A stretch of DNA of 64,000 nucleotides, taken from NCBI GenBank assembly GCA_903813345.2, contig CAIIXF020000007.1, positions 31,359,564-31,423,563 of the forward strand, in the 5' to 3' direction. A program made the position numbers and the translations under genes. The stretch comes from Owenia fusiformis. Its lineage: Eukaryota > Annelida > Polychaeta > Sabellida > Oweniidae. Each line of letters starts with the position of its first letter. Position 1 is the first letter of the stretch. The notes under the pieces were generated by a model, which did not search any database, was not told the origin of the DNA, and was given only the letters and a program-made list of their open reading frames with translations. Positions 1 to 64,000 of this stretch are shown one piece after another.

Positions 1-510
1 TTGGAATTCCAATAGCTCAGCCCCTGCTTCAAGTTCCATCAGCTACTATGGTTATTCTTAGCTGTATCTCTATAATATGTGCAAAAAGGTCTCATTTTCT
101 AACAATTCTAATTGATCAAGACTTGACTTTATGCATGTTTAGTTTAATACTGGCTGGTAAAGTCTCTTTTTTATATATTTTGCATTTGCAAATTTCATCT
201 CATGACATTTTCTTTATAGCACAGAGTCCCATGTGTTTGGCACCAATCAATACAGTGCTTTGAAGTATAAATAGCTTCCCTGAGTATGCTACAGGAAAAT
301 CACTCATGCATAATTTACAGAAAACAAGCAATTCAAGAGTTTACCCCTAATCATACAAGGGTCTGAAAAATGCCACAATTCCTGATTCTCTCAAGACCTT
401 AAAAATGTCATACAGGCCACATTTTTTCTTACATGTTGTCAAAGATATCATTTCATTCTTTTTTAATATTCATTTTCACAAGTATAATTCATATTTGGCT
501 CTCTATTTAT
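1..510. other. Unassigned AT-rich sequence
   Basis: No coding exon, RNA gene or clear repeat is visible here. The two short open frames (48-263 and 433-636) have no recognisable motif and a composition expected of random AT-rich DNA. The stretch ends at the 5-bp target duplication TTTAT (506-510) of the transposon that follows. Confidence 0.6.
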
Positions 511-2510
511 CACGGGATGTCATCGCCTGATTTGGTCAATGTTAGGGAGCAGGTCGTTTTTACAATAAATTTCAATATTTTCAGACAAAATATTTTTTTA
601 CTGAAAAACTGCTCATTCGCAGAGAAAATGTACTAGCACATGCAATGACAATGTCAATCACGCTTCTGTACGAAATTCGGCGGAAGTCTTTTATAATCTA
701 ATACAAAGTTACTAAAAAAGGCGCGAACGCCCTACACTCAAAATGATCGTTTTTCCATTATAACTTTTTAACGTAATTTAACGAAGGCTTCTAATTATTA
801 TCCAAGATAGTCTAAATACCGATTAAAATATTTCTTACTTCAAACAGATACGCCGTCTTTTATTCAATTTTTTAAAAAATAATAAAAAATAACTCTTGTC
901 AATGTTAGGGAGCAGTCAATGTTAGGGAGCAAAATGATTTTATCAGAATATTAAAAATGTAGCAAATGGCCATTTAAAATATGTATGGCATTTATAAACT
1001 AAACAATATTGTTTGAATGATTATTTTAATCCCCTTGCCTTAACAAAATTTAACAAAATCGATAGTCCAACGGAGTCCCATGGTTGATGACTTTGCCCCA
1101 TCAAGTCCCAACGTGCCCCATCGAGCCTCATGGAGTCCCATCAAATCCCACCTTGCCCCATTGGTGTATGTTGGGCTTCACATAACATGTGACCTGATCG
1201 GAAATCCCACGATGCCCCATGGAAAGAATGAACATGTTCATTCTCGATGGGGCAAGATGGGACTCCGTGGGATTTTGCCCCATCCTGCCCCATCGAATCC
1301 CATCGAGTCCAACGTGGGACCTCATGGGACTCAATGGGGCAAGATTATATTATGCAAGTTGGGGCAAAATCCGACGGAGTCCCATTGATTCCCACGGACT
1401 TCATGGGGCAAAATCCCAAAAGGTCCCACTAGGTCCCACGCCATGTTAAGTCTATGGAGGTCCCAACTTGTCCCATTGGTGTATACCGGGCTTTAGAGTA
1501 TCATTAGCAAGTGGTACACATATAACAGAGATCTGCATATACTGCATTGTCTGAGTATTGACAAATTGAAGTATACGTGTAAAAATCTACTATCATACAT
1601 GTAACTGCGCAATGAGCCCTTCATAGCGTTTGTGCCAGCTATCAGGTGATACCCGGTCGTAAAGATAAGTGCGAGACTAACTCTCTTACTTTAATACTAG
1701 AAAAATATCAAATCATAGAACTGAAGGATGTCGGAGATTTCTCAAGCCTATATATCAGTTCAGATAATTTATCATCCACAATTTAGGATTGTGAACTGAT
1801 GACATCATCAAAAAGTGTATATAACGATACATCCATTCATTTACAGTTAGAGGTCAACGAATAAAGAAGGAATGGTTCGCATCTAAATATTTCTAAAACG
1901 AACGTAAACAGGATTTAGCTGAAAATAAAAAATGCAAAATAACCTTTTCAATGATTTTCTTACAATTTTAACGCTTTCCTCCCCAAAGGGTATCAAATAA
2001 TCATACAAACAAAATTGTTCAGTTTATAAATGCCATACATATTTTAAATGGCCATTTGCTACATTTTTAATATTCTGATAAAATCATTTTGCTCCCTAAC
2101 ATTGACTGCTCCCTAACATTGACAAGAGTTATTTTTTATTATTTTTTAAAAAATTGAATAAAAGACGGCGTATCTGTTTGAAGTAAGAAATATTTTAATC
2201 GGTATTTAGACTATCTTGGATAATAATTAGAAGCCTTCGTTAAATTACGTTAAAAAGTTATAATGGAAAAACGATCATTTTGAGTGTAGGGCGTTCGCGC
2301 CTTTTTTAGTAACTTCGTATTAGATTATAAAAGACTTCCGCCGAATTTCGTACAGAAGCGTGATTGACATTGTCATTGCATGTGCTAGTACATTTTCTCT
2401 GCGAATGAGCAGTTTTTCAGTAAAAAAATATTTTGTGTGAAAATATTGAAATTTATTGTAAAAACGACCTGCTCCCTAACATTGACCAAATCAGGCGATG
2501 ACATCCCGTG
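511..2510. mobile_element. 2.0-kb non-autonomous foldback-type DNA transposon with ~520-bp terminal inverted repeats
   Basis: The left arm (511 to about 1033) and the right arm (about 1988 to 2510) are nearly identical inverted repeats. The ends are CACGGGATGTC and GACATCCCGTG, and each is flanked by the direct repeat TTTAT (506-510, 2511-2515), which is a 5-bp target-site duplication. The 17-bp motif GTCAATGTTAGGGAGCA occurs three times per arm: 535-551, 898-914 and 915-931 on the left, mirrored at 2090-2106, 2107-2123 and 2470-2486. These may be transposase-binding subterminal repeats. The centre (about 1060-1500) is an imperfect minisatellite. No transposase ORF is present, so movement would need a transposase supplied in trans. 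The high identity of the arms suggests recent insertion. CAC ends with a 5-bp duplication fit Transib-like or hAT5-like superfamilies; this sequence alone does not decide between them. Confidence 0.9.
1060..1500. repeat. Imperfect minisatellite core of GTCCCAT / GCCCCAT motifs
   Basis: Dozens of short related words (AGTCCCAT, TGCCCCATC, TGGGGCAA, GGGACTC) alternate on both strands with irregular spacing. A longer direct repeat, CCATTGGTGTAT followed by GGGCTT, occurs near 1156-1180 and again near 1473-1497 and may mark the ends of a duplicated or nested unit. Open frames across it (1080-1449, both strands) are repeat artefacts rich in Pro, Ser and His, not genes. Confidence 0.7.
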
Positions 2511-2515
2511 TTTAT

Positions 2516-5500
2516 TACATTTCAATATTTGCTTAAACCCCCAACCCTACAGACCAATGTTCAAGAATATGTGTACATTTCAGTGTTCTTGAACTTCAGT
2601 TGTCAAATTCTTGTCATCTGCAATATGTTTGGTATAAGATTTACTTCTAAAAATAAAACTCCACCACAACGTTTATCTGAATAACAAAATCTTGAAAGAT
2701 TCTCTTGAAATCCTCCCAACTATGCTGCATGAGCATTTTGAGAGAAAAATATGCTAGAAATATGAGCTGAGAAATGCTGTTCTTCTAAGGAAATTGCTTT
2801 AAGAAAAATCAATATTAGGGGCTAATCTCTTTCATTCCTTCATACATATTTGCCACGAGAATAAGCCAATACGCGATAACTGTTTAGTTTAGTTCAGTTT
2901 AGTTACCTCACGTTTGAAGAGCTCTCATGAGAGGTACAACTTCGTCTACATCCGGGTTCTTTCCCATTGGATTACACAGGAGTGTGATTTTCAATGCCGC
3001 GCTACGGCTTTATTAAACATTTATGTAGAGTTGCATTTGCACAAATGATAGGTATATATGTAATTAAGATATATAACAAGCCTTTTTGAACTATAATCCC
3101 CGAATCCGAAGAAATCTGTGGTTGAAAATGCCGTCCAATTCCAGTGACGTCACTGATTTCCCAGAAATTGCTCAGACGACATCTAAGATCGAAAAAATAT
3201 AAATAATGTTACTTTGAATCTCCGATTATCTTTCTGATTATTGAATAGATTGAATCATATAACTATGATTGAGGGCTGATGGAAGATCAGAAGCTGGGAA
3301 ACGTCCAGAGTATTCTACTCGTTCGGCGGGCCAATGAAAATTTGTCCCTTCCAAAGCGATGCATCATGGGAGATATTTATGTAAATTACCACCTGAACTC
3401 TTATCGCGAATAGGAGTATTGATAATGGCTTTTTGCTTGATAAATTAAGGAAATATCATCTTAACTGGTCAGAATAATTATTGCAGTCATGCATATTTTG
3501 CGACTGGAGGAATTATCAGTTGGAATTAACAACTTGCAAGTTGTTGTTCTTTATCAAGGTGTTTTCAAACCGAGATTCAAACATGACCGTGCTCTATTCG
3601 AATTGAAGACTGGCTTGGAAAAATAAATACACATTCTTGTTTTTGCATGGGCAAAGAGTTTCGAAATTCTATACAGTTTTTTTCAGAAAATGTATTTTTG
3701 CTTGCATCTTATATATATCTTATATCATATATCAATATCTTATATATATTATGAGGTTGTATAATGGTTCTTTCTGTATATCGTTTTTATATTCGAGTGA
3801 GTATATGATATATTCACAAGTGAGCGTATGCTTTTCATTAAGAAAAATGACTGTCTACTGACTCCTTCATTCAAACATATTTGAAAATTAACTCAAATCC
3901 TTTCTGCTAAAGATCACATTTAAATGAATATTTTTCTTTGCTAGAGCTGACTGATAATTTAAGTCAGTTCCATCTCTATTATTTCACTCCTAGATACGTG
4001 GCTGCATTTCTGACGTGCGATATTGATTCAATTTTTGTAATGTCAAAAGCTGTTATCATTTCTAATATATCAAACAGGAAATTCAGTTTTCTTGGTTATT
4101 TTAAGATGTGATAAATGTCAAAGATTAGCCTCAAGTGCCAATGTACTAGGATGGAACCCACATCCAATGTGACAGAGATTAGAGCAAAAGATATGAAACT
4201 CATTTGGAACAATAATTATAATTCTTTAAGAGTAATGCTTATACGACTAAGTTTTCATAATATTCCAAGAATTTCCAAAGATGGTAGAAAGCCTAGTCTT
4301 GCATTAAGACTCTGGTCTACCCCTCCCCCAGTACAGATCAGTATTTAGATGTTACTTTCTGCCATTTGCCCAAATACTAATGTAAATTCCATAGCTTCTT
4401 TATGACTCCAATATCTTCTTCCAAGACAACTGATAGCTTAACATGCAGATTGCCTTATTTCAGAAATACTTTAGGTTTTATAATCATTTATCTTAATAGT
4501 ATGTTTTATCTGTGAATGATCAATCACCCTTAAACACAAACAGACATTATCAATTTGACTTGAAAGACTAAACAATGTCAAATTTTCCCTGCCCCTTCAT
4601 GAATTGGCATCCCTTGCTTAACTTTCCTAAATCTATTTATTTATTCCATCATATGAATGACACCCATATATTATAGCCTATTATGTATGAGACATATATA
4701 TCTGTTTTATACTAAATCATTGGCATCAATTTTGGTTCATCTCATTCTCATACTAACCTTTATACAGGAGAATATGATTGACATTTATGGCTAACCACAT
4801 ATCACTTACCAATTTGACATTCGATCATTGAACGGTAAAACATGTTAAAAGTCAGTGCAGAAAAATGTGTGACACAAAACTTTCATAAATACAAAATTCA
4901 GAAAAATAAGATAATTCATCCTAATTTCACAGAGCATGAAAGAGAAATACATGTATATGATCAAAAAGATATTTCAAACTAGGCTAAGTGATGTGTTTAT
5001 TTTTAAGACCCTATGCAGCAGTAGGTTGGAGACAGAGTCAATGTAGATACAGTCTAGAATCATCTTAATCTATATATTTGCTACAGATTGCACCAAAATC
5101 TGATACTTAAAGGTGTTGAGAGGAAGTGTATAATACCAAAAGACCATAACAACTCAACATGCATATATAAACACTAACACAAGAATGACTCCTACAAACC
5201 TCCTTCCAGACTATAGAATTATAATAATTGGAACTTTGCCAAAATGTGCAGTCTCCTCCTTGAAATAATCAAACAAATTAATTACCATATTTTAAAAAGT
5301 AATGTTTAATTAACATCCATATGGGAAATCAGACTTAGGGTGTCTTGCAAGTATAACATTTAATATGTGATAAAGATGTTATAGCATGACTGACATATAT
5401 ATTGTTACAGACTCCAATCTCTGAACACTGCCTGCTGTCCACAAAAAAGTTGGAGACGCAAACAATAAAAAAAATACAAATCGATTGTATAGTTGCAATG

Positions 5501-6700
5501 CCTGCTAATGTGACAACTTTCATATTGAGCATGAAAACAAACTTTATGTGAATGAGGCCTTCACTATTGTTAAGGATTCCACCAAAATGTCAAAATTTGT
5601 AATCTCCTTTAAAAAGGCTTACAAATATGACTTATTGTCAAGATACTTTTAAAAATTCTGTATTAGTTTGCTGAAATGTTTTATCTTATCATCCTTGTAT
5701 TGTACACATACTAGTTATGGGCCAATACCTCTATTAGATATGTAGTAGATGCGATAATAATAAAAACAATCACAGGAAGGGTCACAATGTACTCTGCATA
5801 CAAGAGAATCCATTAAGTGCTTAATATGCCATTATGCTATGAGATACATTAACATGGCGACAATGCAATTCTTACCTGTCTATGTAATGTAATATGATCT
5901 GAGCACAACAAGCAGTTGTATACCAATATAGTGCATATATTGCCATAGTGGTTGGATATTCCAGGTTAGATGGTTAAAAGTAGGAAAGCTCTTTTGAGAT
6001 ATCAGGATCATATAAATACAATTCAGGTCATAAAGTCCTAAAATAATGAAGCTATCATTCCACTTGACCATTTTTCTGATTTATCTGAGTCTATCTTTAT
6101 ATAATGCTTGTTAAATATATACGAAAAGACATAACCATGTTTTACTTCAACTTGAATGTTGTAAAAATTCAAAATAATTTCTTCAAAAATATATTGTTAA
6201 TTGTGTTAAAGGTATAGTATCATATAGAATAAACCTGACCCCCTTTTTTGAATGAAACCTTTGATTAGCTAGATTTACAATGTCATACTTAGGCAGGCAT
6301 CATATTTTTGTATATGATTTCATAAGAAGTTTTTGAAAATAAGGAATGAGTTCCTTGTCCCGGGTTGCTTGTATTTCTGATCTGAATGTCAAAGCTATCA
6401 TATGACAAGATTTACTAGATTGCAAATGTGCAAGGGTTTAATGATAGGATGAAACAAAAAGAGAATGGAATGATTATAACAGGTATAGAATTCAGTAAGA
6501 AACATTTTTGAAATGGAAAAGAATGGAATTAACTGAGATAGATTAAACTCTACTTAAAGTTACATTCATATGACCATAAAACATCAATAAAATCTGCTTC
6601 TCTATGCAATTTAAGTAACACAAAAGCATTACTGGGCATTGTTTTTTAGTTTTGGGCCTATTTTTAAGAAATTGGGTCCACATTTCAGATTTGGAGCCCT
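2516..6700. other. Long intergenic stretch, no gene recognised
   Basis: I find no supported exon here. Present are TTTAGTT-type runs (2886-2905), a TATATC-rich stretch (3705-3750), and one minus-strand copy of a dispersed repeat at about 5398-5470 (listed separately). The longest open frame is 77 codons (4115-4348) and shows no family resemblance. A palindromic TGACGTCA occurs near 3144-3151 in a slightly GC-richer block, but nothing else suggests a promoter. Confidence 0.5.
5398..5470 (-). repeat. Dispersed repeat 'AGTCTCCAAC', copy 1
   Basis: Read on the minus strand this begins GTCTCCAACTTTTTTGTGGA, continues with a GTGTTCAG block, and ends GTCTGTAACAA. The same arrangement is found at 20141-20223, 43115-43205 and 55597-55672. 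The copies are diverged and no terminal repeats or target duplications are clear. It could be a SINE or a MITE fragment. Confidence 0.6.
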
Positions 6701-7271
6701 AAAGGATAGGTATCGATATGGTGAACTTTTTGAACACACATTTCTCTTAAACTAGTCATCAATATCAATAATTGTGATCATTTTACACATTGTCAATTTA
6801 ATAAGGTCTCTCAATATTGTAATTGTACAAAGGAAAGTTTGGTTGATTTTAAAAAAGTATCTTGTTAATGAAATAAAAGGTGTATCTTAATTTTTATCTA
6901 TTTTGTGGGGTTTTGTTTTAATTTTTTTCAATATCTTTTGTAAAATCAACCAACATTTCCTTTGTATAACTATAATATTGAGAGGTGTAAGAAAATGTTG
7001 TATATGCTATTTTGTTCCAACAAGGTTCGGAAAGACATTTTATTTCAATTCTCAAGAATTGGTAGAAAGGAACAAAAAACAATTGCACTAAAAAACAAAA
7101 AATGTTAACAAAAACAGTTACATAAAATATATATAAATAATTTTCGAATTAAATTGTTGTCAATCAGTCAACATTACCTAAAGGACCGTGTTTTTTACAG
7201 AATGTTTTCAATAATTGGTTTAAGAGAAAAATATTGTTGAATTCAGTTTACCGTATCGATACCTATCCTTT
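6701..7271. mobile_element. Degenerate palindromic MITE with GATAGGTATCGATA termini
   Basis: Inverted termini AAAGGATAGGTATCGATA (from 6701) and its reverse complement ending at 7271 bracket 571 bp. Similarity continues inward for roughly 80 bp at lower identity. A second inverted pair inside it (about 6828-6858 and 6937-6968, core GGTTGATTTTA) adds an internal hairpin. No transposase and no clean target duplication were seen, so the copy is old or the ends are slightly misplaced. Confidence 0.7.
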
Positions 7272-7929
7272 CTCAATAACGGAGTTTTCATATGGCTTTG
7301 AAATCTCGTTAATTCTCGTTTTTCATGAGATTTTAAGAAATCTGCACTTTTAACCTTCAACAGCTAGCTTTTCTTTCTTTTTTAAAAGTATATTTGCATT
7401 CAGTGAAGTTTTCCACAATAATAACTTTGATTTATACAGTAATGTCATTTAAATAATTTTCTATATAAGATGTTAAGATTGTTTAAAACCTTGGTTTATT
7501 TGTTAGACAATCAAAAAATTCATGATTAATCACAACAATACATTGACAGGGTCATCAAGCACTTTTTCATAAATCATTAAATTAAGTACCTATTGGCAAT
7601 TTATAACATGGACGGCTATGACAGTCTGGCCCAAGCAAACGAAGAATGACAAGGGTGACATCTATTATCTCAGCATTATTCAGCTATTTAGAAACTATAC
7701 TATTGGGGCCCAAGATTTCCTGGAACCCCCTCCACTTGATTTTCAGATCCGCTCCAGCGTACCCATATATTACATCATCCTGCTTACAGTCATTCAGTTA
7801 TAAACATGAGAAAAGGACCATGATGGTGCCCCAGTTCAGAAAGTGCCATGTTATGTTCCAATAATGAAGACAAGACAGTTTTAGCTGATAGTATCCTGCG
7901 CATTCTTTAGTATTTTAGAATTCTTTTTA
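7272..7929. other. Intergenic, no gene recognised
   Basis: Two overlapping open frames (7618-7803 and 7646-7864) lie here, but neither has a recognisable domain or flanking splice signals that agree. The sequence is slightly less AT-rich around 7610-7800, so a degraded exon or transposon fragment is possible. Confidence 0.4.
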
Positions 7930-8155
7930 TGTAGTTGAATCACCCATTGTATAGTTTTATCGCAAGATCCAAGAGATTTTCGTTTTACATCTGGAAATAT
8001 TTCAGCACTTTTCAAGTCGGAAGGGGAATCCCCTAAGATACCAATGGCATTCTGGGAGCCAATCCTCCTCGAGTCTAGATGGAGGAATTTTGTGATTAAA
8101 AACGAAAATTTTCTCATTCTGCCAATTAACCCTTACGATTAGGGATTCGACTACA
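7930..8155. mobile_element. MITE copy A, TGTAGTTGAATC family
   Basis: The ends TGTAGTTGAATC and GATTCGACTACA form terminal inverted repeats, with further inverted similarity just inside (AATCGGCAGAA-type). The element is preceded and followed by TA, as expected for a Tc1/mariner-type target duplication. At 226 bp it has no coding capacity. Related copies lie at about 8190-8370 and 18469-18671. Confidence 0.7.
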
Positions 8156-8189
8156 TAAACTAAATAACTGAGTATTAGAATTCTTTTTA

Positions 8190-8460
8190 TGCAGTTGCAT
8201 CTACAATCTTAAACGTAAATCGGCAGAAAGAGGAGATTTTGTTTTTAATCGCAAAATTCCTCCTTCTAGTAAAAGGGGATTCCCCTTCCGACATCTTGAA
8301 AAGTGCTGAAATATTCCCGATGTAAAACAAAAATCTCTTTGTTCTGCCGATTTACCAATACAATTGTAACGAGGAAGGTATTTCAAGTGTGCAATGCGTA
8401 ATACTTTCTCCAAACATTGTAGGAACACTGCTTGAACAATTGTTTGATTGTACGACCACA
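8190..8460 (-). mobile_element. MITE copy B with shared flanking repeat
   Basis: This begins with TGCAGTTGCATC and carries the same interior as copy A, including CTTTTCAAG, TCGGAAGGGGAATCCCC and the CTGCCGAT inner end. Beyond it, about 8371-8460 read on the minus strand matches the sequence preceding copy C (18345-18450), with the shared words TGTTCAAGCAGTGTT and ACGCATTGCACACTT. The mobile unit may therefore be larger than the MITE. The 160-codon minus-strand frame 8201-8683 lies across this repeat and is not a convincing gene. Confidence 0.6.
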
Positions 8461-8689
8461 ACGTAAGTGGGGTAGTAGATACGATAAGTAAGGGTGTATG
8501 TAGACTACCTCTAGTCTTGACTAATGTGATATGATGGCTCTGGTTTAGATGAGACCATGCCATGACTTTTAAATAAAGAACAACATGTAAATTGGCATCA
8601 AGAGCAAGCCCGAATGAGCACACCAGCATGACAATATGAAGGATACAATGATGTGATACCTCGGAATGAAGCAGCCTCACCATTTTTAC

Positions 8690-10631
8690 CCTTTTACCTC
8701 CCCAATGAGATGCCTCTCCACCCTACTTTTTCTCTGTTAATGTTTTCAATGAATGATTTTGGATCTGACAACTGAATACATATGATTTTCATCAGATTTT
8801 CAAGTTTCAACCCATTTTTGGATATTTCACCCAAGGCAGATCTTAGTCTAACAACACAAAGTCAGCTTATAATGAAACTAAGAAGTAAGAGATAATTATG
8901 ACATAAGTTATAACAATAACAGTTTAACTTACCAATGGCTAATAAAGGAAATCAGAGGAAAAATGTATCCAACTTTTCGGATCTGGATTTTCTGCCATTT
9001 CTTGACTGTGGTGGTATTTTTGATGCAATCCACTTGATAGAACAGCCAAAACAAACGCATACATGTTTTACAAATAATATTGACACGCATTTATTTCATC
9101 ATTAAAATTAACATCTAAATTTAATTTGATCGTTAAGGCTTTCACTTAATTTTTTTATCGATGGTTAATTGAAACTATCGTAAATAATACATAAATAATT
9201 AGGGAGTACATTTGGATAATTCAAAAGCCTCATGTGATTCACTCCATTCTCGCGAGGTAATGCGAGACGTTATGCTGTTTACACGTAGAGACATCTATAA
9301 ATAAGATATAGAATGAATTCCTTCTGCGGATCATATATGAATATAAATGCTGTTATTGAGTCAGCAGTACCATCTATGCTGTCCCACTGAGCAACAGACC
9401 TAAGATATCATGGAAAGATGGTGCTCACCTTTCATAAAATAACAACTAATTGACTCTACTGCACTGGATCTCTAAGAACCATCTATACAGTATATTATCT
9501 CAGACCATGTTTAATAAATCGAAACTCCATCAATAACATGTAAAAGGTGCTATTAAAAATTTCCTCGTCCTGCTGATAAACCCATGATTGGGATCCTATT
9601 ACTCAGGAATTCATTGAGATATGATATTTTTCTCAGTTAGATGTGCCAAATTCTCCCATAATGTAATGGGGAAATATGGGGGCCCTGTAATCGATGATTA
9701 CTAATTTATTAACGATTACTAATCATAGAATTGGGATGTTCTCAGGACTATAGTCCTGGAAATGGATTAACAGTGATATTACATGATGTATTACAGTCAA
9801 GACAGTGTAATAAACAGAAATCCTAAATGTTATTATCCAGCTTGCTTATGCTTTTTAATTCATTTTATTCTGCAATACTAAAATATCTCAGAGTACAACA
9901 CAACTTTACACAGGGGTTTAACATGAAGTCATATTTTTGAATTTATCAATAAGCAACAAGATATTTTCACTTACATACATACATAATACATACATCAGTA
10001 CATGCACATACTAGTTTTCCATAGAATAAGTTACAGACATCTGGGTCCATTGAAAATGGAGCTATTAGATAAAGTAATACAATTGTGCGCAAAATGTTGA
10101 ATGATTTCGATGTTTTTACTTGGTGGTCAATTCCATGAGTGCATTGAGACACATAAAACCTGTATAAAGTAAACACATCTCTTCTAATATAATAATAATA
10201 AATAGAGAACATCTCTAAGTTAGTTTCTACAACTTTACCTTTGCAAACACACATGTTCCACCAAGCCCTTACATGGTGAATAATTTCCTTCAATTTCTCT
10301 TGAATGTTAAACACTCCCTATACATCAAGATCAAATACTTGGGGATGGTGTCCAAAAGCAGTGGGAAAATGGAAATTCAATTTTTTTATTTCTCTTTCAC
10401 TTGAATATTCAACAATCCACATTCTTCACAAAATCATAATTTACCCATCCCTCTTGCATAAATTCCAATTGTTCATAATTGGACGTCACCCCTTATCTGC
10501 AAGCAATGAGGCGTTCACAATACACAGGGTTTACTGCAATCTGGTGCATCGAGCTCTTAAAATAGTAAAAACATCAAAAATGTGGGAAATTCAATTTTGC
10601 AAGTTATAACTTTCTTAAAATGTCATTAATA
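8690..10631. other. Intergenic downstream of DNAJA1-like gene; includes its likely 3' UTR
   Basis: No gene is recognised. The part next to 10632 should hold the 3' UTR of the minus-strand DNAJA1-like gene. A TTTATT at 10385-10390 reads AATAAA on the minus strand and is a candidate poly(A) signal about 240 bases past the stop codon. The 115-codon frame at 9967-10314 has no recognisable motif. Confidence 0.5.
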
Positions 10632-13444
10632 TTAATGTGATGCACATTGTACCCTCTGTCCCCCTGCCTCTTCATCGTCACTGTCATATGCATGGCCCCC
10701 ATGGTGGTTATAATTGGAATGGGGGTCATACTCCTCAAGGTTACATTCTTCTGCATCATCAGGTATCATAGGGTCAACTCTGGGAGGTAGAACTTTTTCT
10801 AATGCAGGAACAGCCTCTGGAGGTATAGTATCTGGGAATTTGACACTGAAATTGATGATAAGACGTCCCTTCTCAAAGGGATTCCTGTGCATAGGCATGC
10901 CCTCTCCTAGGATATTCTTCACTGCCCCATGTTTCAATACTTCTCCTGAAATCAGATTTAATAATTTATTAAGAGAAGGAGGTAGATGTCCAAGTCCATT
11001 GATAGGGTTTGTTTCTTATGAATTTAAAATATTTCAAGGCATTTATAGGATGAGAATGACCCCTATAAGCCCTTCAACTTGGCATGTGATGTAATAAAAT
11101 GGCAAGATACTTTCAGATGCAAGTTTTCAGTTTGCTCAAATCACAATATTATATGCACACAATGGTAATATTGCAACAAATGAATTTCTCCATGCTAGGC
11201 AAACAAACCTCCAAAGCATTCCATCAGCCATACGCCATCGGCTGTTTATTTCTTTACACAAAACCAACTTTTCACTTCATATTTCTTCAACACCTGATAC
11301 CTACCTGGAATAGTATTGATGATAAGACTTCTCTTATCAAGAGTGGTAATAGGACGGTGCATTCCACATAATGCCTCCACAAGTTCAAGTTCCATCTTCA
11401 TTGCGAGATCATGACCATGTCGTTGAAATACTGCATGCTCCTTCTCATCCAAGACTATAACAATGTCCCCAGGTTCCATGCCTGGCTCTTGATCACCTTC
11501 TCCTGTAAATTTGATCTGCTGGCCATCTTTCATACCTGCAATATAACCATCAAGAGGTTTTCAACAGTGAAGAACATACTCATGGAAATCTACTGTCATC
11601 ATTTTTGGAAAAACTAAAAAACTGGTGAACAGGTAAAATTCTGAGATCAACTGCATTTTTAAGTTTGAATGTGTTCTTAGTTGTTCTATAGATGACTGGA
11701 GTTAAATTGTTAGCCTGAGTCTTGCTTCCAGCCCTTGTAACCACCCCCCCTCTACAAACTTCCCCTCCGCTAAGGGTAAGGTACATGGGGGGGGGGGTCT
11801 CCAGGGAATTGTTGAACAATTTAACTGATTTTTTTTTAATTTGTATGGCACTTCGATACAGCTAAAAGGTATACTTCTAAGAATTTTATTTTTTTGATTT
11901 TAACCAAAGAACATCCACTTACCTTTGTCAATATGGACTTCTAATATCTTCCGTTCTCGAACTGTTTTATGACCCTGGCACCCTTTACATCTATCCTTTG
12001 GATTGATACGTTCACCCTGACCTTGACATTCACTGCAGACGGACTGTATTTGTTGCACCATACCTGGTCCTATCTGCTGTATTCTCACTTGCATCCCTGA
12101 CCCCTTGCATGTGTGACACCTCTCTACTGCACCTTTCTTGCCCCCTCGCCCTAGAAACCACCAAAACAGTCATGTTTCATATGCTAAGTACAATGAATGA
12201 TATGTTAAGTACAATGTTCTTTCACTGCCAACAATGTTTATGCTTTAAACCTGGGCAGTATAAAACTTAACATATGAAAGAAATGATAAAAAATAAATGA
12301 ACAATATGTGAAGAACTATGAATTAAAAATGAGGTCAGATTTGTTCAAAGATTTCTCCATGCAGTTCAATTTGATTATTAATAATCATGACCTATCCATG
12401 ACACAAACCATCATTTTATTATTTTATGAGAAATAATTGTTAATCTGGAATACTTTTAAAATGTTTTTCCAGCATCAAGTGATTTTGCAATATAGTAATG
12501 ACAGTGCATACAAAATTAACCAGAACACTTGCAAACAAAACAAGTACATAAAATAAGGTCGTTGAGAGAAAAAATCCAGGGGATCAATATAACATATTAA
12601 ATTATTATGTCCATGCTGTGATACTTATATGCCAAGATGACTCATCACTACATACCTTCACATTTAGAACAAATCACATTTTTTTGTAGTGCTAGCTTTC
12701 TCGTTGATCCATTGTATAAGTCCTCTAGGGAAACCTTCATCTGGTGTACAACATCTTTACTGCGATTACTACGCCTCTGGTGTCCTCGACCACCACCCCC
12801 ACCAAAGAACATGTCAAATATGTCCATGGGGGAATGGAATCCACCACCACCACCCCCAGGACCCTCCTTAATTGCTTGCTCACCACCTTCATCATAAATC
12901 TGGCGCTTTTTCTCATCAGCAAGGACCTCATAGGCTAGAGATATCTTCTTGAACTGGAATAATAAACCAAACAATGGGTCTTTGAAATCTAGAATGAGAT
13001 TTTAGATTTGCATAGATTTGCAGATCTACTAAAACAAAAGACTCAATTTTTTTTAAATCTGAAGAAATAGTTGAATGATTCAGGGTACATTTCTACACGA
13101 GTTATATCAAATATTCTTGGAATGTGAAGTAATCTGGAAAAAGTCTGCGAAATCACAAATGACAAAAAGTATTAATAAATCTAAAAGATGTTTTTTAATA
13201 TGCTTTTCATACTGCACTGAAACTGTATTTTATAATTACCATTCAAGTTACATGTATGTTTGTTTAAAATATTTTGTTGTGTTAGATATCTTGGCAATGA
13301 CTAATAATGTACCTTTTCTGGGTCTTCAGGATTTTTATCTGGATGGTACTTTAAAGCCATCTTTCTGTAAGCTTTCTTCAGTTCAGCTGGAGTTGCACTA
13401 GGATTAACACCCAGCTCATCATAGAAGGCAGTTTCTTTCACCAT
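10632..13444 (-). CDS. DNAJA1: DNAJA1-like HSP40 co-chaperone, complete, five coding exons
   Basis: Coding exons, in transcript order, are 13444-13313, 12953-12656, 12150-11923, 11535-11305 and 10945-10632. All have GT-AG introns (359, 505, 387 and 359 bp) and the joined frame gives 400 residues, against 397 in human DNAJA1. The J domain is at 1-70 with HPD at 34-36. A Gly/Phe region follows (about 75-100, containing [15 protein letters not shown]). Four CxxCxGxG-type zinc motifs start at C139, C155, C182 and C198. The C-terminal substrate-binding domains follow, and the protein ends CASH, a CaaX-type prenylation signal. It should stimulate HSP70 ATPase and deliver unfolded clients in the cytosol and at membranes. 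The ATG has a splice-acceptor-like TTTCCAG 23 bases upstream, so a 5' non-coding exon is likely. DNAJA4 is the main alternative paralogue name. The coding sequence looks intact. Confidence 0.96.
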
Positions 13445-13789
13445 TTTTACTTTTTGATAATTTTCTGGAAATAGTACAAAATATGACATTATCAATTTAT
13501 GCATAGTCATTCACCTCTAATCCAGATCATTTTCCTGTGGGGGATATTTTTGGAGCCAAGACTACAGCAGTCAACAGCCAAGCTTAAGCTGTCAACAAGA
13601 GCTCATCTGACTAGTCCTGATTTTTTAATGCAGGGCCCACGGTCCTGTGCTCACACAGTTTGGAACCTTCAGAGGAATGTATATTCTGACTTTGAAACAA
13701 AAATATTGATTATTTTGGATTTGTAGTCTCGAACTTTTAGAAACTTAAACAGCATAGTTGTGTGACCTAGTTTGATGACCTTTACCTTG
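13445..13789. other. Probable 5' UTR intron of the DNAJA1-like gene
   Basis: The reverse complement reads ...TACTATTTCCAG just before the coding exon, so this stretch is likely intronic. The frame 13499-13726 is open, but no domain is recognised. Confidence 0.45.
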
Positions 13790-14290
13790 AAAATTTTACT
13801 TATTCAGAGATCAGTAAGGTCTTTTGTGATTAAGCTGACCAAAATTTACATCCAAAAATCAATTTGAAAAATCAACTTTTTTGACCTTTCGAAGGTCAGT
13901 GAAGGTCAAGTAAAGGTCAAATCCTAAAACTAATGTCAGATTTGAACTCCTGGCAACTTCTAGTGATGATGTAATTTATTGCAGGAAATGATCAAGTATA
14001 AGGCAAACTTTAAGAAACTTGTCAATCACAAAACCTGCCATTGACTTTATACATGAGAAAGTTTCCTGAAAATGACTAATTCCAACTTTTTGTCAAATTT
14101 TACAGAGTAAACACCAAAAACTGGGCGAACTTGGGAAATGGCGATGATAGGTCAAATAGGCATTATAGATATGCATAAAATGAATATGGGTATGACTCAA
14201 TCCGAATAGCAGTTTTAATTTGTGCGGCCATTGTTGACGGACGGACGGATGCCTGGTCAATCCCTTAGGCTCACTGTGTGAGCCAAAAAG
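13790..14290 (+). repeat. Dispersed repeat ending GACGGACGGACGGATG...GTGTGAGCC, copy 1
   Basis: This contains runs of AAGGTCA/AGGTCAA (13879-13920), then GAATAGCAGTTTTAATTTG, a GACG/GGAT tetranucleotide run (14236-14251) and GGCTCACTGTGTGAGCC (14268-14284). A second copy in reverse orientation lies at about 39465-39730 and shares the tetranucleotide run and the GAATAGCGGTTTTATTTG block. The structure suggests a retroposon or MITE with a microsatellite-like tail. No ORF is present. Confidence 0.65.
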
Positions 14291-15828
14291 GGGTAGATTT
14301 TTTTAGTGCTCAGGCTTATTTTTCTCAAAACCCTGATTTTCAAGAATCCAGATTTTAAAATATAATCCCCTATTTCTCATCCAAATCTCGAAATTTTCCA
14401 ATGAGACATTCCAATTTTTTGTTTAAAACTCCTGATTTATTGAATTATATCTTGTAAACCCTGATTTTTCTCTCAATTTATTTTAAGTCATCCATATTTT
14501 CTCCCAACTTTTTCAACGTGGCGATTTAGTTTTTGTAAACTTGTGTTATCTACTAATTTTTTAGAACCCCGATTTTAATTCTAGAAATCCTGAGGCCTAA
14601 TTCATGCAAGCTTGCTTACGTCACCTATTAGGACACCAATCACAAATGTCAGTTTGTGACTTTTAGTGTCTCTTATAAACCAAGACCTCGGGTTGACATG
14701 TTTCATCAATTAAAACTTTCTAGAGGGGGCCAATAATGCTATATAGCCTCGGCCCCTCACAATCTATGTAAATAATTATGTTGAAAAATATGGAAATAAA
14801 TAACAATAACCTATAAAAGAACACTAAAAAAAAGTTAGGACATGTATAAATGTTTATATTTTTACATATTCTGTTTCAATATGGTCCTTTTATTGCTTAT
14901 CTTTTAGATTCAAAGTAGTTCAAACATTTAAATCTTTACTGAAGAGTAAAGTAAGGCCTGCCCTCTCGGAAAGTGAGACATATTTCAGAGAATATAATTA
15001 CAACAATTTATCTGCAATAATGGGGAAGTTACACTATGGATAATTCTTGAAGATTCTAGCAATATGCATTATAATATACAAATGGACAAAAGAATGCATA
15101 TCTGTAGTGTTTCATGTTCTTCAAAAAACACAAGTAGATTTTACCTCTATAAATCTCTAGAAATACAGTCCTCATTTGAAATGAGTAAAAATATAGACAA
15201 CAACTTGTACAATCCAAGAATTTACCTGGATGAATTCTATCTTTTTGGATTTGATCCGGATTATACTGTATTTGGTAAAATCGTATGATCTTAGGATTTT
15301 GGGGAAATTCCCAAGATTTATCCAAATTACATTGGAATTCAAATAAAATTTGTTCGAAAATCAATCTGCCTACATAGGTGGATTGAGATTTGTATAAAAA
15401 TCATGGGCTTTCAATTAGAGTTGAAGGCCCATGATAAAATTTCGTAAAATTTATCCAAAATATTGTACAAATTCACCAATGTTCAGGTAAATTCCACGGT
15501 AATCCCACAATGCATCATTAACCATGACGAAATTTATCAGGATAGGATCACAGATCGTAAGAATTCACAACCCCAGACTAATAAATTCTTTGTTACAAAA
15601 TTTACAATGATGATGATATTTTTGAAAAAGTGTGACATGAGATTTTTGAGAATAAAATAATTTCATGAAAATTTTTTGAAGTAAAATCTGAGAGATTCGC
15701 AAAGCTTTGCTTCATCAAATGAGTACTATGTAATCACCAGACATCAATAACTCACCTTAATTAAATACAGTGTTTTTATAATGTCTTGTAGTCTTAAAAT
15801 ACGACTTTTCCTCACAGTTTTGAGGTCG
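14291..15828. other. Non-coding stretch between DNAJA1-like and CEP78 genes
   Basis: No exon is recognised. A near-perfect hairpin, CATGGGCTTTCAA / TTGAAGGCCCATG (15403-15434), sits in a block full of GGATTT/AAATCC and GAATTC words (15180-15560), which may be an old palindromic repeat. Poly-T and AT tracts dominate elsewhere. Confidence 0.5.
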
Positions 15829-15907
15829 AGATTCTTCTAGAAATGCGGATGTGACGTCATGTATTTCATCTGGTGCGCGCAATGACTTCTGGGAACGGCG
15901 CCATTTT
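15829..15907. promoter_or_regulatory. Candidate promoter block: HSE-like, CRE and YY1-like motifs
   Basis: AGATT-CTTCT-AGAAA (15829-15843) is a heat-shock element of three 5-bp units with one mismatch. A perfect palindromic CRE, TGACGTCA, is at 15852-15859. GGCGCCATTTT (15897-15907) reads AAAATGGCGCC on the minus strand, close to the YY1 motif found near many metazoan start sites. The block is richer in CpG than its surroundings and lies between the divergent DNAJA1-like and CEP78 genes, both of which seem to have upstream non-coding exons. HSP40 genes are commonly HSF-regulated, which fits an HSE here. No TSS can be placed from sequence alone. Confidence 0.35.
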
Positions 15908-16370
15908 TGATAAATTTTGAAAATAAGATTCGAGGTAAATATTACGATATTACGATACTATTGATCAATAAATTGATTACTGATGCATTTTTATCATAGC
16001 TATATCTAATATTCTAGTGATACATACCAGTTATATTGTCCAGGTGATCTCAAAACAGCGTCAATTCGATCGGAGTAAGGAAAATTTAGAGCCGACGAGG
16101 TCTTCTCAATTTCTCTGTCTGTCTAGGCTAGCCCACCACGGACCAGATTACTTCCTCTTTGTCTAGGCTCAATAAATATACTCAAGGACAAGACACGAGA
16201 TCTTCGGAAAATCTATTTTTCCTTGATTTTGGAGTCAGTTTATCAATAAATATCACATGTCATACCTCAAATGATGCGTACTGTTGTTAGCTTCAACTCC
16301 AATCACTAAAGCCACACATCCAAGAAAGCGTTTGTTGATAAAACCATAAAATAAGCGAGCATATATTTAA

Positions 16371-16620
16371 TGGAGTGCTTCGTCTATCTCCGTTGTTCAA
16401 ATGATTATTCCCGAAGTCAAATGCCTTTTCTGAGAATTGTGACGTCACATCAGAGATTACCGAGAAGTCCCATGACGTTTCTTTAAACTCCCGAAAAAAC
16501 AATAACAACAGTTTGTTAGGCTCCGCGATCCTTTACTTTCATTGGCTGTTTGTTGCGATGTGACGTAATTTGAGAGACGAACAACATCGGACTCTGCCTG
16601 AAATTACCGAAGCACTCCAT
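16371..16620. mobile_element. 250-bp MITE with TGGAGTGCTTCG termini
   Basis: TGGAGTGCTTCG at 16371 is repeated in inverted form (CGAAGCACTCCA) ending at 16620. The sequences just outside are TTAA on the left and TTA on the right, compatible with a TA target if the ends are extended by one or two bases. The interior has GTGACGTCA (from 16440) and TGTGACGTAAT words that could be mistaken for promoter elements. Part of the right end also resembles 22268-22285 inside the nested element in the CEP78 intron. Confidence 0.6.
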
Positions 16621-17036
16621 TATCTTTACCCTCTGAAAATTTGAATTAAATGTCCCGGGAAAAGTCGAATTATAGCGTCAATAATGGATATCATGCAACC
16701 ATTCAAACTAATACATAAAGAAGAGATTACAGAGTAAATATTGATCAATCAATGTCTGAATAATAAAGGTCAGTACGAGGGTCATATTTTTGTGTGGTCA
16801 TTTTTTTGATGTAGCATTTTTGGCTTGTGGCATATCTTCCCATTTATCCTTTGAGCCTACTACCAATAGGGGCTGGATCTGTGGTCTAGCCTAGCCACGG
16901 GCGTTATGGAAAGTTCTCCATATAATATGCTGCTCCAGGTTTGCCATCTTGAATCAGAGAAAAACTGGCTCCACCTTGAGATGTCGTCACATGTTATCTA
17001 TTGCAAGACTTATGCCTGGTACAACCGTCACCATGT
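16621..17036. other. Non-coding, no gene recognised
   Basis: The stretch is AT-rich with scattered CTAGCCTA words and shows no exon or repeat boundaries. Confidence 0.4.
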
Positions 17037-17215
17037 TCACGGTCATTTCAGGCTTTAACATTACCACGGTCATGACAGGCCTTGCAACCATTGTCACGGT
17101 CATATCAGTCTTTAACATTACCACGGTCATGTCAGGCCTTGCAATATAGTATAGCATTGTTACGGTTATATCAGGCTATCATGATAACAATACCACGGTC
17201 ATGGCAGGATCCTTG
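17037..17215. repeat. Short tandem repeat, ~60-66 bp unit, about three copies
   Basis: The words CACGGTCAT, TCAGGCTTTAACATTACC and CAGGCCTTGCAA recur in order three times (from 17037, about 17096 and about 17160), the last copy diverged. The unit itself looks like a duplication of CACGGTCATNNCAGGC. The open frames 16949-17149 and 17082-17390 arise from this repeat. Confidence 0.7.
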
Positions 17216-18344
17216 CGAAAGTCTTGCAACAGATAGGGTCTCGATGTCGTTATTCACTGATATTACAACTGCCAATAAATTCATAATCCATACTAGACTC
17301 TATCGAAAGGTTTATACTTATATATACTGGTCCCCTGTTATGTGTTTTGAATTTTTTAATAATGGAATAAGACAAAATCTTGCGATTTAAAATCTGAAGC
17401 GGAAAAAATATTCAAAATGGTGGCATTTGAATTTGTAATTTCGACATTCTTTTATCGGCCTATTCACTCACGACAGGCGGAGCTAGTTTCAAAAGCAATA
17501 TTTCCGATTTGGTTCATTATTTGACCGATGGAGCCAGTTTGAGATGAAAAAAAATTACATTTTTCCTTGAAGTATGTCCATGTTTTAGGCATGCCAGGAG
17601 AACCATGCAAACAAACAAGTCAAAAATAATTTTTTAATTTACCCTATCATTTGGGGCTTCTGTCCACTATGAGCCTAGCCTACCTCTAGCCTAGATCTAT
17701 TCTAATCTAATCTGCTATCTAACTCTAAGTTCTCCTTCAGCCTAGACCTAATCTCTGACTTCTGTCCTGATCTCTCTGTCTCATTCCCAATTTTGTGACA
17801 CCTGGATTTATGCAGTCATTTTATACCCTGTAAACAAAAGACAGTCTAGTCTAGTTTCAAAATCATTGCTAAGCTTGACACTATGGAATTCGCGGAAATA
17901 ACTTGAGCTGGCCCAGATCTTGGCTTGTTGGAAGGTCCCAACAGGTAGAGTCAATACGTCTAAATCCAAACAGTGAGTAAACCTGAATGGGTTGCAAACA
18001 ATGGCAAGCAAATCATTGAATTGAATAATAGTACCTCTACTACCATCAATTTAACAATTAAAAAAATCAAGTTTAAGTTAAGTGTTTGGAATTACCCTCA
18101 TGCTAGTGTTCGGAATTAACCCTCAAAAAATCTCCTGTTTGGAATTATTCCACAGATGTGCTGCAGGCCAGGCTAACTACATTTTTTGATGGGGGTGTTT
18201 GGAAATAGATGTATTGACTCTAGTGTTACACTGATGGAGAATCTAGTATAAGTACACCAGTGAAATAGGGTGTCCCTCGAGGAACCGCTTTGCTTCCTAG
18301 TCTGTAGCAATGATATGGGCTTATCCAAATTCCAGGACTCATAG
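17216..18344. other. Non-coding, upstream of CEP78 exons
   Basis: No exon is recognised. A CTAG-rich low-complexity segment (about 17660-17750; words CTAGCCTA, TCTAATCTAA) is the only notable texture. A 5' non-coding CEP78 exon could lie here or further left, but nothing marks it. Confidence 0.4.
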
Positions 18345-18671
18345 TCCTGTGCTCCAATGATTGTTCAGGCAGTGTTTCTACAACGTTGGAGAAAGTGCTA
18401 CGCGTTGCACACTTAAATGATCTACCTCAATACATTCCTGAATCCTGAGTATATTTGGATTCTTATTATGTCGTTGAATCCCCGATTGTGATAGGTGTAT
18501 CGGCAGAACCTGGAGATTTTAGATGACTTCTGGAATATCTACGCACTTTTCAAGATGTTGGAAGGGAAACCCCCTTGATTTGCAGAGCCAGGATGTACAA
18601 ATATACCAATTAAATATGAAAATTTCCTCATTCTGCCGATTAACCCATACAATTGAAGTGATTCAACTGCA
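18345..18671 (+). mobile_element. MITE copy C plus shared flank
   Basis: The part 18469-18671 is bounded by TGTCGTTGAATC and GATTCAACTGCA and carries the family interior (CGGCAGAA, GCACTTTTCAAGATG, TCATTCTGCCGATTAACCC). The preceding 18345-18450 (TGTTCAGGCAGTGTTTCTAC ... GTTGCACACTT) matches the flank of copy B in the same relative orientation. The copy has diverged by many substitutions. It has no coding capacity. Confidence 0.65.
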
Positions 18672-18734
18672 TTAGTATTAATAGTTAATGAAAGCACCGA
18701 ATGAAATTCTGCGCTAAGGGCTGATGTGAAAAAA

Positions 18735-18800
18735 TCAGTCTACCCTAGTGGGGGTCGAACCCACGAGCACAACCCGCATGTCAATTACATACATGGTTGG
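18735..18800 (-). repeat. Possible tRNA-derived fragment (B-box-like GTGGGTTCGACCCCCAC)
   Basis: On the minus strand, GTGGG TTCGACC CCCAC (about 18744-18760) has the form of a tRNA T-arm with an RNA polymerase III B box. The expected A box and a complete cloverleaf are not visible on the 5' side, so this is not a functional tRNA gene. It may be the 3' half of a tRNA-like sequence within a SINE. Confidence 0.3.
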
Positions 18801-19397
18801 TGTTTGGTATTCGGCGGCTGGTGTTTGTAATGGCAGGTGGTGATATTTTGCATGTTAAGGTCAAGTTTCAAGCACATGGCATTTGAGTATCAAAATTATT
18901 GTAAGTTTCTTTCGTTAGATTTTCTCTCAATTTTGTAGTCCTACTTATCATTTATAGAACCAGGCTCACTGTGGTAATGCAAATAAAAACTATACATGTT
19001 GGAATAGGGATTTTAGTTCTCTGAAAATGTGATAGTAAAAGGTCCCTAAACAATTTTTTTTTAAATTTCTCTGAAACATCCCTAAACATAATCCCAAAAT
19101 CAAAGGTGTTTTAGAATTTTTAAATCTCTCAAACAAATTGAATAAGATGGAAACATTTGAGAAGTGCACTTTTTGTGTTTTTTATCCCCATTTTGATATT
19201 GGGTAATTTTTTGAATTTCTGTTGCTCCTCTTTTTTTGATATATAGTATGTTTGAAATATATTTTGAGCACCTGTGAAATAAAAATAAAACAACGACTTC
19301 TCTAGAAGAGTTTGAAAATTCTCAAATTGCAAAATTCTCAATTTTATTTTTGAAAATCTGTTAAGTTAACCTTGTACTGTTATTTATATTTTTACAG

Positions 19398-22300
19398 TGT
19401 CTGGCCAAAAACATGATAGAAAGTGTCCAAGTGAGGCAGAGAGGGGCCTATGACTTTGAGTCCCACTATGATAACCTTTGTGCTCTTCAAGACAGTGTCC
19501 CTATTCCAGCAGTTAAAGCACACCTCAGCCAAGGTCTCCTAGATGTGAATGGTGACAGAATAAGGTTGGTATTTTAACCCTATTTGGTTCTGGTTGGTGC
19601 ACCTATGTACGAGAAGACCATATGGCTTTGAAAAGATATAATTTTTATCCCATAATTGAGGTCAAATCTGTCGGATAACATATATTTTTGATATTTTGCC
19701 ACTTGGGAAAAAGTGATATCTGAAATCTCCCGCCAATGTGACATGTATTGTTACATGATGATATTATTATGTCATGTGATGAATTAATGAATGAATGTTG
19801 TTTTGAAATGCTTGGTTTTATTTATAAGTTAACTTTTGGATAAATAGAACATCCTATGGATTTGCATGATATCATTTTAATCCACTCATCGATATCAATA
19901 GCTGCACTCATTCGCTACGCTCACTCATCCAGATATTGATACCAACTCATGGATAAAAATGATATCACTCAAAATCATTGGATATTCTAAACATATCCAT
20001 GAGATATCCATGAGATATCCCAGTTATCCTCAAATAGTCACATTGATAAACTGCTTGAAGGGTTACCTTCCTTGATACGAATACATTGTAGAATATAACG
20101 TGTACAACATTAAATGCATGTACAAATGGTGACATATTCTTATAGTCTCCAACTTTTTTGTGGACAGTGGTTGGTGTTCAGCATGGTGATTAGCATGTGG
20201 AAGTTGATGTCTGTAACAAATGGCACATTAATGCCTTGTTTATATTTTCAGATCAAACGATTGGGTTCCAGTCTTGAATACTCTGAGGATCAACAAGAGC
20301 CTCAACTTTATTGGTGTTAGGAGTTATTTTCAACTACCATTAGATGAACAAGGTAATATGATAATACATGTATGTTCTTTGGGTTAAAATTTTTAGATAG
20401 GTGATAAAATACTGTTTGGTTTGAAATAAACCATTTTATCTGGCTTTTAGTGTACATTACATATAGAAGAAATCTTCCAGAAAATTTCCTCAAAAGTGCT
20501 AAATCCTTATTATCCCTCCGATGGGATTTGGGAATAGGACCTAAAATATATTTGTTGGTGGGATTCTTTACTCCGTTGAATGTTTCTTTAGTTTGAACTG
20601 TTTTGGTCAAACTGTCTCTATATTACACCCTCTTAGCAAGAGAGGTTCAAATAGAGAGGTTCAAATATATTTCTAATAGGAAAACATTGTATAGTGATGT
20701 GGAGAAATGCATATCATGAAGAAAACATTGACCATATGACATACTTGAATAAATTGATCAACTGCAGTGCTAAGATATATTGCTCAAGTCAGTGGCCTTG
20801 ATAGAAAATGAAAAAATTCTGAACATGAGAATCTCATGTGAAGCTAGAAACTATTGAGTAACTATAAAGCTGCTATTCTAAGTTATATGTATTTATTAAA
20901 ACAATGTATTTTAGGTCAAATTCCAGAAGATAAGTCATTAATATGGAAAAAGAAAACCCCTGCTGTTCGGTCAAAAGAGATCACTTATCGTTTGTGCAAG
21001 TCCCTCAAAGAATGCTTGACTGTGACTCCAGTCCTTTCTACACTAGAACTTCAAGGACTGCCCCTGAGGGACAAAGACCTTATGTGCTTAGCCAAGGTAA
21101 GCAGTCCCTTTAAGGGACAGAGACCTAATGTGTTTAGTCAAGGTAAAGACTCGGCCCAGACCTCATTTCTCTAGCTAAAATAGGACGCTAAAGAATTGAG
21201 ACCTCAAGCGTCTAGCCAAGGAAAGGTTAGGACAGACATGTATTCTCAATTCACGAAATAAAAAATATATTTCTAACTTATGCTGTACATTTCAACTTTT
21301 TAATATCAATTCATTGATCTTCTTGAGCAGTGTACTGATGTATAAGTGTGAAAAGTTCACACAAACTTGAAACTATGTTTTATGAAAATGTGTACAATAA
21401 AGTATGTTTTTGAATTTTGGATCTTTATGAGGTATAATGTACCTAGAACCTTAGTAGGCATGGAATACATCTATTATGTAAAGTCGGTTTCAGATACAGA
21501 GTTTGTCCAAAACCTCCCAGTCCATACTCCTTACATATACAGGGTGTCCAGTGTTCGCGTTGACGCCGTTTTTTCTCGTTTTTACGGAAATTTCAAGAGG
21601 TAGGACGGAAAAATCAGAAATAACTTACGTCCCTGGGATGCAAAGATTCTACACCACCATCAAGTAACTTTTACTGCAGCGTAGAAGTGATAAAACATGA
21701 TTTTCCGAAGAATTTTCAAATCGTCTACTTCCTTGATCTCGATAATGTTTATGTCGGTAAATCTGATTGGCTACCGAAGTGTCTCAGTATATTCGCGGGG
21801 TTTCTAGTCTGAAACGCAGCATTTGATTGGCTATGGTGCCCTCCGAGTCATTCCGGAGTATACCGAAGCTGGATAATCTGTTGTACGCAAACATTAGTTT
21901 CAAAATTGAGAATTGGGATTTGTTTTTCACGATAATCTTAATTATCTTAATTACTTCCACTAGGAACCGTTAGATATCGATCTAATGTTATACATCAATA
22001 TACTTATTTAATGATAGCTCGTTTTTCATCTAAAAGTCGTCAGAGTAAGGAGAAATGTTAGAAGAAACAAAAAGTTCACGACCTTGACACGACCTTGAAG
22101 ATCGCTGGTTGGTAAAATGTGAAAACAACTCTTAATTTGAATATTTCTTTCATTCATTTCGGAGAATTTTGATATAACATTAGTAAAGAATTGTGTGAAA
22201 AGGACCAAATGATAGATATTTATCGGGAGAATGCATAGAATTACAATATATGTCATTTTTATCCCGTTTTAGCGGAAGCACTCTATTATCGCCCACTTTA

Positions 22301-23616
22301 CTTTCACTTTAATAACAAAATATGAGGGACGCAAAAAAATTGGACGGGACTCACATTTTTCAAATGTGTTGCGTCCCTGGGACTCAGAAATTTAAATGGC
22401 TAGCGCGAACACTGGTGTCAAATAAATATGTTCTCCCCCCTCTGACTTTAACATCCACATAATGTTGCATAACTACTTTCTTTGTCTGCATGATATCTGA
22501 ATTGTTCTTTGGCGCATCAAAACTATAGGCTTCATGGAGCAACTCCACAAGAAGTTTCAGTTTCTAGATGCACTTTTATGCACAGAAGTTCATACTTTTA
22601 AGGGGAGAACATATTTATTTGACACCCTGTACAAAGGGGAAAACAGTGGGATGGATAGATGGATGGACAGACAGACAAAGTCAGGTCACCTTGCTTTATT
22701 GTAAGATATATGAATAAAGAAAATATGTAAAAGGTTTGAATCAGAATTTAATTGTACAAATGACCCACTGTAAATATGTTTGTTGTTATAGGGTGTATCA
22801 AAGAATTCCACTCTGACTCACCTGTCCTTGGAATATTGTAGGATAGGAGATGCAGGCCTGGAAAGTAAGAATATAATCCACACCTTTATTATACTATCCA
22901 TGAAGAACTTGCGCCCCAATTAAATTTTTACTTGAATACCCATTTCCTATTTTCCAGTTTAATTCTTGAGCTAATGTGTAACTGTATTATTTTTAGTTCA
23001 ATCAAAATAGTGTAGTAAAGTCAGTGTTGCACATCCAAAATGTGTTTACTTCAGAATGTGTTTTCCCAAAATATGTTGATCCCACAAATATGTTTACCCT
23101 CTGGTTTTACCATTTTCAAGCAGTTTGTATTTATACCATACCACCCTTTCTCATCATTAGTCAATTAAGTCTTCAATTAGATTGAATATGAAAAATGAAT
23201 TGATTTCCTAAAATAGATGTCACAATTGTCAGTGAAAAAATTGAAAAGATCAGAGATGACGAGTGTCAACAGCTAAAGCATTACCTGTGACATGAAAAGA
23301 AACAAATTCGAAACCAATTAGAAATGTATTTTATTAAATTTCACTGTGTTCTCTGTCTATCTGTCTGTTTGAAGCGTTTCTATGATTTCTTTTCAAGTCC
23401 AGACACTGAGACATTTTACTGTACTTTATAAGGAGATGTAATGAATTGTTTAATTCTTATGAAATATGTTTTTCTACTGCCAGTGGTTCCATGTGCTGTG
23501 AATGTGTTTCAGTTGTCTGTAAGGGCATCAAGAACTCAACCACAATAGCTGCCATCAACTTTACAGGGTGTAGCCTCACATGGAAGGGAGCAGAGATTCT
23601 TTCAAAGATTGTCAAG
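19398..23616 (+). CDS. CEP78: CEP78 (centrosomal protein 78), N-terminal part, exons 19398-23616
   Basis: Five exons are readable: 19398-19564 (ATG at 19413), 20252-20352, 20915-21096, 22792-22864 and 23513-23616. All have GT-AG borders and phases that join into 204 codons. The protein starts [19 protein letters not shown], then [18 protein letters not shown], and later reads [16 protein letters not shown], matching the CEP78 leucine-rich-repeat region closely and in order. CEP78 is a centriolar protein involved in ciliogenesis and CP110 control, and its loss causes cone-rod dystrophy with hearing loss in humans. The ATG follows a splice acceptor (TTTACAG, 19391-19397), so a 5' non-coding exon is likely. 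Intron 3 (21097-22791) contains two nested transposons. The next expected exon, which begins with a Tyr-Gln-rich linker in vertebrates, was not found downstream. Confidence 0.92.
19855..20060. repeat. Imperfect palindrome in CEP78 intron 1
   Basis: GATATCATTTTAATCCA...TCGATATCAATA and TATTGATACC...TGGATAAAAATGATATC are inverted around the centre CACTCATTCGCTACGCTCAC. The fold spans roughly 19868-19968, with further ATCC/GGAT words outside. It is probably an old MITE; no target duplication is clear. Confidence 0.5.
20141..20223 (+). repeat. Dispersed repeat 'AGTCTCCAAC', copy 2
   Basis: This reads AGTCTCCAACTTTTTTGTGG, then TTGGTGTTCAGCATG and GTCTGTAACAAATGG. It lies about 30 bases upstream of CEP78 exon 2, inside intron 1. 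See 5398-5470 for the family. Confidence 0.6.
21068..21226 (+). repeat. Decaying tandem copies of CEP78 exon 3 end plus splice donor
   Basis: The exon 3 terminus, GGGACAAAGACCTTATGTGC followed by TTAGCCAAGGTAAG (21068-21101), is repeated at 21114-21147 as GGGACAGAGACCTAATGTGT followed by TTAGTCAAGGTAAA. A weaker copy lies at about 21193-21226 (GAGACCTCAAGCGTCTAGCC, then AAGGAAAGG). The second copy still has a usable-looking donor AAG|GTAAAG. Confidence 0.75.
21540..22629. mobile_element. TA-flanked MITE interrupted by a nested element (CEP78 intron 3)
   Basis: The left end CAGGGTGTC (21540-21548) and the right end GACACCCTG (22621-22629) are flanked by TA (21538-21539, 22630-22631), the hallmark of Tc1/mariner-type insertion. 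The right-hand inverted repeat is long: GTGTCAAATAAATATGTTCT near 22415 pairs with AGAACATATTTATTTGACAC near 22606-22625. The left one is broken after nine bases by the inner element (21549-22414). Without the insert the MITE would be about 220 bp. Confidence 0.85.
21549..22414. mobile_element. 866-bp non-autonomous element with CAGTGTTCGCG ends, 5-bp TSD, nested
   Basis: The ends CAGTGTTCGCG and CGCGAACACTG are inverted, and the flanking 5-mers are both GTGTC (21544-21548, 22415-22419). The inner sequence shows partial inverted similarity, including GTCCCTGGGA on both sides (near 21631 and 22373). CAG ends with a 5-bp duplication are typical of the hAT5 group. There is no transposase ORF. 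It inserted into the TA-flanked MITE, so it is younger than that element. Confidence 0.85.
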
Positions 23617-24904
23617 GTAAGTGTTTGGTGTTATCACCCTGTATTTGCAGGTAGCCTTGTGCTTTGGTGGGTTCATGCAACTTATAATTTACAAGTGTTT
23701 TCCGGGGAAGGTTTGTCAATTCTCATTTTACCCATACTGTTTAACCAGTGTATTCTGCCAGTCATACATTAATATTTTGGGTTTAAGATTTATTTGAAAT
23801 AATATGTGGTGTGTCATTTTGAACCGTCAGAACGCACCCTATACCTAAAAACTGAAATTCACTGGCTTTCAATTCATTCTAGTCAATGTTTTTTTAAACA
23901 TATATTTATCACATTGATGTATTTATCATAGCTTAGCTAAAAAAAGCATTATTTACAGACTAGACTGTTTCATTGACTGAGAATGTGCCAGTTGGAGCAT
24001 TGGATCTGGATGGAGCTTTAAGAGGGGCTTACATACTGCATTTTACCATGTAATCTGCTATAAAGTATATGGATAAGGGGGAAAAATCATTTTCTAAACT
24101 TTAACTAGGTTTAGTTCATAAATATTAAATTAATGTCTATGATTTTTTTCATTAATGTGAGATATGTATTATATTTACTTTTATTTTGTTTTTAACTACA
24201 ATATACATGATTCCAAGTATCAAACAGCCAACATAATCTGGAAGTACATTCTGACTCATAAAGATCTAGTATCTCTTATGAATATCATATGGAGGAGAAT
24301 TAACAGTGAACAATTTCTAAAGATGCAACCACATTTACAGTAAAACCTTCTAATTCAAACGCCACTGGCACCAGCAAAAAGTGTCTACAAATGTTAATGT
24401 GTTGAGACTTTTTAACATGGTAATCTGTGACTGATTAAAAATGGGGCCAAACATATTTCACATTGAGATATGTTCAGATAAGAGAGGTGTTTGAATATGC
24501 AGGTTTTACTGTATGTGTTTTGTCGATGTCTGGAAATGAAAAGCATTCCGAGTGTAATGAACAGCTCAACAAAATTGCTCATGAAATCCTGTAGCTTGTT
24601 GAAATGTGATAATGTCATCATAATCAGTTTTAAAGGTAAAGTTACAAATGATATTTGACATAACTACTAATGTGTATTCAATTTACACTTAAGTAATTTC
24701 ATTTGAAGGAAGAGTAAAATCTTGTATAGACTACTAAAGAATTATTCCTACATCATTTCAATAGCCATAGTTTACCAGACTGAAGGAGTCTGGTCTCTTG
24801 TAAAATCATTTTCACAAAAAACAGATTTTGACACTTAAGTGCAGTTCTATGTCAGTTTGCATTGCTCTTTAATTCTACTCTATTTCACATTCGTAATATT
24901 GTAC
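23617..24904. other. CEP78 downstream intron, no exon recognised
   Basis: No sixth CEP78 exon is found. The stretch should include the 3' UTR of the minus-strand membrane-protein ORF (stop at 24905), but I could not identify a convincing poly(A) signal. Confidence 0.45.
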
Positions 24905-26569
24905 TCATACTGGACTTTCTAGGCTTATGTCAACCATATATGTTTGGTGAGTATCTTCTTTGCTAGATGTAGGTCCATTTACCACTGGAGTACTACCATT
25001 GCTACTACTAGTATACCCCTTATTACATGCTCCAGGTGACACACTTTCTGTTTCTGAATATAGAGGGTGCTGCATTTGGTTCCCAGATGACCCACTTTCT
25101 GTATCTAAACATAGAGGGTGCTGGTGGTTGTGGAGGTACAATTTTGTTGTATGTGTATTCTGTGGTAGGGTTCTGGATGTCAGCATTGGGCTCTCTGATG
25201 TCAGATGTTTCTCATTGTTTATTAATGGCTGCTGACTGTCAATGGAGTATCTGTCAGGACTGGATAAGCATTCATGTTGAACTGGACCTTGAATTGTTTC
25301 TATAATTTTATAGTTAGCATTTGAGTGAGTAATAGTCATGTCAGATTCAGAAAATACTCTTTCGGGAGAAGATCCCTCCTTGAAACTTTTTTCTTGTGAT
25401 TTTAGTGCATGATTTTTGCAATAGAGGTCTCTAGTGTCATCCTCATGTTCAACAAGTGGATTTACAATCACTTGGCATTGGTCTGCATTCTTACTGTTCT
25501 TGCAACTTTTCAATTCAAAACTATCACATGAACTTGTTTCCATATTTTCCAACCTTTCTTTAGTATCTTTAGACCCAAAGTGATTTTCAATTTCAGCTAC
25601 CATTTTTCTAAGAAGTGACTTTGGTTTGCTGTGTACTTCAGCAATGATGAGGCTGTCATTACGATTGCGTTTAGAATTGAAATTCACAAGGGGCTTGTGT
25701 GAGGGGCTCCCAATGCTGTCATAGTCACTCTCTATGTCTGACGGCAAGCCTGATATACCATAATAGTCCCTGTTCATCTTCCCTGCATTGTCATTGGGTG
25801 ATTGGTTCAAGTTGACGGATCCCTCAGTGTCGCTCTCTGAGGTAGCACCAGGATTGTGAAGAACATGGCATTTTGATGTCATCACCATTTTCTCATATTG
25901 GTAGTCCTTTTCATCAAGCCAACGCCCAAATATGGATGAATCATGATCATCGATGTCGACAGCACTATATTTGCTACATGAACGTGTCATGCCATTGTCA
26001 ATAATGCTGTATTTGCTGGAAGAGCGACTAAAATTACTAAAATTACTAAAATTGTCAAATATGCTGTTTTTTCTGCTGAGCATACTCCCTCTTCTACTAC
26101 CTATTTCACTGTCCATTTCTGTTGCTGTCGCTGTTGCTTCAGAGGGAGTAACACTGTTCATTTCATAATCATCTTGCTCACTTTTTTGTAGGGAAAATAC
26201 AGTATTGCGTTTTTTACAGAATACAACCACTGCCCCAGAAATTGTCAGAGTAAAGAACAGGAAGATACTTGCAATGACAACGATCACTGTGAAATGACTG
26301 TCACTTGCATTAGTATTGAATTCGTGCATCATTCTTGTCCTAGATTTCTTAAGGAAAGCATTCTGCATGGTGTAAGTGTAATTGGTTGTTACGTTTCTCA
26401 TGTTAACATCTTCCCAGTAGTATCGATGATATGTAAATGTACTCTGATTCTTTGAAAGTCGTGGTATATTTGACGTTGATCGCATCCCATATGGAGGATG
26501 GTGACGCTGACGTTTGTAGGCAGAATCACCATGGTGATGGCGGTGCTGAGCTGTGTGCGTTTCCATCAT
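24905..26569 (-). CDS. Single-pass membrane protein with N-glycosylatable ectodomain and long Ser-rich tail, family unknown
   Basis: An uninterrupted 554-codon frame starts at ATGATG (26569). The frame extends two codons further to a GTG, and an in-frame TGA lies upstream at 26590-26588. Residues about 1-90 are hydrophilic with four N-glycosylation sequons (near 41, 59, 63 and 87). Residues about 93-117 form one transmembrane helix followed by KKR. The rest is a Ser/Asp/Asn-rich tail with basic phosphorylation-like sites (RRGS, RKNS), a triple NFS repeat (NFSNFSNFS), duplicated SKYS(I/A) blocks and two HPL..(D/E)TES repeats near the end. The last residues, ESPV, fit a class I PDZ ligand. There is no N-terminal signal peptide in this frame, so either the helix is a signal anchor or an upstream exon supplies one (see 27875-28045). 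I do not recognise the family. It lies antisense to CEP78, probably within one of its introns. Confidence 0.8.
   Translation of the reverse strand: MMETHTAQHRHHHGDSAYKRQRHHPPYGMRSTSNIPRLSKNQSTFTYHRYYWEDVNMRNVTTNYTYTMQNAFLKKSRTRMMHEFNTNASDSHFTVIVVIASIFLFFTLTISGAVVVFCKKRNTVFSLQKSEQDDYEMNSVTPSEATATATEMDSEIGSRRGSMLSRKNSIFDNFSNFSNFSRSSSKYSIIDNGMTRSCSKYSAVDIDDHDSSIFGRWLDEKDYQYEKMVMTSKCHVLHNPGATSESDTEGSVNLNQSPNDNAGKMNRDYYGISGLPSDIESDYDSIGSPSHKPLVNFNSKRNRNDSLIIAEVHSKPKSLLRKMVAEIENHFGSKDTKERLENMETSSCDSFELKSCKNSKNADQCQVIVNPLVEHEDDTRDLYCKNHALKSQEKSFKEGSSPERVFSESDMTITHSNANYKIIETIQGPVQHECLSSPDRYSIDSQQPLINNEKHLTSESPMLTSRTLPQNTHTTKLYLHNHQHPLCLDTESGSSGNQMQHPLYSETESVSPGACNKGYTSSSNGSTPVVNGPTSSKEDTHQTYMVDISLESPV
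25035..25122 (-). repeat. Duplicated ~48-bp segment inside the membrane-protein ORF
   Basis: Two copies of a segment containing CACTTTCTGTNTCTNAANAT and AGAGGGTGCTG lie side by side and keep the reading frame. They encode the two HPL...TES repeats of the C-terminal tail. Confidence 0.7.
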
Positions 26570-27874
26570 TGCCACAAAGATTTTGGATCAATAGTGGTGC
26601 TCATAAATATTACAGATACAAATGTCCACTTCAATGCCAAACCTTGTTCACATTTATTCAGTTTACGATATTAATGTTTGATGTCGTGTATCACCTTTCA
26701 TCAGTAGAATCCTCACTGCTTGTAATTTGTATTCCAAGTATGTCTGACTTATGAAATCATAAAATCTTTCTATCTATCTAGATTGGCTGATTCCCATAAA
26801 TAACCTTCATTTCATAACTTGTCAATGTAATGGGACCTGTCACGGTGATAAATATAACATCTACTCTCACGTCTCCACTTCTCAGTTAATCTGAGTAAAT
26901 TCTCACTGAATCTAATCAGGGTGTCAGCTAATTAAATAGTGGCTTTAATTTGGAACGTCCACTTTCTGTTGAATAATCACATTTGTATTCTCTAATATTT
27001 TACTTTCTTTGAATACTTTTCATGATTAACTAATTTTGTCTGATGATATTTGGTCAGAGTCCCATCTGATGAATTCTATCAATATCATCTAATGTTTCAT
27101 TGGGTTTATGTCTATTTGTGTGCCAATAATCCTGGCTTGCCCTTCCAGTTAAAACAACTCGATTGCTAATGAACATTTAAAGGCGGCCTTTTGCTGTTAA
27201 TTTGCAACCAGTGGAGCGTATTATCAGTCCACTTTCTTGTGACGTCTCAATTATCCCCTAGAAATCCATCCATCATTTTGATAGCTCACTCCACTCGAGA
27301 AGTTCCTGATCTCCACCGTGAATATAGTTTTGACAGATTTTGACAAATGATTCATCAGATTGCAGTCAGTCTATCTGTATAAAGAGACAATGTTGCAGCA
27401 AATTCCCTGTTGGAGCTTTTCTTTGAATTGAAGAAATGATCTGGAATTCAAATACGCCGCACTGCACCGTGCTGCTGTAATGCACTTTCCAAACCTCAAT
27501 GAGAAGTCAGATGTAACAGCATTAGCCAATCAGTAACCAATTTAGGTGTTTTATCGAATTGTGCGCCTATTTAGATCGCATGATTAGACAGAAATGGCTG
27601 ATTAGTTGACTGATTCACTCGTCAGTTGTGATCGCATTAGCTTTAATTTCGTGACAAAGGAATAGCACAAAAGCAGTCTTAAAGAATTAACACATAAATT
27701 CAATCACTCGTTTGAAATTGGCGTATCCATAGTAAAAATAAACAGTCTCCGTAGTCAATGGAATAAAAAGTGTGTTTTTGTTTTAAAATAGCAAGAAGCT
27801 TTGAGAAGATATCAATTTGTTTAATCCAGATCTGAAAGGGCCTTTTCAAATCAGTTAATTGTCCTCTATTCTAC
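26570..27874. other. Upstream region of the minus-strand membrane-protein ORF
   Basis: No exon is clearly recognised. The interval 26760-27660 is rich in CACTTTC, GATTAATT and TGATTAGT-type words and is less repetitive than its surroundings. It could be 5' UTR, promoter or conserved non-coding DNA, but nothing in it decides this. Confidence 0.4.
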
Positions 27875-28045
27875 CATCAATACAGTTCTGATTTGATGTC
27901 CCTGTGGTGTAGGGTACTTTCCTTGATGATATCTCATGCAGTAGTCCATGTATAGTAGGCTTCCAAACAAGAGCAGGAGATATACTTTAAATGTAAGTTT
28001 TCTATAGGTGTTCACACTGTTGTGTTGAATTAATGGAATCATCAT
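27875..28045 (-). CDS. Candidate 5' exon encoding a hydrophobic (signal or anchor) segment
   Basis: On the minus strand, TGTATTTTCAG is a good splice acceptor and is followed directly by ATGATGATTCC. The frame runs 57 codons to a possible donor at TTGATG|GTAGAA, ending in phase 0. Residues about 20-34 are strongly hydrophobic (KVYLLLLFGSLLYMDY). In the same orientation 1.3 kb downstream lies the membrane-protein ORF, which lacks a signal peptide and has two in-phase AG sites near its start. Joining them would give a conventional type I protein. The donor is weak and those AG sites have poor pyrimidine tracts, so this is a hypothesis. Confidence 0.25.
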
Positions 28046-30502
28046 CTGAAAATACATGAATTTGTGGAATGCTGTATTAAATACATATCAGATTAAATTA
28101 AATTCAATTTATTGAATTTAACTTTTCATAATACAATGTTTTAAATGTTACATGAAAAGGACACCTCAAGGAAAGTATTTATTTCATGATCTCTGTTTTT
28201 TAACATTGAATTTTTAGTTGTAGATCAGAAGCTATGAAATTGGAATGAATATAACATGGCTTACTTATACAGGCTAAACTTAATACATGTAGTCAATAGA
28301 TATTTAAAATGGCGCAAAAGGGTGTTTTAATGAAGAGGTGTTCAAATAAGAGAGGTGTTCATGAACACATGTTTTATAATATAATGTTAAATATATCTGT
28401 ATGGCAACAAGCAAGACATGATTGCTCAAAAGCTATCTCAAGAACTGACTCTACTGACAGGAAATCAATTTTTGCTACAAAGATTTTTTGAATCAATTAG
28501 GTACTATTTTAGAATCTTGCTCTATAAATCTTGTTGAAATAAATTATAGCACTCTCCGTTGTCAAGCTGGGTGACACGTTGCGTATATTGATTTGGGATA
28601 ATTTGCATTAAAAATTGATAAGCCATAGTGTTGGGATTAAACTATTGGTTGTGTATGTAATATTTAACTTGTATTGACATACTTTATTATAACATTAGTC
28701 ACAATATTAATATTATTAATAATCACTTCTGATGATCTGATGGAGACATCATTATTTGCTTTCACAGGATGCCCAAGCCTACATAAAAACAGTAGTTATA
28801 TTTTCAAACAAAGCATGGAAATAAATAGAAGGAAATAGACAGGCACAAACATTGTTATTAAACTTGATAATTGAACAGAAATGTCAGAAAATTATAAACT
28901 TCATTTATATTTGAGAGAGAGAAATTGAAGTACTTAATCAGATCAGAAGGTAATTTAACATACACGATCATTGTTCGTTTTTTCAATTTCCTGTCATGAT
29001 TTGCCTACAGTCTTCCGTGATAGGGATCTTGTTTTCAATGTTTGGATCGGGTTGCTTGTTGGAATTATGCTCCCACAAGTCAAGTTACATCTGGTAATTA
29101 TTTTTTGAAGTTCAAATAAGAGTTGTAAAGAGTATAGAATATTAGCATGGGATGAAGTACAATAATCTGCTATGAAGACAAACTCCATATTTGATTAATA
29201 TAAAAATATTGTAATTTAAGGAAGTTATTTAGGAACAAAAGTATTGGAATGAACATTAGTAATGGATCAACGTGGCATATGAAGCCTGAGTTGCCATATG
29301 CTGGAAATGACTTTTACAGTTGAATAACTTGGAAAAGCTCTTGAAAAAATGATTGGTTTGTAGAAATCTGTTCTGTGATATCACCGTAAAAAGCTTTACG
29401 AAGACATTGATATCCAATTACTGTTCAAAATGAGAGAAGGTCATCTTGATCTGACTTTTAACAAAACTGGACATTTACACGCACTAATAAATTAAATCAT
29501 TTATGAAAAAAACAACAATCCATTAATTCTCAATTTTAAGTATAATAGTAAATGGTTTAAAGGAAAATGTCAGTTTTCAAGCTATATGCTCAATCCTCAT
29601 TATTAAAGCAAAGTGGCAGAAAAAGTGTGCATTATTCATAGTATATTCCAATAGGTTAATTTTTATAGGCTCTCTTGTATATATATTAATCCTTGAAGTG
29701 TTGACTTTACCTTTTAATTCCAGTTTGTAGACAGATAAATTGTTAACTTACATCTATTGGGATTAATAAATATTCCTCCTTTTCTTAATGTTTTCTATGC
29801 CTTTGCATTTATTGTGATATATCTTTTGGGTTCCTATATTTATATCACTGATTTGTTGTTTTATGTGCTCAAAGTGATGTTTATTGCTTTAGAATCCAAA
29901 GTTATTTGTTTATTGATACTTGGTTTTCTCCTCTTATTGGATATCATAATCGGTGTTAACAGATTGAACGTTAACAGCAATTGGAAAAATGTAGGAATGA
30001 ACATGATTTTGTGGTTGATTGGGGTTTAGTAGAACATTGAGTCTAAGACTCTTGGGGATGTTTAAATTATCAACCTTGGCTCTTTGAATTAGAAGTCATA
30101 ATCAAATGCTTAGTCTTAATCTACCAACTGATTGGTCAATTAGAAGTAGGCAATTTGTTTAGTCAGCCTTGAGAAAATCAACAACTCACATTTGGAAATC
30201 AGAGTTTTTCTTTGTTAAGAATGCTACATAGACTAGAATATTTGAAGGTTTCCAAATATCTGAGATAACAAGTGGGAATCAGTGTAAGGGAAGTGACATC
30301 TGGTGGGCAGTCCTGTGCATTGCCAAGAAAACATCGCCATTTAGGATATTGGCCCAATATAGAAATATATAGCATATCAGATCTTATTTCTCGGCCATTT
30401 CTCTTTGCTCGAATCAGACTGTCTAGCAGAGTGGTAAATCTTGAAGAATCGTGAACTGTGAACATTATTCAGAAGTGATAATGGAAAACAAATGATTAAA
30501 CA
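28046..30502. other. Intergenic or intronic, no gene recognised
   Basis: Open frames of up to 90 codons (29757-30029; hydrophobic, AT-driven) carry no recognisable motif. The interval ends at the AAACA target duplication (30498-30502) of the next transposon. Confidence 0.45.
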
Positions 30503-32555
30503 CAGTGGCGTAGCCAGGATTTGGTGACCGGGGGTTCTATTTTTATGTTATTCACAAATCCCCCCCTTCATTAGGGCTCCTCAAATAAAAACATTTTTTG
30601 TGCAATTTGTACAATTACACCCCCTCCAAAAGTTTGGCAATCCTAACTAACCCATTGGATTATGTATTTAAATTCTTATATGCATAATTTGTAAAGAAAA
30701 AACTATTTTGGGAGGGGGAATATAATTCATTTTAATACCTTCATTAAGTAGACAATTGAATTTGAATTTTATTTAACAAAAATGATGTATTTATTTACGT
30801 TAAGCAAAGTCTGAAAGTAATCGGCTTCATCAAGAAACCTGTCCCATTGAAACAACACAGGACGTAAAAATGATTTTCAAAAATGACATTGTATACAAGA
30901 CTGTATATTGGGGTGGATACATTCTTTGAGCAAGACTACTTTGTAACTTTAATGTTCACAATTAAAAAACAGGCAACGTGCGCGTGCAAAAAAGTCAGAC
31001 AACTTATAATTAATATTCTGCATCAAAATATTTTTCGGTGAATCTTTTACTGAATATATATCCTGAAATCTGATTTGCCCCGGATCCACCATTATTTCGT
31101 CTGATTGCTGGAAGACCCTGGAGCACGATTTGTTACCAAGGAATATCAACAATTTATTCTTTAACTTAAGCTACTTCATCGAGGACAAAATAAATCACCT
31201 CATGCAATGGCTTATCATTGTTTTGCAGGAACTTTGTTGAAAGCCAGTTCGGATTAAATGCGCAAACACCCTATACTCCGAAAGATCGTTCTTCTATGAC
31301 AACTTTTCACAACGTTTACACGAAGGCTTTTTAAACTATCCGGGATAGTCGTATTACTGATGAAAACACCTATTCTGTAATCTGTTATTTTTCTGTTATT
31401 CAAATAAGTAGGTCTCGGTTATGCTTTGTTTTAAAAAGTCTAAAATATTTCTTTGAACGTCCCGAGCTCAGTGGTAAGTCCCCCGGAGCAGATCAACTGC
31501 AATTGATAATAAAAACGTTTTGCTGGATATAAATCCTATATAAATACAAGCGACTGTAACGTATTTTGTTAAGTTCAGACGGCTTGATGACAATTAGGCC
31601 TTCTTTATTTGAAGCTTAATACCATATGATTTTCAATGTTTTTTATTATGTAATTTATTTGCTAAGCATATCATGACATTAACATGAAAATGGAGAGCAA
31701 GTAAACTGGAACGATTACAATTTGAATTCTATACAATCTCCAAGATGAGTGGAGTAAATCTGAAAAAAAAAAAATCGTTTTTTGCAATGATTGCTTTTTC
31801 TTTGAAAAAGTGATGGGTAATAAATACTGAACAAATGAAAGAATGAATAAATTTGAACAATAATGCTTGTGTTTATAAATGATATACGCTTTTAAATAAT
31901 TCATTTCACAACGTTTTTAATTATATAACACAATTAGTTTCGCGGACTTCCCAGCCCAGGGACGTCCCAAGAAATATTTTAAATTTTTATTGAAATAAAA
32001 CAAAACAGAGATGTACACATTTGAAAGAACATGTGTTTTATCAATATTACGACGATTCCAGATATTTATTCGTCAATGTTGTAAAAATCATTCGGAGTAT
32101 GGGACGTCTGCATTGTTTACAATAACTTACAATAACTTTGTATTGGACCAGAACTGGCTTAAAAATCCTACAAAGGACTGATTTAGCCATTGCCCAAGAT
32201 GGGTTATTTTGTCCGAGAAGAATCAGCTTTTAAGATAATTGTGCGAAATTATTGTTATTTCTAAATGTAAAATCTCATGCTCTGGGGTCTTCCGACACTT
32301 AAATCTCATCCCGTGCCTAAGGTTGCCAAACGTTTTGAGGGAAGTGTAACTTCATGATGACATGTTTTTAACAAAATAAGCCTCTCGTGTTCACCATAAC
32401 AAATATCAATTCATTTACTGCTCATATATGTAGTTTTCAAATAGCACAGTAATTTAATGTTTCTGGTTGAGGCATTTTTCCGCAAAATGATATTTTGGAA
32501 AATCCTGACCGGGGGTTCGTTCGAACCCACCGAACCCCCGCTGCCTACGGCTATG
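30503..32555. mobile_element. 2.05-kb non-autonomous element, CAGTGGCGTAGCCAGG termini, TSD AAACA
   Basis: The left end CAGTGGCGTAGCCAGGATTT and the right end (reverse complement CATAGCCGTAGGCAGCGGGG) are diverged inverted repeats. Just inside, GACCGGGGGTTC on the left (about 30527-30538) reappears near the right end as GACCGGGGGTTCG (about 32508-32520) in direct orientation. AAACA flanks both sides (30498-30502, 32556-32560). The terminal motif is typical of hAT-like elements in many invertebrates. The part about 31258-31400 is a diverged copy of the arm of the 511-2510 element (shared words CCTATACTC/CCTACACTC and ACGAAGGCTT), so the two are related. No intact transposase is present. Confidence 0.75.
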
Positions 32556-35500
32556 AAACACGTTTAGTTCTTGTAGTTAATCCACTAAGGACTTAGTGAT
32601 AATGGAAAACATTTGTGTGGACTGATTGAGTAAAACAGTGTTTGTCCATATTGAAAAAAATAATCAAAATACATCAAAGGTTATATCTTGTTACGTTTTA
32701 TTTGATAAAAGGCAACATTTGAACCAACATGAAAAAATGCTGTTGTACATCAGATAATATTGTTGAATATCCTTTCGATTGTTCTGGCATTTGATATTAT
32801 TCTGGATCAATTATAATTCATCTATTCAACATTTTGATTGTCTGTGACAGCTTATCAGCACTAATATATAGTTTCAACTAAAATGTGTACTTAAGCTGCA
32901 GGTATAATGTTTATTTTTGAAAACGAGGCTCAAGTAGCTGTCTTTGAAGAGAATTATCACAGCCAGCTATCACAGTATGTTTTATGTCATGTGACAATGA
33001 GATACATGACAATGTGAAAATAAAGATGAAATGAATAAACGATGAAATGAATTATAGAAAATATAAAGAACAGTCCCCTGAGGGGCTATTTGCTTTCACA
33101 CCTCCAAGCACCTAGCAATACAAGCTTTCAGAGACTTCAAAGAATATCAGGGACAATTGATCTTGACTATTACTCCGTATTTCCTGCTAAAGTGAATTAC
33201 TGAATTCTGCTATAATTGCGTGGGTCAGAGAAGTTTCACAGATACCATCGAGACTTGCCTTCAGTCTTTCAGGTGTCAAGATCCATCTGCCTTGTCCTAT
33301 TCACAGTTATTAGGCTTGCTATATTGTGAAATGGATTCTCTGATGAAATACTTGCTGTTTAAAAAAAGGTTATAGATCAAAGGTTTTCACAAACATGGCA
33401 TCTCTTTTAGGTTGTATTGAAGGACATGTTACTGATATGTTCTTTCTTTAGGTGGTATTCACATAATTTCATTCTATGTTTTCATCAACCAGTATTCACA
33501 AACATACCGTATCTATAAAATGTACATAGTTAGATCAAACACACCATGATGTACCCTCAAGATTAATAAAGATTAGTGGCTTAGTGTTCTCTAGAGAAAG
33601 AGAGATGTCTAGGACTCTAGGTAGCCTAGGTGAATATCAATCACATTTTCCATCAGATTCTGATTTACTGTAGACATTTACACTTTCTTGAGTGTACCTA
33701 ATAATGCATAATCCTGCTTGCTCTGATTTAAATGACAAGACAACGCTGCCCATTCCACATCATTTCTCCATAGACTTTGATGAACTGGGTGTTTCCTCTC
33801 ATTTCTAGCTGTATTATCATATAAACTATGATCCTGTTAACTTTTGAATGGTCAGTTGCCTTAATTTCTAATGCTTTGTCCATTTTTATTTTGTAACTGC
33901 CATGGGATTTTCTCAGGGCTAGACTGTCTCTAATAGTCTTTTATCATGCTTTATAGACAGGCAAATGGGTGTAAAGAAACTTTTATGTGACAATAAATAC
34001 AGTGATAAGTTTACAGAACGTCATTGCTGAGAAGTTGGTTATCGCAAATTCTGATTTGTGCTCTGCTGAAGATAACTTATATCAATGAAGTGTCATAAAA
34101 CGTGAATGTTTCTTAGTCAGTTTTACAAAATTATGCAATAAATTATATTATCATTAAACTGCCACTTTCTCCATGCTCTGATTGGCCCATGTTTCACACT
34201 TGACCTAAGAAAGTCCATTCCTTGCTCAGGAGTTGACGTCATTAAAAAGGCATATTCTGTCTGATATATTCCAAGGCTGTGGCATTATTTTCTAAAGCAA
34301 ATCTCAAATGTTTGGGAAATAAATTTTGTTTGAAATTGTTTGTTGTTAACATTAATACATTTCCAATAACAGTAAATCAAAACAAATATTTCATTCTATT
34401 TCCCTCTAGCTCTCTGAGCTTCAGTGAATATTAATCAGTTGAACGTATATCTTAATTTTATAGATCAGATTTTACAAATTGTAAGCATGTTCATTCCAAA
34501 ATGTTTTTATTCTTAAATATAAATCAAAAACTACTGAAATATGGTTATTTGTGACTTGCTATATGCTTTGGTATATATAACCATGTTTCTTTAGCTAGGC
34601 TAATCCTATATCTTTGATTTGAAAGAGATCTCTCTGGACTTGGATTATATTTCTGATAGAATATTTTGCCTTAAATCCTGTTCCTAACAAGGTTACTGAG
34701 CCACTGGCAGCTTTTGTTGATGCCCAATTAGAGCCTCAGTAGCATCTTTATGTTATTGATGCCCTTATTATAGCTCCAGTAGATCCTTTATGATCTATGA
34801 ATGATCTAATTCTACATCAAATTGAAACCCTGCTCTATGTCAATTTGCGGAATTTTGAAGAATTAAGTCTGAAATGGAAATTCAGTGCCAGTGTAATCTC
34901 ATCAAATATGTTTTATGGTCTCTCACAATGTAGAACCCCTATATATAAAGAATGATCCACGTATGAATGTCTGTAATGGTCAAGTTTTAAAGGGCATATT
35001 GGCTGAAGTTTTCCAAGGGAAAAACAGGTGGTCATTGAGTCATGAACGTCAATTGAACAAAAAGACAGATTGTCAAACATATTAATCTGTTTGAGAGAAC
35101 TAATACGATGAAAAAATATGTGCAGAGTGAAATTGCAAGCGTGGGTATCCCTGATTTAATAATAAGAAGTAAATTGAAGATTCCCCATTTATGAGATATA
35201 CAATTCCACTCTCCGCAACTCACATTGATCTTATGGTTGGTTGGCTATAAATCTTGCTTTTATCTCGAGAGCATTTATTGAACAATAAATCCTTTATCGA
35301 GATATATCATGTAATTATTTTGTTCTATTTTCATATTTTGATCTTATAAGCCTAAATTGATTTAACGGCTGAAATATGGGCTTTGCATTTGTGGTGATGT
35401 CCAATCTCGTACAATTCCATTTCTCCAGCTTTACATCCATTGCAGGATACAGTAAGAAAAATCTGTGTGCAGAGAGGAATAGAGAGACCATATAATGCAT

Positions 35501-36060
35501 TGAGGTTGCGCTTTTGAAGTAAAAACAGAAAATCACTTCTCTCTTTTGACAGAAATTAAGCAAATTCCCAATAAAAAAAGTTATATTTTCCCTACAGACG
35601 GTAAATTAAAGGTATGGAGACATGGTAATGATATCCCATTGGAAGATGAATGAGAAAACAGGGTTTCTGTGATATTAGTTCATAAAGTGAATTCTTCATT
35701 CTTTAACACATTTTCTTTCATTTTTATTAATTTCATATTTTCATAGCCACATCCTTTTAGAAAAATTTGTGGAATTAACTTAGAATACATGTACATTTAT
35801 TCTAATGTGCATGAATCTTTTTAAATATTTGTTTGTAACATTGCTATTTTTTCATTTTGAATGGTATGTATTACTGAAGGCTTTATATTCCACGGAAATT
35901 GTTCTATGATATGAATTCCATGATGCGAAATATTGCATCACAAAGAATGTAGCATGTTGCATGATATTATTTCTAGATATGTAATATGATATTCTCTCTT
36001 ATAAATGTATAATGTGACTTCCTCAAATTACACTCTCCACAGAGTTTCAAAAGGTAAATA
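32556..36060. other. Intergenic or intronic, no gene recognised
   Basis: No exon or repeat boundary is found in 3.5 kb. AGTGATAATGGAAAACA (from 32594) repeats the sequence just left of the preceding transposon (from 30474). A short near-duplication (about 34716-34790, words TTGATGCCC and CTCCAGTAG/CCTCAGTAG) is present. Confidence 0.45.
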
Positions 36061-36061
36061 A

Positions 36062-36205
36062 CCTGGGGGTCATTAACAGAAACTTCGTAAAGTTACAAAT
36101 TCGTAAATCAATTATCGTAAACATGGTTATAATGACGTCAGAGTAAGAGAACTATGAACTTTAGGGATTCCTAATTTTAGAAAGTTTCTGTTAAAGGCCC
36201 CCAGG
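36062..36205. mobile_element. 144-bp MITE with CCTGGGGG termini
   Basis: The left end CCTGGGGGTCATTAACAGAA and the right end TTCTGTTAAAGGCCCCCAGG are 24-bp near-perfect inverted repeats. Target duplications are unclear because the flanks are A/T runs (GGTAAATAA and TAAAAAAGG). It has no coding capacity. Confidence 0.75.
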
Positions 36206-36459
36206 TAAAAAAGGGTGAAAATATTCTCTCCTTATATTTTGACTGAATGTGTGGTAAATAACAAAATGTTAAATAACCCAGATGCGAATAGGTAGTTACC
36301 AGTTTCACCACCAGGTAGCTAATTCGGGGTAGATAACATGACACGGTATTAGAAAAATAAATTTTCATAGTTGATGAACACTTTTTAAAACCGCATTTCT
36401 AGAAGTAATATTATATGTAGATATCATAGATGATATCACTTTGACTGATTTTTTCTTAA

Positions 36460-37060
36460 AGTCCCCATCTAAAGTTTAAACCACTTTGGCTTATATTGTA
36501 GTCTTACCCAATGTTATCAAAGTGTGATATGTGAAACTTTTTTTTTAAATTTCAAAAAGTGGTTTTTGATAGACTTTTTGTTCCAAAATTTGTGAATTTA
36601 TTTAAAACTAATTTTAAGAGGTCACACATATCTTTTAATTAGCCACAACTCATACCAATGCATGGTATTTTCAATTTCAAAATTTCAATTTTTTTCAAAA
36701 AGTTTTTGCTACCTTAGTGACATCACTAATGGTGCAAAATATTTTTGATATGCTAAAACATTGAAGTGGCCCATTAAATATGGCATTTTATTATTGAAAT
36801 AGTGTGTCCTTTGATCAATCTTTGCATTGGTGTTAAAAAGATAATCTTTTTCGAAATGCATTAAGAAATATTTGATGATTAAAAAATTTCAACTTTTTTT
36901 TTTGGAAAATGGCGGGAAATTTGAATATTTGAGAAATGAAATGCTCACAACTTTTTTTCAAAAAAAATTCTTCTTTCAAAAATCTCTAGAATAACTTTTT
37001 AAGTCATGACAAAAAGTAAATGAATGATAAAAAAATATTTTCAAACTTAAGACGGGGACT
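36460..37060. mobile_element. 601-bp MITE flanked by TTAA (piggyBac/Kolobok-type)
   Basis: The termini AGTCCCCATCTAAAGTTT and AAACTTAAGACGGGGACT are inverted with two mismatches and lie directly between TTAA duplications (36456-36459, 37061-37064). The interior is AT-rich with poly-T and AAATTTC tracts and no ORF. TTAA targets are used by the piggyBac and Kolobok superfamilies; the AGTCCCC end does not by itself settle which. Confidence 0.85.
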
Positions 37061-37311
37061 TTAATGATTTATATATCAAGGTTATTTCTACTTGCATCTA
37101 GTCTATTGGTATAGATAGGTCAATATTGATGAGATCATTCATGCGGCGGTCATTCATTTGTACAGGCCACCTTTTTGCCTGATTACTATTGAAACCTCAT
37201 ATTGATATATGCATTTCACACATGGTATAATAATAATAATTCCCTTTGGTCTTATTAATCAACATTTCATCAAATCAGTTTTAAAATCAAAATATCTAAA
37301 CCCTAATTGTG

Positions 37312-38186
37312 CACTGGTGATCCACTCGATTACGCTGGTTACCGAAACGGTTTATTTTGGTAACAAAATGTCGGAACATCGAAGGTACGATTTCTCTTTT
37401 TTCCTTATTTCACACATTGTAGGCAGAATTCCCACGACATTTTTATCACAAATGTGTATCAGTATCATATGTTTAAGAAAATGTACATATTTGCGATCGC
37501 GAACAAATAGATCAGAAGACAACGGAATCGTCCTCACTTAAGTTACATAAACGGTATTTCAAAAAACAGTTAAGATCTTACCCTTTGCATTCGTTTGACT
37601 TTACTTCTTAAAAGAGAGCTTCGTCTTCACTCTTTCAAACTAAAATAAACCTGCGAACTTACCGCACCAATCAGTGTTCGTCGGCCAAATTTGACCGACG
37701 TTCTTTATATGGCCATTCCTTCTGACGTCATCGTTGAGCCCGGAATTGACCAATGACATGTGAATAGTTAATTAGAACGCATTTGGCGTATGTTTATTTA
37801 TGTGTGATTTATTACCCAAACTGTCACCGGTACCCGTCGTGGGGGCGGGGCTACTTAACTGCAATATGGTCTCTACTAGGCAGAGTGTAGTTTAACTAGA
37901 CTCTGCACGCAGGGTATTAAGATCTGCACTTTTAACCCAAACCGTTTATGTAACTTAAGTCTTGACGATTGACAATTCACGTTTGTGTTGTCTTCTGAGC
38001 TATTTTTTTGCAAACATATAAATTTTCTAAAACATATGATACTGATATACATTTGTGAGAAAAAACGTCATGGGGACTCTGCCTACAATGCGTGAAATAA
38101 GGAAAAATCGTACCTTCGACGTTCCGACATTTTGTTACCAAAACGAACTGTTTCGGTAACCAGCGTAATCGAGCGGATCACCAGTG
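37312..38186. mobile_element. 875-bp element with ~240-bp TIRs, CACTGGTGATCC ends, carrying a nested element
   Basis: The arms 37312 to about 37560 and about 37940 to 38186 are inverted with a few differences (CACTGGTGATCC ... GGATCACCAGTG; GCTGGTTACCGAAAC near the ends). The flanks are ATTGTG on both sides (37306-37311, 38187-38192). The middle is occupied by a separate 338-bp insertion (37579-37916), so the original element was about 530 bp and almost fully palindromic. The frames 37209-37541 and 37352-37537 lie in the left arm and are not genes. Confidence 0.88.
37579..37916. mobile_element. 338-bp MULE-like element, 9-bp TSD TTAAGATCT, nested
   Basis: This starts TACCCTTTGCATTCG and ends CTGCACGCAGGGTA, with short inverted TACCCT ends. 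It is flanked by the perfect 9-mer TTAAGATCT (37570-37578, 37917-37925). A 9-bp duplication is characteristic of Mutator-like elements. The interior includes a CpG-bearing stretch (TTCGTCGGCC, TGACGTCATCG, GGGGGCGGGGC) and no ORF. A 71-bp internally deleted sister is at 39905-39975. Confidence 0.85.
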
Positions 38187-39464
38187 ATTGTGGGCATGTT
38201 GCTTTCAATTTCTAATATTTACAACTAGTTTCCATGCCAACCCATAACAAGATTTTATATTCAGTAAGGTCAATATTCGATAACCTGGGTAATATGTGGT
38301 TTGACTATCAATTGGCAATTATCATTTATACCATTCAGATTTTGCATTACTGTGGTATCTCTTTCAACCAATATACAGAAAAAACCTGTCTAATCCGAGC
38401 ACTACTGGGATTGGCCAAAATTGATTGAATTTGCAGGTTCACATTTCAAGGTTTTTAAAACATAAATCTATTGCATCTTAAATGAATTGAACAGAAAAGA
38501 CATTCATATCAAGAGGTGATCAGATTAGAGAACTGTTTAGATATAACATTTTTACCATAGACTCTTACCCTTTAATTTTATTTCTCCCATGATCTTTCTA
38601 TAAAATACTTGTGATAATTAATTATCTTCATACTTTGATTCATTCCTTGTTGATTTCTGTCATATTTACCTTATTTCATAGTTGAAACATGGCTATCATA
38701 GAGTGATATTTATTGATGGGATTTCCTAGATGTTTCTTATCTCGTGGATACAGATTGATGGTTAATTTCTTGTGTTTAGTACTTATTAAAAGGATTTAGT
38801 ACCACTCCATGGAGAATGATTTTGAATACCTTGATGATAGAAATTATTTTCTACCTCAGCATATATGATGATTTGCTGTTTTAGAATGTAATCATTAGAC
38901 TTGGATGAAAAAGATCATTTATGATTATTATGTTTAGAAAATGGGATTATGATATGTTCGTCTATTCAGTTTGATTCTAAACAAATATCTCCTTTATTTG
39001 CAATAAGGGAATTTTGAGGAAAATATGCTTAAACTATGATTCTTGTGACATTTTGTTGAATCGCCATATACATGCATTTGAAAATGACAAGCTCTATATG
39101 TGATGCCATTGCCATTTAACATAACATATTTGGTCAGATATGGAGACACAGGTCAAATATTTTTGTTTTTAACACAGGTTTTTGCTTATCCTTATAACAT
39201 AGGAAAAAAGAAGAAACTCCAAAATCCATGTACATATGTTAATTCTCAAAGTATAGAACAGGGATGTGTCTGATTTTATATTTAGTTCTCACTTATCAGC
39301 TATCAATCTTGTCAAGTATGGTAGTATCATTTGTAGTACTACTTCACTCCCTACTCTACAATTCATTTTTCATCCATTTGGCATTTGAATTTCTCCTTGA
39401 AGGCTTGATAACACTCTTCTATCTTATTTTCTCTTTGACATTGTATTGACATTGCCCATATTTT
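38187..39464. other. Intergenic or intronic, no gene recognised
   Basis: AT-rich sequence without recognisable exons, terminal repeats or tandem structure. Confidence 0.45.
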
Positions 39465-39730
39465 TTGGCTCACATAGCAAGTATATGGTATTGTCCAGAT
39501 GTCCAAGTCTTTAGTCCATCCATCTGTTCATACATCCATTCATCCATCTATCGATTGGTCTGTCTATGTTTGTTGTTCAAATAAAACCGCTATTCTGATT
39601 GCATTGAACACATATTCATCCTTTCAATTTTCCAGAACTTGGCTATTTTAGCAAGATACATTCTGTGAAAATTTAATATCTCTGGGAGTTCTGGTTAGGT
39701 CTTTTATCAACATCTTAAAACCATTAGCAA
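39465..39730 (-). repeat. Dispersed repeat with CCATCCAT tail, copy 2
   Basis: This is in reverse orientation to 13790-14290. It begins TTTTTTGGCTCACATAGCAAG, has CCATCCATCTGTTCAT and CATCCATTCATCCATC runs, and then AAATAAAACCGCTATTCTGA, the complement of the GAATAGCAGTTTTAATTT block. Diverged, with no ORF. Confidence 0.6.
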
Positions 39731-39904
39731 TAATCAGTTCTTTAACAAAGTCTAAATTGATATATAAGTCAAAATAGTTCTGTTTACAGTGCGCATTTAT
39801 TTTAATGCAATGCAATTAGATATTTTATACTTATCCTTGGTGGCCCAAGGCTCTTTATCACCTCTATTCATAGATACAGCTGCAAATACCAGATGTACGT
39901 TAAT

Positions 39905-39975
39905 TACCCTTTGCATTCGTTTGACTTCACTTCTTAAAAGAGAGCTTCGTTTAACTAGACTCTGCACGCAGGGTA
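39905..39975. mobile_element. 71-bp MULE-like micro-element with 9-bp TSD
   Basis: This starts TACCCTTTGCATTCGTTTGA and ends TCTGCACGCAGGGTA, the exact ends of the 338-bp element at 37579-37916, joined at AGAGCTTCG|TTTAACTAG so that about 265 bp of interior is missing. The flanks TACGTTAAT (39896-39904) and TACGATAAT (39976-39984) match at 8 of 9 bases, so it apparently transposed in this tiny form. Confidence 0.85.
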
Positions 39976-39984
39976 TACGATAAT

Positions 39985-41085
39985 TATACTGTCAAACTAA
40001 TTCTACTCTAACCTTAAAAATCCAATCTATGAGTAGACATTTTGATCTTATAATTCATTTGGATAAAGAACTTCAAGGCAAGTAGACATGACATGGATTA
40101 TCAGACATGTTATCCGTCTTTCATTTGTTTGCCAAATTCTCACAAACTACATTTGCAAGGAAACGTGCTTTAACATACATTTTTAGACTCAGCTGTGCCC
40201 AAGAATTCATAAGAAATCATCAGAATTGTTTGTATTATAAATATCGATCATTTATTCAATTATTTCATTTACCTAATGCTCCAAGTCTGAATGACGTACA
40301 TAAACTGTATCTAATTTCCTTATGTTATTTTCATCTTTAAAACATGATCACGGTAACACTAATTGGTTTCTCATACGCAAATTGACAGGTTTTCCTTATA
40401 AAATACTAAATGGTTGCATGAAACTATTTACGATAAGCATCTGCATTGAGGAAGAGATTGAAGAGAAGACCAATCGCAGATGTTCTCTTCAGGGTTACAT
40501 ATTAATCTTAACCCCCAAATCAGAGAGCAGTGAATTAAATCAGTATTAAGTCAATTTTTCTATTGGTTAGATTGGTTAGATTGATCAGTTACAGTTTAGT
40601 AGGAAGATGCCATTGGTATTGTACACAAACACACCTACCCTTGAAACATCAATGTTTATATATTTTTTCATAACTATTTATCTGTTTTTTTTAAAAGATT
40701 TATGTAAAGTAGATGATGGTTATATTGTATTTTTGTACCAGATTATGAGCATCATCAACATGCCTGCCAATATTTTCTTAAGGGAGTTCTACTCTGTTCC
40801 TCAATTTTAAACATTGGCATCTATAATATTTTCCTCTTTGGTACGTGTTTTCACCAAACACAGAACTCAGTTATAAAAATATTTACCCGATTACACCAAA
40901 TGTTCAATATCAGTAACTACAATGTTTTCCCTATTAATGGTTATTCATAATAGACCTTAAAAAGTAGTTATTCATCTGTTGCTAGAATCCTGAATCTGGT
41001 CAGTGATAGCTCACAATTAAAGAGAATTAAACACACTATTTGGACTGAGTAAGAAAATTATGAAATAATGAGATTACACTAAGAG
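39985..41085. other. Intergenic or intronic, no gene recognised
   Basis: Frames of up to 77 codons (40107-40340, 40322-40549) overlap each other and show no motif. The interval ends at AAGAG (41081-41085), the target duplication of the next element. Confidence 0.45.
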
Positions 41086-41671
41086 CACTGGTCAGTATCA
41101 AGCTAAAGTAACGGCCGTCACTTTCGCATCAAACATAGTGGATGGGAAGTGTCGATTTTGATATTTTTAGTTTTCATTGAATTAAACTACTTTGTTTATA
41201 GTTGATGTAATGCTTTGATATTTGAACCAAATCAGACTCATATGACATGGGAACTATGGAATATGATATGGGCACCACAGATCAAGGATCTTCCACCGCT
41301 TAAGGGAAAGTAACTGGAAATGTAATGTTATTTTTCAAGACACGGGTAATGACACATCTTAGCTCTCCATTATAAACTCTCATAACGTACCGCACTGCAT
41401 GTCAGGTATCCTATCATTTGTAAAACCAAAATTCCAGTTACCTTCCCTTAGGCGGAGGAAGATATCTTTGAGCTGTGGCGCCTACGCATGGTATACCCCA
41501 GAGTTTCCATGTCATATAAGTCAGGTTAAGTTCAAATATCATTTTTAATGTAGTTTAATACATACAGTAGTTTAATTCGATGAAAACTAAAAACATCGAA
41601 ATCAACAATTCCTGTCCGCCATCTTTGATGTGAAGGTGACGGCCGTTACCTTCGCTTGATACTGACCATTG
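41086..41671. mobile_element. 586-bp foldback-type element, CACTGGTCAG/CTGACCATTG ends, TSD AAGAG
   Basis: The arms of about 250 bp are inverted with moderate divergence. Shared words are GGTCAGTATCAAGC, GTAACGGCCGTCAC/GTGACGGCCGTTAC, CCACAGATCAAGGAT/ATCTTTGAGCTGTGG and AAGTAACTGGAA/TTCCAGTTACCTT. The 5-mer AAGAG lies on both sides (41081-41085, 41672-41676). No ORF. It belongs with the other CAC-ended, 5-bp-duplication elements in this window. Confidence 0.85.
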
Positions 41672-42586
41672 AAGAGATAAATGATATAATTGATTTTTTT
41701 GCTCCTACAAAAATCAACATTGTCATTGGTTTCACAATTTATTTATAATGCTTTATTTTATAGTTTTAAAAGACTTTTGTATAATGCTTCATATTTGTGT
41801 TATTTTATCGTAATGACCATAATAACTGCCATCTTGATTCACAAGATTTCAGTTGTTCCGTCTCTAGACCCAGTTGAAAGCGATGATGCATAACTGCACC
41901 ATCAAATCATTCTGTTACTTTATCCCAGAGCTTGAGCATCCAATATATAACTACCATGTACAACACCATTTATCATTAGAATACATAGCATATACTCACA
42001 CTGACTATAGATTATATGCAGGATTTCTTATGTGCTAAATTACTGCCAAAGTTCTTTGACTTGGCATTGATATAATTGGCTTTGGATTATCTCTTTCATC
42101 ATGTCTAATAAGCTGATAAATTATTTGCCCATTGGGCATTGTATCTATAGCTCATTTTCAATATTATTGTGCTAAGATGTCATTTCTTAGGTGAATCCCT
42201 ACACAATTGGCTGTATTGCATTTGTTTCACTTAGCTTCTTAAAAGATAGCTTCATCTTCATTTTCCAGTTTAAGACAAACCTCTGAAGTTGCCGTGCCAA
42301 CTAGAGCTTGATCAGTTGTAGCATACCTGCTGCGTTGATAAGTATATTGCAAAAAAGTATGTAAGGGATATTTTCAAGCAACAGGTTTCACAAGCAACTG
42401 GCAACAGGTACTATCTATGATTGTTTTTCCAAATCACCTGTTGTTTTGATGATTTTTCTTACTGTTAAACGTTATATTGATAATTTTGCTCGTTTTCAGA
42501 AATTATTATGAAATCCATAAATACATTGCAAGGATGAATAGTGGGTTCAACTATAAGATCAATAAAAGAGCAGGAGATAATTATTT
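41672..42586. other. Intergenic, with a weak relic of the MULE-like family
   Basis: About 42216-42302 (GCATTTGTTTCACTTAGCTTCTTAAAAGATAGC...) resembles the left half of the 338-bp MULE-like element, without preserved ends. Nothing else is recognised. Confidence 0.45.
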
Positions 42587-42870
42587 GATTGCCAGTCAGC
42601 GTCAAAATCTTGAATGTTGTCATGCGATTGTATTGCGATTGGTAAAGGGGTTATTGGACATATCAGGGCAATGACTTCCCAAGACAACACACATCCTAAA
42701 TGATTCTGATTTGAATTGTATGATAAAGTAATGGTTTGATTGCCAGTCGGGTCAAAATCTTGAATGTTGTCATGCGATGTCATTGGAGATTTATTGGACA
42801 TATCAGGGCATTGACTTCACAAAACAACCTGCATCCAAAATAAATCTGATTTTAATTGTGAAATGATGTT
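42587..42870 (+). repeat. Tandem duplication, ~145-bp unit, two copies
   Basis: GATTGCCAGTC(A)G..GTCAAAATCTTGAATG...TTGGACATATCAGGGCA occurs twice in a row (from about 42588 and about 42738), and both copies end in an AATCTGATTTTAATTG-type block. The second copy has small deletions. The open frame 42559-42801 on the minus strand follows this duplication and is not a gene. Confidence 0.75.
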
Positions 42871-45385
42871 ATGGCTTTAGTAATGAGTGCAAAAAGAATA
42901 AAAGAAATAATAACATATTTTGGTATCCTAAATCATAAAGTAATGCTGGAAAAAATGATATGATTAAAGTAAAGTGTAAGAATAATGCCCTTAAATGAAT
43001 GTAGCCAGAAAAACATTTAAACAAAGGGTTCCATTGATTTCAATTGACAGTCTATTACTTTCAACCAGAATAAACAGAAATAAGGCATTAACATGCAAAA
43101 TGTCACTACCTGCCATTTATTACAGACACTGAACACCAAATACTAAACACCAATCATGGCACACCAACCAACACCACCAAAAGGTTGGAGACTAAAGCAA
43201 TATGTCAGCACTTGTAGATACTTGAAAGTGCCAATATAGTAAACGCTGTGTGTTGTGTCATCATGATCATTTGTTGAACTATTTAGGAACCATCCTCCTA
43301 AGCAGGTGTCCAGAATCCGTACCTCCTTCTTCCCCCTGCTATAACCAATTTGGAAGCACCTGATTTAACTGAATCGCATGATCTAATTATGCCCAATGAC
43401 TTACACATGATTTCTGTCGCCGTGTTGCGACAGCCAATCAGATTGCGAGTTCTTAATCGGGGAAATGGTAACTGCTTATCGCAGGGGGTAAAAAGAAAGA
43501 ATATATTCTGGATTTTGAAGCCCTGTGATCGGAGGATGTTTAGGAACTCAATCTACAGCTCTTTCTTCTGTTATAGTTACATATGCCTTGTTTAACATCT
43601 TGTTTAAAGTGCATGTTTTACAGTATTTCAACTGATTGCATGTAATTTCAATCAGTGTCATGTTAAAGTTGTATTATTATTTTGAATTGCGTTCTCTCAC
43701 TTAAATATAAACATTAAAACCTCATTAAGATAATGTTACTAACTAATTGATACTCTGTATGGAAGATTGCATGCACACTCCTATTGAAATTAATTGGATT
43801 TAATTGGGAAAAGATGTATTTTTAGTCTTTTTCTGTTTTCTAAACCATCTCAGATTCATCAGATTCAGTTTAAAGCACAAGATATGATTGTCTCTACCTT
43901 GAGTACTTATGAACAGCTTCTTATTGTACTTTAACTGTTTATCAAATCATCTACCACAATCCTATTCTGAATCCTGAATATATTGGGTTACTGGATTTCA
44001 ATTTGGTGAATTACATAATACACTTTACAAAGATATTCCGAAATTGGCATTTTGGGAAGAATATTGTCAGAGAAATTAGATACCAAATCTAATACCCAGT
44101 TAAAATAAATTGTTAGAAATAGATATTGAGCATTGTCAAATCCGTGCTTCGATTTTCTAATTTACTTTGGTAAGAGGCAGAAGATGTAAAGTACGATTGC
44201 TTTACGAGGCAATATTCAATTATAGTTTGGGACAGATCTGACAAATAATAGGAAATATTTCATAAGCACATACCATGGATATAATTAGGAAAGTATGGAT
44301 CAAATAAATGAATTATATCAGCGTAGATTGCTTTCTTCCCATCCGATTCTACAATTAATTCTCTTTGGGTCAAACAATTACTCGGCAAATCACTTGACTA
44401 GCACGATCACATCCGATTTCTTGATAAGTTCCAATGTTTACACTGTGGTTCTGCAGTTCAATATATACTTTCCAAATCTGTCAAATTAAAAATGAATGAA
44501 CAAACTCATTTCTTTTTACGATTTTCTTCAAAATCATAAACATGCAGTGCACAATCTATATTCACCTTATTATGACATCACAAAATGTAATAATATCCAT
44601 GTCTGCATTTTTGATTAAACAGATTGGTGTCTTGGTTACAAAGTGAAGAACTCAAATCGCTTTACGTTTTGAGATGATGTTAGGTAATACATTATTAATT
44701 TAGAATTTCAACATTGCAGATTGTGTACTTCTTGCTTATTTACTATCATGCAGAAAATTGTGCTTGAATTGAGAAAACAAAGTATAGAAATAAGAGGTAA
44801 GATGTCACATTGTTAAGAATGTTACTAATTATTGAAAACAGAGGTAAGAACACATTGGAAGATGTAACTATTTATTGAAATAAAAGGTAAGGCCTCCCAG
44901 TAAAGAACAATGTCACCATCTTTCATGCAACGATTTATTGAAGTAATATAGGATATATGTGACACTGATATATCTATTGCAATGGAATAAACTCTGAATT
45001 AGATAGATTGTACAGCTCAAAATATAATTATTATTTCTTGTTTTGTAAAACATGTGGTTTTCCCATATAATCTGCTTTTGAGTTATCTTATATGTAACTT
45101 TTATTGAAAGTGTATGTGTAATGGAGTTTTTTTTGTCTCATCCTAATATATCACCTTATAGAGATTTTGATTCCATCTTGAGGATTTAAACATTAGATTT
45201 TATTTTACTAGTTCGCTTTAGTTCTGCATCCATCTGCCTTGTTATTTTTGCAGTAAATGTGAATTCTGGATTTTGCCCCGAGACACTCATTTTATAAACA
45301 TTTCTACAATAACAGGTATGAAAACAATGCCAGATTAAGGTAGCATAATGGGGAAAATTGATTAACCAAAACAAATCCCTATAAT
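42871..45385. other. Intergenic or intronic, no gene recognised
   Basis: Includes a minus-strand copy of the 'AGTCTCCAAC' repeat at about 43115-43205 and loose repeats of GAGGTAAGA(N) between 44790 and 44900. No exon is recognised. The interval ends directly at repeat A1 of the Ngaro-like element. Confidence 0.45.
43115..43205 (-). repeat. Dispersed repeat 'AGTCTCCAAC', copy 3
   Basis: On the minus strand it reads TAGTCTCCAACCTTTTGGTG, then GTTGGTTGGTGTGCC, GGTGTTCAGTGTCTGTAAT. It contains two extra GGTGTTT(A)G words, so it is longer than copies 1, 2 and 4. Confidence 0.55.
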
Positions 45386-45604
45386 TATGTGTTTACTTTG
45401 TAAACATTGTTTATAAATAAATGTTAGTAAGGCCAGCCATAGCTTCGGCTCCGCCCACACTGTCACTCTGTAATTGTCAATCACTGAACAGTCGTTCCGC
45501 AACGTTCCAAACAATTGAACATCCATTCTATCTTAAGATATCATTCATTCAGTTTTTCGAAGTAGCGAACGACACAACGAGATTCAAACATTTTTCAAAG
45601 TTGA
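45386..45604 (+). repeat. Split direct repeat A1 of the Ngaro-like element
   Basis: This begins with the 17-bp inverted repeat TGTTTACTTTGTAAACA (45390-45406), followed by TTTATAAATA and a GC-richer CTTCGGCTCCGCCCAC block that could be promoter or leader sequence. A2 (50259-50477) is the same apart from one visible base (CAATCACTG against CAATCGCTG). Confidence 0.9.
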
Positions 45605-45628
45605 TTATTCATCACAAACACAAATATC

Positions 45629-46735
45629 ATGCCACCTAAAAAACGACGTATTTCCTATCCTTCATCAGAACATATGAAGGAAGAATTGTCAGACATAGGG
45701 ATAAAGATTAAGAAAAAGATTTCGCTCACAGCGTTGAGAAACTTGTATATGGACAATGTTATGAATGATGACGCTAACGACGGGATTATACCATCCGAGG
45801 AGCAGGATGAAATCGAAATCGGCCCTATCGTACCTCCCGTACCAGTAATGTCTGAAGAAAGAAGAATTATCAAGGATCTTGAAAATAAGGTCGAAAATCT
45901 TACTGACGTCGTGAGTTCCCTTGTTAACCAACAGAACATACCGTTCGCTGCTGGCTCAGCTGAGCAAATAGAGAATTCGGCGGCGATAGAGCCCAGACCA
46001 CGAGATGGATCATCATCAGCAGGCCTCGGTTCCAAAGGTATTCACCCGAATTCTTTACCTATTGTAGACATTATTTCACCCGGGGTAAGAAAGGCGATAC
46101 AATCCGGGAAATATGTCAACTTAGCATGTTTGCTAGTGCCGTATTACGAACTTTCGAAAACACCAGCATTAGATACGGATGATGACGGAAAACTCTGTCT
46201 GAAGCCCATCAACATGGACAATGACCCAAAGCTTAAAGTCTCTCTTAACATCGCCGAATTTATCACAGCGTTTGACAAGTATAAAAGGGTGATGTGTGAA
46301 AAATTCCCAGGAAGACGCGATGAGCTTGATAGATACCAGCATGGTATTTTAGAACTTTATAACTCCTACCCTGGCCCAAAATTCTACGAGTACCATAAGC
46401 GTTTCAGTTCCCAGGCATGCGCTGCCTGGATAAATCTGCAAATAAAGGTCGATTGGGGCTGCAGAAATTCGGACTTATGGCAACTTGTACTGAATAGTAA
46501 GATCGGCGACAACGTCAAGACACATGTTAGCTCTTCGTCAACAGGAAGCAACATGCTCAACCGCTCAAAGGATATGAGAGGCCGCTCTATACAACGCAAA
46601 GATGGCAGGGAGATTTGTAATAATTTCAATAGTTCCCGTGGTTGCACATATGCAGATTGCAATAGAGCACACGTTACAAAACAAACGTCTGAAACCGCTG
46701 ATGTCAATTCCGTAACTAAAAGTGGAAATAACTGA
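45629..46735 (+). CDS. Gag-like protein of the Ngaro-like element, CCCH zinc knuckle
   Basis: 368 codons. The N-terminus is basic (PPKKRR), and residues about 75-105 look like a coiled coil. The middle (about 145-300) is the conserved unknown region typical of DIRS/Ngaro ORF1. Near the end, C330-x8-C339-x4-C344-x3-H348 forms a CCCH-type zinc motif (ICNNFN...GCTYADCNRAH) that probably binds the element's RNA. The likely role is RNA packaging. The ATG follows repeat A1 by 24 bases. The stop at 46733-46735 is 15 bases before the next ATG, in a different frame, so downstream translation must use reinitiation, splicing or frameshifting. Confidence 0.85.
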   Translation: MPPKKRRISYPSSEHMKEELSDIGIKIKKKISLTALRNLYMDNVMNDDANDGIIPSEEQDEIEIGPIVPPVPVMSEERRIIKDLENKVENLTDVVSSLVNQQNIPFAAGSAEQIENSAAIEPRPRDGSSSAGLGSKGIHPNSLPIVDIISPGVRKAIQSGKYVNLACLLVPYYELSKTPALDTDDDGKLCLKPINMDNDPKLKVSLNIAEFITAFDKYKRVMCEKFPGRRDELDRYQHGILELYNSYPGPKFYEYHKRFSSQACAAWINLQIKVDWGCRNSDLWQLVLNSKIGDNVKTHVSSSSTGSNMLNRSKDMRGRSIQRKDGREICNNFNSSRGCTYADCNRAHVTKQTSETADVNSVTKSGNN

Positions 46736-46750
46736 CTAGAACCTAATCTC

Positions 46751-48358
46751 ATGGTAGCGTCCACTCCTGTAAACGTCAAAAAATTAGCATCCGAGTTAAA
46801 AATGCACCCAGACGAAAACTTCGTGCAATATCTTTGTACTGGACTTACAAACGGATTTGACACCATGGTTAGCGAAATTCAATTGCCGACACTCGAATGC
46901 CGTAACCTTCTTTCGGCTAGGAAACAACCGGAGGCAACTACGGAGTTATTAAAGAAGGAACTAGAAAAAGGATATGTTCTCGGCCCTTTCAAAACACCTC
47001 CCTTTAAAACGTTTAGGGTAAGTCCAGTCGGCATAGCAGTTGGAAAATATTCTAACAAAAAACGGCTTATTGTTGACCTGTCGTCACCCCACGATGATTC
47101 CGATTCTGAAAGTATAAACGATCTCATAGACAAAAACGCATGTTCTCTAAGCTATGTTACCATAGATGATGCGATTAGGGGGATTATTAAAAGAGGCCGT
47201 AAATCAATGATGTGTAAATTCGACATCCAGGATGCTTTTAAAATCATCCCTATTGATCCAAGGCAATGGCATCTTTTCTGTGTAAAATGGATGGGAAACT
47301 ACTACGTGTGTCCACGGCTGTGTTTCGGATGCAGATCATCGCCAAAAATCTTTGACAATATATCTCAGGCAGTATGTTGGATCGCGGAGCACAAATATAA
47401 CGTCGATTTTGTAATACACCTCTTGGACGATTTTCTAACAATCGACGGTGATCCCGATACCGGTCTTAGAACCATGGCCATTATGACACAGATTTTTAAC
47501 GTACTTAAAATCCCCCTTGCCGCCCACAAATGCCTGGGACCTACAACATGCATCGAATACTTGGGAATCATTCTAGATTCGGATAAAATGGAAGCGCGGC
47601 TACCAGAGGATAAGATACAGCGCATCGTTATTTTTATGAAGGATATCATTGATAAAAGACGCTGTACTAAAAAGGAGCTGCTACAGCTACTCGGACATTT
47701 GAACTTTGCTTCAAGAGTTATCAAACCGGGACGTTCTTTTGTCTCTTATCTTATCAAGCTATCCACGACAGTCAAAGAAATGTTCTCATTGGTTTCACTC
47801 GATAGGCATTGCATTGAAGATCTAACAATGTGGAAATATTTCCTATTACAATGGAACGGTGTTAATATGTTCTATGATCACTTTTCCTCCTTGTCATCGG
47901 ATATAAGCCTTCACACCGACGCGTCATCTACGCTTGGCTTCGGTGGTATCTACCAGAATCAGTATTTTTACTCAATGTGGCCTAGATTACCCGACGTCGA
48001 GCGTGGCGACCTGTCGATGGCTTTTCTAGAGTTATATCCCGTGGTAGTTGCGGCTATACTATGGTCACATCTATGGGTTCAGAAACATGTAATTTTCGTT
48101 TGTGACAACGAAGCAACAGTTGCTATTATTAACAAAGGTAGATCGAAATCTCTGCCTATCATGAAACTTATGAGAAACCTGACGTGGTTAGCTTGTAAGC
48201 ATAACTATTATTTTCACGCAAAACACATACCAGGAAAATACAACATTTTAGCCGATGCTCTTTCTCGATTGCAGGTAACTCGCTTCAGAGAATTGGCACC
48301 ATGGACCGAACGAGACCCCCTCCCCTGCCCGGATCCCTTGGCAGTGCTGTGGGCGTAA
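46751..48358 (+). CDS. Reverse transcriptase-RNase H of the Ngaro-like element
   Basis: 535 codons. RT motifs in order: KKRLIVDLS (103-111), CKFDIQDAF with Asp158, CPRLCFGCRSSPKIF (187-201), and the catalytic box HLLDDFL (Asp226, Asp227; LLDD in place of YxDD). LGHLNFASR, typical of DIRS-order RTs, follows at 314-322. RNase H comes next: HTDASSTLGFGG (Asp390), FLELYPVV (Glu427), CDNEATV (Asp452) and HIPGKYNILADALSR (Asp502). All catalytic residues are present. It would copy element RNA into DNA. There is no protease or DDE integrase. The last 58 bases overlap the recombinase ORF in another frame, a common arrangement in this group. Confidence 0.94.
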   Translation: MVASTPVNVKKLASELKMHPDENFVQYLCTGLTNGFDTMVSEIQLPTLECRNLLSARKQPEATTELLKKELEKGYVLGPFKTPPFKTFRVSPVGIAVGKYSNKKRLIVDLSSPHDDSDSESINDLIDKNACSLSYVTIDDAIRGIIKRGRKSMMCKFDIQDAFKIIPIDPRQWHLFCVKWMGNYYVCPRLCFGCRSSPKIFDNISQAVCWIAEHKYNVDFVIHLLDDFLTIDGDPDTGLRTMAIMTQIFNVLKIPLAAHKCLGPTTCIEYLGIILDSDKMEARLPEDKIQRIVIFMKDIIDKRRCTKKELLQLLGHLNFASRVIKPGRSFVSYLIKLSTTVKEMFSLVSLDRHCIEDLTMWKYFLLQWNGVNMFYDHFSSLSSDISLHTDASSTLGFGGIYQNQYFYSMWPRLPDVERGDLSMAFLELYPVVVAAILWSHLWVQKHVIFVCDNEATVAIINKGRSKSLPIMKLMRNLTWLACKHNYYFHAKHIPGKYNILADALSRLQVTRFRELAPWTERDPLPCPDPLAVLWA

Positions 48359-49341
48359 ATAAACACCTTTCTATTCTATGGGATAAAAGCATAGGCGAAA
48401 ATACTAAATCTGTTTATAACCAGGGATTGCGCGCCTACAAACGGTTTCTATATACACATGCAGTTCCATTAGACAATGATTTACGTTTGCCTCCAATTTC
48501 AGAAGACATTATTCTAAGATTCATTTCGTGGTGCCATCTCCAAAAATTGAAACACGCTACAATAAGACTGTATTTAGCAGGTATTCGACATTATTATCTT
48601 AAACAGAATATCGTGAATCCATTTCATTCCGTCGATGGCTCTCTAGGCTCAAGAATACAAACAATATTAAAGACAATTCTCAAATTACAGGACAAAATGG
48701 GACCAACTAGACTTCCCATTACACACGATATTTTAATTCGGTTGTGTACAATGCACAACAACTATGGTGGCATGGGATATACAGAGCTCATGCTAAAAGC
48801 TTCCTACACGTTTGCATTTTTCGGTTTCCTTAGATGTGGGGAATTTACATGTCAAAATGTGTTCGACAATAACATACATCTCACTATGGGGGATGTCACC
48901 TTCTATCACGACAAACTATCTATTAACTTAAAACGTTCTAAAGCGGATGTAATACATAAAGGTGTTTTGATATGGATTTACGCAAACGATAATAAACACA
49001 CCTGTCCAGTTGACGCCGCAAAACAATATTTAAACATGCGATGTCTCTTTCACGGACGTCGATCGAATGATTCATTCTTCTTGACTTTTGATGGTGAGCC
49101 ATTGAAGCGAGCCGTGTTTAATAACCATCTTAAAAGTGATATTCAACGACTGGGTTTGAATGCGGATAATTTTAGCCCACATTCCTTTCGAATAGGCGCT
49201 GCTAGTAGTGCCAAATACGCCCACTTAGGAGATAGCATCATCATGTCATTGGGGAGGTGGTCTAGTGACTCATACAGGCGATATATAAGACCAAATCAAG
49301 ATACCATGAAGCACGCCCAGAACGCAATGGCTCATGTTTAA
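48301..49341 (+). CDS. Tyrosine recombinase of the Ngaro-like element
   Basis: 346 codons. The SAM-like N-terminal part (about 24-135; TIRLYLAGIRHYY) would hold DNA. The catalytic domain has Arg178 (FLRCGEF), a Lys in KRSKAD (214), H294-x-x-R297 (HSFRIGAAS), Trp320 in LGRWSSD in place of the second His, and a nucleophile Tyr, most likely Y328 in SYRRYIR. This set matches DIRS/Ngaro/Crypton recombinases, which integrate a circular DNA copy by strand exchange. The ORF begins inside the RT end. The first ATG (48301) is followed by a Pro-rich stretch, so the real start could be an internal site or a frameshift fusion. Confidence 0.93.
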   Translation: MDRTRPPPLPGSLGSAVGVNKHLSILWDKSIGENTKSVYNQGLRAYKRFLYTHAVPLDNDLRLPPISEDIILRFISWCHLQKLKHATIRLYLAGIRHYYLKQNIVNPFHSVDGSLGSRIQTILKTILKLQDKMGPTRLPITHDILIRLCTMHNNYGGMGYTELMLKASYTFAFFGFLRCGEFTCQNVFDNNIHLTMGDVTFYHDKLSINLKRSKADVIHKGVLIWIYANDNKHTCPVDAAKQYLNMRCLFHGRRSNDSFFLTFDGEPLKRAVFNNHLKSDIQRLGLNADNFSPHSFRIGAASSAKYAHLGDSIIMSLGRWSSDSYRRYIRPNQDTMKHAQNAMAHV

Positions 49342-49650
49342 TGGGACGATTCGCATGGTGATATCAGGGTTACGATCACAATCATATAAATTACGCATTT
49401 CACTACAGCGTTAGGTGTTCACTTCTAACATGTCATAGCAAACAATTTTTAATTTAATAGTCGGCAGGGTACTGCGATTAAGGTTTGAGCGATTGTGACC
49501 TGCATATTACTTAATTAATAAATATAAATACAACTAAAGAAACAAACAATAAGAAAAAATATTTACTTTCTTGGGGCTCTCATTTTTCCAATTCATTGCA
49601 ATGTTTCACCATTATTCTACTGTTGTAAACTTCAAAATGGAAAAATGATA

Positions 49651-50258
49651 TGGCATTCACACTCATTACTTCGTTCTAACCCCCAAGTAATTTCACACTC
49701 TCATTTTTCGGCAGTATTTTATGTCTAAATTACCCATCTTCCGTACTTTGCGGGAGATCTCTCCATGGGGCTATCTACCGCACTATTCGTCTTGGGAGTC
49801 AGGTCTTCGCGATCTACCAAGCATGGTCGGGAGTCAGATACCCCTTTAGTCATCGTGGGGCTATCTACCGCACTATTCGTCTTGGGAGTCAGGTCTTCGC
49901 GATCTACCAAGCATGGTCGGGAGTCAGATACCTCACCACCCATTTTCTATCATGGGAGCTATCTACTGGGCATATTCGTTTGTCTGATCAGCAGCATGTG
50001 TACAGGAGTCAGATACCCCTCTTTACGTAATACTTCATTACGTAACGTCATTAATTACCGTATTCTTGAACAAGAATGACTTTGAATGCCACTTTATACA
50101 ATAGCGCGTATGATTAGCACCATATGCGCCCCAAGCCAAAGTAAATGTTAGGTTATTTTATTCTAGTTTTGTTTTATGTAAATATGTTATCTGTATGACT
50201 TTATGAATCATAAACATGTATGTCATTATCTCTATTTGATTGTTATGTTATTTATAAA
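49651..50258 (+). repeat. Split direct repeat B1, abutting A2
   Basis: 608 bp, matched by B2 at 50556-51163. It contains two 90-bp tandem copies (from about 49768 and 49858) of a unit with GGGGCTATCTACCGCACTAT and AAGCATGGTCGGGAGTCAGA. The frames on both strands there (72 and 104 codons) are repeat-derived. It ends TTATTTATAAA directly against A2. Confidence 0.9.
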
Positions 50259-50477
50259 TATGTGTTTACTTTGTAAACATTGTTTATAAATAAATGTTAG
50301 TAAGGCCAGCCATAGCTTCGGCTCCGCCCACACTGTCACTCTGTAATTGTCAATCGCTGAACAGTCGTTCCGCAACGTTCCAAACAATTGAACATCCATT
50401 CTATCTTAAGATATCATTCATTCAGTTTTTCGAAGTAGCGAACGACACAACGAGATTCAAACATTTTTCAAAGTTGA
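50259..50477 (+). repeat. Split direct repeat A2
   Basis: The copy of A1 that directly follows B1. The palindrome TGTTTACTTTGTAAACA is at 50263-50279, with TTTATAAATA on both sides (50251-50260 and about 50283-50292). After 50477 the sequence departs from A1 into a 78-bp spacer. Confidence 0.9.
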
Positions 50478-50555
50478 CCACCACCTCCCCACCTCCAATC
50501 CTTTTAAATGCTTTCTTTTGCCTTTATGATGTTTTCTCTTTACAATAGTAATTGT

Positions 50556-51163
50556 TGGCATTCACACTCATTACTTCGTTCTAACCCCCAAGTAATTTCA
50601 CACTCTCATTTTTCGGCAGTATTTTATGTCTAAATTACCCATCTTCCGTACTTTGCGGGAGATCTCTCCATGGGGCTATCTACCGCACTATTCGTCTTGG
50701 GAGTCAGGTCTTCGCGATCTACCAAGCATGGTCGGGAGTCAGATACCCCTTTAGTCATCGTGGGGCTATCTACCGCACTATTCGTCTTGGGAGTCAGGTC
50801 TTCGCGATCTACCAAGCATGGTCGGGAGTCAGATACCTCACCACCCATTTTCTATCATGGGAGCTATCTACTGGGCATATTCGTTTGTCTGATCAGCAGC
50901 ATGTGTACAGGAGTCAGATACCCCTCTTTACGTAATACTTCATTACGTAACGTCATTAATTACCGTATTCTTGAACAAGAATGACTTTGAATGCCACTTT
51001 ATACAATAGCGCGTATGATTAGCACCATATGCGCCCCAAGCCAAAGTAAATGTTAGGTTATTTTATTCTAGTTTTGTTTTATGTAAATATGTTATCTGTA
51101 TGACTTTATGAATCATAAACATGTATGTCATTATCTCTATTTGATTGTTATGTTATTTATAAA
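50556..51163 (+). repeat. Split direct repeat B2 (element 3' end)
   Basis: This matches B1 over its full 608 bp, including the two internal 90-bp tandem copies. It ends at TTATTTATAAA (51163), after which flanking DNA (CCATAGAATAT) begins. Confidence 0.9.
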
Positions 51164-53393
51164 CCATAGAATATATCAAAACAAACATTATACTGGTCTT
51201 TTAACCAGAATTGGTGAGATATTGTTAGAAATGTTAGTGACATTTTGCATGTTAATGTCTTGTATTCTCTTGGAGTTGATACCCGGTTATATTTTCAGTT
51301 CATTTACTGTACTTCTACTTAATATTTGCCGGCAGTTATGATTTGCAGATCTGCCAAATTGTTAAAGTCCGCCAAATTTTAGTACCATGTAAATTAGTAC
51401 ATTGTAATATTGCAAGTCAGCCAAATTAAGTAGCTGCCAAATGTTCAAAACAGCAAATCCGCCAAAATAAGTAGCGCGAAACTAAGCTGAAGTACAGTAT
51501 AAATCTCTAGTGTGTTACCTACTGTGTACAATGTCCATTATCTAATTGGCTACGCTTTATTGGGAATTGTGTGCAAGCTAAGATTACAAATGAATTATCA
51601 TTCATATAACTGGACCTAATATTCATTGACAATAGTATGGGTGGAAATATATTCTTATGACATACCACAGAGAATGTTAAGAGTATCACGACTACTCCCC
51701 ATGTGAGATCAGAGATATCCTATATTAGTATACTTTCAAAATACTATTTAAGATTCTTTTCCTATTTAATACCTTTCTAAAAGGTTTCTGACTTCCTATT
51801 CATTGGTTGTATCCAGTTTTATATATTTTCTCAAAAGTTTTACCACAAATAATGTGAAAAAAATGTAAAATTAGACTCTGGAAAAAACACTTTAGAGACC
51901 GGAAAAGCTATTAAACTCTGGAGCAAAAGGGTCTAATGACATTAGACTCCAGAGGGTCTAATGACATTAGACTCCAGAGATTCTAGTGAGAACCCTGATA
52001 CACGAGGTGGTGTCACAATATGTGTATAATGACATTATGCCATTAAAGAAAGCTGAGATTTAAAATAACTTTTGTTTTTGTTATTTATTATTTAATTGAT
52101 GTAATGGTGAGTTGCAGAGACAGGTCTTGAACGAATTAAAGCAGTTAAACACTTTCTTTGATTACCTGCTCTCATGTCTTCATTAACTTGCAGCCAAAAA
52201 GATTGGGCAATTGCAAAACATTGGCATACAATCAATGAAAGTGTCTGCTTTGAATTGTATCGTTTGCTTTGTGTTTTATAATGCTCTTTAACTTGATTCC
52301 TTGCTAATTCCACTCAAAAGCCTTTAAAATTCTGCAAAATATCTTTATAACCATGACGATACACTATGACATGACTGTCAGTAACCATAAGGTTTTTATG
52401 ACTTTTTTATGAGATATTATAAATCTGAAGCTATGAAATATTAATACAAGAAGTTCGAACACCGTAAAACATTATTACAAAATTCCACATGAATAATGCA
52501 TATCATCACGTTATGTATACCCAAAAACTTACCTATTTTCAATATACAGGATTTTGAAGATATGTTTCTTCTGTATTTAAAATATAACCCTTCTTGATTC
52601 TTGATTTCATCTGGCTGTATTTTACTCCAGTGTTTTTTTATGAAGCAGTTTTCAATCGATGATTCTGTCTTACTCTGCCAAACCACAGATCTGCATTGAT
52701 AGCTCAATATTGGTGTGTGCGCTATTATAGACACATTTATATTAACGAAATGCGACTGGAATATTGGTTAGAAGTTCTTTGTTTTAAAGTTACCTCTTAC
52801 AATGGGAAATAAAGAGCTTGGAATGTAAATGGTCTTGCACAAGTCAGCTGTTTTAAAACTTCATTTTAATCACATATTCCCGTTATTTTTCTATCTTATA
52901 TTTGAATAAAGTTACTAATTCTCTGGCATTTCTAAATTATATGGAATTAAGACTTTGTGACTCTATACTTATTTTCCCACTTTTATAGATCACTTCACAG
53001 GATTTTCTAGATTAAAACATGAGTGTAGGGGTATTTTAATTAAGGGCAATTTATTGAATACCAATATTATATTTATTGTATTATAACAATTGATCTCTGC
53101 TCTAATTCTCAATATAAAATAAACAATATTCCTCTAGCTTTACATCATGTTTTGCCATCTGTTATTCAGCTACTGTAGATGCATCCTTAGTTCACATGGA
53201 ATTTTGAAGCACTTCTTAGACAAATGTTTAACATATAGCAATATATCAGAAAACATTATAGTGTTATAATTCATATGTAAAATTATACCCTTATAATATT
53301 ATATAACTGGATATATGCAGGGATTGACATTTATGGGCTATTTCATATTTTTACTTTAAATGAACGTGTAAATCATTTACACATGATAGAGTA
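51164..53393. other. Intergenic or intronic, with small repeats
   Basis: 51340-51490 has recurrent GCCAAATT/GCCAAAAT words, of the kind seen in degenerate MITE-like sequence. 51935-51985 holds two tandem copies of GGGTCTAATGACATTAGACT plus CCAGAG, each nearly palindromic. No exon is recognised. The interval ends in GAGTA (53389-53393), the target duplication of the next element. Confidence 0.45.
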
Positions 53394-54009
53394 CACCCTA
53401 TGCAGACAGAGCCTGTGGGAAATATTGGGTGCGGAGCAAATGAGCGGAGGGTGCGGAGCTAACGGTCATTTTTGAATTTAATTTGGGATATTTCTGAAAC
53501 TAAGCCGTTTTGGGACTTCAAATATACCAAGATATGTGTATTTGACACCAAATATCAATACAATTGTGTAAGTAGTAGCTCCATAAACGTAGCTCCGCAC
53601 CCAATATTTAGAGGGGGCTCATATCTGAAGAACATTTCCGAATTTTTATTAAATCACACAGATACTGCCTGGCTTCCAAGATGCAAAAATAATTTGCATG
53701 GGTAGTGTATCTTGAACACCATTTTTTATGAATGCTGGGGACGCAGTATTAAAAGGATAGTCTCAAAATATATAGGTCTGGGAAATGTTAAAGGCATACT
53801 GCGTCGCTATAAAATGAATTGCACTACTATTTTCACAATTTTATTGATATTTGGTGTCAAATACACATATCTTGGTATATTTGAAGTCCCAAAACGGCTT
53901 AGTTTCAGAAATATCCCAAATTTAAATTCAAAAATGACCGTTAGCTCCGCACCCTCCGCTCATTTGTGCCGCACCCAATATTTCCCACAGGCTCTGTCTG
54001 CATAGGGTG
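53394..54009. mobile_element. 616-bp element with ~200-bp TIRs, CACCCTATGCAGACAG ends, TSD GAGTA
   Basis: Both ends carry CACCCTATGCAGACAGAGCC in inverted orientation, followed by TGTGGGAAATATTGGGTGCG and a long inverted arm that includes AAGCCGTTTTGGGACTTC and TACCAAGATATGTG. The flanks are GAGTA (53389-53393, 54010-54014). The two small frames (53472-53705, 53712-54005) fall in the arms and are not genes. Confidence 0.9.
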
Positions 54010-54943
54010 GAGTAACGGCATCACAAATTCTGTTAATAAGCTGAATAATATAATAGCCAGCTTTTGTTCTATTCTATTACAGGCAACACTAATTTTGTGA
54101 TTTTCAATGGTTCTTTAGTAAAGCCCAGTGAGTATTTATTGATTGCTAATTGTGGTGTATTGGCTGATTTACAAGAAGTAACTGATACAGTATAAAATCA
54201 AAGACCACTTGTATAGTGTATTTTCTACTGTGGATATTAAATATCTTTCATTTTCCATATTTACTGGTGTCACTATTTTACTGACTATGCTATTTTACAA
54301 CTTTAGTTTAGTTTTAAAATTTAAGTTTAATAAAACTAGTAGTACTCTTGTTTTCAACTGATAAGTCACACTTTGAAACATTTTGAATATGTTATAAATA
54401 TAATTTTTTCAAAACCCTAGAACTCGTACGTAGCTTATTCAGATTTTAGACTGTAATATATTTCAAATATGGATGAATCTTAGATGTCTATCAAATATCA
54501 AAATATTGAAATTAATGAAAATTATCTGAGGAGATTCATCAACTAATAAGTGATGTCTAAGACACACAGTGTGATGTTTTACACTTTTTAGTTATAATTC
54601 TTCTTCTTCAAGGTATATTTGAGAAATAATCACCTAGTTAATATACATCATGTTTCATCTAGAATACCTTTAACAATTTAGGCCTTTTCCAATATTATTT
54701 CAACAGATATATTAAAAAGCTTACAATGAGCAATAAATTTCATTCATCGATATGCTGAGACTTCATTTAGTTGATGTTAGTTTGTAATATTCAAATAGAT
54801 CATTTTGCAAATAGAAGTTCTGGAATTGTTTCATATAGTATTGATCAGTAATATTAATTGAATAAAACAAATGTAATACTATGAAAGCGGCTTTCAATGT
54901 TTGTGTATTGACAGATTTTGTTTGTGGATAAAATAAAACTTAC

Positions 54944-55067
54944 CTGAATAAAAGTTTCCCATGTTAGCCTTTGTTGAAGAGCATCATTCGTAGATATGAC
55001 CATATCACATGCATCTCCAAAAGTATTATGATTCGCTGATTTGATTTGCCAAGATGACGCACATTGT
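54944..55067 (-). CDS. Candidate orphan exon with a strong splice donor
   Basis: On the minus strand, CTTGACATTTAG is followed by a 124-bp stretch that ends TTTTATTCAG|GTAAGT, a near-consensus donor. One frame is open throughout (QCASSWQIKSANHNTF..., ending TWETFIQ) and also runs upstream past the acceptor. I do not recognise the peptide and no partner exon was found. It may be a coding exon of a minus-strand gene, a UTR exon or a chance match. Confidence 0.25.
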
Positions 55068-55596
55068 CTAAATGTCAAGCCGCCTTCAGGTTGAATTTTG
55101 ATCTTTTTTTCAATCAATTTTCATCTTTGCTGTTGTGCCCTGGCAGTCTTACTATATTGAGATGTGAAACTCTTCATCCTCAGGTGACGTTACTCTCATG
55201 TAGAAACTTGGCACCATGGCAATCTCCTATGACTCTTAGCTTGCTTCTGAATACTGTTTAAACACTGGCGCTGTGAGGCTAGTGCTGTAAATATAACTAT
55301 ACCTGTCTATGAGGTATATTGGTAAATCTTATCTAGAAAATATAATGGATTAAGAGGATTTTCAATAAATAAATAAAACAGGCATAAAGCCTTACATCAT
55401 TCATTGTATAGAAATTCACGATTTTTAAAAAGCACATATTAATTGATAAATTGAACTAATTGTTATGATGAGTTTGAATATTTATGCTATCTCATGCATT
55501 TAAAACATAAGTTTGAGCAGTTCAGGAATTGGTGTTAAAGTAGTCCAATCCTGAAAATGGGTTATATAATTTTTTATGTCTCCGGTTTTGGTGGCA

Positions 55597-55672
55597 TTAT
55601 AGTCTCCAACTTTTTTGTGAATGGTGTTCGGCAATTGGCATTCTGAGTTTGGTGGCTGTAACAATTTGTGTT
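55597..55672 (+). repeat. Dispersed repeat 'AGTCTCCAAC', copy 4
   Basis: This reads TTATAGTCTCCAACTTTTTT, then GTGTTCGGCAATTGG and GGCTGTAACAATTTG. It is closest to copy 2 (20141-20223) at its left end. Confidence 0.6.
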
Positions 55673-55828
55673 CAGCATCTGGAATGATTTGCAATACCTT
55701 AGATAAGGTGGTAACATTTTGTTATGCCTTTTTATTTGACTTTAACATGTTGCTATGGTCTAGCTATGGAGTTAATATTTGTCCCATCCTCCCCACCTTC
55801 CTTAACATGTCTTTTATTTTATGGAAAT

Positions 55829-56507
55829 GAATGAATGGTGGAATATACTGGTCTTTTTTGTACAAATGAAAGAATAATGGAATATACTGGTCTTTTCGTA
55901 CAAATGAAAGAATAGTTGAACATACAGTACTAGTCTTTTTGTACAAATGAAAGAATAGTGGAATAAACTGGTCTTTTTTGTACAAATGAAAGAATAGTGA
56001 AATATACTGGTCTTTTTGTACAAATGAAAGAATAATGGAACAAACTGGTCTTTTTTGTATAAATGAAAGAATAGTGGAATAAACTGGTCTTTTTGTACAC
56101 ATGAAAGAATAGTGGAATAAACTGGTCTTTTTTGTACAAATGAAAGAATAGTGGAATAAACTGGTCTTTTTTGTACAAATGAAAGAATAATGGAACATAT
56201 TGGTCTTTTTTTGTACAAATGAAAGAATTGTACAAATGAAAGAATAGTGGAATATACTGGTCTTTTTGTACAAATGAAAGAATAATGGAACATACTGGTA
56301 TTTTTTTGTACATATGAAAGAATAGTGGAATAAACGGGTATTTTTGTACAAATGAAAGAATAGTGGAATATACTGGTCTTTTTGTACAAATGAAAAACTA
56401 GTGGAATAAACTGGTCTTTTTTGTATAAATGAAAGAACAAAATTGTAACATACTGGTCTTTGTTGTAAGAATGAAAGAAAAGTGGAATATACTGGTCTTT
56501 TTGTACA
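55829..56507. repeat. Minisatellite, ~38-39 bp unit, about 17 copies
   Basis: The unit is ACTGGTCTTTTTTGTACAAA followed by TGAAAGAATAGTGGAATA. The length varies between 38 and 39 bp through the T run. Variants include GTATAAATG, AACATACTGG and one short partial unit near 56224. Minus-strand frames are open in all three phases (up to 258 codons) and read as Phe-His-Tyr-Ser-Phe-Ile-Cys-Thr-Lys repeats. Those are repeat artefacts. Confidence 0.95.
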
Positions 56508-57164
56508 AGTTATGTGTGTAAATATGTCTGTCAGTCTCAAGTAGAAGAAAATTACTGTTGCAGCTGAACCTTTTTAATGAATTTTTTCTCATTATTGCTA
56601 CATTGGTTAATTGATTGATAGACTGTATATTAGTTTCATAAAACATTGAATTAAAAAATAATCATTCATTTCAGGCTTAATCTATTTTTGATTGAAAGTA
56701 ATCTTTGATTCATGTTTCTAAAGTAAAAGGCTACCCTTTTCATTAGTTTCATTTCACTTCTTCAAAAGTTTTGTCTAAATGATCATTTGAAATAGGGCAT
56801 TTAGAGTAATTGAAATATACCTTCCGAACTAGAAATGCATTCAATTGTATTTTCCGTCTTCATAAATAGATGTAAGGTTTTGATTTTACTTCTTTAAATT
56901 TCAATTTATTTATATTTCCTGAGTATAAATTCATGTACAAACATATGCCATTGTTAAATTAATAACATTAGCAACAAAAAGTTTCATAATCAATCCCCAT
57001 TTAAACACATGACAGCTACCATTTGGATGATTATTACGATCTTATAAGAATCAAAACTGAAAAGTTTCTGTCGTCAGAGGGTAATAATTACTGCTATAAA
57101 ACTCTGGGTTTCCTGGTATAAAAAGTTAAAATATTTAGTTTATCAAAATAATAAGCAGGAGAAA
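56508..57164. other. Non-coding spacer between two tandem arrays
   Basis: AT-rich; no exon or repeat recognised. Confidence 0.45.
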
Positions 57165-58248
57165 AATAAAAACTAATATGCTCACCCTGATCCTATCAAG
57201 TGGAATAGTATTTAGGAGTTAAATGCATTGTGGCCAACACGTTGCCCGAGTTGCACTAAAATATTTGAAAATTAATATGCTTCCCTGATCCTATCAAGTG
57301 GAATAGTATTTAGGAGTTAAATGCATTGTGGCCAACACGTTGACCGAGTTGCACTAAAATATTTGAAAATTAATATGCTTCCCTGATCCTATCAAGTGGA
57401 ATAGTATTTAGGAGTTAAATGCATTGTGGCCAACACGTTGCCCGAGTTGCACTAAAATATTTGAAAATTAATATGCTTCCCTGATCCTATCAAGTGGAAT
57501 AGTATTTAGGAGTTAAATGCATTGTGGCCAACATAGTGCCCGAGTTGCACTAAAATATTTGAAAATTAATATGCTTCCCTGATCCTATCAAGTGGAATAG
57601 TATTTAGGAGTTAAATGCATTGTGGCCAACACGTTGCCCGAGTTGCACTAAAATATTTGAAAATTAATATGCTTCCCTGATCCTATCAAGTGGAATAGTA
57701 TTTAGGAGTTAAATGCATTGTGGCCAACATGTTGCCCGAGTTGCACTAAAATATTTGAAAATTAATATGCTTCCCTGATCCTATCAAGTGGAATAGTATT
57801 TAGGAGTTAAATGCATTGTGGCCAACACGTTGCCCGAGTTGCACTAAAATATTTGAAAATTAATATGCTTCCCTGATCCTATCAAGTGGAATAGTATATA
57901 GGGGTTAAATGCATTGTGGCCAACACGTTGCCCGAGTTGCACTAAAATATTTGAAAATTAATATGCTTCCCTGATCCTATCAAGTGGAATAGTATTTAGG
58001 AGTTAAATGCATTGTGGCCAACACGTTGCCCGAGTTGCACTAAAATATTTGAAAATTAATATGCTTCCCTGATCCTATCAAGTGGAATAGTATTTAGGAG
58101 TTAAATGCATCGTGGCCAACACGTTGCCCGAGTTGCACTAAAATATTTGAAAATTAATATGCTTCCCTGATCCTATCAAGTGGAATAGTATTTAGGAGTT
58201 AAATGCATTGTGGCCAACACAGTGCCCGAGTTGCACTAAAATATTTGA
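57165..58248. repeat. 98-bp tandem satellite, 11 copies
   Basis: CCCTGATCCTATCAAGTGG recurs exactly every 98 bases from 57185 (57283, 57381, 57479 and so on) to 58165. Copies differ by only a few bases. The main variable spot is AACACGTTGCCCG against AACATAGTGCCCG, AACATGTTGCCCG or AACACAGTGCCCG, and one unit has ATATAGGGGTT. The first copy is the most diverged (CTAATATGCTCACC). Such uniformity points to recent amplification or conversion. No ORF. The array could be an isolated short array or related to a longer satellite elsewhere. Confidence 0.95.
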
Positions 58249-58652
58249 ACACTTTTAATTATGAAAAGCACTTTAAGTTCAAGCGATTGGATAACTCAAT
58301 GATCTATTTCTTGTATTGTAACTCATGATCAATGATTTACTCACATGACCACTACGTAATGTTGTTGTCTAACTTGTAGTGTAATCATATTTGCCACTTG
58401 TAATTACATTTACTAGAGTCATTTCAGAGAGTAATTGCATCGCAGTCTTCACTGATGTAACCTGTTCACACTATTGGCTTTGCAATCTAGCTAAGATTGC
58501 CTACAGATTAGTGCCAATTGCAATAATTTGTCAATCGATACACCATACAACCTTGTGGGAGTTCTACGTGTGCGTGACACTCATTTTATATGGGCAGTTC
58601 ACCAAGTACTTCATCCAGTGTATTTCTGCACTGTTCAGAGTGACATTGACCG
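58249..58652. other. Non-coding, no gene recognised
   Basis: The frame 58391-58669 is open but has no motif and runs into the microsatellite. Confidence 0.4.
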
Positions 58653-58699
58653 AACAATCAATTGATTGAGTGATTGATTGATTGATTGATTGATTGATA
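58653..58699. repeat. (ATTG)n microsatellite
   Basis: About eleven ATTG/TTGA tetramers with one interruption (GATTGAGTGATTG). The minus-strand frame 58564-58959 crosses it and shows the expected NQSI/TQSI repeats; it is not a gene. Confidence 0.85.
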
Positions 58700-61600
58700 G
58701 GCCCAAGTGGGAGATTAGAATGAAGCTCACCACAATGTGTCCACAATGCATCTCTATGACAAAGACAAAAACAATTGAATTGAAAGACTTTTGCATGTTT
58801 ATTTCTTTCCAGTTTGCCTTCTCCCTCTGTGCTTCCTTGCTTTGTATTAATATGGACAGGCATAACTGCAGGAATTAATCTCATTAAAAAAAGGAAAAAC
58901 AGGCTCATAAATCTTTGGAGGTTTCTAATGACTTTCAACCTGTAATTGCTGAGGATCATGATGGGATTTCTGAGTTTAGAGATGCCATTGTTACCTTGGA
59001 TGACCCAATTAATAAACTGGAATCATTATCCCAAATAAAATATTTTTCCATCTTGGTTGGACCGAGTATGACTACAGATTATGATCTTGTCATGTTTCTG
59101 CCTTGTTGTTTCAGGCTCAACTTGCATAATTGTGTATGTTGTTACACTTTTGTGTACACATTATCTATTTTATGGGATTCATACTGGTAATTTACAGCAT
59201 TGGTTTCAGCTCCTACTTTTTGCCTTGCTTTGGAGGAATTTGCTTTTTATCACATTTTGACGATGGAAGAATAACTATGTAGGCCCATCGGATGGTGCCA
59301 TTTTATCCCCAGCATTTTATATATACATTCTTGTTAACCTTTTATAGCTTGTGTATTTTATAACTATCTATTTGACATGACATGTTTTTATGACCATGTA
59401 TGGAATATGCATCTCCGGATGTCAATCGTGACAGTAACATAATACGCTGTCTGTAAGTAAAATGTCATGTTTGTTGTGGTTTTAAACTAGAGAAAACAGG
59501 TAAACAATAGAGGAATCAGCGAGGAATTAATCAAATTGGTGTACAGTAAACACTCTGAATTGTAGAGAAATGAAAGAAAATCAGTTCTTATTCAAATTAG
59601 GCTGAAAATATCAGAAGGCCATTTAATAGACGTACGGTATTTGGTTGATGTAAATGTAGAAATCTTGTTCATTCTTTCTGATGTATCCGATCTGATTCAT
59701 CTTACTTCCTGGTAGTTTCAGGTTGTCAGTAGACATTGATCCTCACTGTTATCCTTCCGTGAGAGATCACAGGCTTTTTAGAAGGCCATCAAATTGTTTA
59801 ACGATTTGGTTCAGTACACTTATGTAAGAATGTTGCGGGCCAAATTAACAGCCACGGAGATAAAGGGACTTGAGTGACATATGATGACAATTGGACTGGA
59901 GATGGTTTCCACCAATCAGATCACTTTGAAATGCCCTAATTATCATAATTCAGATCTTTCATCTCAGCCTAATTGGGACATACCGTAAGTCCGTGTTCAG
60001 TTTGCCCAAAAATCCCAAAAATGTACTTAAGTATGATGGAACTTAAAGACAATGTCAAAAGAAGAAGGACACATGTAGATCTTTATAGTGGCCAGTCAAT
60101 GTTGAGGCTTGTTTACTATCTAACTTTAATTGTTGAGTTCTCCAAGGTAATCAACCATAACTATGATTGATGTTTTCTATAGCTCATGTCGAAATTCATT
60201 AATTTCCCCCTCAGCTCACACTGTCATTCATCAAAAATTACAAGTTATTTTCATTAGCTGTTGATCCCAAATTGTCATTGAATAGTCAAGAAGGGACTAC
60301 TTGTGTTTTATATTCTTCATTGATATTTCTGACTCGCATGTCACTCCTTTTCAGACTTTTCCCTACTTTAAAATAAACAACATTACTTTGAGGTGTATAA
60401 TGCTAGTTGGAAATATAGTTTTTATCTATTTATACAATAGGAAGGTAATAAGCTACATGTCTTTTAGAGAACTTGAATGTGTAGAGTTATGTTCCTCTAG
60501 GTATCATTTCTCCCCTCCTTTATATTTCCTTTTTATTTCAATTGAGATACAAGGAAAAGAGTTTGAATTACTTCCATGAAAAAAACCAAATTGAGAGGGG
60601 AATAGAAATCCTAAATGGAAAATGATTCATTGGTGAATAAAGGACTGCATCATAAAGCAAGTGGGCACAGGAGCCACTTGTGATTTTAAAAACAGTCTTG
60701 CCTCCATCTGAAAATCCATTTGCACCCACTTGGAAATGAGAAAAAAATGAAATATTGGCATATTTTGACTGATTTTAGTCTGAATAGTGAAGATGAGAAT
60801 TTGTATTAAGCAATTTTTTCTTAAATTTCTCTTCAGAGTAGACTTTCATAATACATATTCCAATATCCTGTTGTGTTGTATTGACACTGACAACATTGGA
60901 TTTTATTAGTTTTTACTAAATATCTGCTTACAGAAACAATACTTGGACTTTATTATCATGAATCAATCGTACATATCAAGAAAACCAGAAACCAAATTTT
61001 TTATTATTTCTGTCAATCCTGGATCATTGATCACTTGCATGTTTTTGTAACTAATGTTAGGCGTGTTTGGTTTTAAACCATTAATTGATCAATAATTTCA
61101 TTAAAGCTACAATTAGGCACGCACTGATGTTTGATTTACCTTACAATCTAGTGCATTTATTGTATTTGTATCATTATTAAAGGAAATTTGATAGCAATCA
61201 AACTAAGGATCATTCAAATTGATGATTTATGCCATTTCCTATAAGTTGCTAATATACATTGTCCTATTCATGCATGGACAAAAATGGACATTTTATTAAT
61301 TATTTATTTCTTTATTTGCATGTCTTACTATTTATAACACTGGCATAACATTGACACAAATACAATACTATACTAGGTGCATCCAGTACTAAAGTCATAT
61401 TGATTGCAAAGAAAACAAAAAACACAAAAGGCAACTCTGGAAAAACATAGCAAAACTTTTAAGCCATTAAAATCAGCAACATTTAAAGGTGAATATTTCA
61501 TGCTAAAGCCAGCCCAGTAAAAATGGCATGCTATGTTGTGAGACTTTCTGACTGCTTACCATAGACTACCATGTCTCTTTTGCATTTGAACCATTTTATT

Positions 61601-63265
61601 TTAGTTGCCGATTATACATATATTGTAGTATGATATAAGCCATAAATCCTGAACTATTAAATCCTGAACTATTAAATATATTCATGGGTTTGATCATAAA
61701 TTCCAGGATGTCGTTAATTGGTTGATATTTTATTAGCTTTAATTTAGTTTATAGGTAAAAATGGTAATGGCTTCTCTCATGTTGGACATTTATGTGTTTT
61801 CTGTAGTTATTTATGCTGATGTTGTCATCAGTTTCATTTGTAAATGAGTTAATATGTTAGTGCATCCATAATATTGTGATTTATTCAGTCTGTCCTAGTG
61901 TTCGATGAATAAGCGCAATACAAACCTAAAAAGCCTTTTTCGCACAATTATGAGATTATGATTATAGAAATGTGGAAGAATGAGCTGAATAATGTTAAAC
62001 GGCGATAGAGTTTTTCTTTAAAAGCACAACCATCTTCAACGCTCTTACCAGGAAATATTTAGTAGGTGTGTTATTTAGGGTGTGGTAGAACATCTTTTAA
62101 GCATAACCTTTCAGTCGTGATCAATCATATTTATGTTATATTTTGTCAGTTTCACATGCTATTATAGATTATTGTGTATTCAGTCAAGTTTAGACTCTGA
62201 TTAGTTTAAATCATGATTCGCCAATAGGTTGTGGTGGGAGCTTAAAGTCTCCGATAAATCGGGCTACGTATACCGCCGTGTTTACATTAGGGGATTAGAA
62301 GAGTTTATTTTTTATTTAGGTATGCAAGCTACGTATATCAATATTAGGCCTTCATTCATGTACTCGTGTGCATGTAATCAGCATGCCCTTCAATATTATG
62401 TAAACCAGGCTATTCAAGTACTGTATAATGTACACTATTTATGTGTGTACTATATACAATACAATTCCCTGGGAAACAAAACACAAATACTTTTTATATG
62501 TTCAAAATGAGCCATTTGATTGATGCAAACACTAAATAGCTTCATAAATAACATCTACAAAGTATATCTAATAGTAATTTTCAATTTCAATGGTGAAACT
62601 TCCCTGGTTACGATTATATGGGAAATCATCACGAGACGAAGATCGTTCGCCTTCCTGGCTTACCTCTGAATCGTGTACCTGGTAATCTCTTTATATAGTT
62701 TAGCGAGAGCGGTGCGCCTGCCCAGTTTTAAACTTTGGCGCACACTTTAATAGAGTGTGGTGCTGCGCCATAGTCTAAAAGCCTTGAGAAATTGCGTCCA
62801 GACCTTGATTTTGCAATTATTCAGAGAATTCACCTGTTCAATGATTTCAAAATACTTCCTCTTATACTCTTGGTATTGTTGTGATGTTCCTGTTTTTACA
62901 ATTTCATCTTTTTCATAAGTTCACTCACTCATTGATTAACTGCCGTTGACACATTTTCAAAATGGCATTGATTTTCATGGAGCGTTAGGACTCTAACAGG
63001 AAGGATTTCTATTCAGACAGTCTGTCCTCAGTTGACCCATGTCGGAAATGCTTTCAAGGATTCTACTTAAACTTGTCCAGAAATTCAATTTTGTGTCCTT
63101 GTTACTTTGAAGGTGTAAGAGAGAATTTGTTTTTAATTGGTTGTCAAATCAAAATAAGGATGATACCATTTCATTGATGGAATTTAATAATGTATTACAA
63201 TTTTACAAAATATTAATGAGCAAGATATTTCTGTCTGTAAGAATTGATCATGCAGATTAGAAATT
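58700..63265. other. Long stretch with no recognised gene
   Basis: 58909-59060 has a coding-like frame (EVSNDFQPVIAEDHDGISEF...) preceded by an AG in AAAAACAG but without a clear pyrimidine tract, and I cannot name it. 62690-62780 is CpG-bearing and includes a hairpin, TGGCGCA...TGCGCCA with CACACT/GAGTGTG inside. A short direct repeat, AATCCTGAACTATTAA, occurs twice at about 61647-61678. Otherwise AT-rich without structure. Confidence 0.4.
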
Positions 63266-64000
63266 ATTGTCCTGTTGTTTCATGTTCAATTGTTATCATG
63301 TCCTGTTGTTTCATGTCCAGTTGTTTCATGTCCTGTTGTGTCATGTCCTGTTGTTTCATGTCCAATTGTTATCATGAAACAACAGGACATGATAACAATT
63401 GAACATGAAACAACAGGACAATAATTTCTGGACATGAAACAACGGGACATGAAACGATGAGACATGAAACAATGGGACATGAAACTAATGGACATGAAAC
63501 AACAGGACATGAAACAACGGGACATGAAACTAATGGACATGAAACAACTGGACATGAAACAACAGGACATGATAACAATTGGACATGAAACAACAGGACA
63601 TGATAACAATTGGACATGAAACAACAGGACATGAAACAACAGGACATGAAACAACTGGACATGAAACAACAGGACATGATAACAATTGAACATGAAACAA
63701 CAGGACAATAATTTCTGGACATGAAACAACGGGACATGAAACGATGGGACATGAAACAATGGGACATGAAACTAATGGACATGAAACAACGGGACATGAA
63801 ACGATGGGACAATGTCCTGTTGTTTCATGTCCCGTTGTTTCATGTCCCATCGTTTCATGTCCCGTTGTTTCATGTCCATTAGTTTCATGTCCCATTGTTT
63901 CATGTCCCATCGTTTCATGTCCCGTTGTTTCATGTCCATTAGTTTCATGTCCCGTTGTTTCATGTCCCATCGTTTCATGTCCTCTTGCTTCCTGTCCTGT
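63266..64000. repeat. 15-bp minisatellite in alternating orientation, running off the window
   Basis: The unit GGACATGAAACAACA and its variants (ACAACGG, ACGATGG, ACAATGG, ACTAATG, ACAACTG, ATAACAATT) run on the minus strand at 63266-63374, on the plus strand at about 63375-63811, and on the minus strand again from 63812 to the end. Higher-order blocks recur (CAACGG-CGATGG-CAATGG-CTAATGG near 63436 and 63724, mirrored after 63812). Because 15 is divisible by three, frames stay open and read Gly-His-Glu-Thr-Thr repeats or the reverse. These are not genes. The inverted blocks could fold into very long hairpins. Confidence 0.95.

Follow-up and report, generated by a model that had tools for sequence, protein, structure and literature searches.

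The 64,000-nucleotide stretch of Owenia fusiformis DNA analysed here (the window) contains a full-length tyrosine recombinase (YR) retrotransposon at 45386-51163, with the layout A1-[gag, RT/RNase H, YR]-B1-A2-B2 and all of its features on the forward strand. The 5' split direct repeat A1 (45386..45604, 219 bp) begins with TATGTG and includes the palindrome TGTTTAC-TTT-GTAAACA. Internally, B1 (49651..50258, 608 bp) directly adjoins A2 (50259..50477, 219 bp), with the recombination core AAAT at their junction (50256..50259), and a 78-bp spacer (50478..50555) separates A2 from the 3' split direct repeat B2 (50556..51163, 608 bp), which terminates in TTATAAA. A single difference was observed between A1 and A2 in 219 bp (A/G at 45483) and none between B1 and B2 over 608 bp, confirming to the base the split direct repeats that the sequence-only reading had described. 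Within B, a 90-bp unit is present in 1.9 perfect tandem copies (49766-49932 and 50671-50837), and the length of this array differs among copies of the element. The repeat arrangement is far beyond chance and was seen again in other copies. All repeats of the element are direct, the sole inverted pair being a 22-nt palindrome in gag.

The gag ORF (45629..46735, 368 aa from the ATG at 45629) encodes a CCCH zinc knuckle (46616-46672) whose residues C330, C339, C344 and H348 were invariant across 11 Gag sequences; the corresponding Pfam match to zf-CCCH (E 0.035) was under the curated cut-off. The AlphaFold model of Gag was weak (pLDDT 61, pTM 0.41), and no PDB match to the fold was found. The RT/RNase H ORF (46736..48358, 540 aa from stop to stop, first AUG at 46751) matched RVT_1 with an E-value of 3.8e-8 and contains FDIQDAF, LLDDF (catalytic DD at 47426-47431) and the RNase H acidic residues, with RNase H at its end followed by an overlap with YR. 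The YR ORF (48205..49341) lies in the -1 frame relative to RT, overlaps it by 154 nt; the AUG at 48301 lies in a favorable start context (GGCACCATGG). The YR match to Phage_integrase (E 3.9e-5) reached 23.9 bits, under the curated cut-off of 27.1. The catalytic codons begin at 48832 (R), 48940 (K), 49180 (H), 49189 (R), 49258 (W) and 49282 (Y), and the residues that they encode (R178, K214, H294xxR297, W320, Y328) were invariant in an alignment of 14 YRs, methyltransferase-bearing elements included. A Pfam profile search of the element for a Dam methyltransferase gave no match at E-values up to 1. The earlier description of three open ORFs with catalytic residues was upheld, since RT LLDDF, the RNase H acidic residues and YR R-K-HxxR-W-Y all align with those of relatives, and the ORFs and repeats together support its view of an apparently intact, recent YR retrotransposon. 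Elsewhere in the window, the reverse strand carries a 560-aa open frame (24908-26587) with no Pfam match.

Copies and insertion sites

A search for further copies recovered a second full-length one (contig C5, 97% identical), but its RT frame is broken, and no other copy both full-length and open was found in the host genome search, in which copy counts are lower bounds. The C5 copy also carries an insert of about 531 bp at element position 454-460 (L002:969-1500); with inverted ends (CATGGGCTTTCAA.. / ..TTGAAAGCCCATG) and a 7-bp target repeat, this is a small DNA transposon nested in gag. The C5 and window copies differ by 116 substitutions in about 5.3 kb. Within the C5 copy, A1 and A2 showed 0 differences in 225 bp, whereas a single substitution and a 5-bp gap stretch distinguished B1 from B2. 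Because the pairs within each copy are near-identical while the two copies differ, the repeat pairs are renewed at each insertion, as are LTRs, and the window insertion is recent, given that its paired repeats, 827 bp in total, differ at one position. Values of pN/pS between the two copies were 0.17 for gag, 0.23 for RT and 0.14 for YR. At the sequence level all three genes are thus under purifying selection, and with ratios this low the family was therefore copied through working proteins.

Several partial forms were observed. Three copies (L003, L006, L008) are internally deleted to A-x-B, and one on contig C292 (L004/L005) ends at a single B without A2-B2. Recombination between direct repeats, a process described for Cafeteria Ngaro (PMC8547959), could account for the single-B and A2-B2 forms. 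About ten copies have an exact right end of the recombinase type and a truncated left end, including L007, L009, L010, L011, L051, L053, L056 and L058. Their starts cluster in two narrow zones, element positions 4181-4227 (six copies) and 4961-4993 (three copies; positions 88-120 of A), which could mark sites where the RNA begins or result from integration at one end only. The sequences on either side of the truncated copy L053 are similar over about 50 bp (roughly 90%), as if derived from an ancient long duplication or a tandemly repeated target. In the C1 copy, the left flank and the first 117 bp of A1 occur twice in tandem, 565 bp apart (L003:4759-4881 and 4092-4316), as a local duplication or an assembly effect.

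The left flank of the window copy reads CTATAAT followed by TATGTG, and its right end TTATAAA is followed by CCATAG, giving a core of AAT at the left end and AAA at the right end, with one mismatch. Across copies, left ends were mostly aaa|TATGTG and right ends were TTATAAA|, with T as the next base in most. The flanks of the window copy have nothing in common beyond the 3-4 bp core, and the absence of a target duplication noted earlier therefore stands. No empty site was found for this copy with an intact site among the 40 candidates kept of 385. The copy on contig C10 (L008), however, sits within another interspersed repeat, seven copies of which serve as its empty sites; these are continuous across CATTAAA|TGGTTAAA, with not a single nucleotide missing or added. 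Read from the sequence, the empty sites indicate joining at a 3-4 bp AAA(T) core, as the recombinase model predicts, and they match what would be expected if a circle junction TTATAAAT|ATG recombined with a chromosomal AAA(T). A 3-bp circular junction has been described for DIRS1-like elements (PMC3266345) and agrees with the core seen here. Other copies, insertion ends and empty sites all agree with the recombinase-mediated insertion first proposed for the window copy.

Place within the order DIRS

The 498-Mb host genome contains many YR retrotransposons (at least 81 scored matches), some with a Dam-type methyltransferase fused after RT/RH, which served as a positive control. The RT/RH tree comprised 19 rows, all of them elements of this genome and none a named Ngaro, PAT or DIRS reference. 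A 100/100 branch separated the five methyltransferase rows from the other 14, among which the window element grouped with L016 and L019, also at 100/100. The name "Ngaro/PAT-like" given to the element at first sight was thus right in its first half; the second does not hold, given that the methyltransferase is absent and RT falls on the methyltransferase-less side of the tree. By published criteria (PMC4157794, PMC9210276, PMC8547959) its domain content and repeats identify the element as a Ngaro, the tree placing it relative to elements of its own genome only.

PAT membership was rejected on the lack of a methyltransferase and on an RT position distant from the methyltransferase-bearing elements. 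Loss of the methyltransferase in a PAT-like lineage of Caenorhabditis briggsae has been reported to produce a Ngaro mimic (PMC4157794), and the window element shares its repeat layout with echinoderm-form PAT and has a zinc knuckle in Gag. A similar origin here is nevertheless very improbable, as RT/RH lies among many methyltransferase-less families, across the 100/100 branch from the five methyltransferase rows, and a -1-frame YR directly after RT is common to methyltransferase-less families. DIRS1-like membership was also rejected: inverted terminal repeats and an internal complementary region are absent, and only direct repeats are present. A VIPER-like element, which would imply a kinetoplastid host and the VIPER RT clade, is unlikely because the host genome is 498 Mb with large chromosomes. 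No relatives were found in viral contigs. The element itself is an ordinary Ngaro, and its interest lies in the expression scheme.

Candidate signals at the gag-RT and RT-YR boundaries

Gag and RT form one frame broken by a single UGA (46733-46735; AAC UGA CUA GAA), so that the gag stop lies in the readthrough context UGA CUA G (46733..46739) with RT continuing in the same frame. The same organization was observed in four further families whose RT is about 52-63% identical to that of the window element. L016/L017/L020/L023 have AAU UGA CUG AUU, L019/L022 have CAA UGA CUC CAA, L067 has CAG UGA CUC UCU AUG and L065 has AAG UGA CUG AGA, each with RT in the gag frame; L021, a decayed sister of L067, has lost two bases. 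UGA-CUN and the shared frame were therefore kept in all five families of the clade, with CU after the UGA fixed, the third codon base varying (CUA, CUG, CUC, CUC, CUG) and the subsequent codons variable. The distance from the UGA to the conserved RT A(S/T)(T/P) is seven codons in four of the five.

A stimulating 3' RNA structure is not required for readthrough at UGA CUA, and nothing unusual was observed in the RNA structure beyond the UGA (z -0.2, +2.0, -1.3). In human cells the highest basal readthrough has been found at UGA CUA, above all when a G follows (PMC4359377, PMC12233894), and a CUU control was weak in a readthrough assay (PMC4359377). The CUG and CUC contexts are less well known than CUA as readthrough contexts. 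The conserved arrangement indicates that gag-pol is probably expressed through readthrough of the stop codon at UGA-CUN. No description of readthrough in YR retrotransposons was found in the open-licence literature.

Pol could instead be made without readthrough, either by ribosomes reinitiating at the AUG 15 nt downstream (46751) or from its own message. The window element and the L016 family have an AUG at this equal 15-nt distance past the UGA, L067 has one three codons after it, and the sequence flanking the UGA of Tca2 (gag-UGA-pol) alone gave no readthrough in yeast (PMC2194720). However, L019/L022 and L065 keep UGA-CUN and the frame with no AUG before the conserved RT N-terminus. Neither a shared frame nor CU after the UGA is needed for reinitiation, but all five families retain the two features, and we consider synthesis of Pol without readthrough unlikely. 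Readthrough remains the preferred reading for this clade, while in more distant Ngaro families of this genome, and in L075 and L076, RT lies in the +1 frame relative to gag and overlaps it; the gag-pol strategy therefore differs between clades. L075 and L076, which carry Ngaro gag-RT-YR, are contigs filed under an Escarpia laminata symbiont MAG and are probably host tubeworm DNA in a bacterial bin.

At the second boundary, every family whose ORFs are intact has YR in the -1 frame relative to RT, with an overlap of 55-151 nt, and in many families YR is without an AUG for 65-117 codons. At the point where YR becomes open, just past the RNase H LSR, each of the 14 families compared has a T-rich stretch and CAG. 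In the window element this is CTTTCTCGATTGCAG (48260..48274), with the AUG at 48301 lying 27 nt past the CAG (48274). From each family's own Gln usage, 14 CAG codons would occur by chance with a probability of about 1.7e-7, or 1.2e-4 when nine well separated lineages are counted. The boundary CAG had a median rank of 3 among about 115 AGs, although this test is partly confounded by the Leu-Ser-Arg codons. We accordingly propose the CAG behind the T-rich tract as a putative 3' splice acceptor used in expressing YR. Several splice donors were scored; none was convincing or consistently placed, and the best donors in the gag of the window element are out of frame.

The same codon might be kept merely by protein constraint on an LSR-x-Q motif at the RNase H end combined with chance codon choice. 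The Gln does belong to a loosely conserved motif, and the upstream T-richness is partly due to Leu-Ser-Arg codons. CAA encodes the same residue, yet CAG was used in 14 of 14 families at the boundary and in 11 of 34 cases at other Gln columns, and two families without Gln at the aligned column (L028, L035) have TTTCAG three codons later. We regard constraint as a serious competitor but one that is rather less likely than not to account for the pattern. Expression of YR by -1 ribosomal frameshifting inside the overlap, in place of splicing, would suit the constant -1 frame and overlap, and in-frame slippery-like heptamers occur in L024, L032, L041 and L016. Such a heptamer is absent from the window element and eight other families, whereas no family is without the CAG and its T-rich tract, and the AUG at 48301 gives the window element a start codon in a favorable context. 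Frameshifting is accordingly improbable, and in-frame slippery heptamers were rejected as a general YR signal, not being common to the families.

A model of expression and integration, and known systems

We favor, with a probability of roughly 0.8, an explanation in which the locus is a young, apparently autonomous Ngaro-like YR retrotransposon with a probable readthrough Gag-Pol and a YR that is most likely expressed by splicing. Its anatomy, its insertion at an AAA(T) core and its membership by RT and domain content are read from sequence directly. In the proposed cycle the element RNA would be reverse transcribed by its own RT/RH, and the internal B1-A2 junction would template joining of the ends into a putative circle with the core TTATAAAT|ATG. 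The tyrosine recombinase would then recombine this core with a chromosomal AAA(T), so that the new copy would lack a target duplication and carry newly made, identical A and B pairs. Pol would probably arise as part of a Gag-Pol fusion when ribosomes read through the one stop codon of gag (UGA CUA G), and YR would most likely be translated from its separate -1-frame ORF, starting at AUG 48301 on a message spliced at the CAG (48274).

More generally, we tentatively suggest, at slightly less than even odds, that this is a Ngaro clade with programmed UGA-CUN readthrough whose sister families use another frame, and that across Ngaro elements in general the recombinase is translated from a spliced mRNA with its acceptor in the coding end of RNase H. 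The literature that we found gives no settled account of how a single RNA of a YR retrotransposon yields Gag, Pol and recombinase in a set ratio. Two concrete signals (UGA CUA G at 46733 and CAG at 48274) are kept across families and present in a young element, and the conserved leaky stop suggests a route to the second protein that we did not find described for this group. The clade also displays a switch of gag-pol strategy among close relatives, and the insertion ends and empty sites allow the core used by the recombinase of an animal Ngaro to be read directly.

Among known systems, the element is most readily compared with the Ngaro superfamily (PMC8547959, PMC9210276, PMC4157794), with which it shares A1-[ORFs]-B1A2B2, gag, RT/RH and YR, no methyltransferase and no target duplication; isolated AB pieces have likewise been described in Cafeteria. 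Unlike described Ngaro elements, its gag and RT share a frame that one UGA-CUN interrupts and it has a possible acceptor for YR, and unlike amphibian Ngaro it is without an SGNH hydrolase ORF. It shares a zinc knuckle in Gag with PAT-like elements (Pat1, echinoderm form), but these have a Dam-type methyltransferase after RT/RH and a distant RT. With DIRS1-like elements it shares YR and integration at a 3-bp circular junction (AAA, AAT and AAC types) with no target duplication (PMC3266345), but not their inverted terminal repeats, internal complementary region or methyltransferase. The closest parallel to its gag-pol boundary is found in gammaretroviruses and Candida Tca2 (PMC2194720), which likewise have gag and pol in one frame with one stop codon between them. 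Those gag-stop-pol retroelements differ in being LTR elements with a DDE integrase, often with a downstream pseudoknot, a structure that is not evident in the window element.
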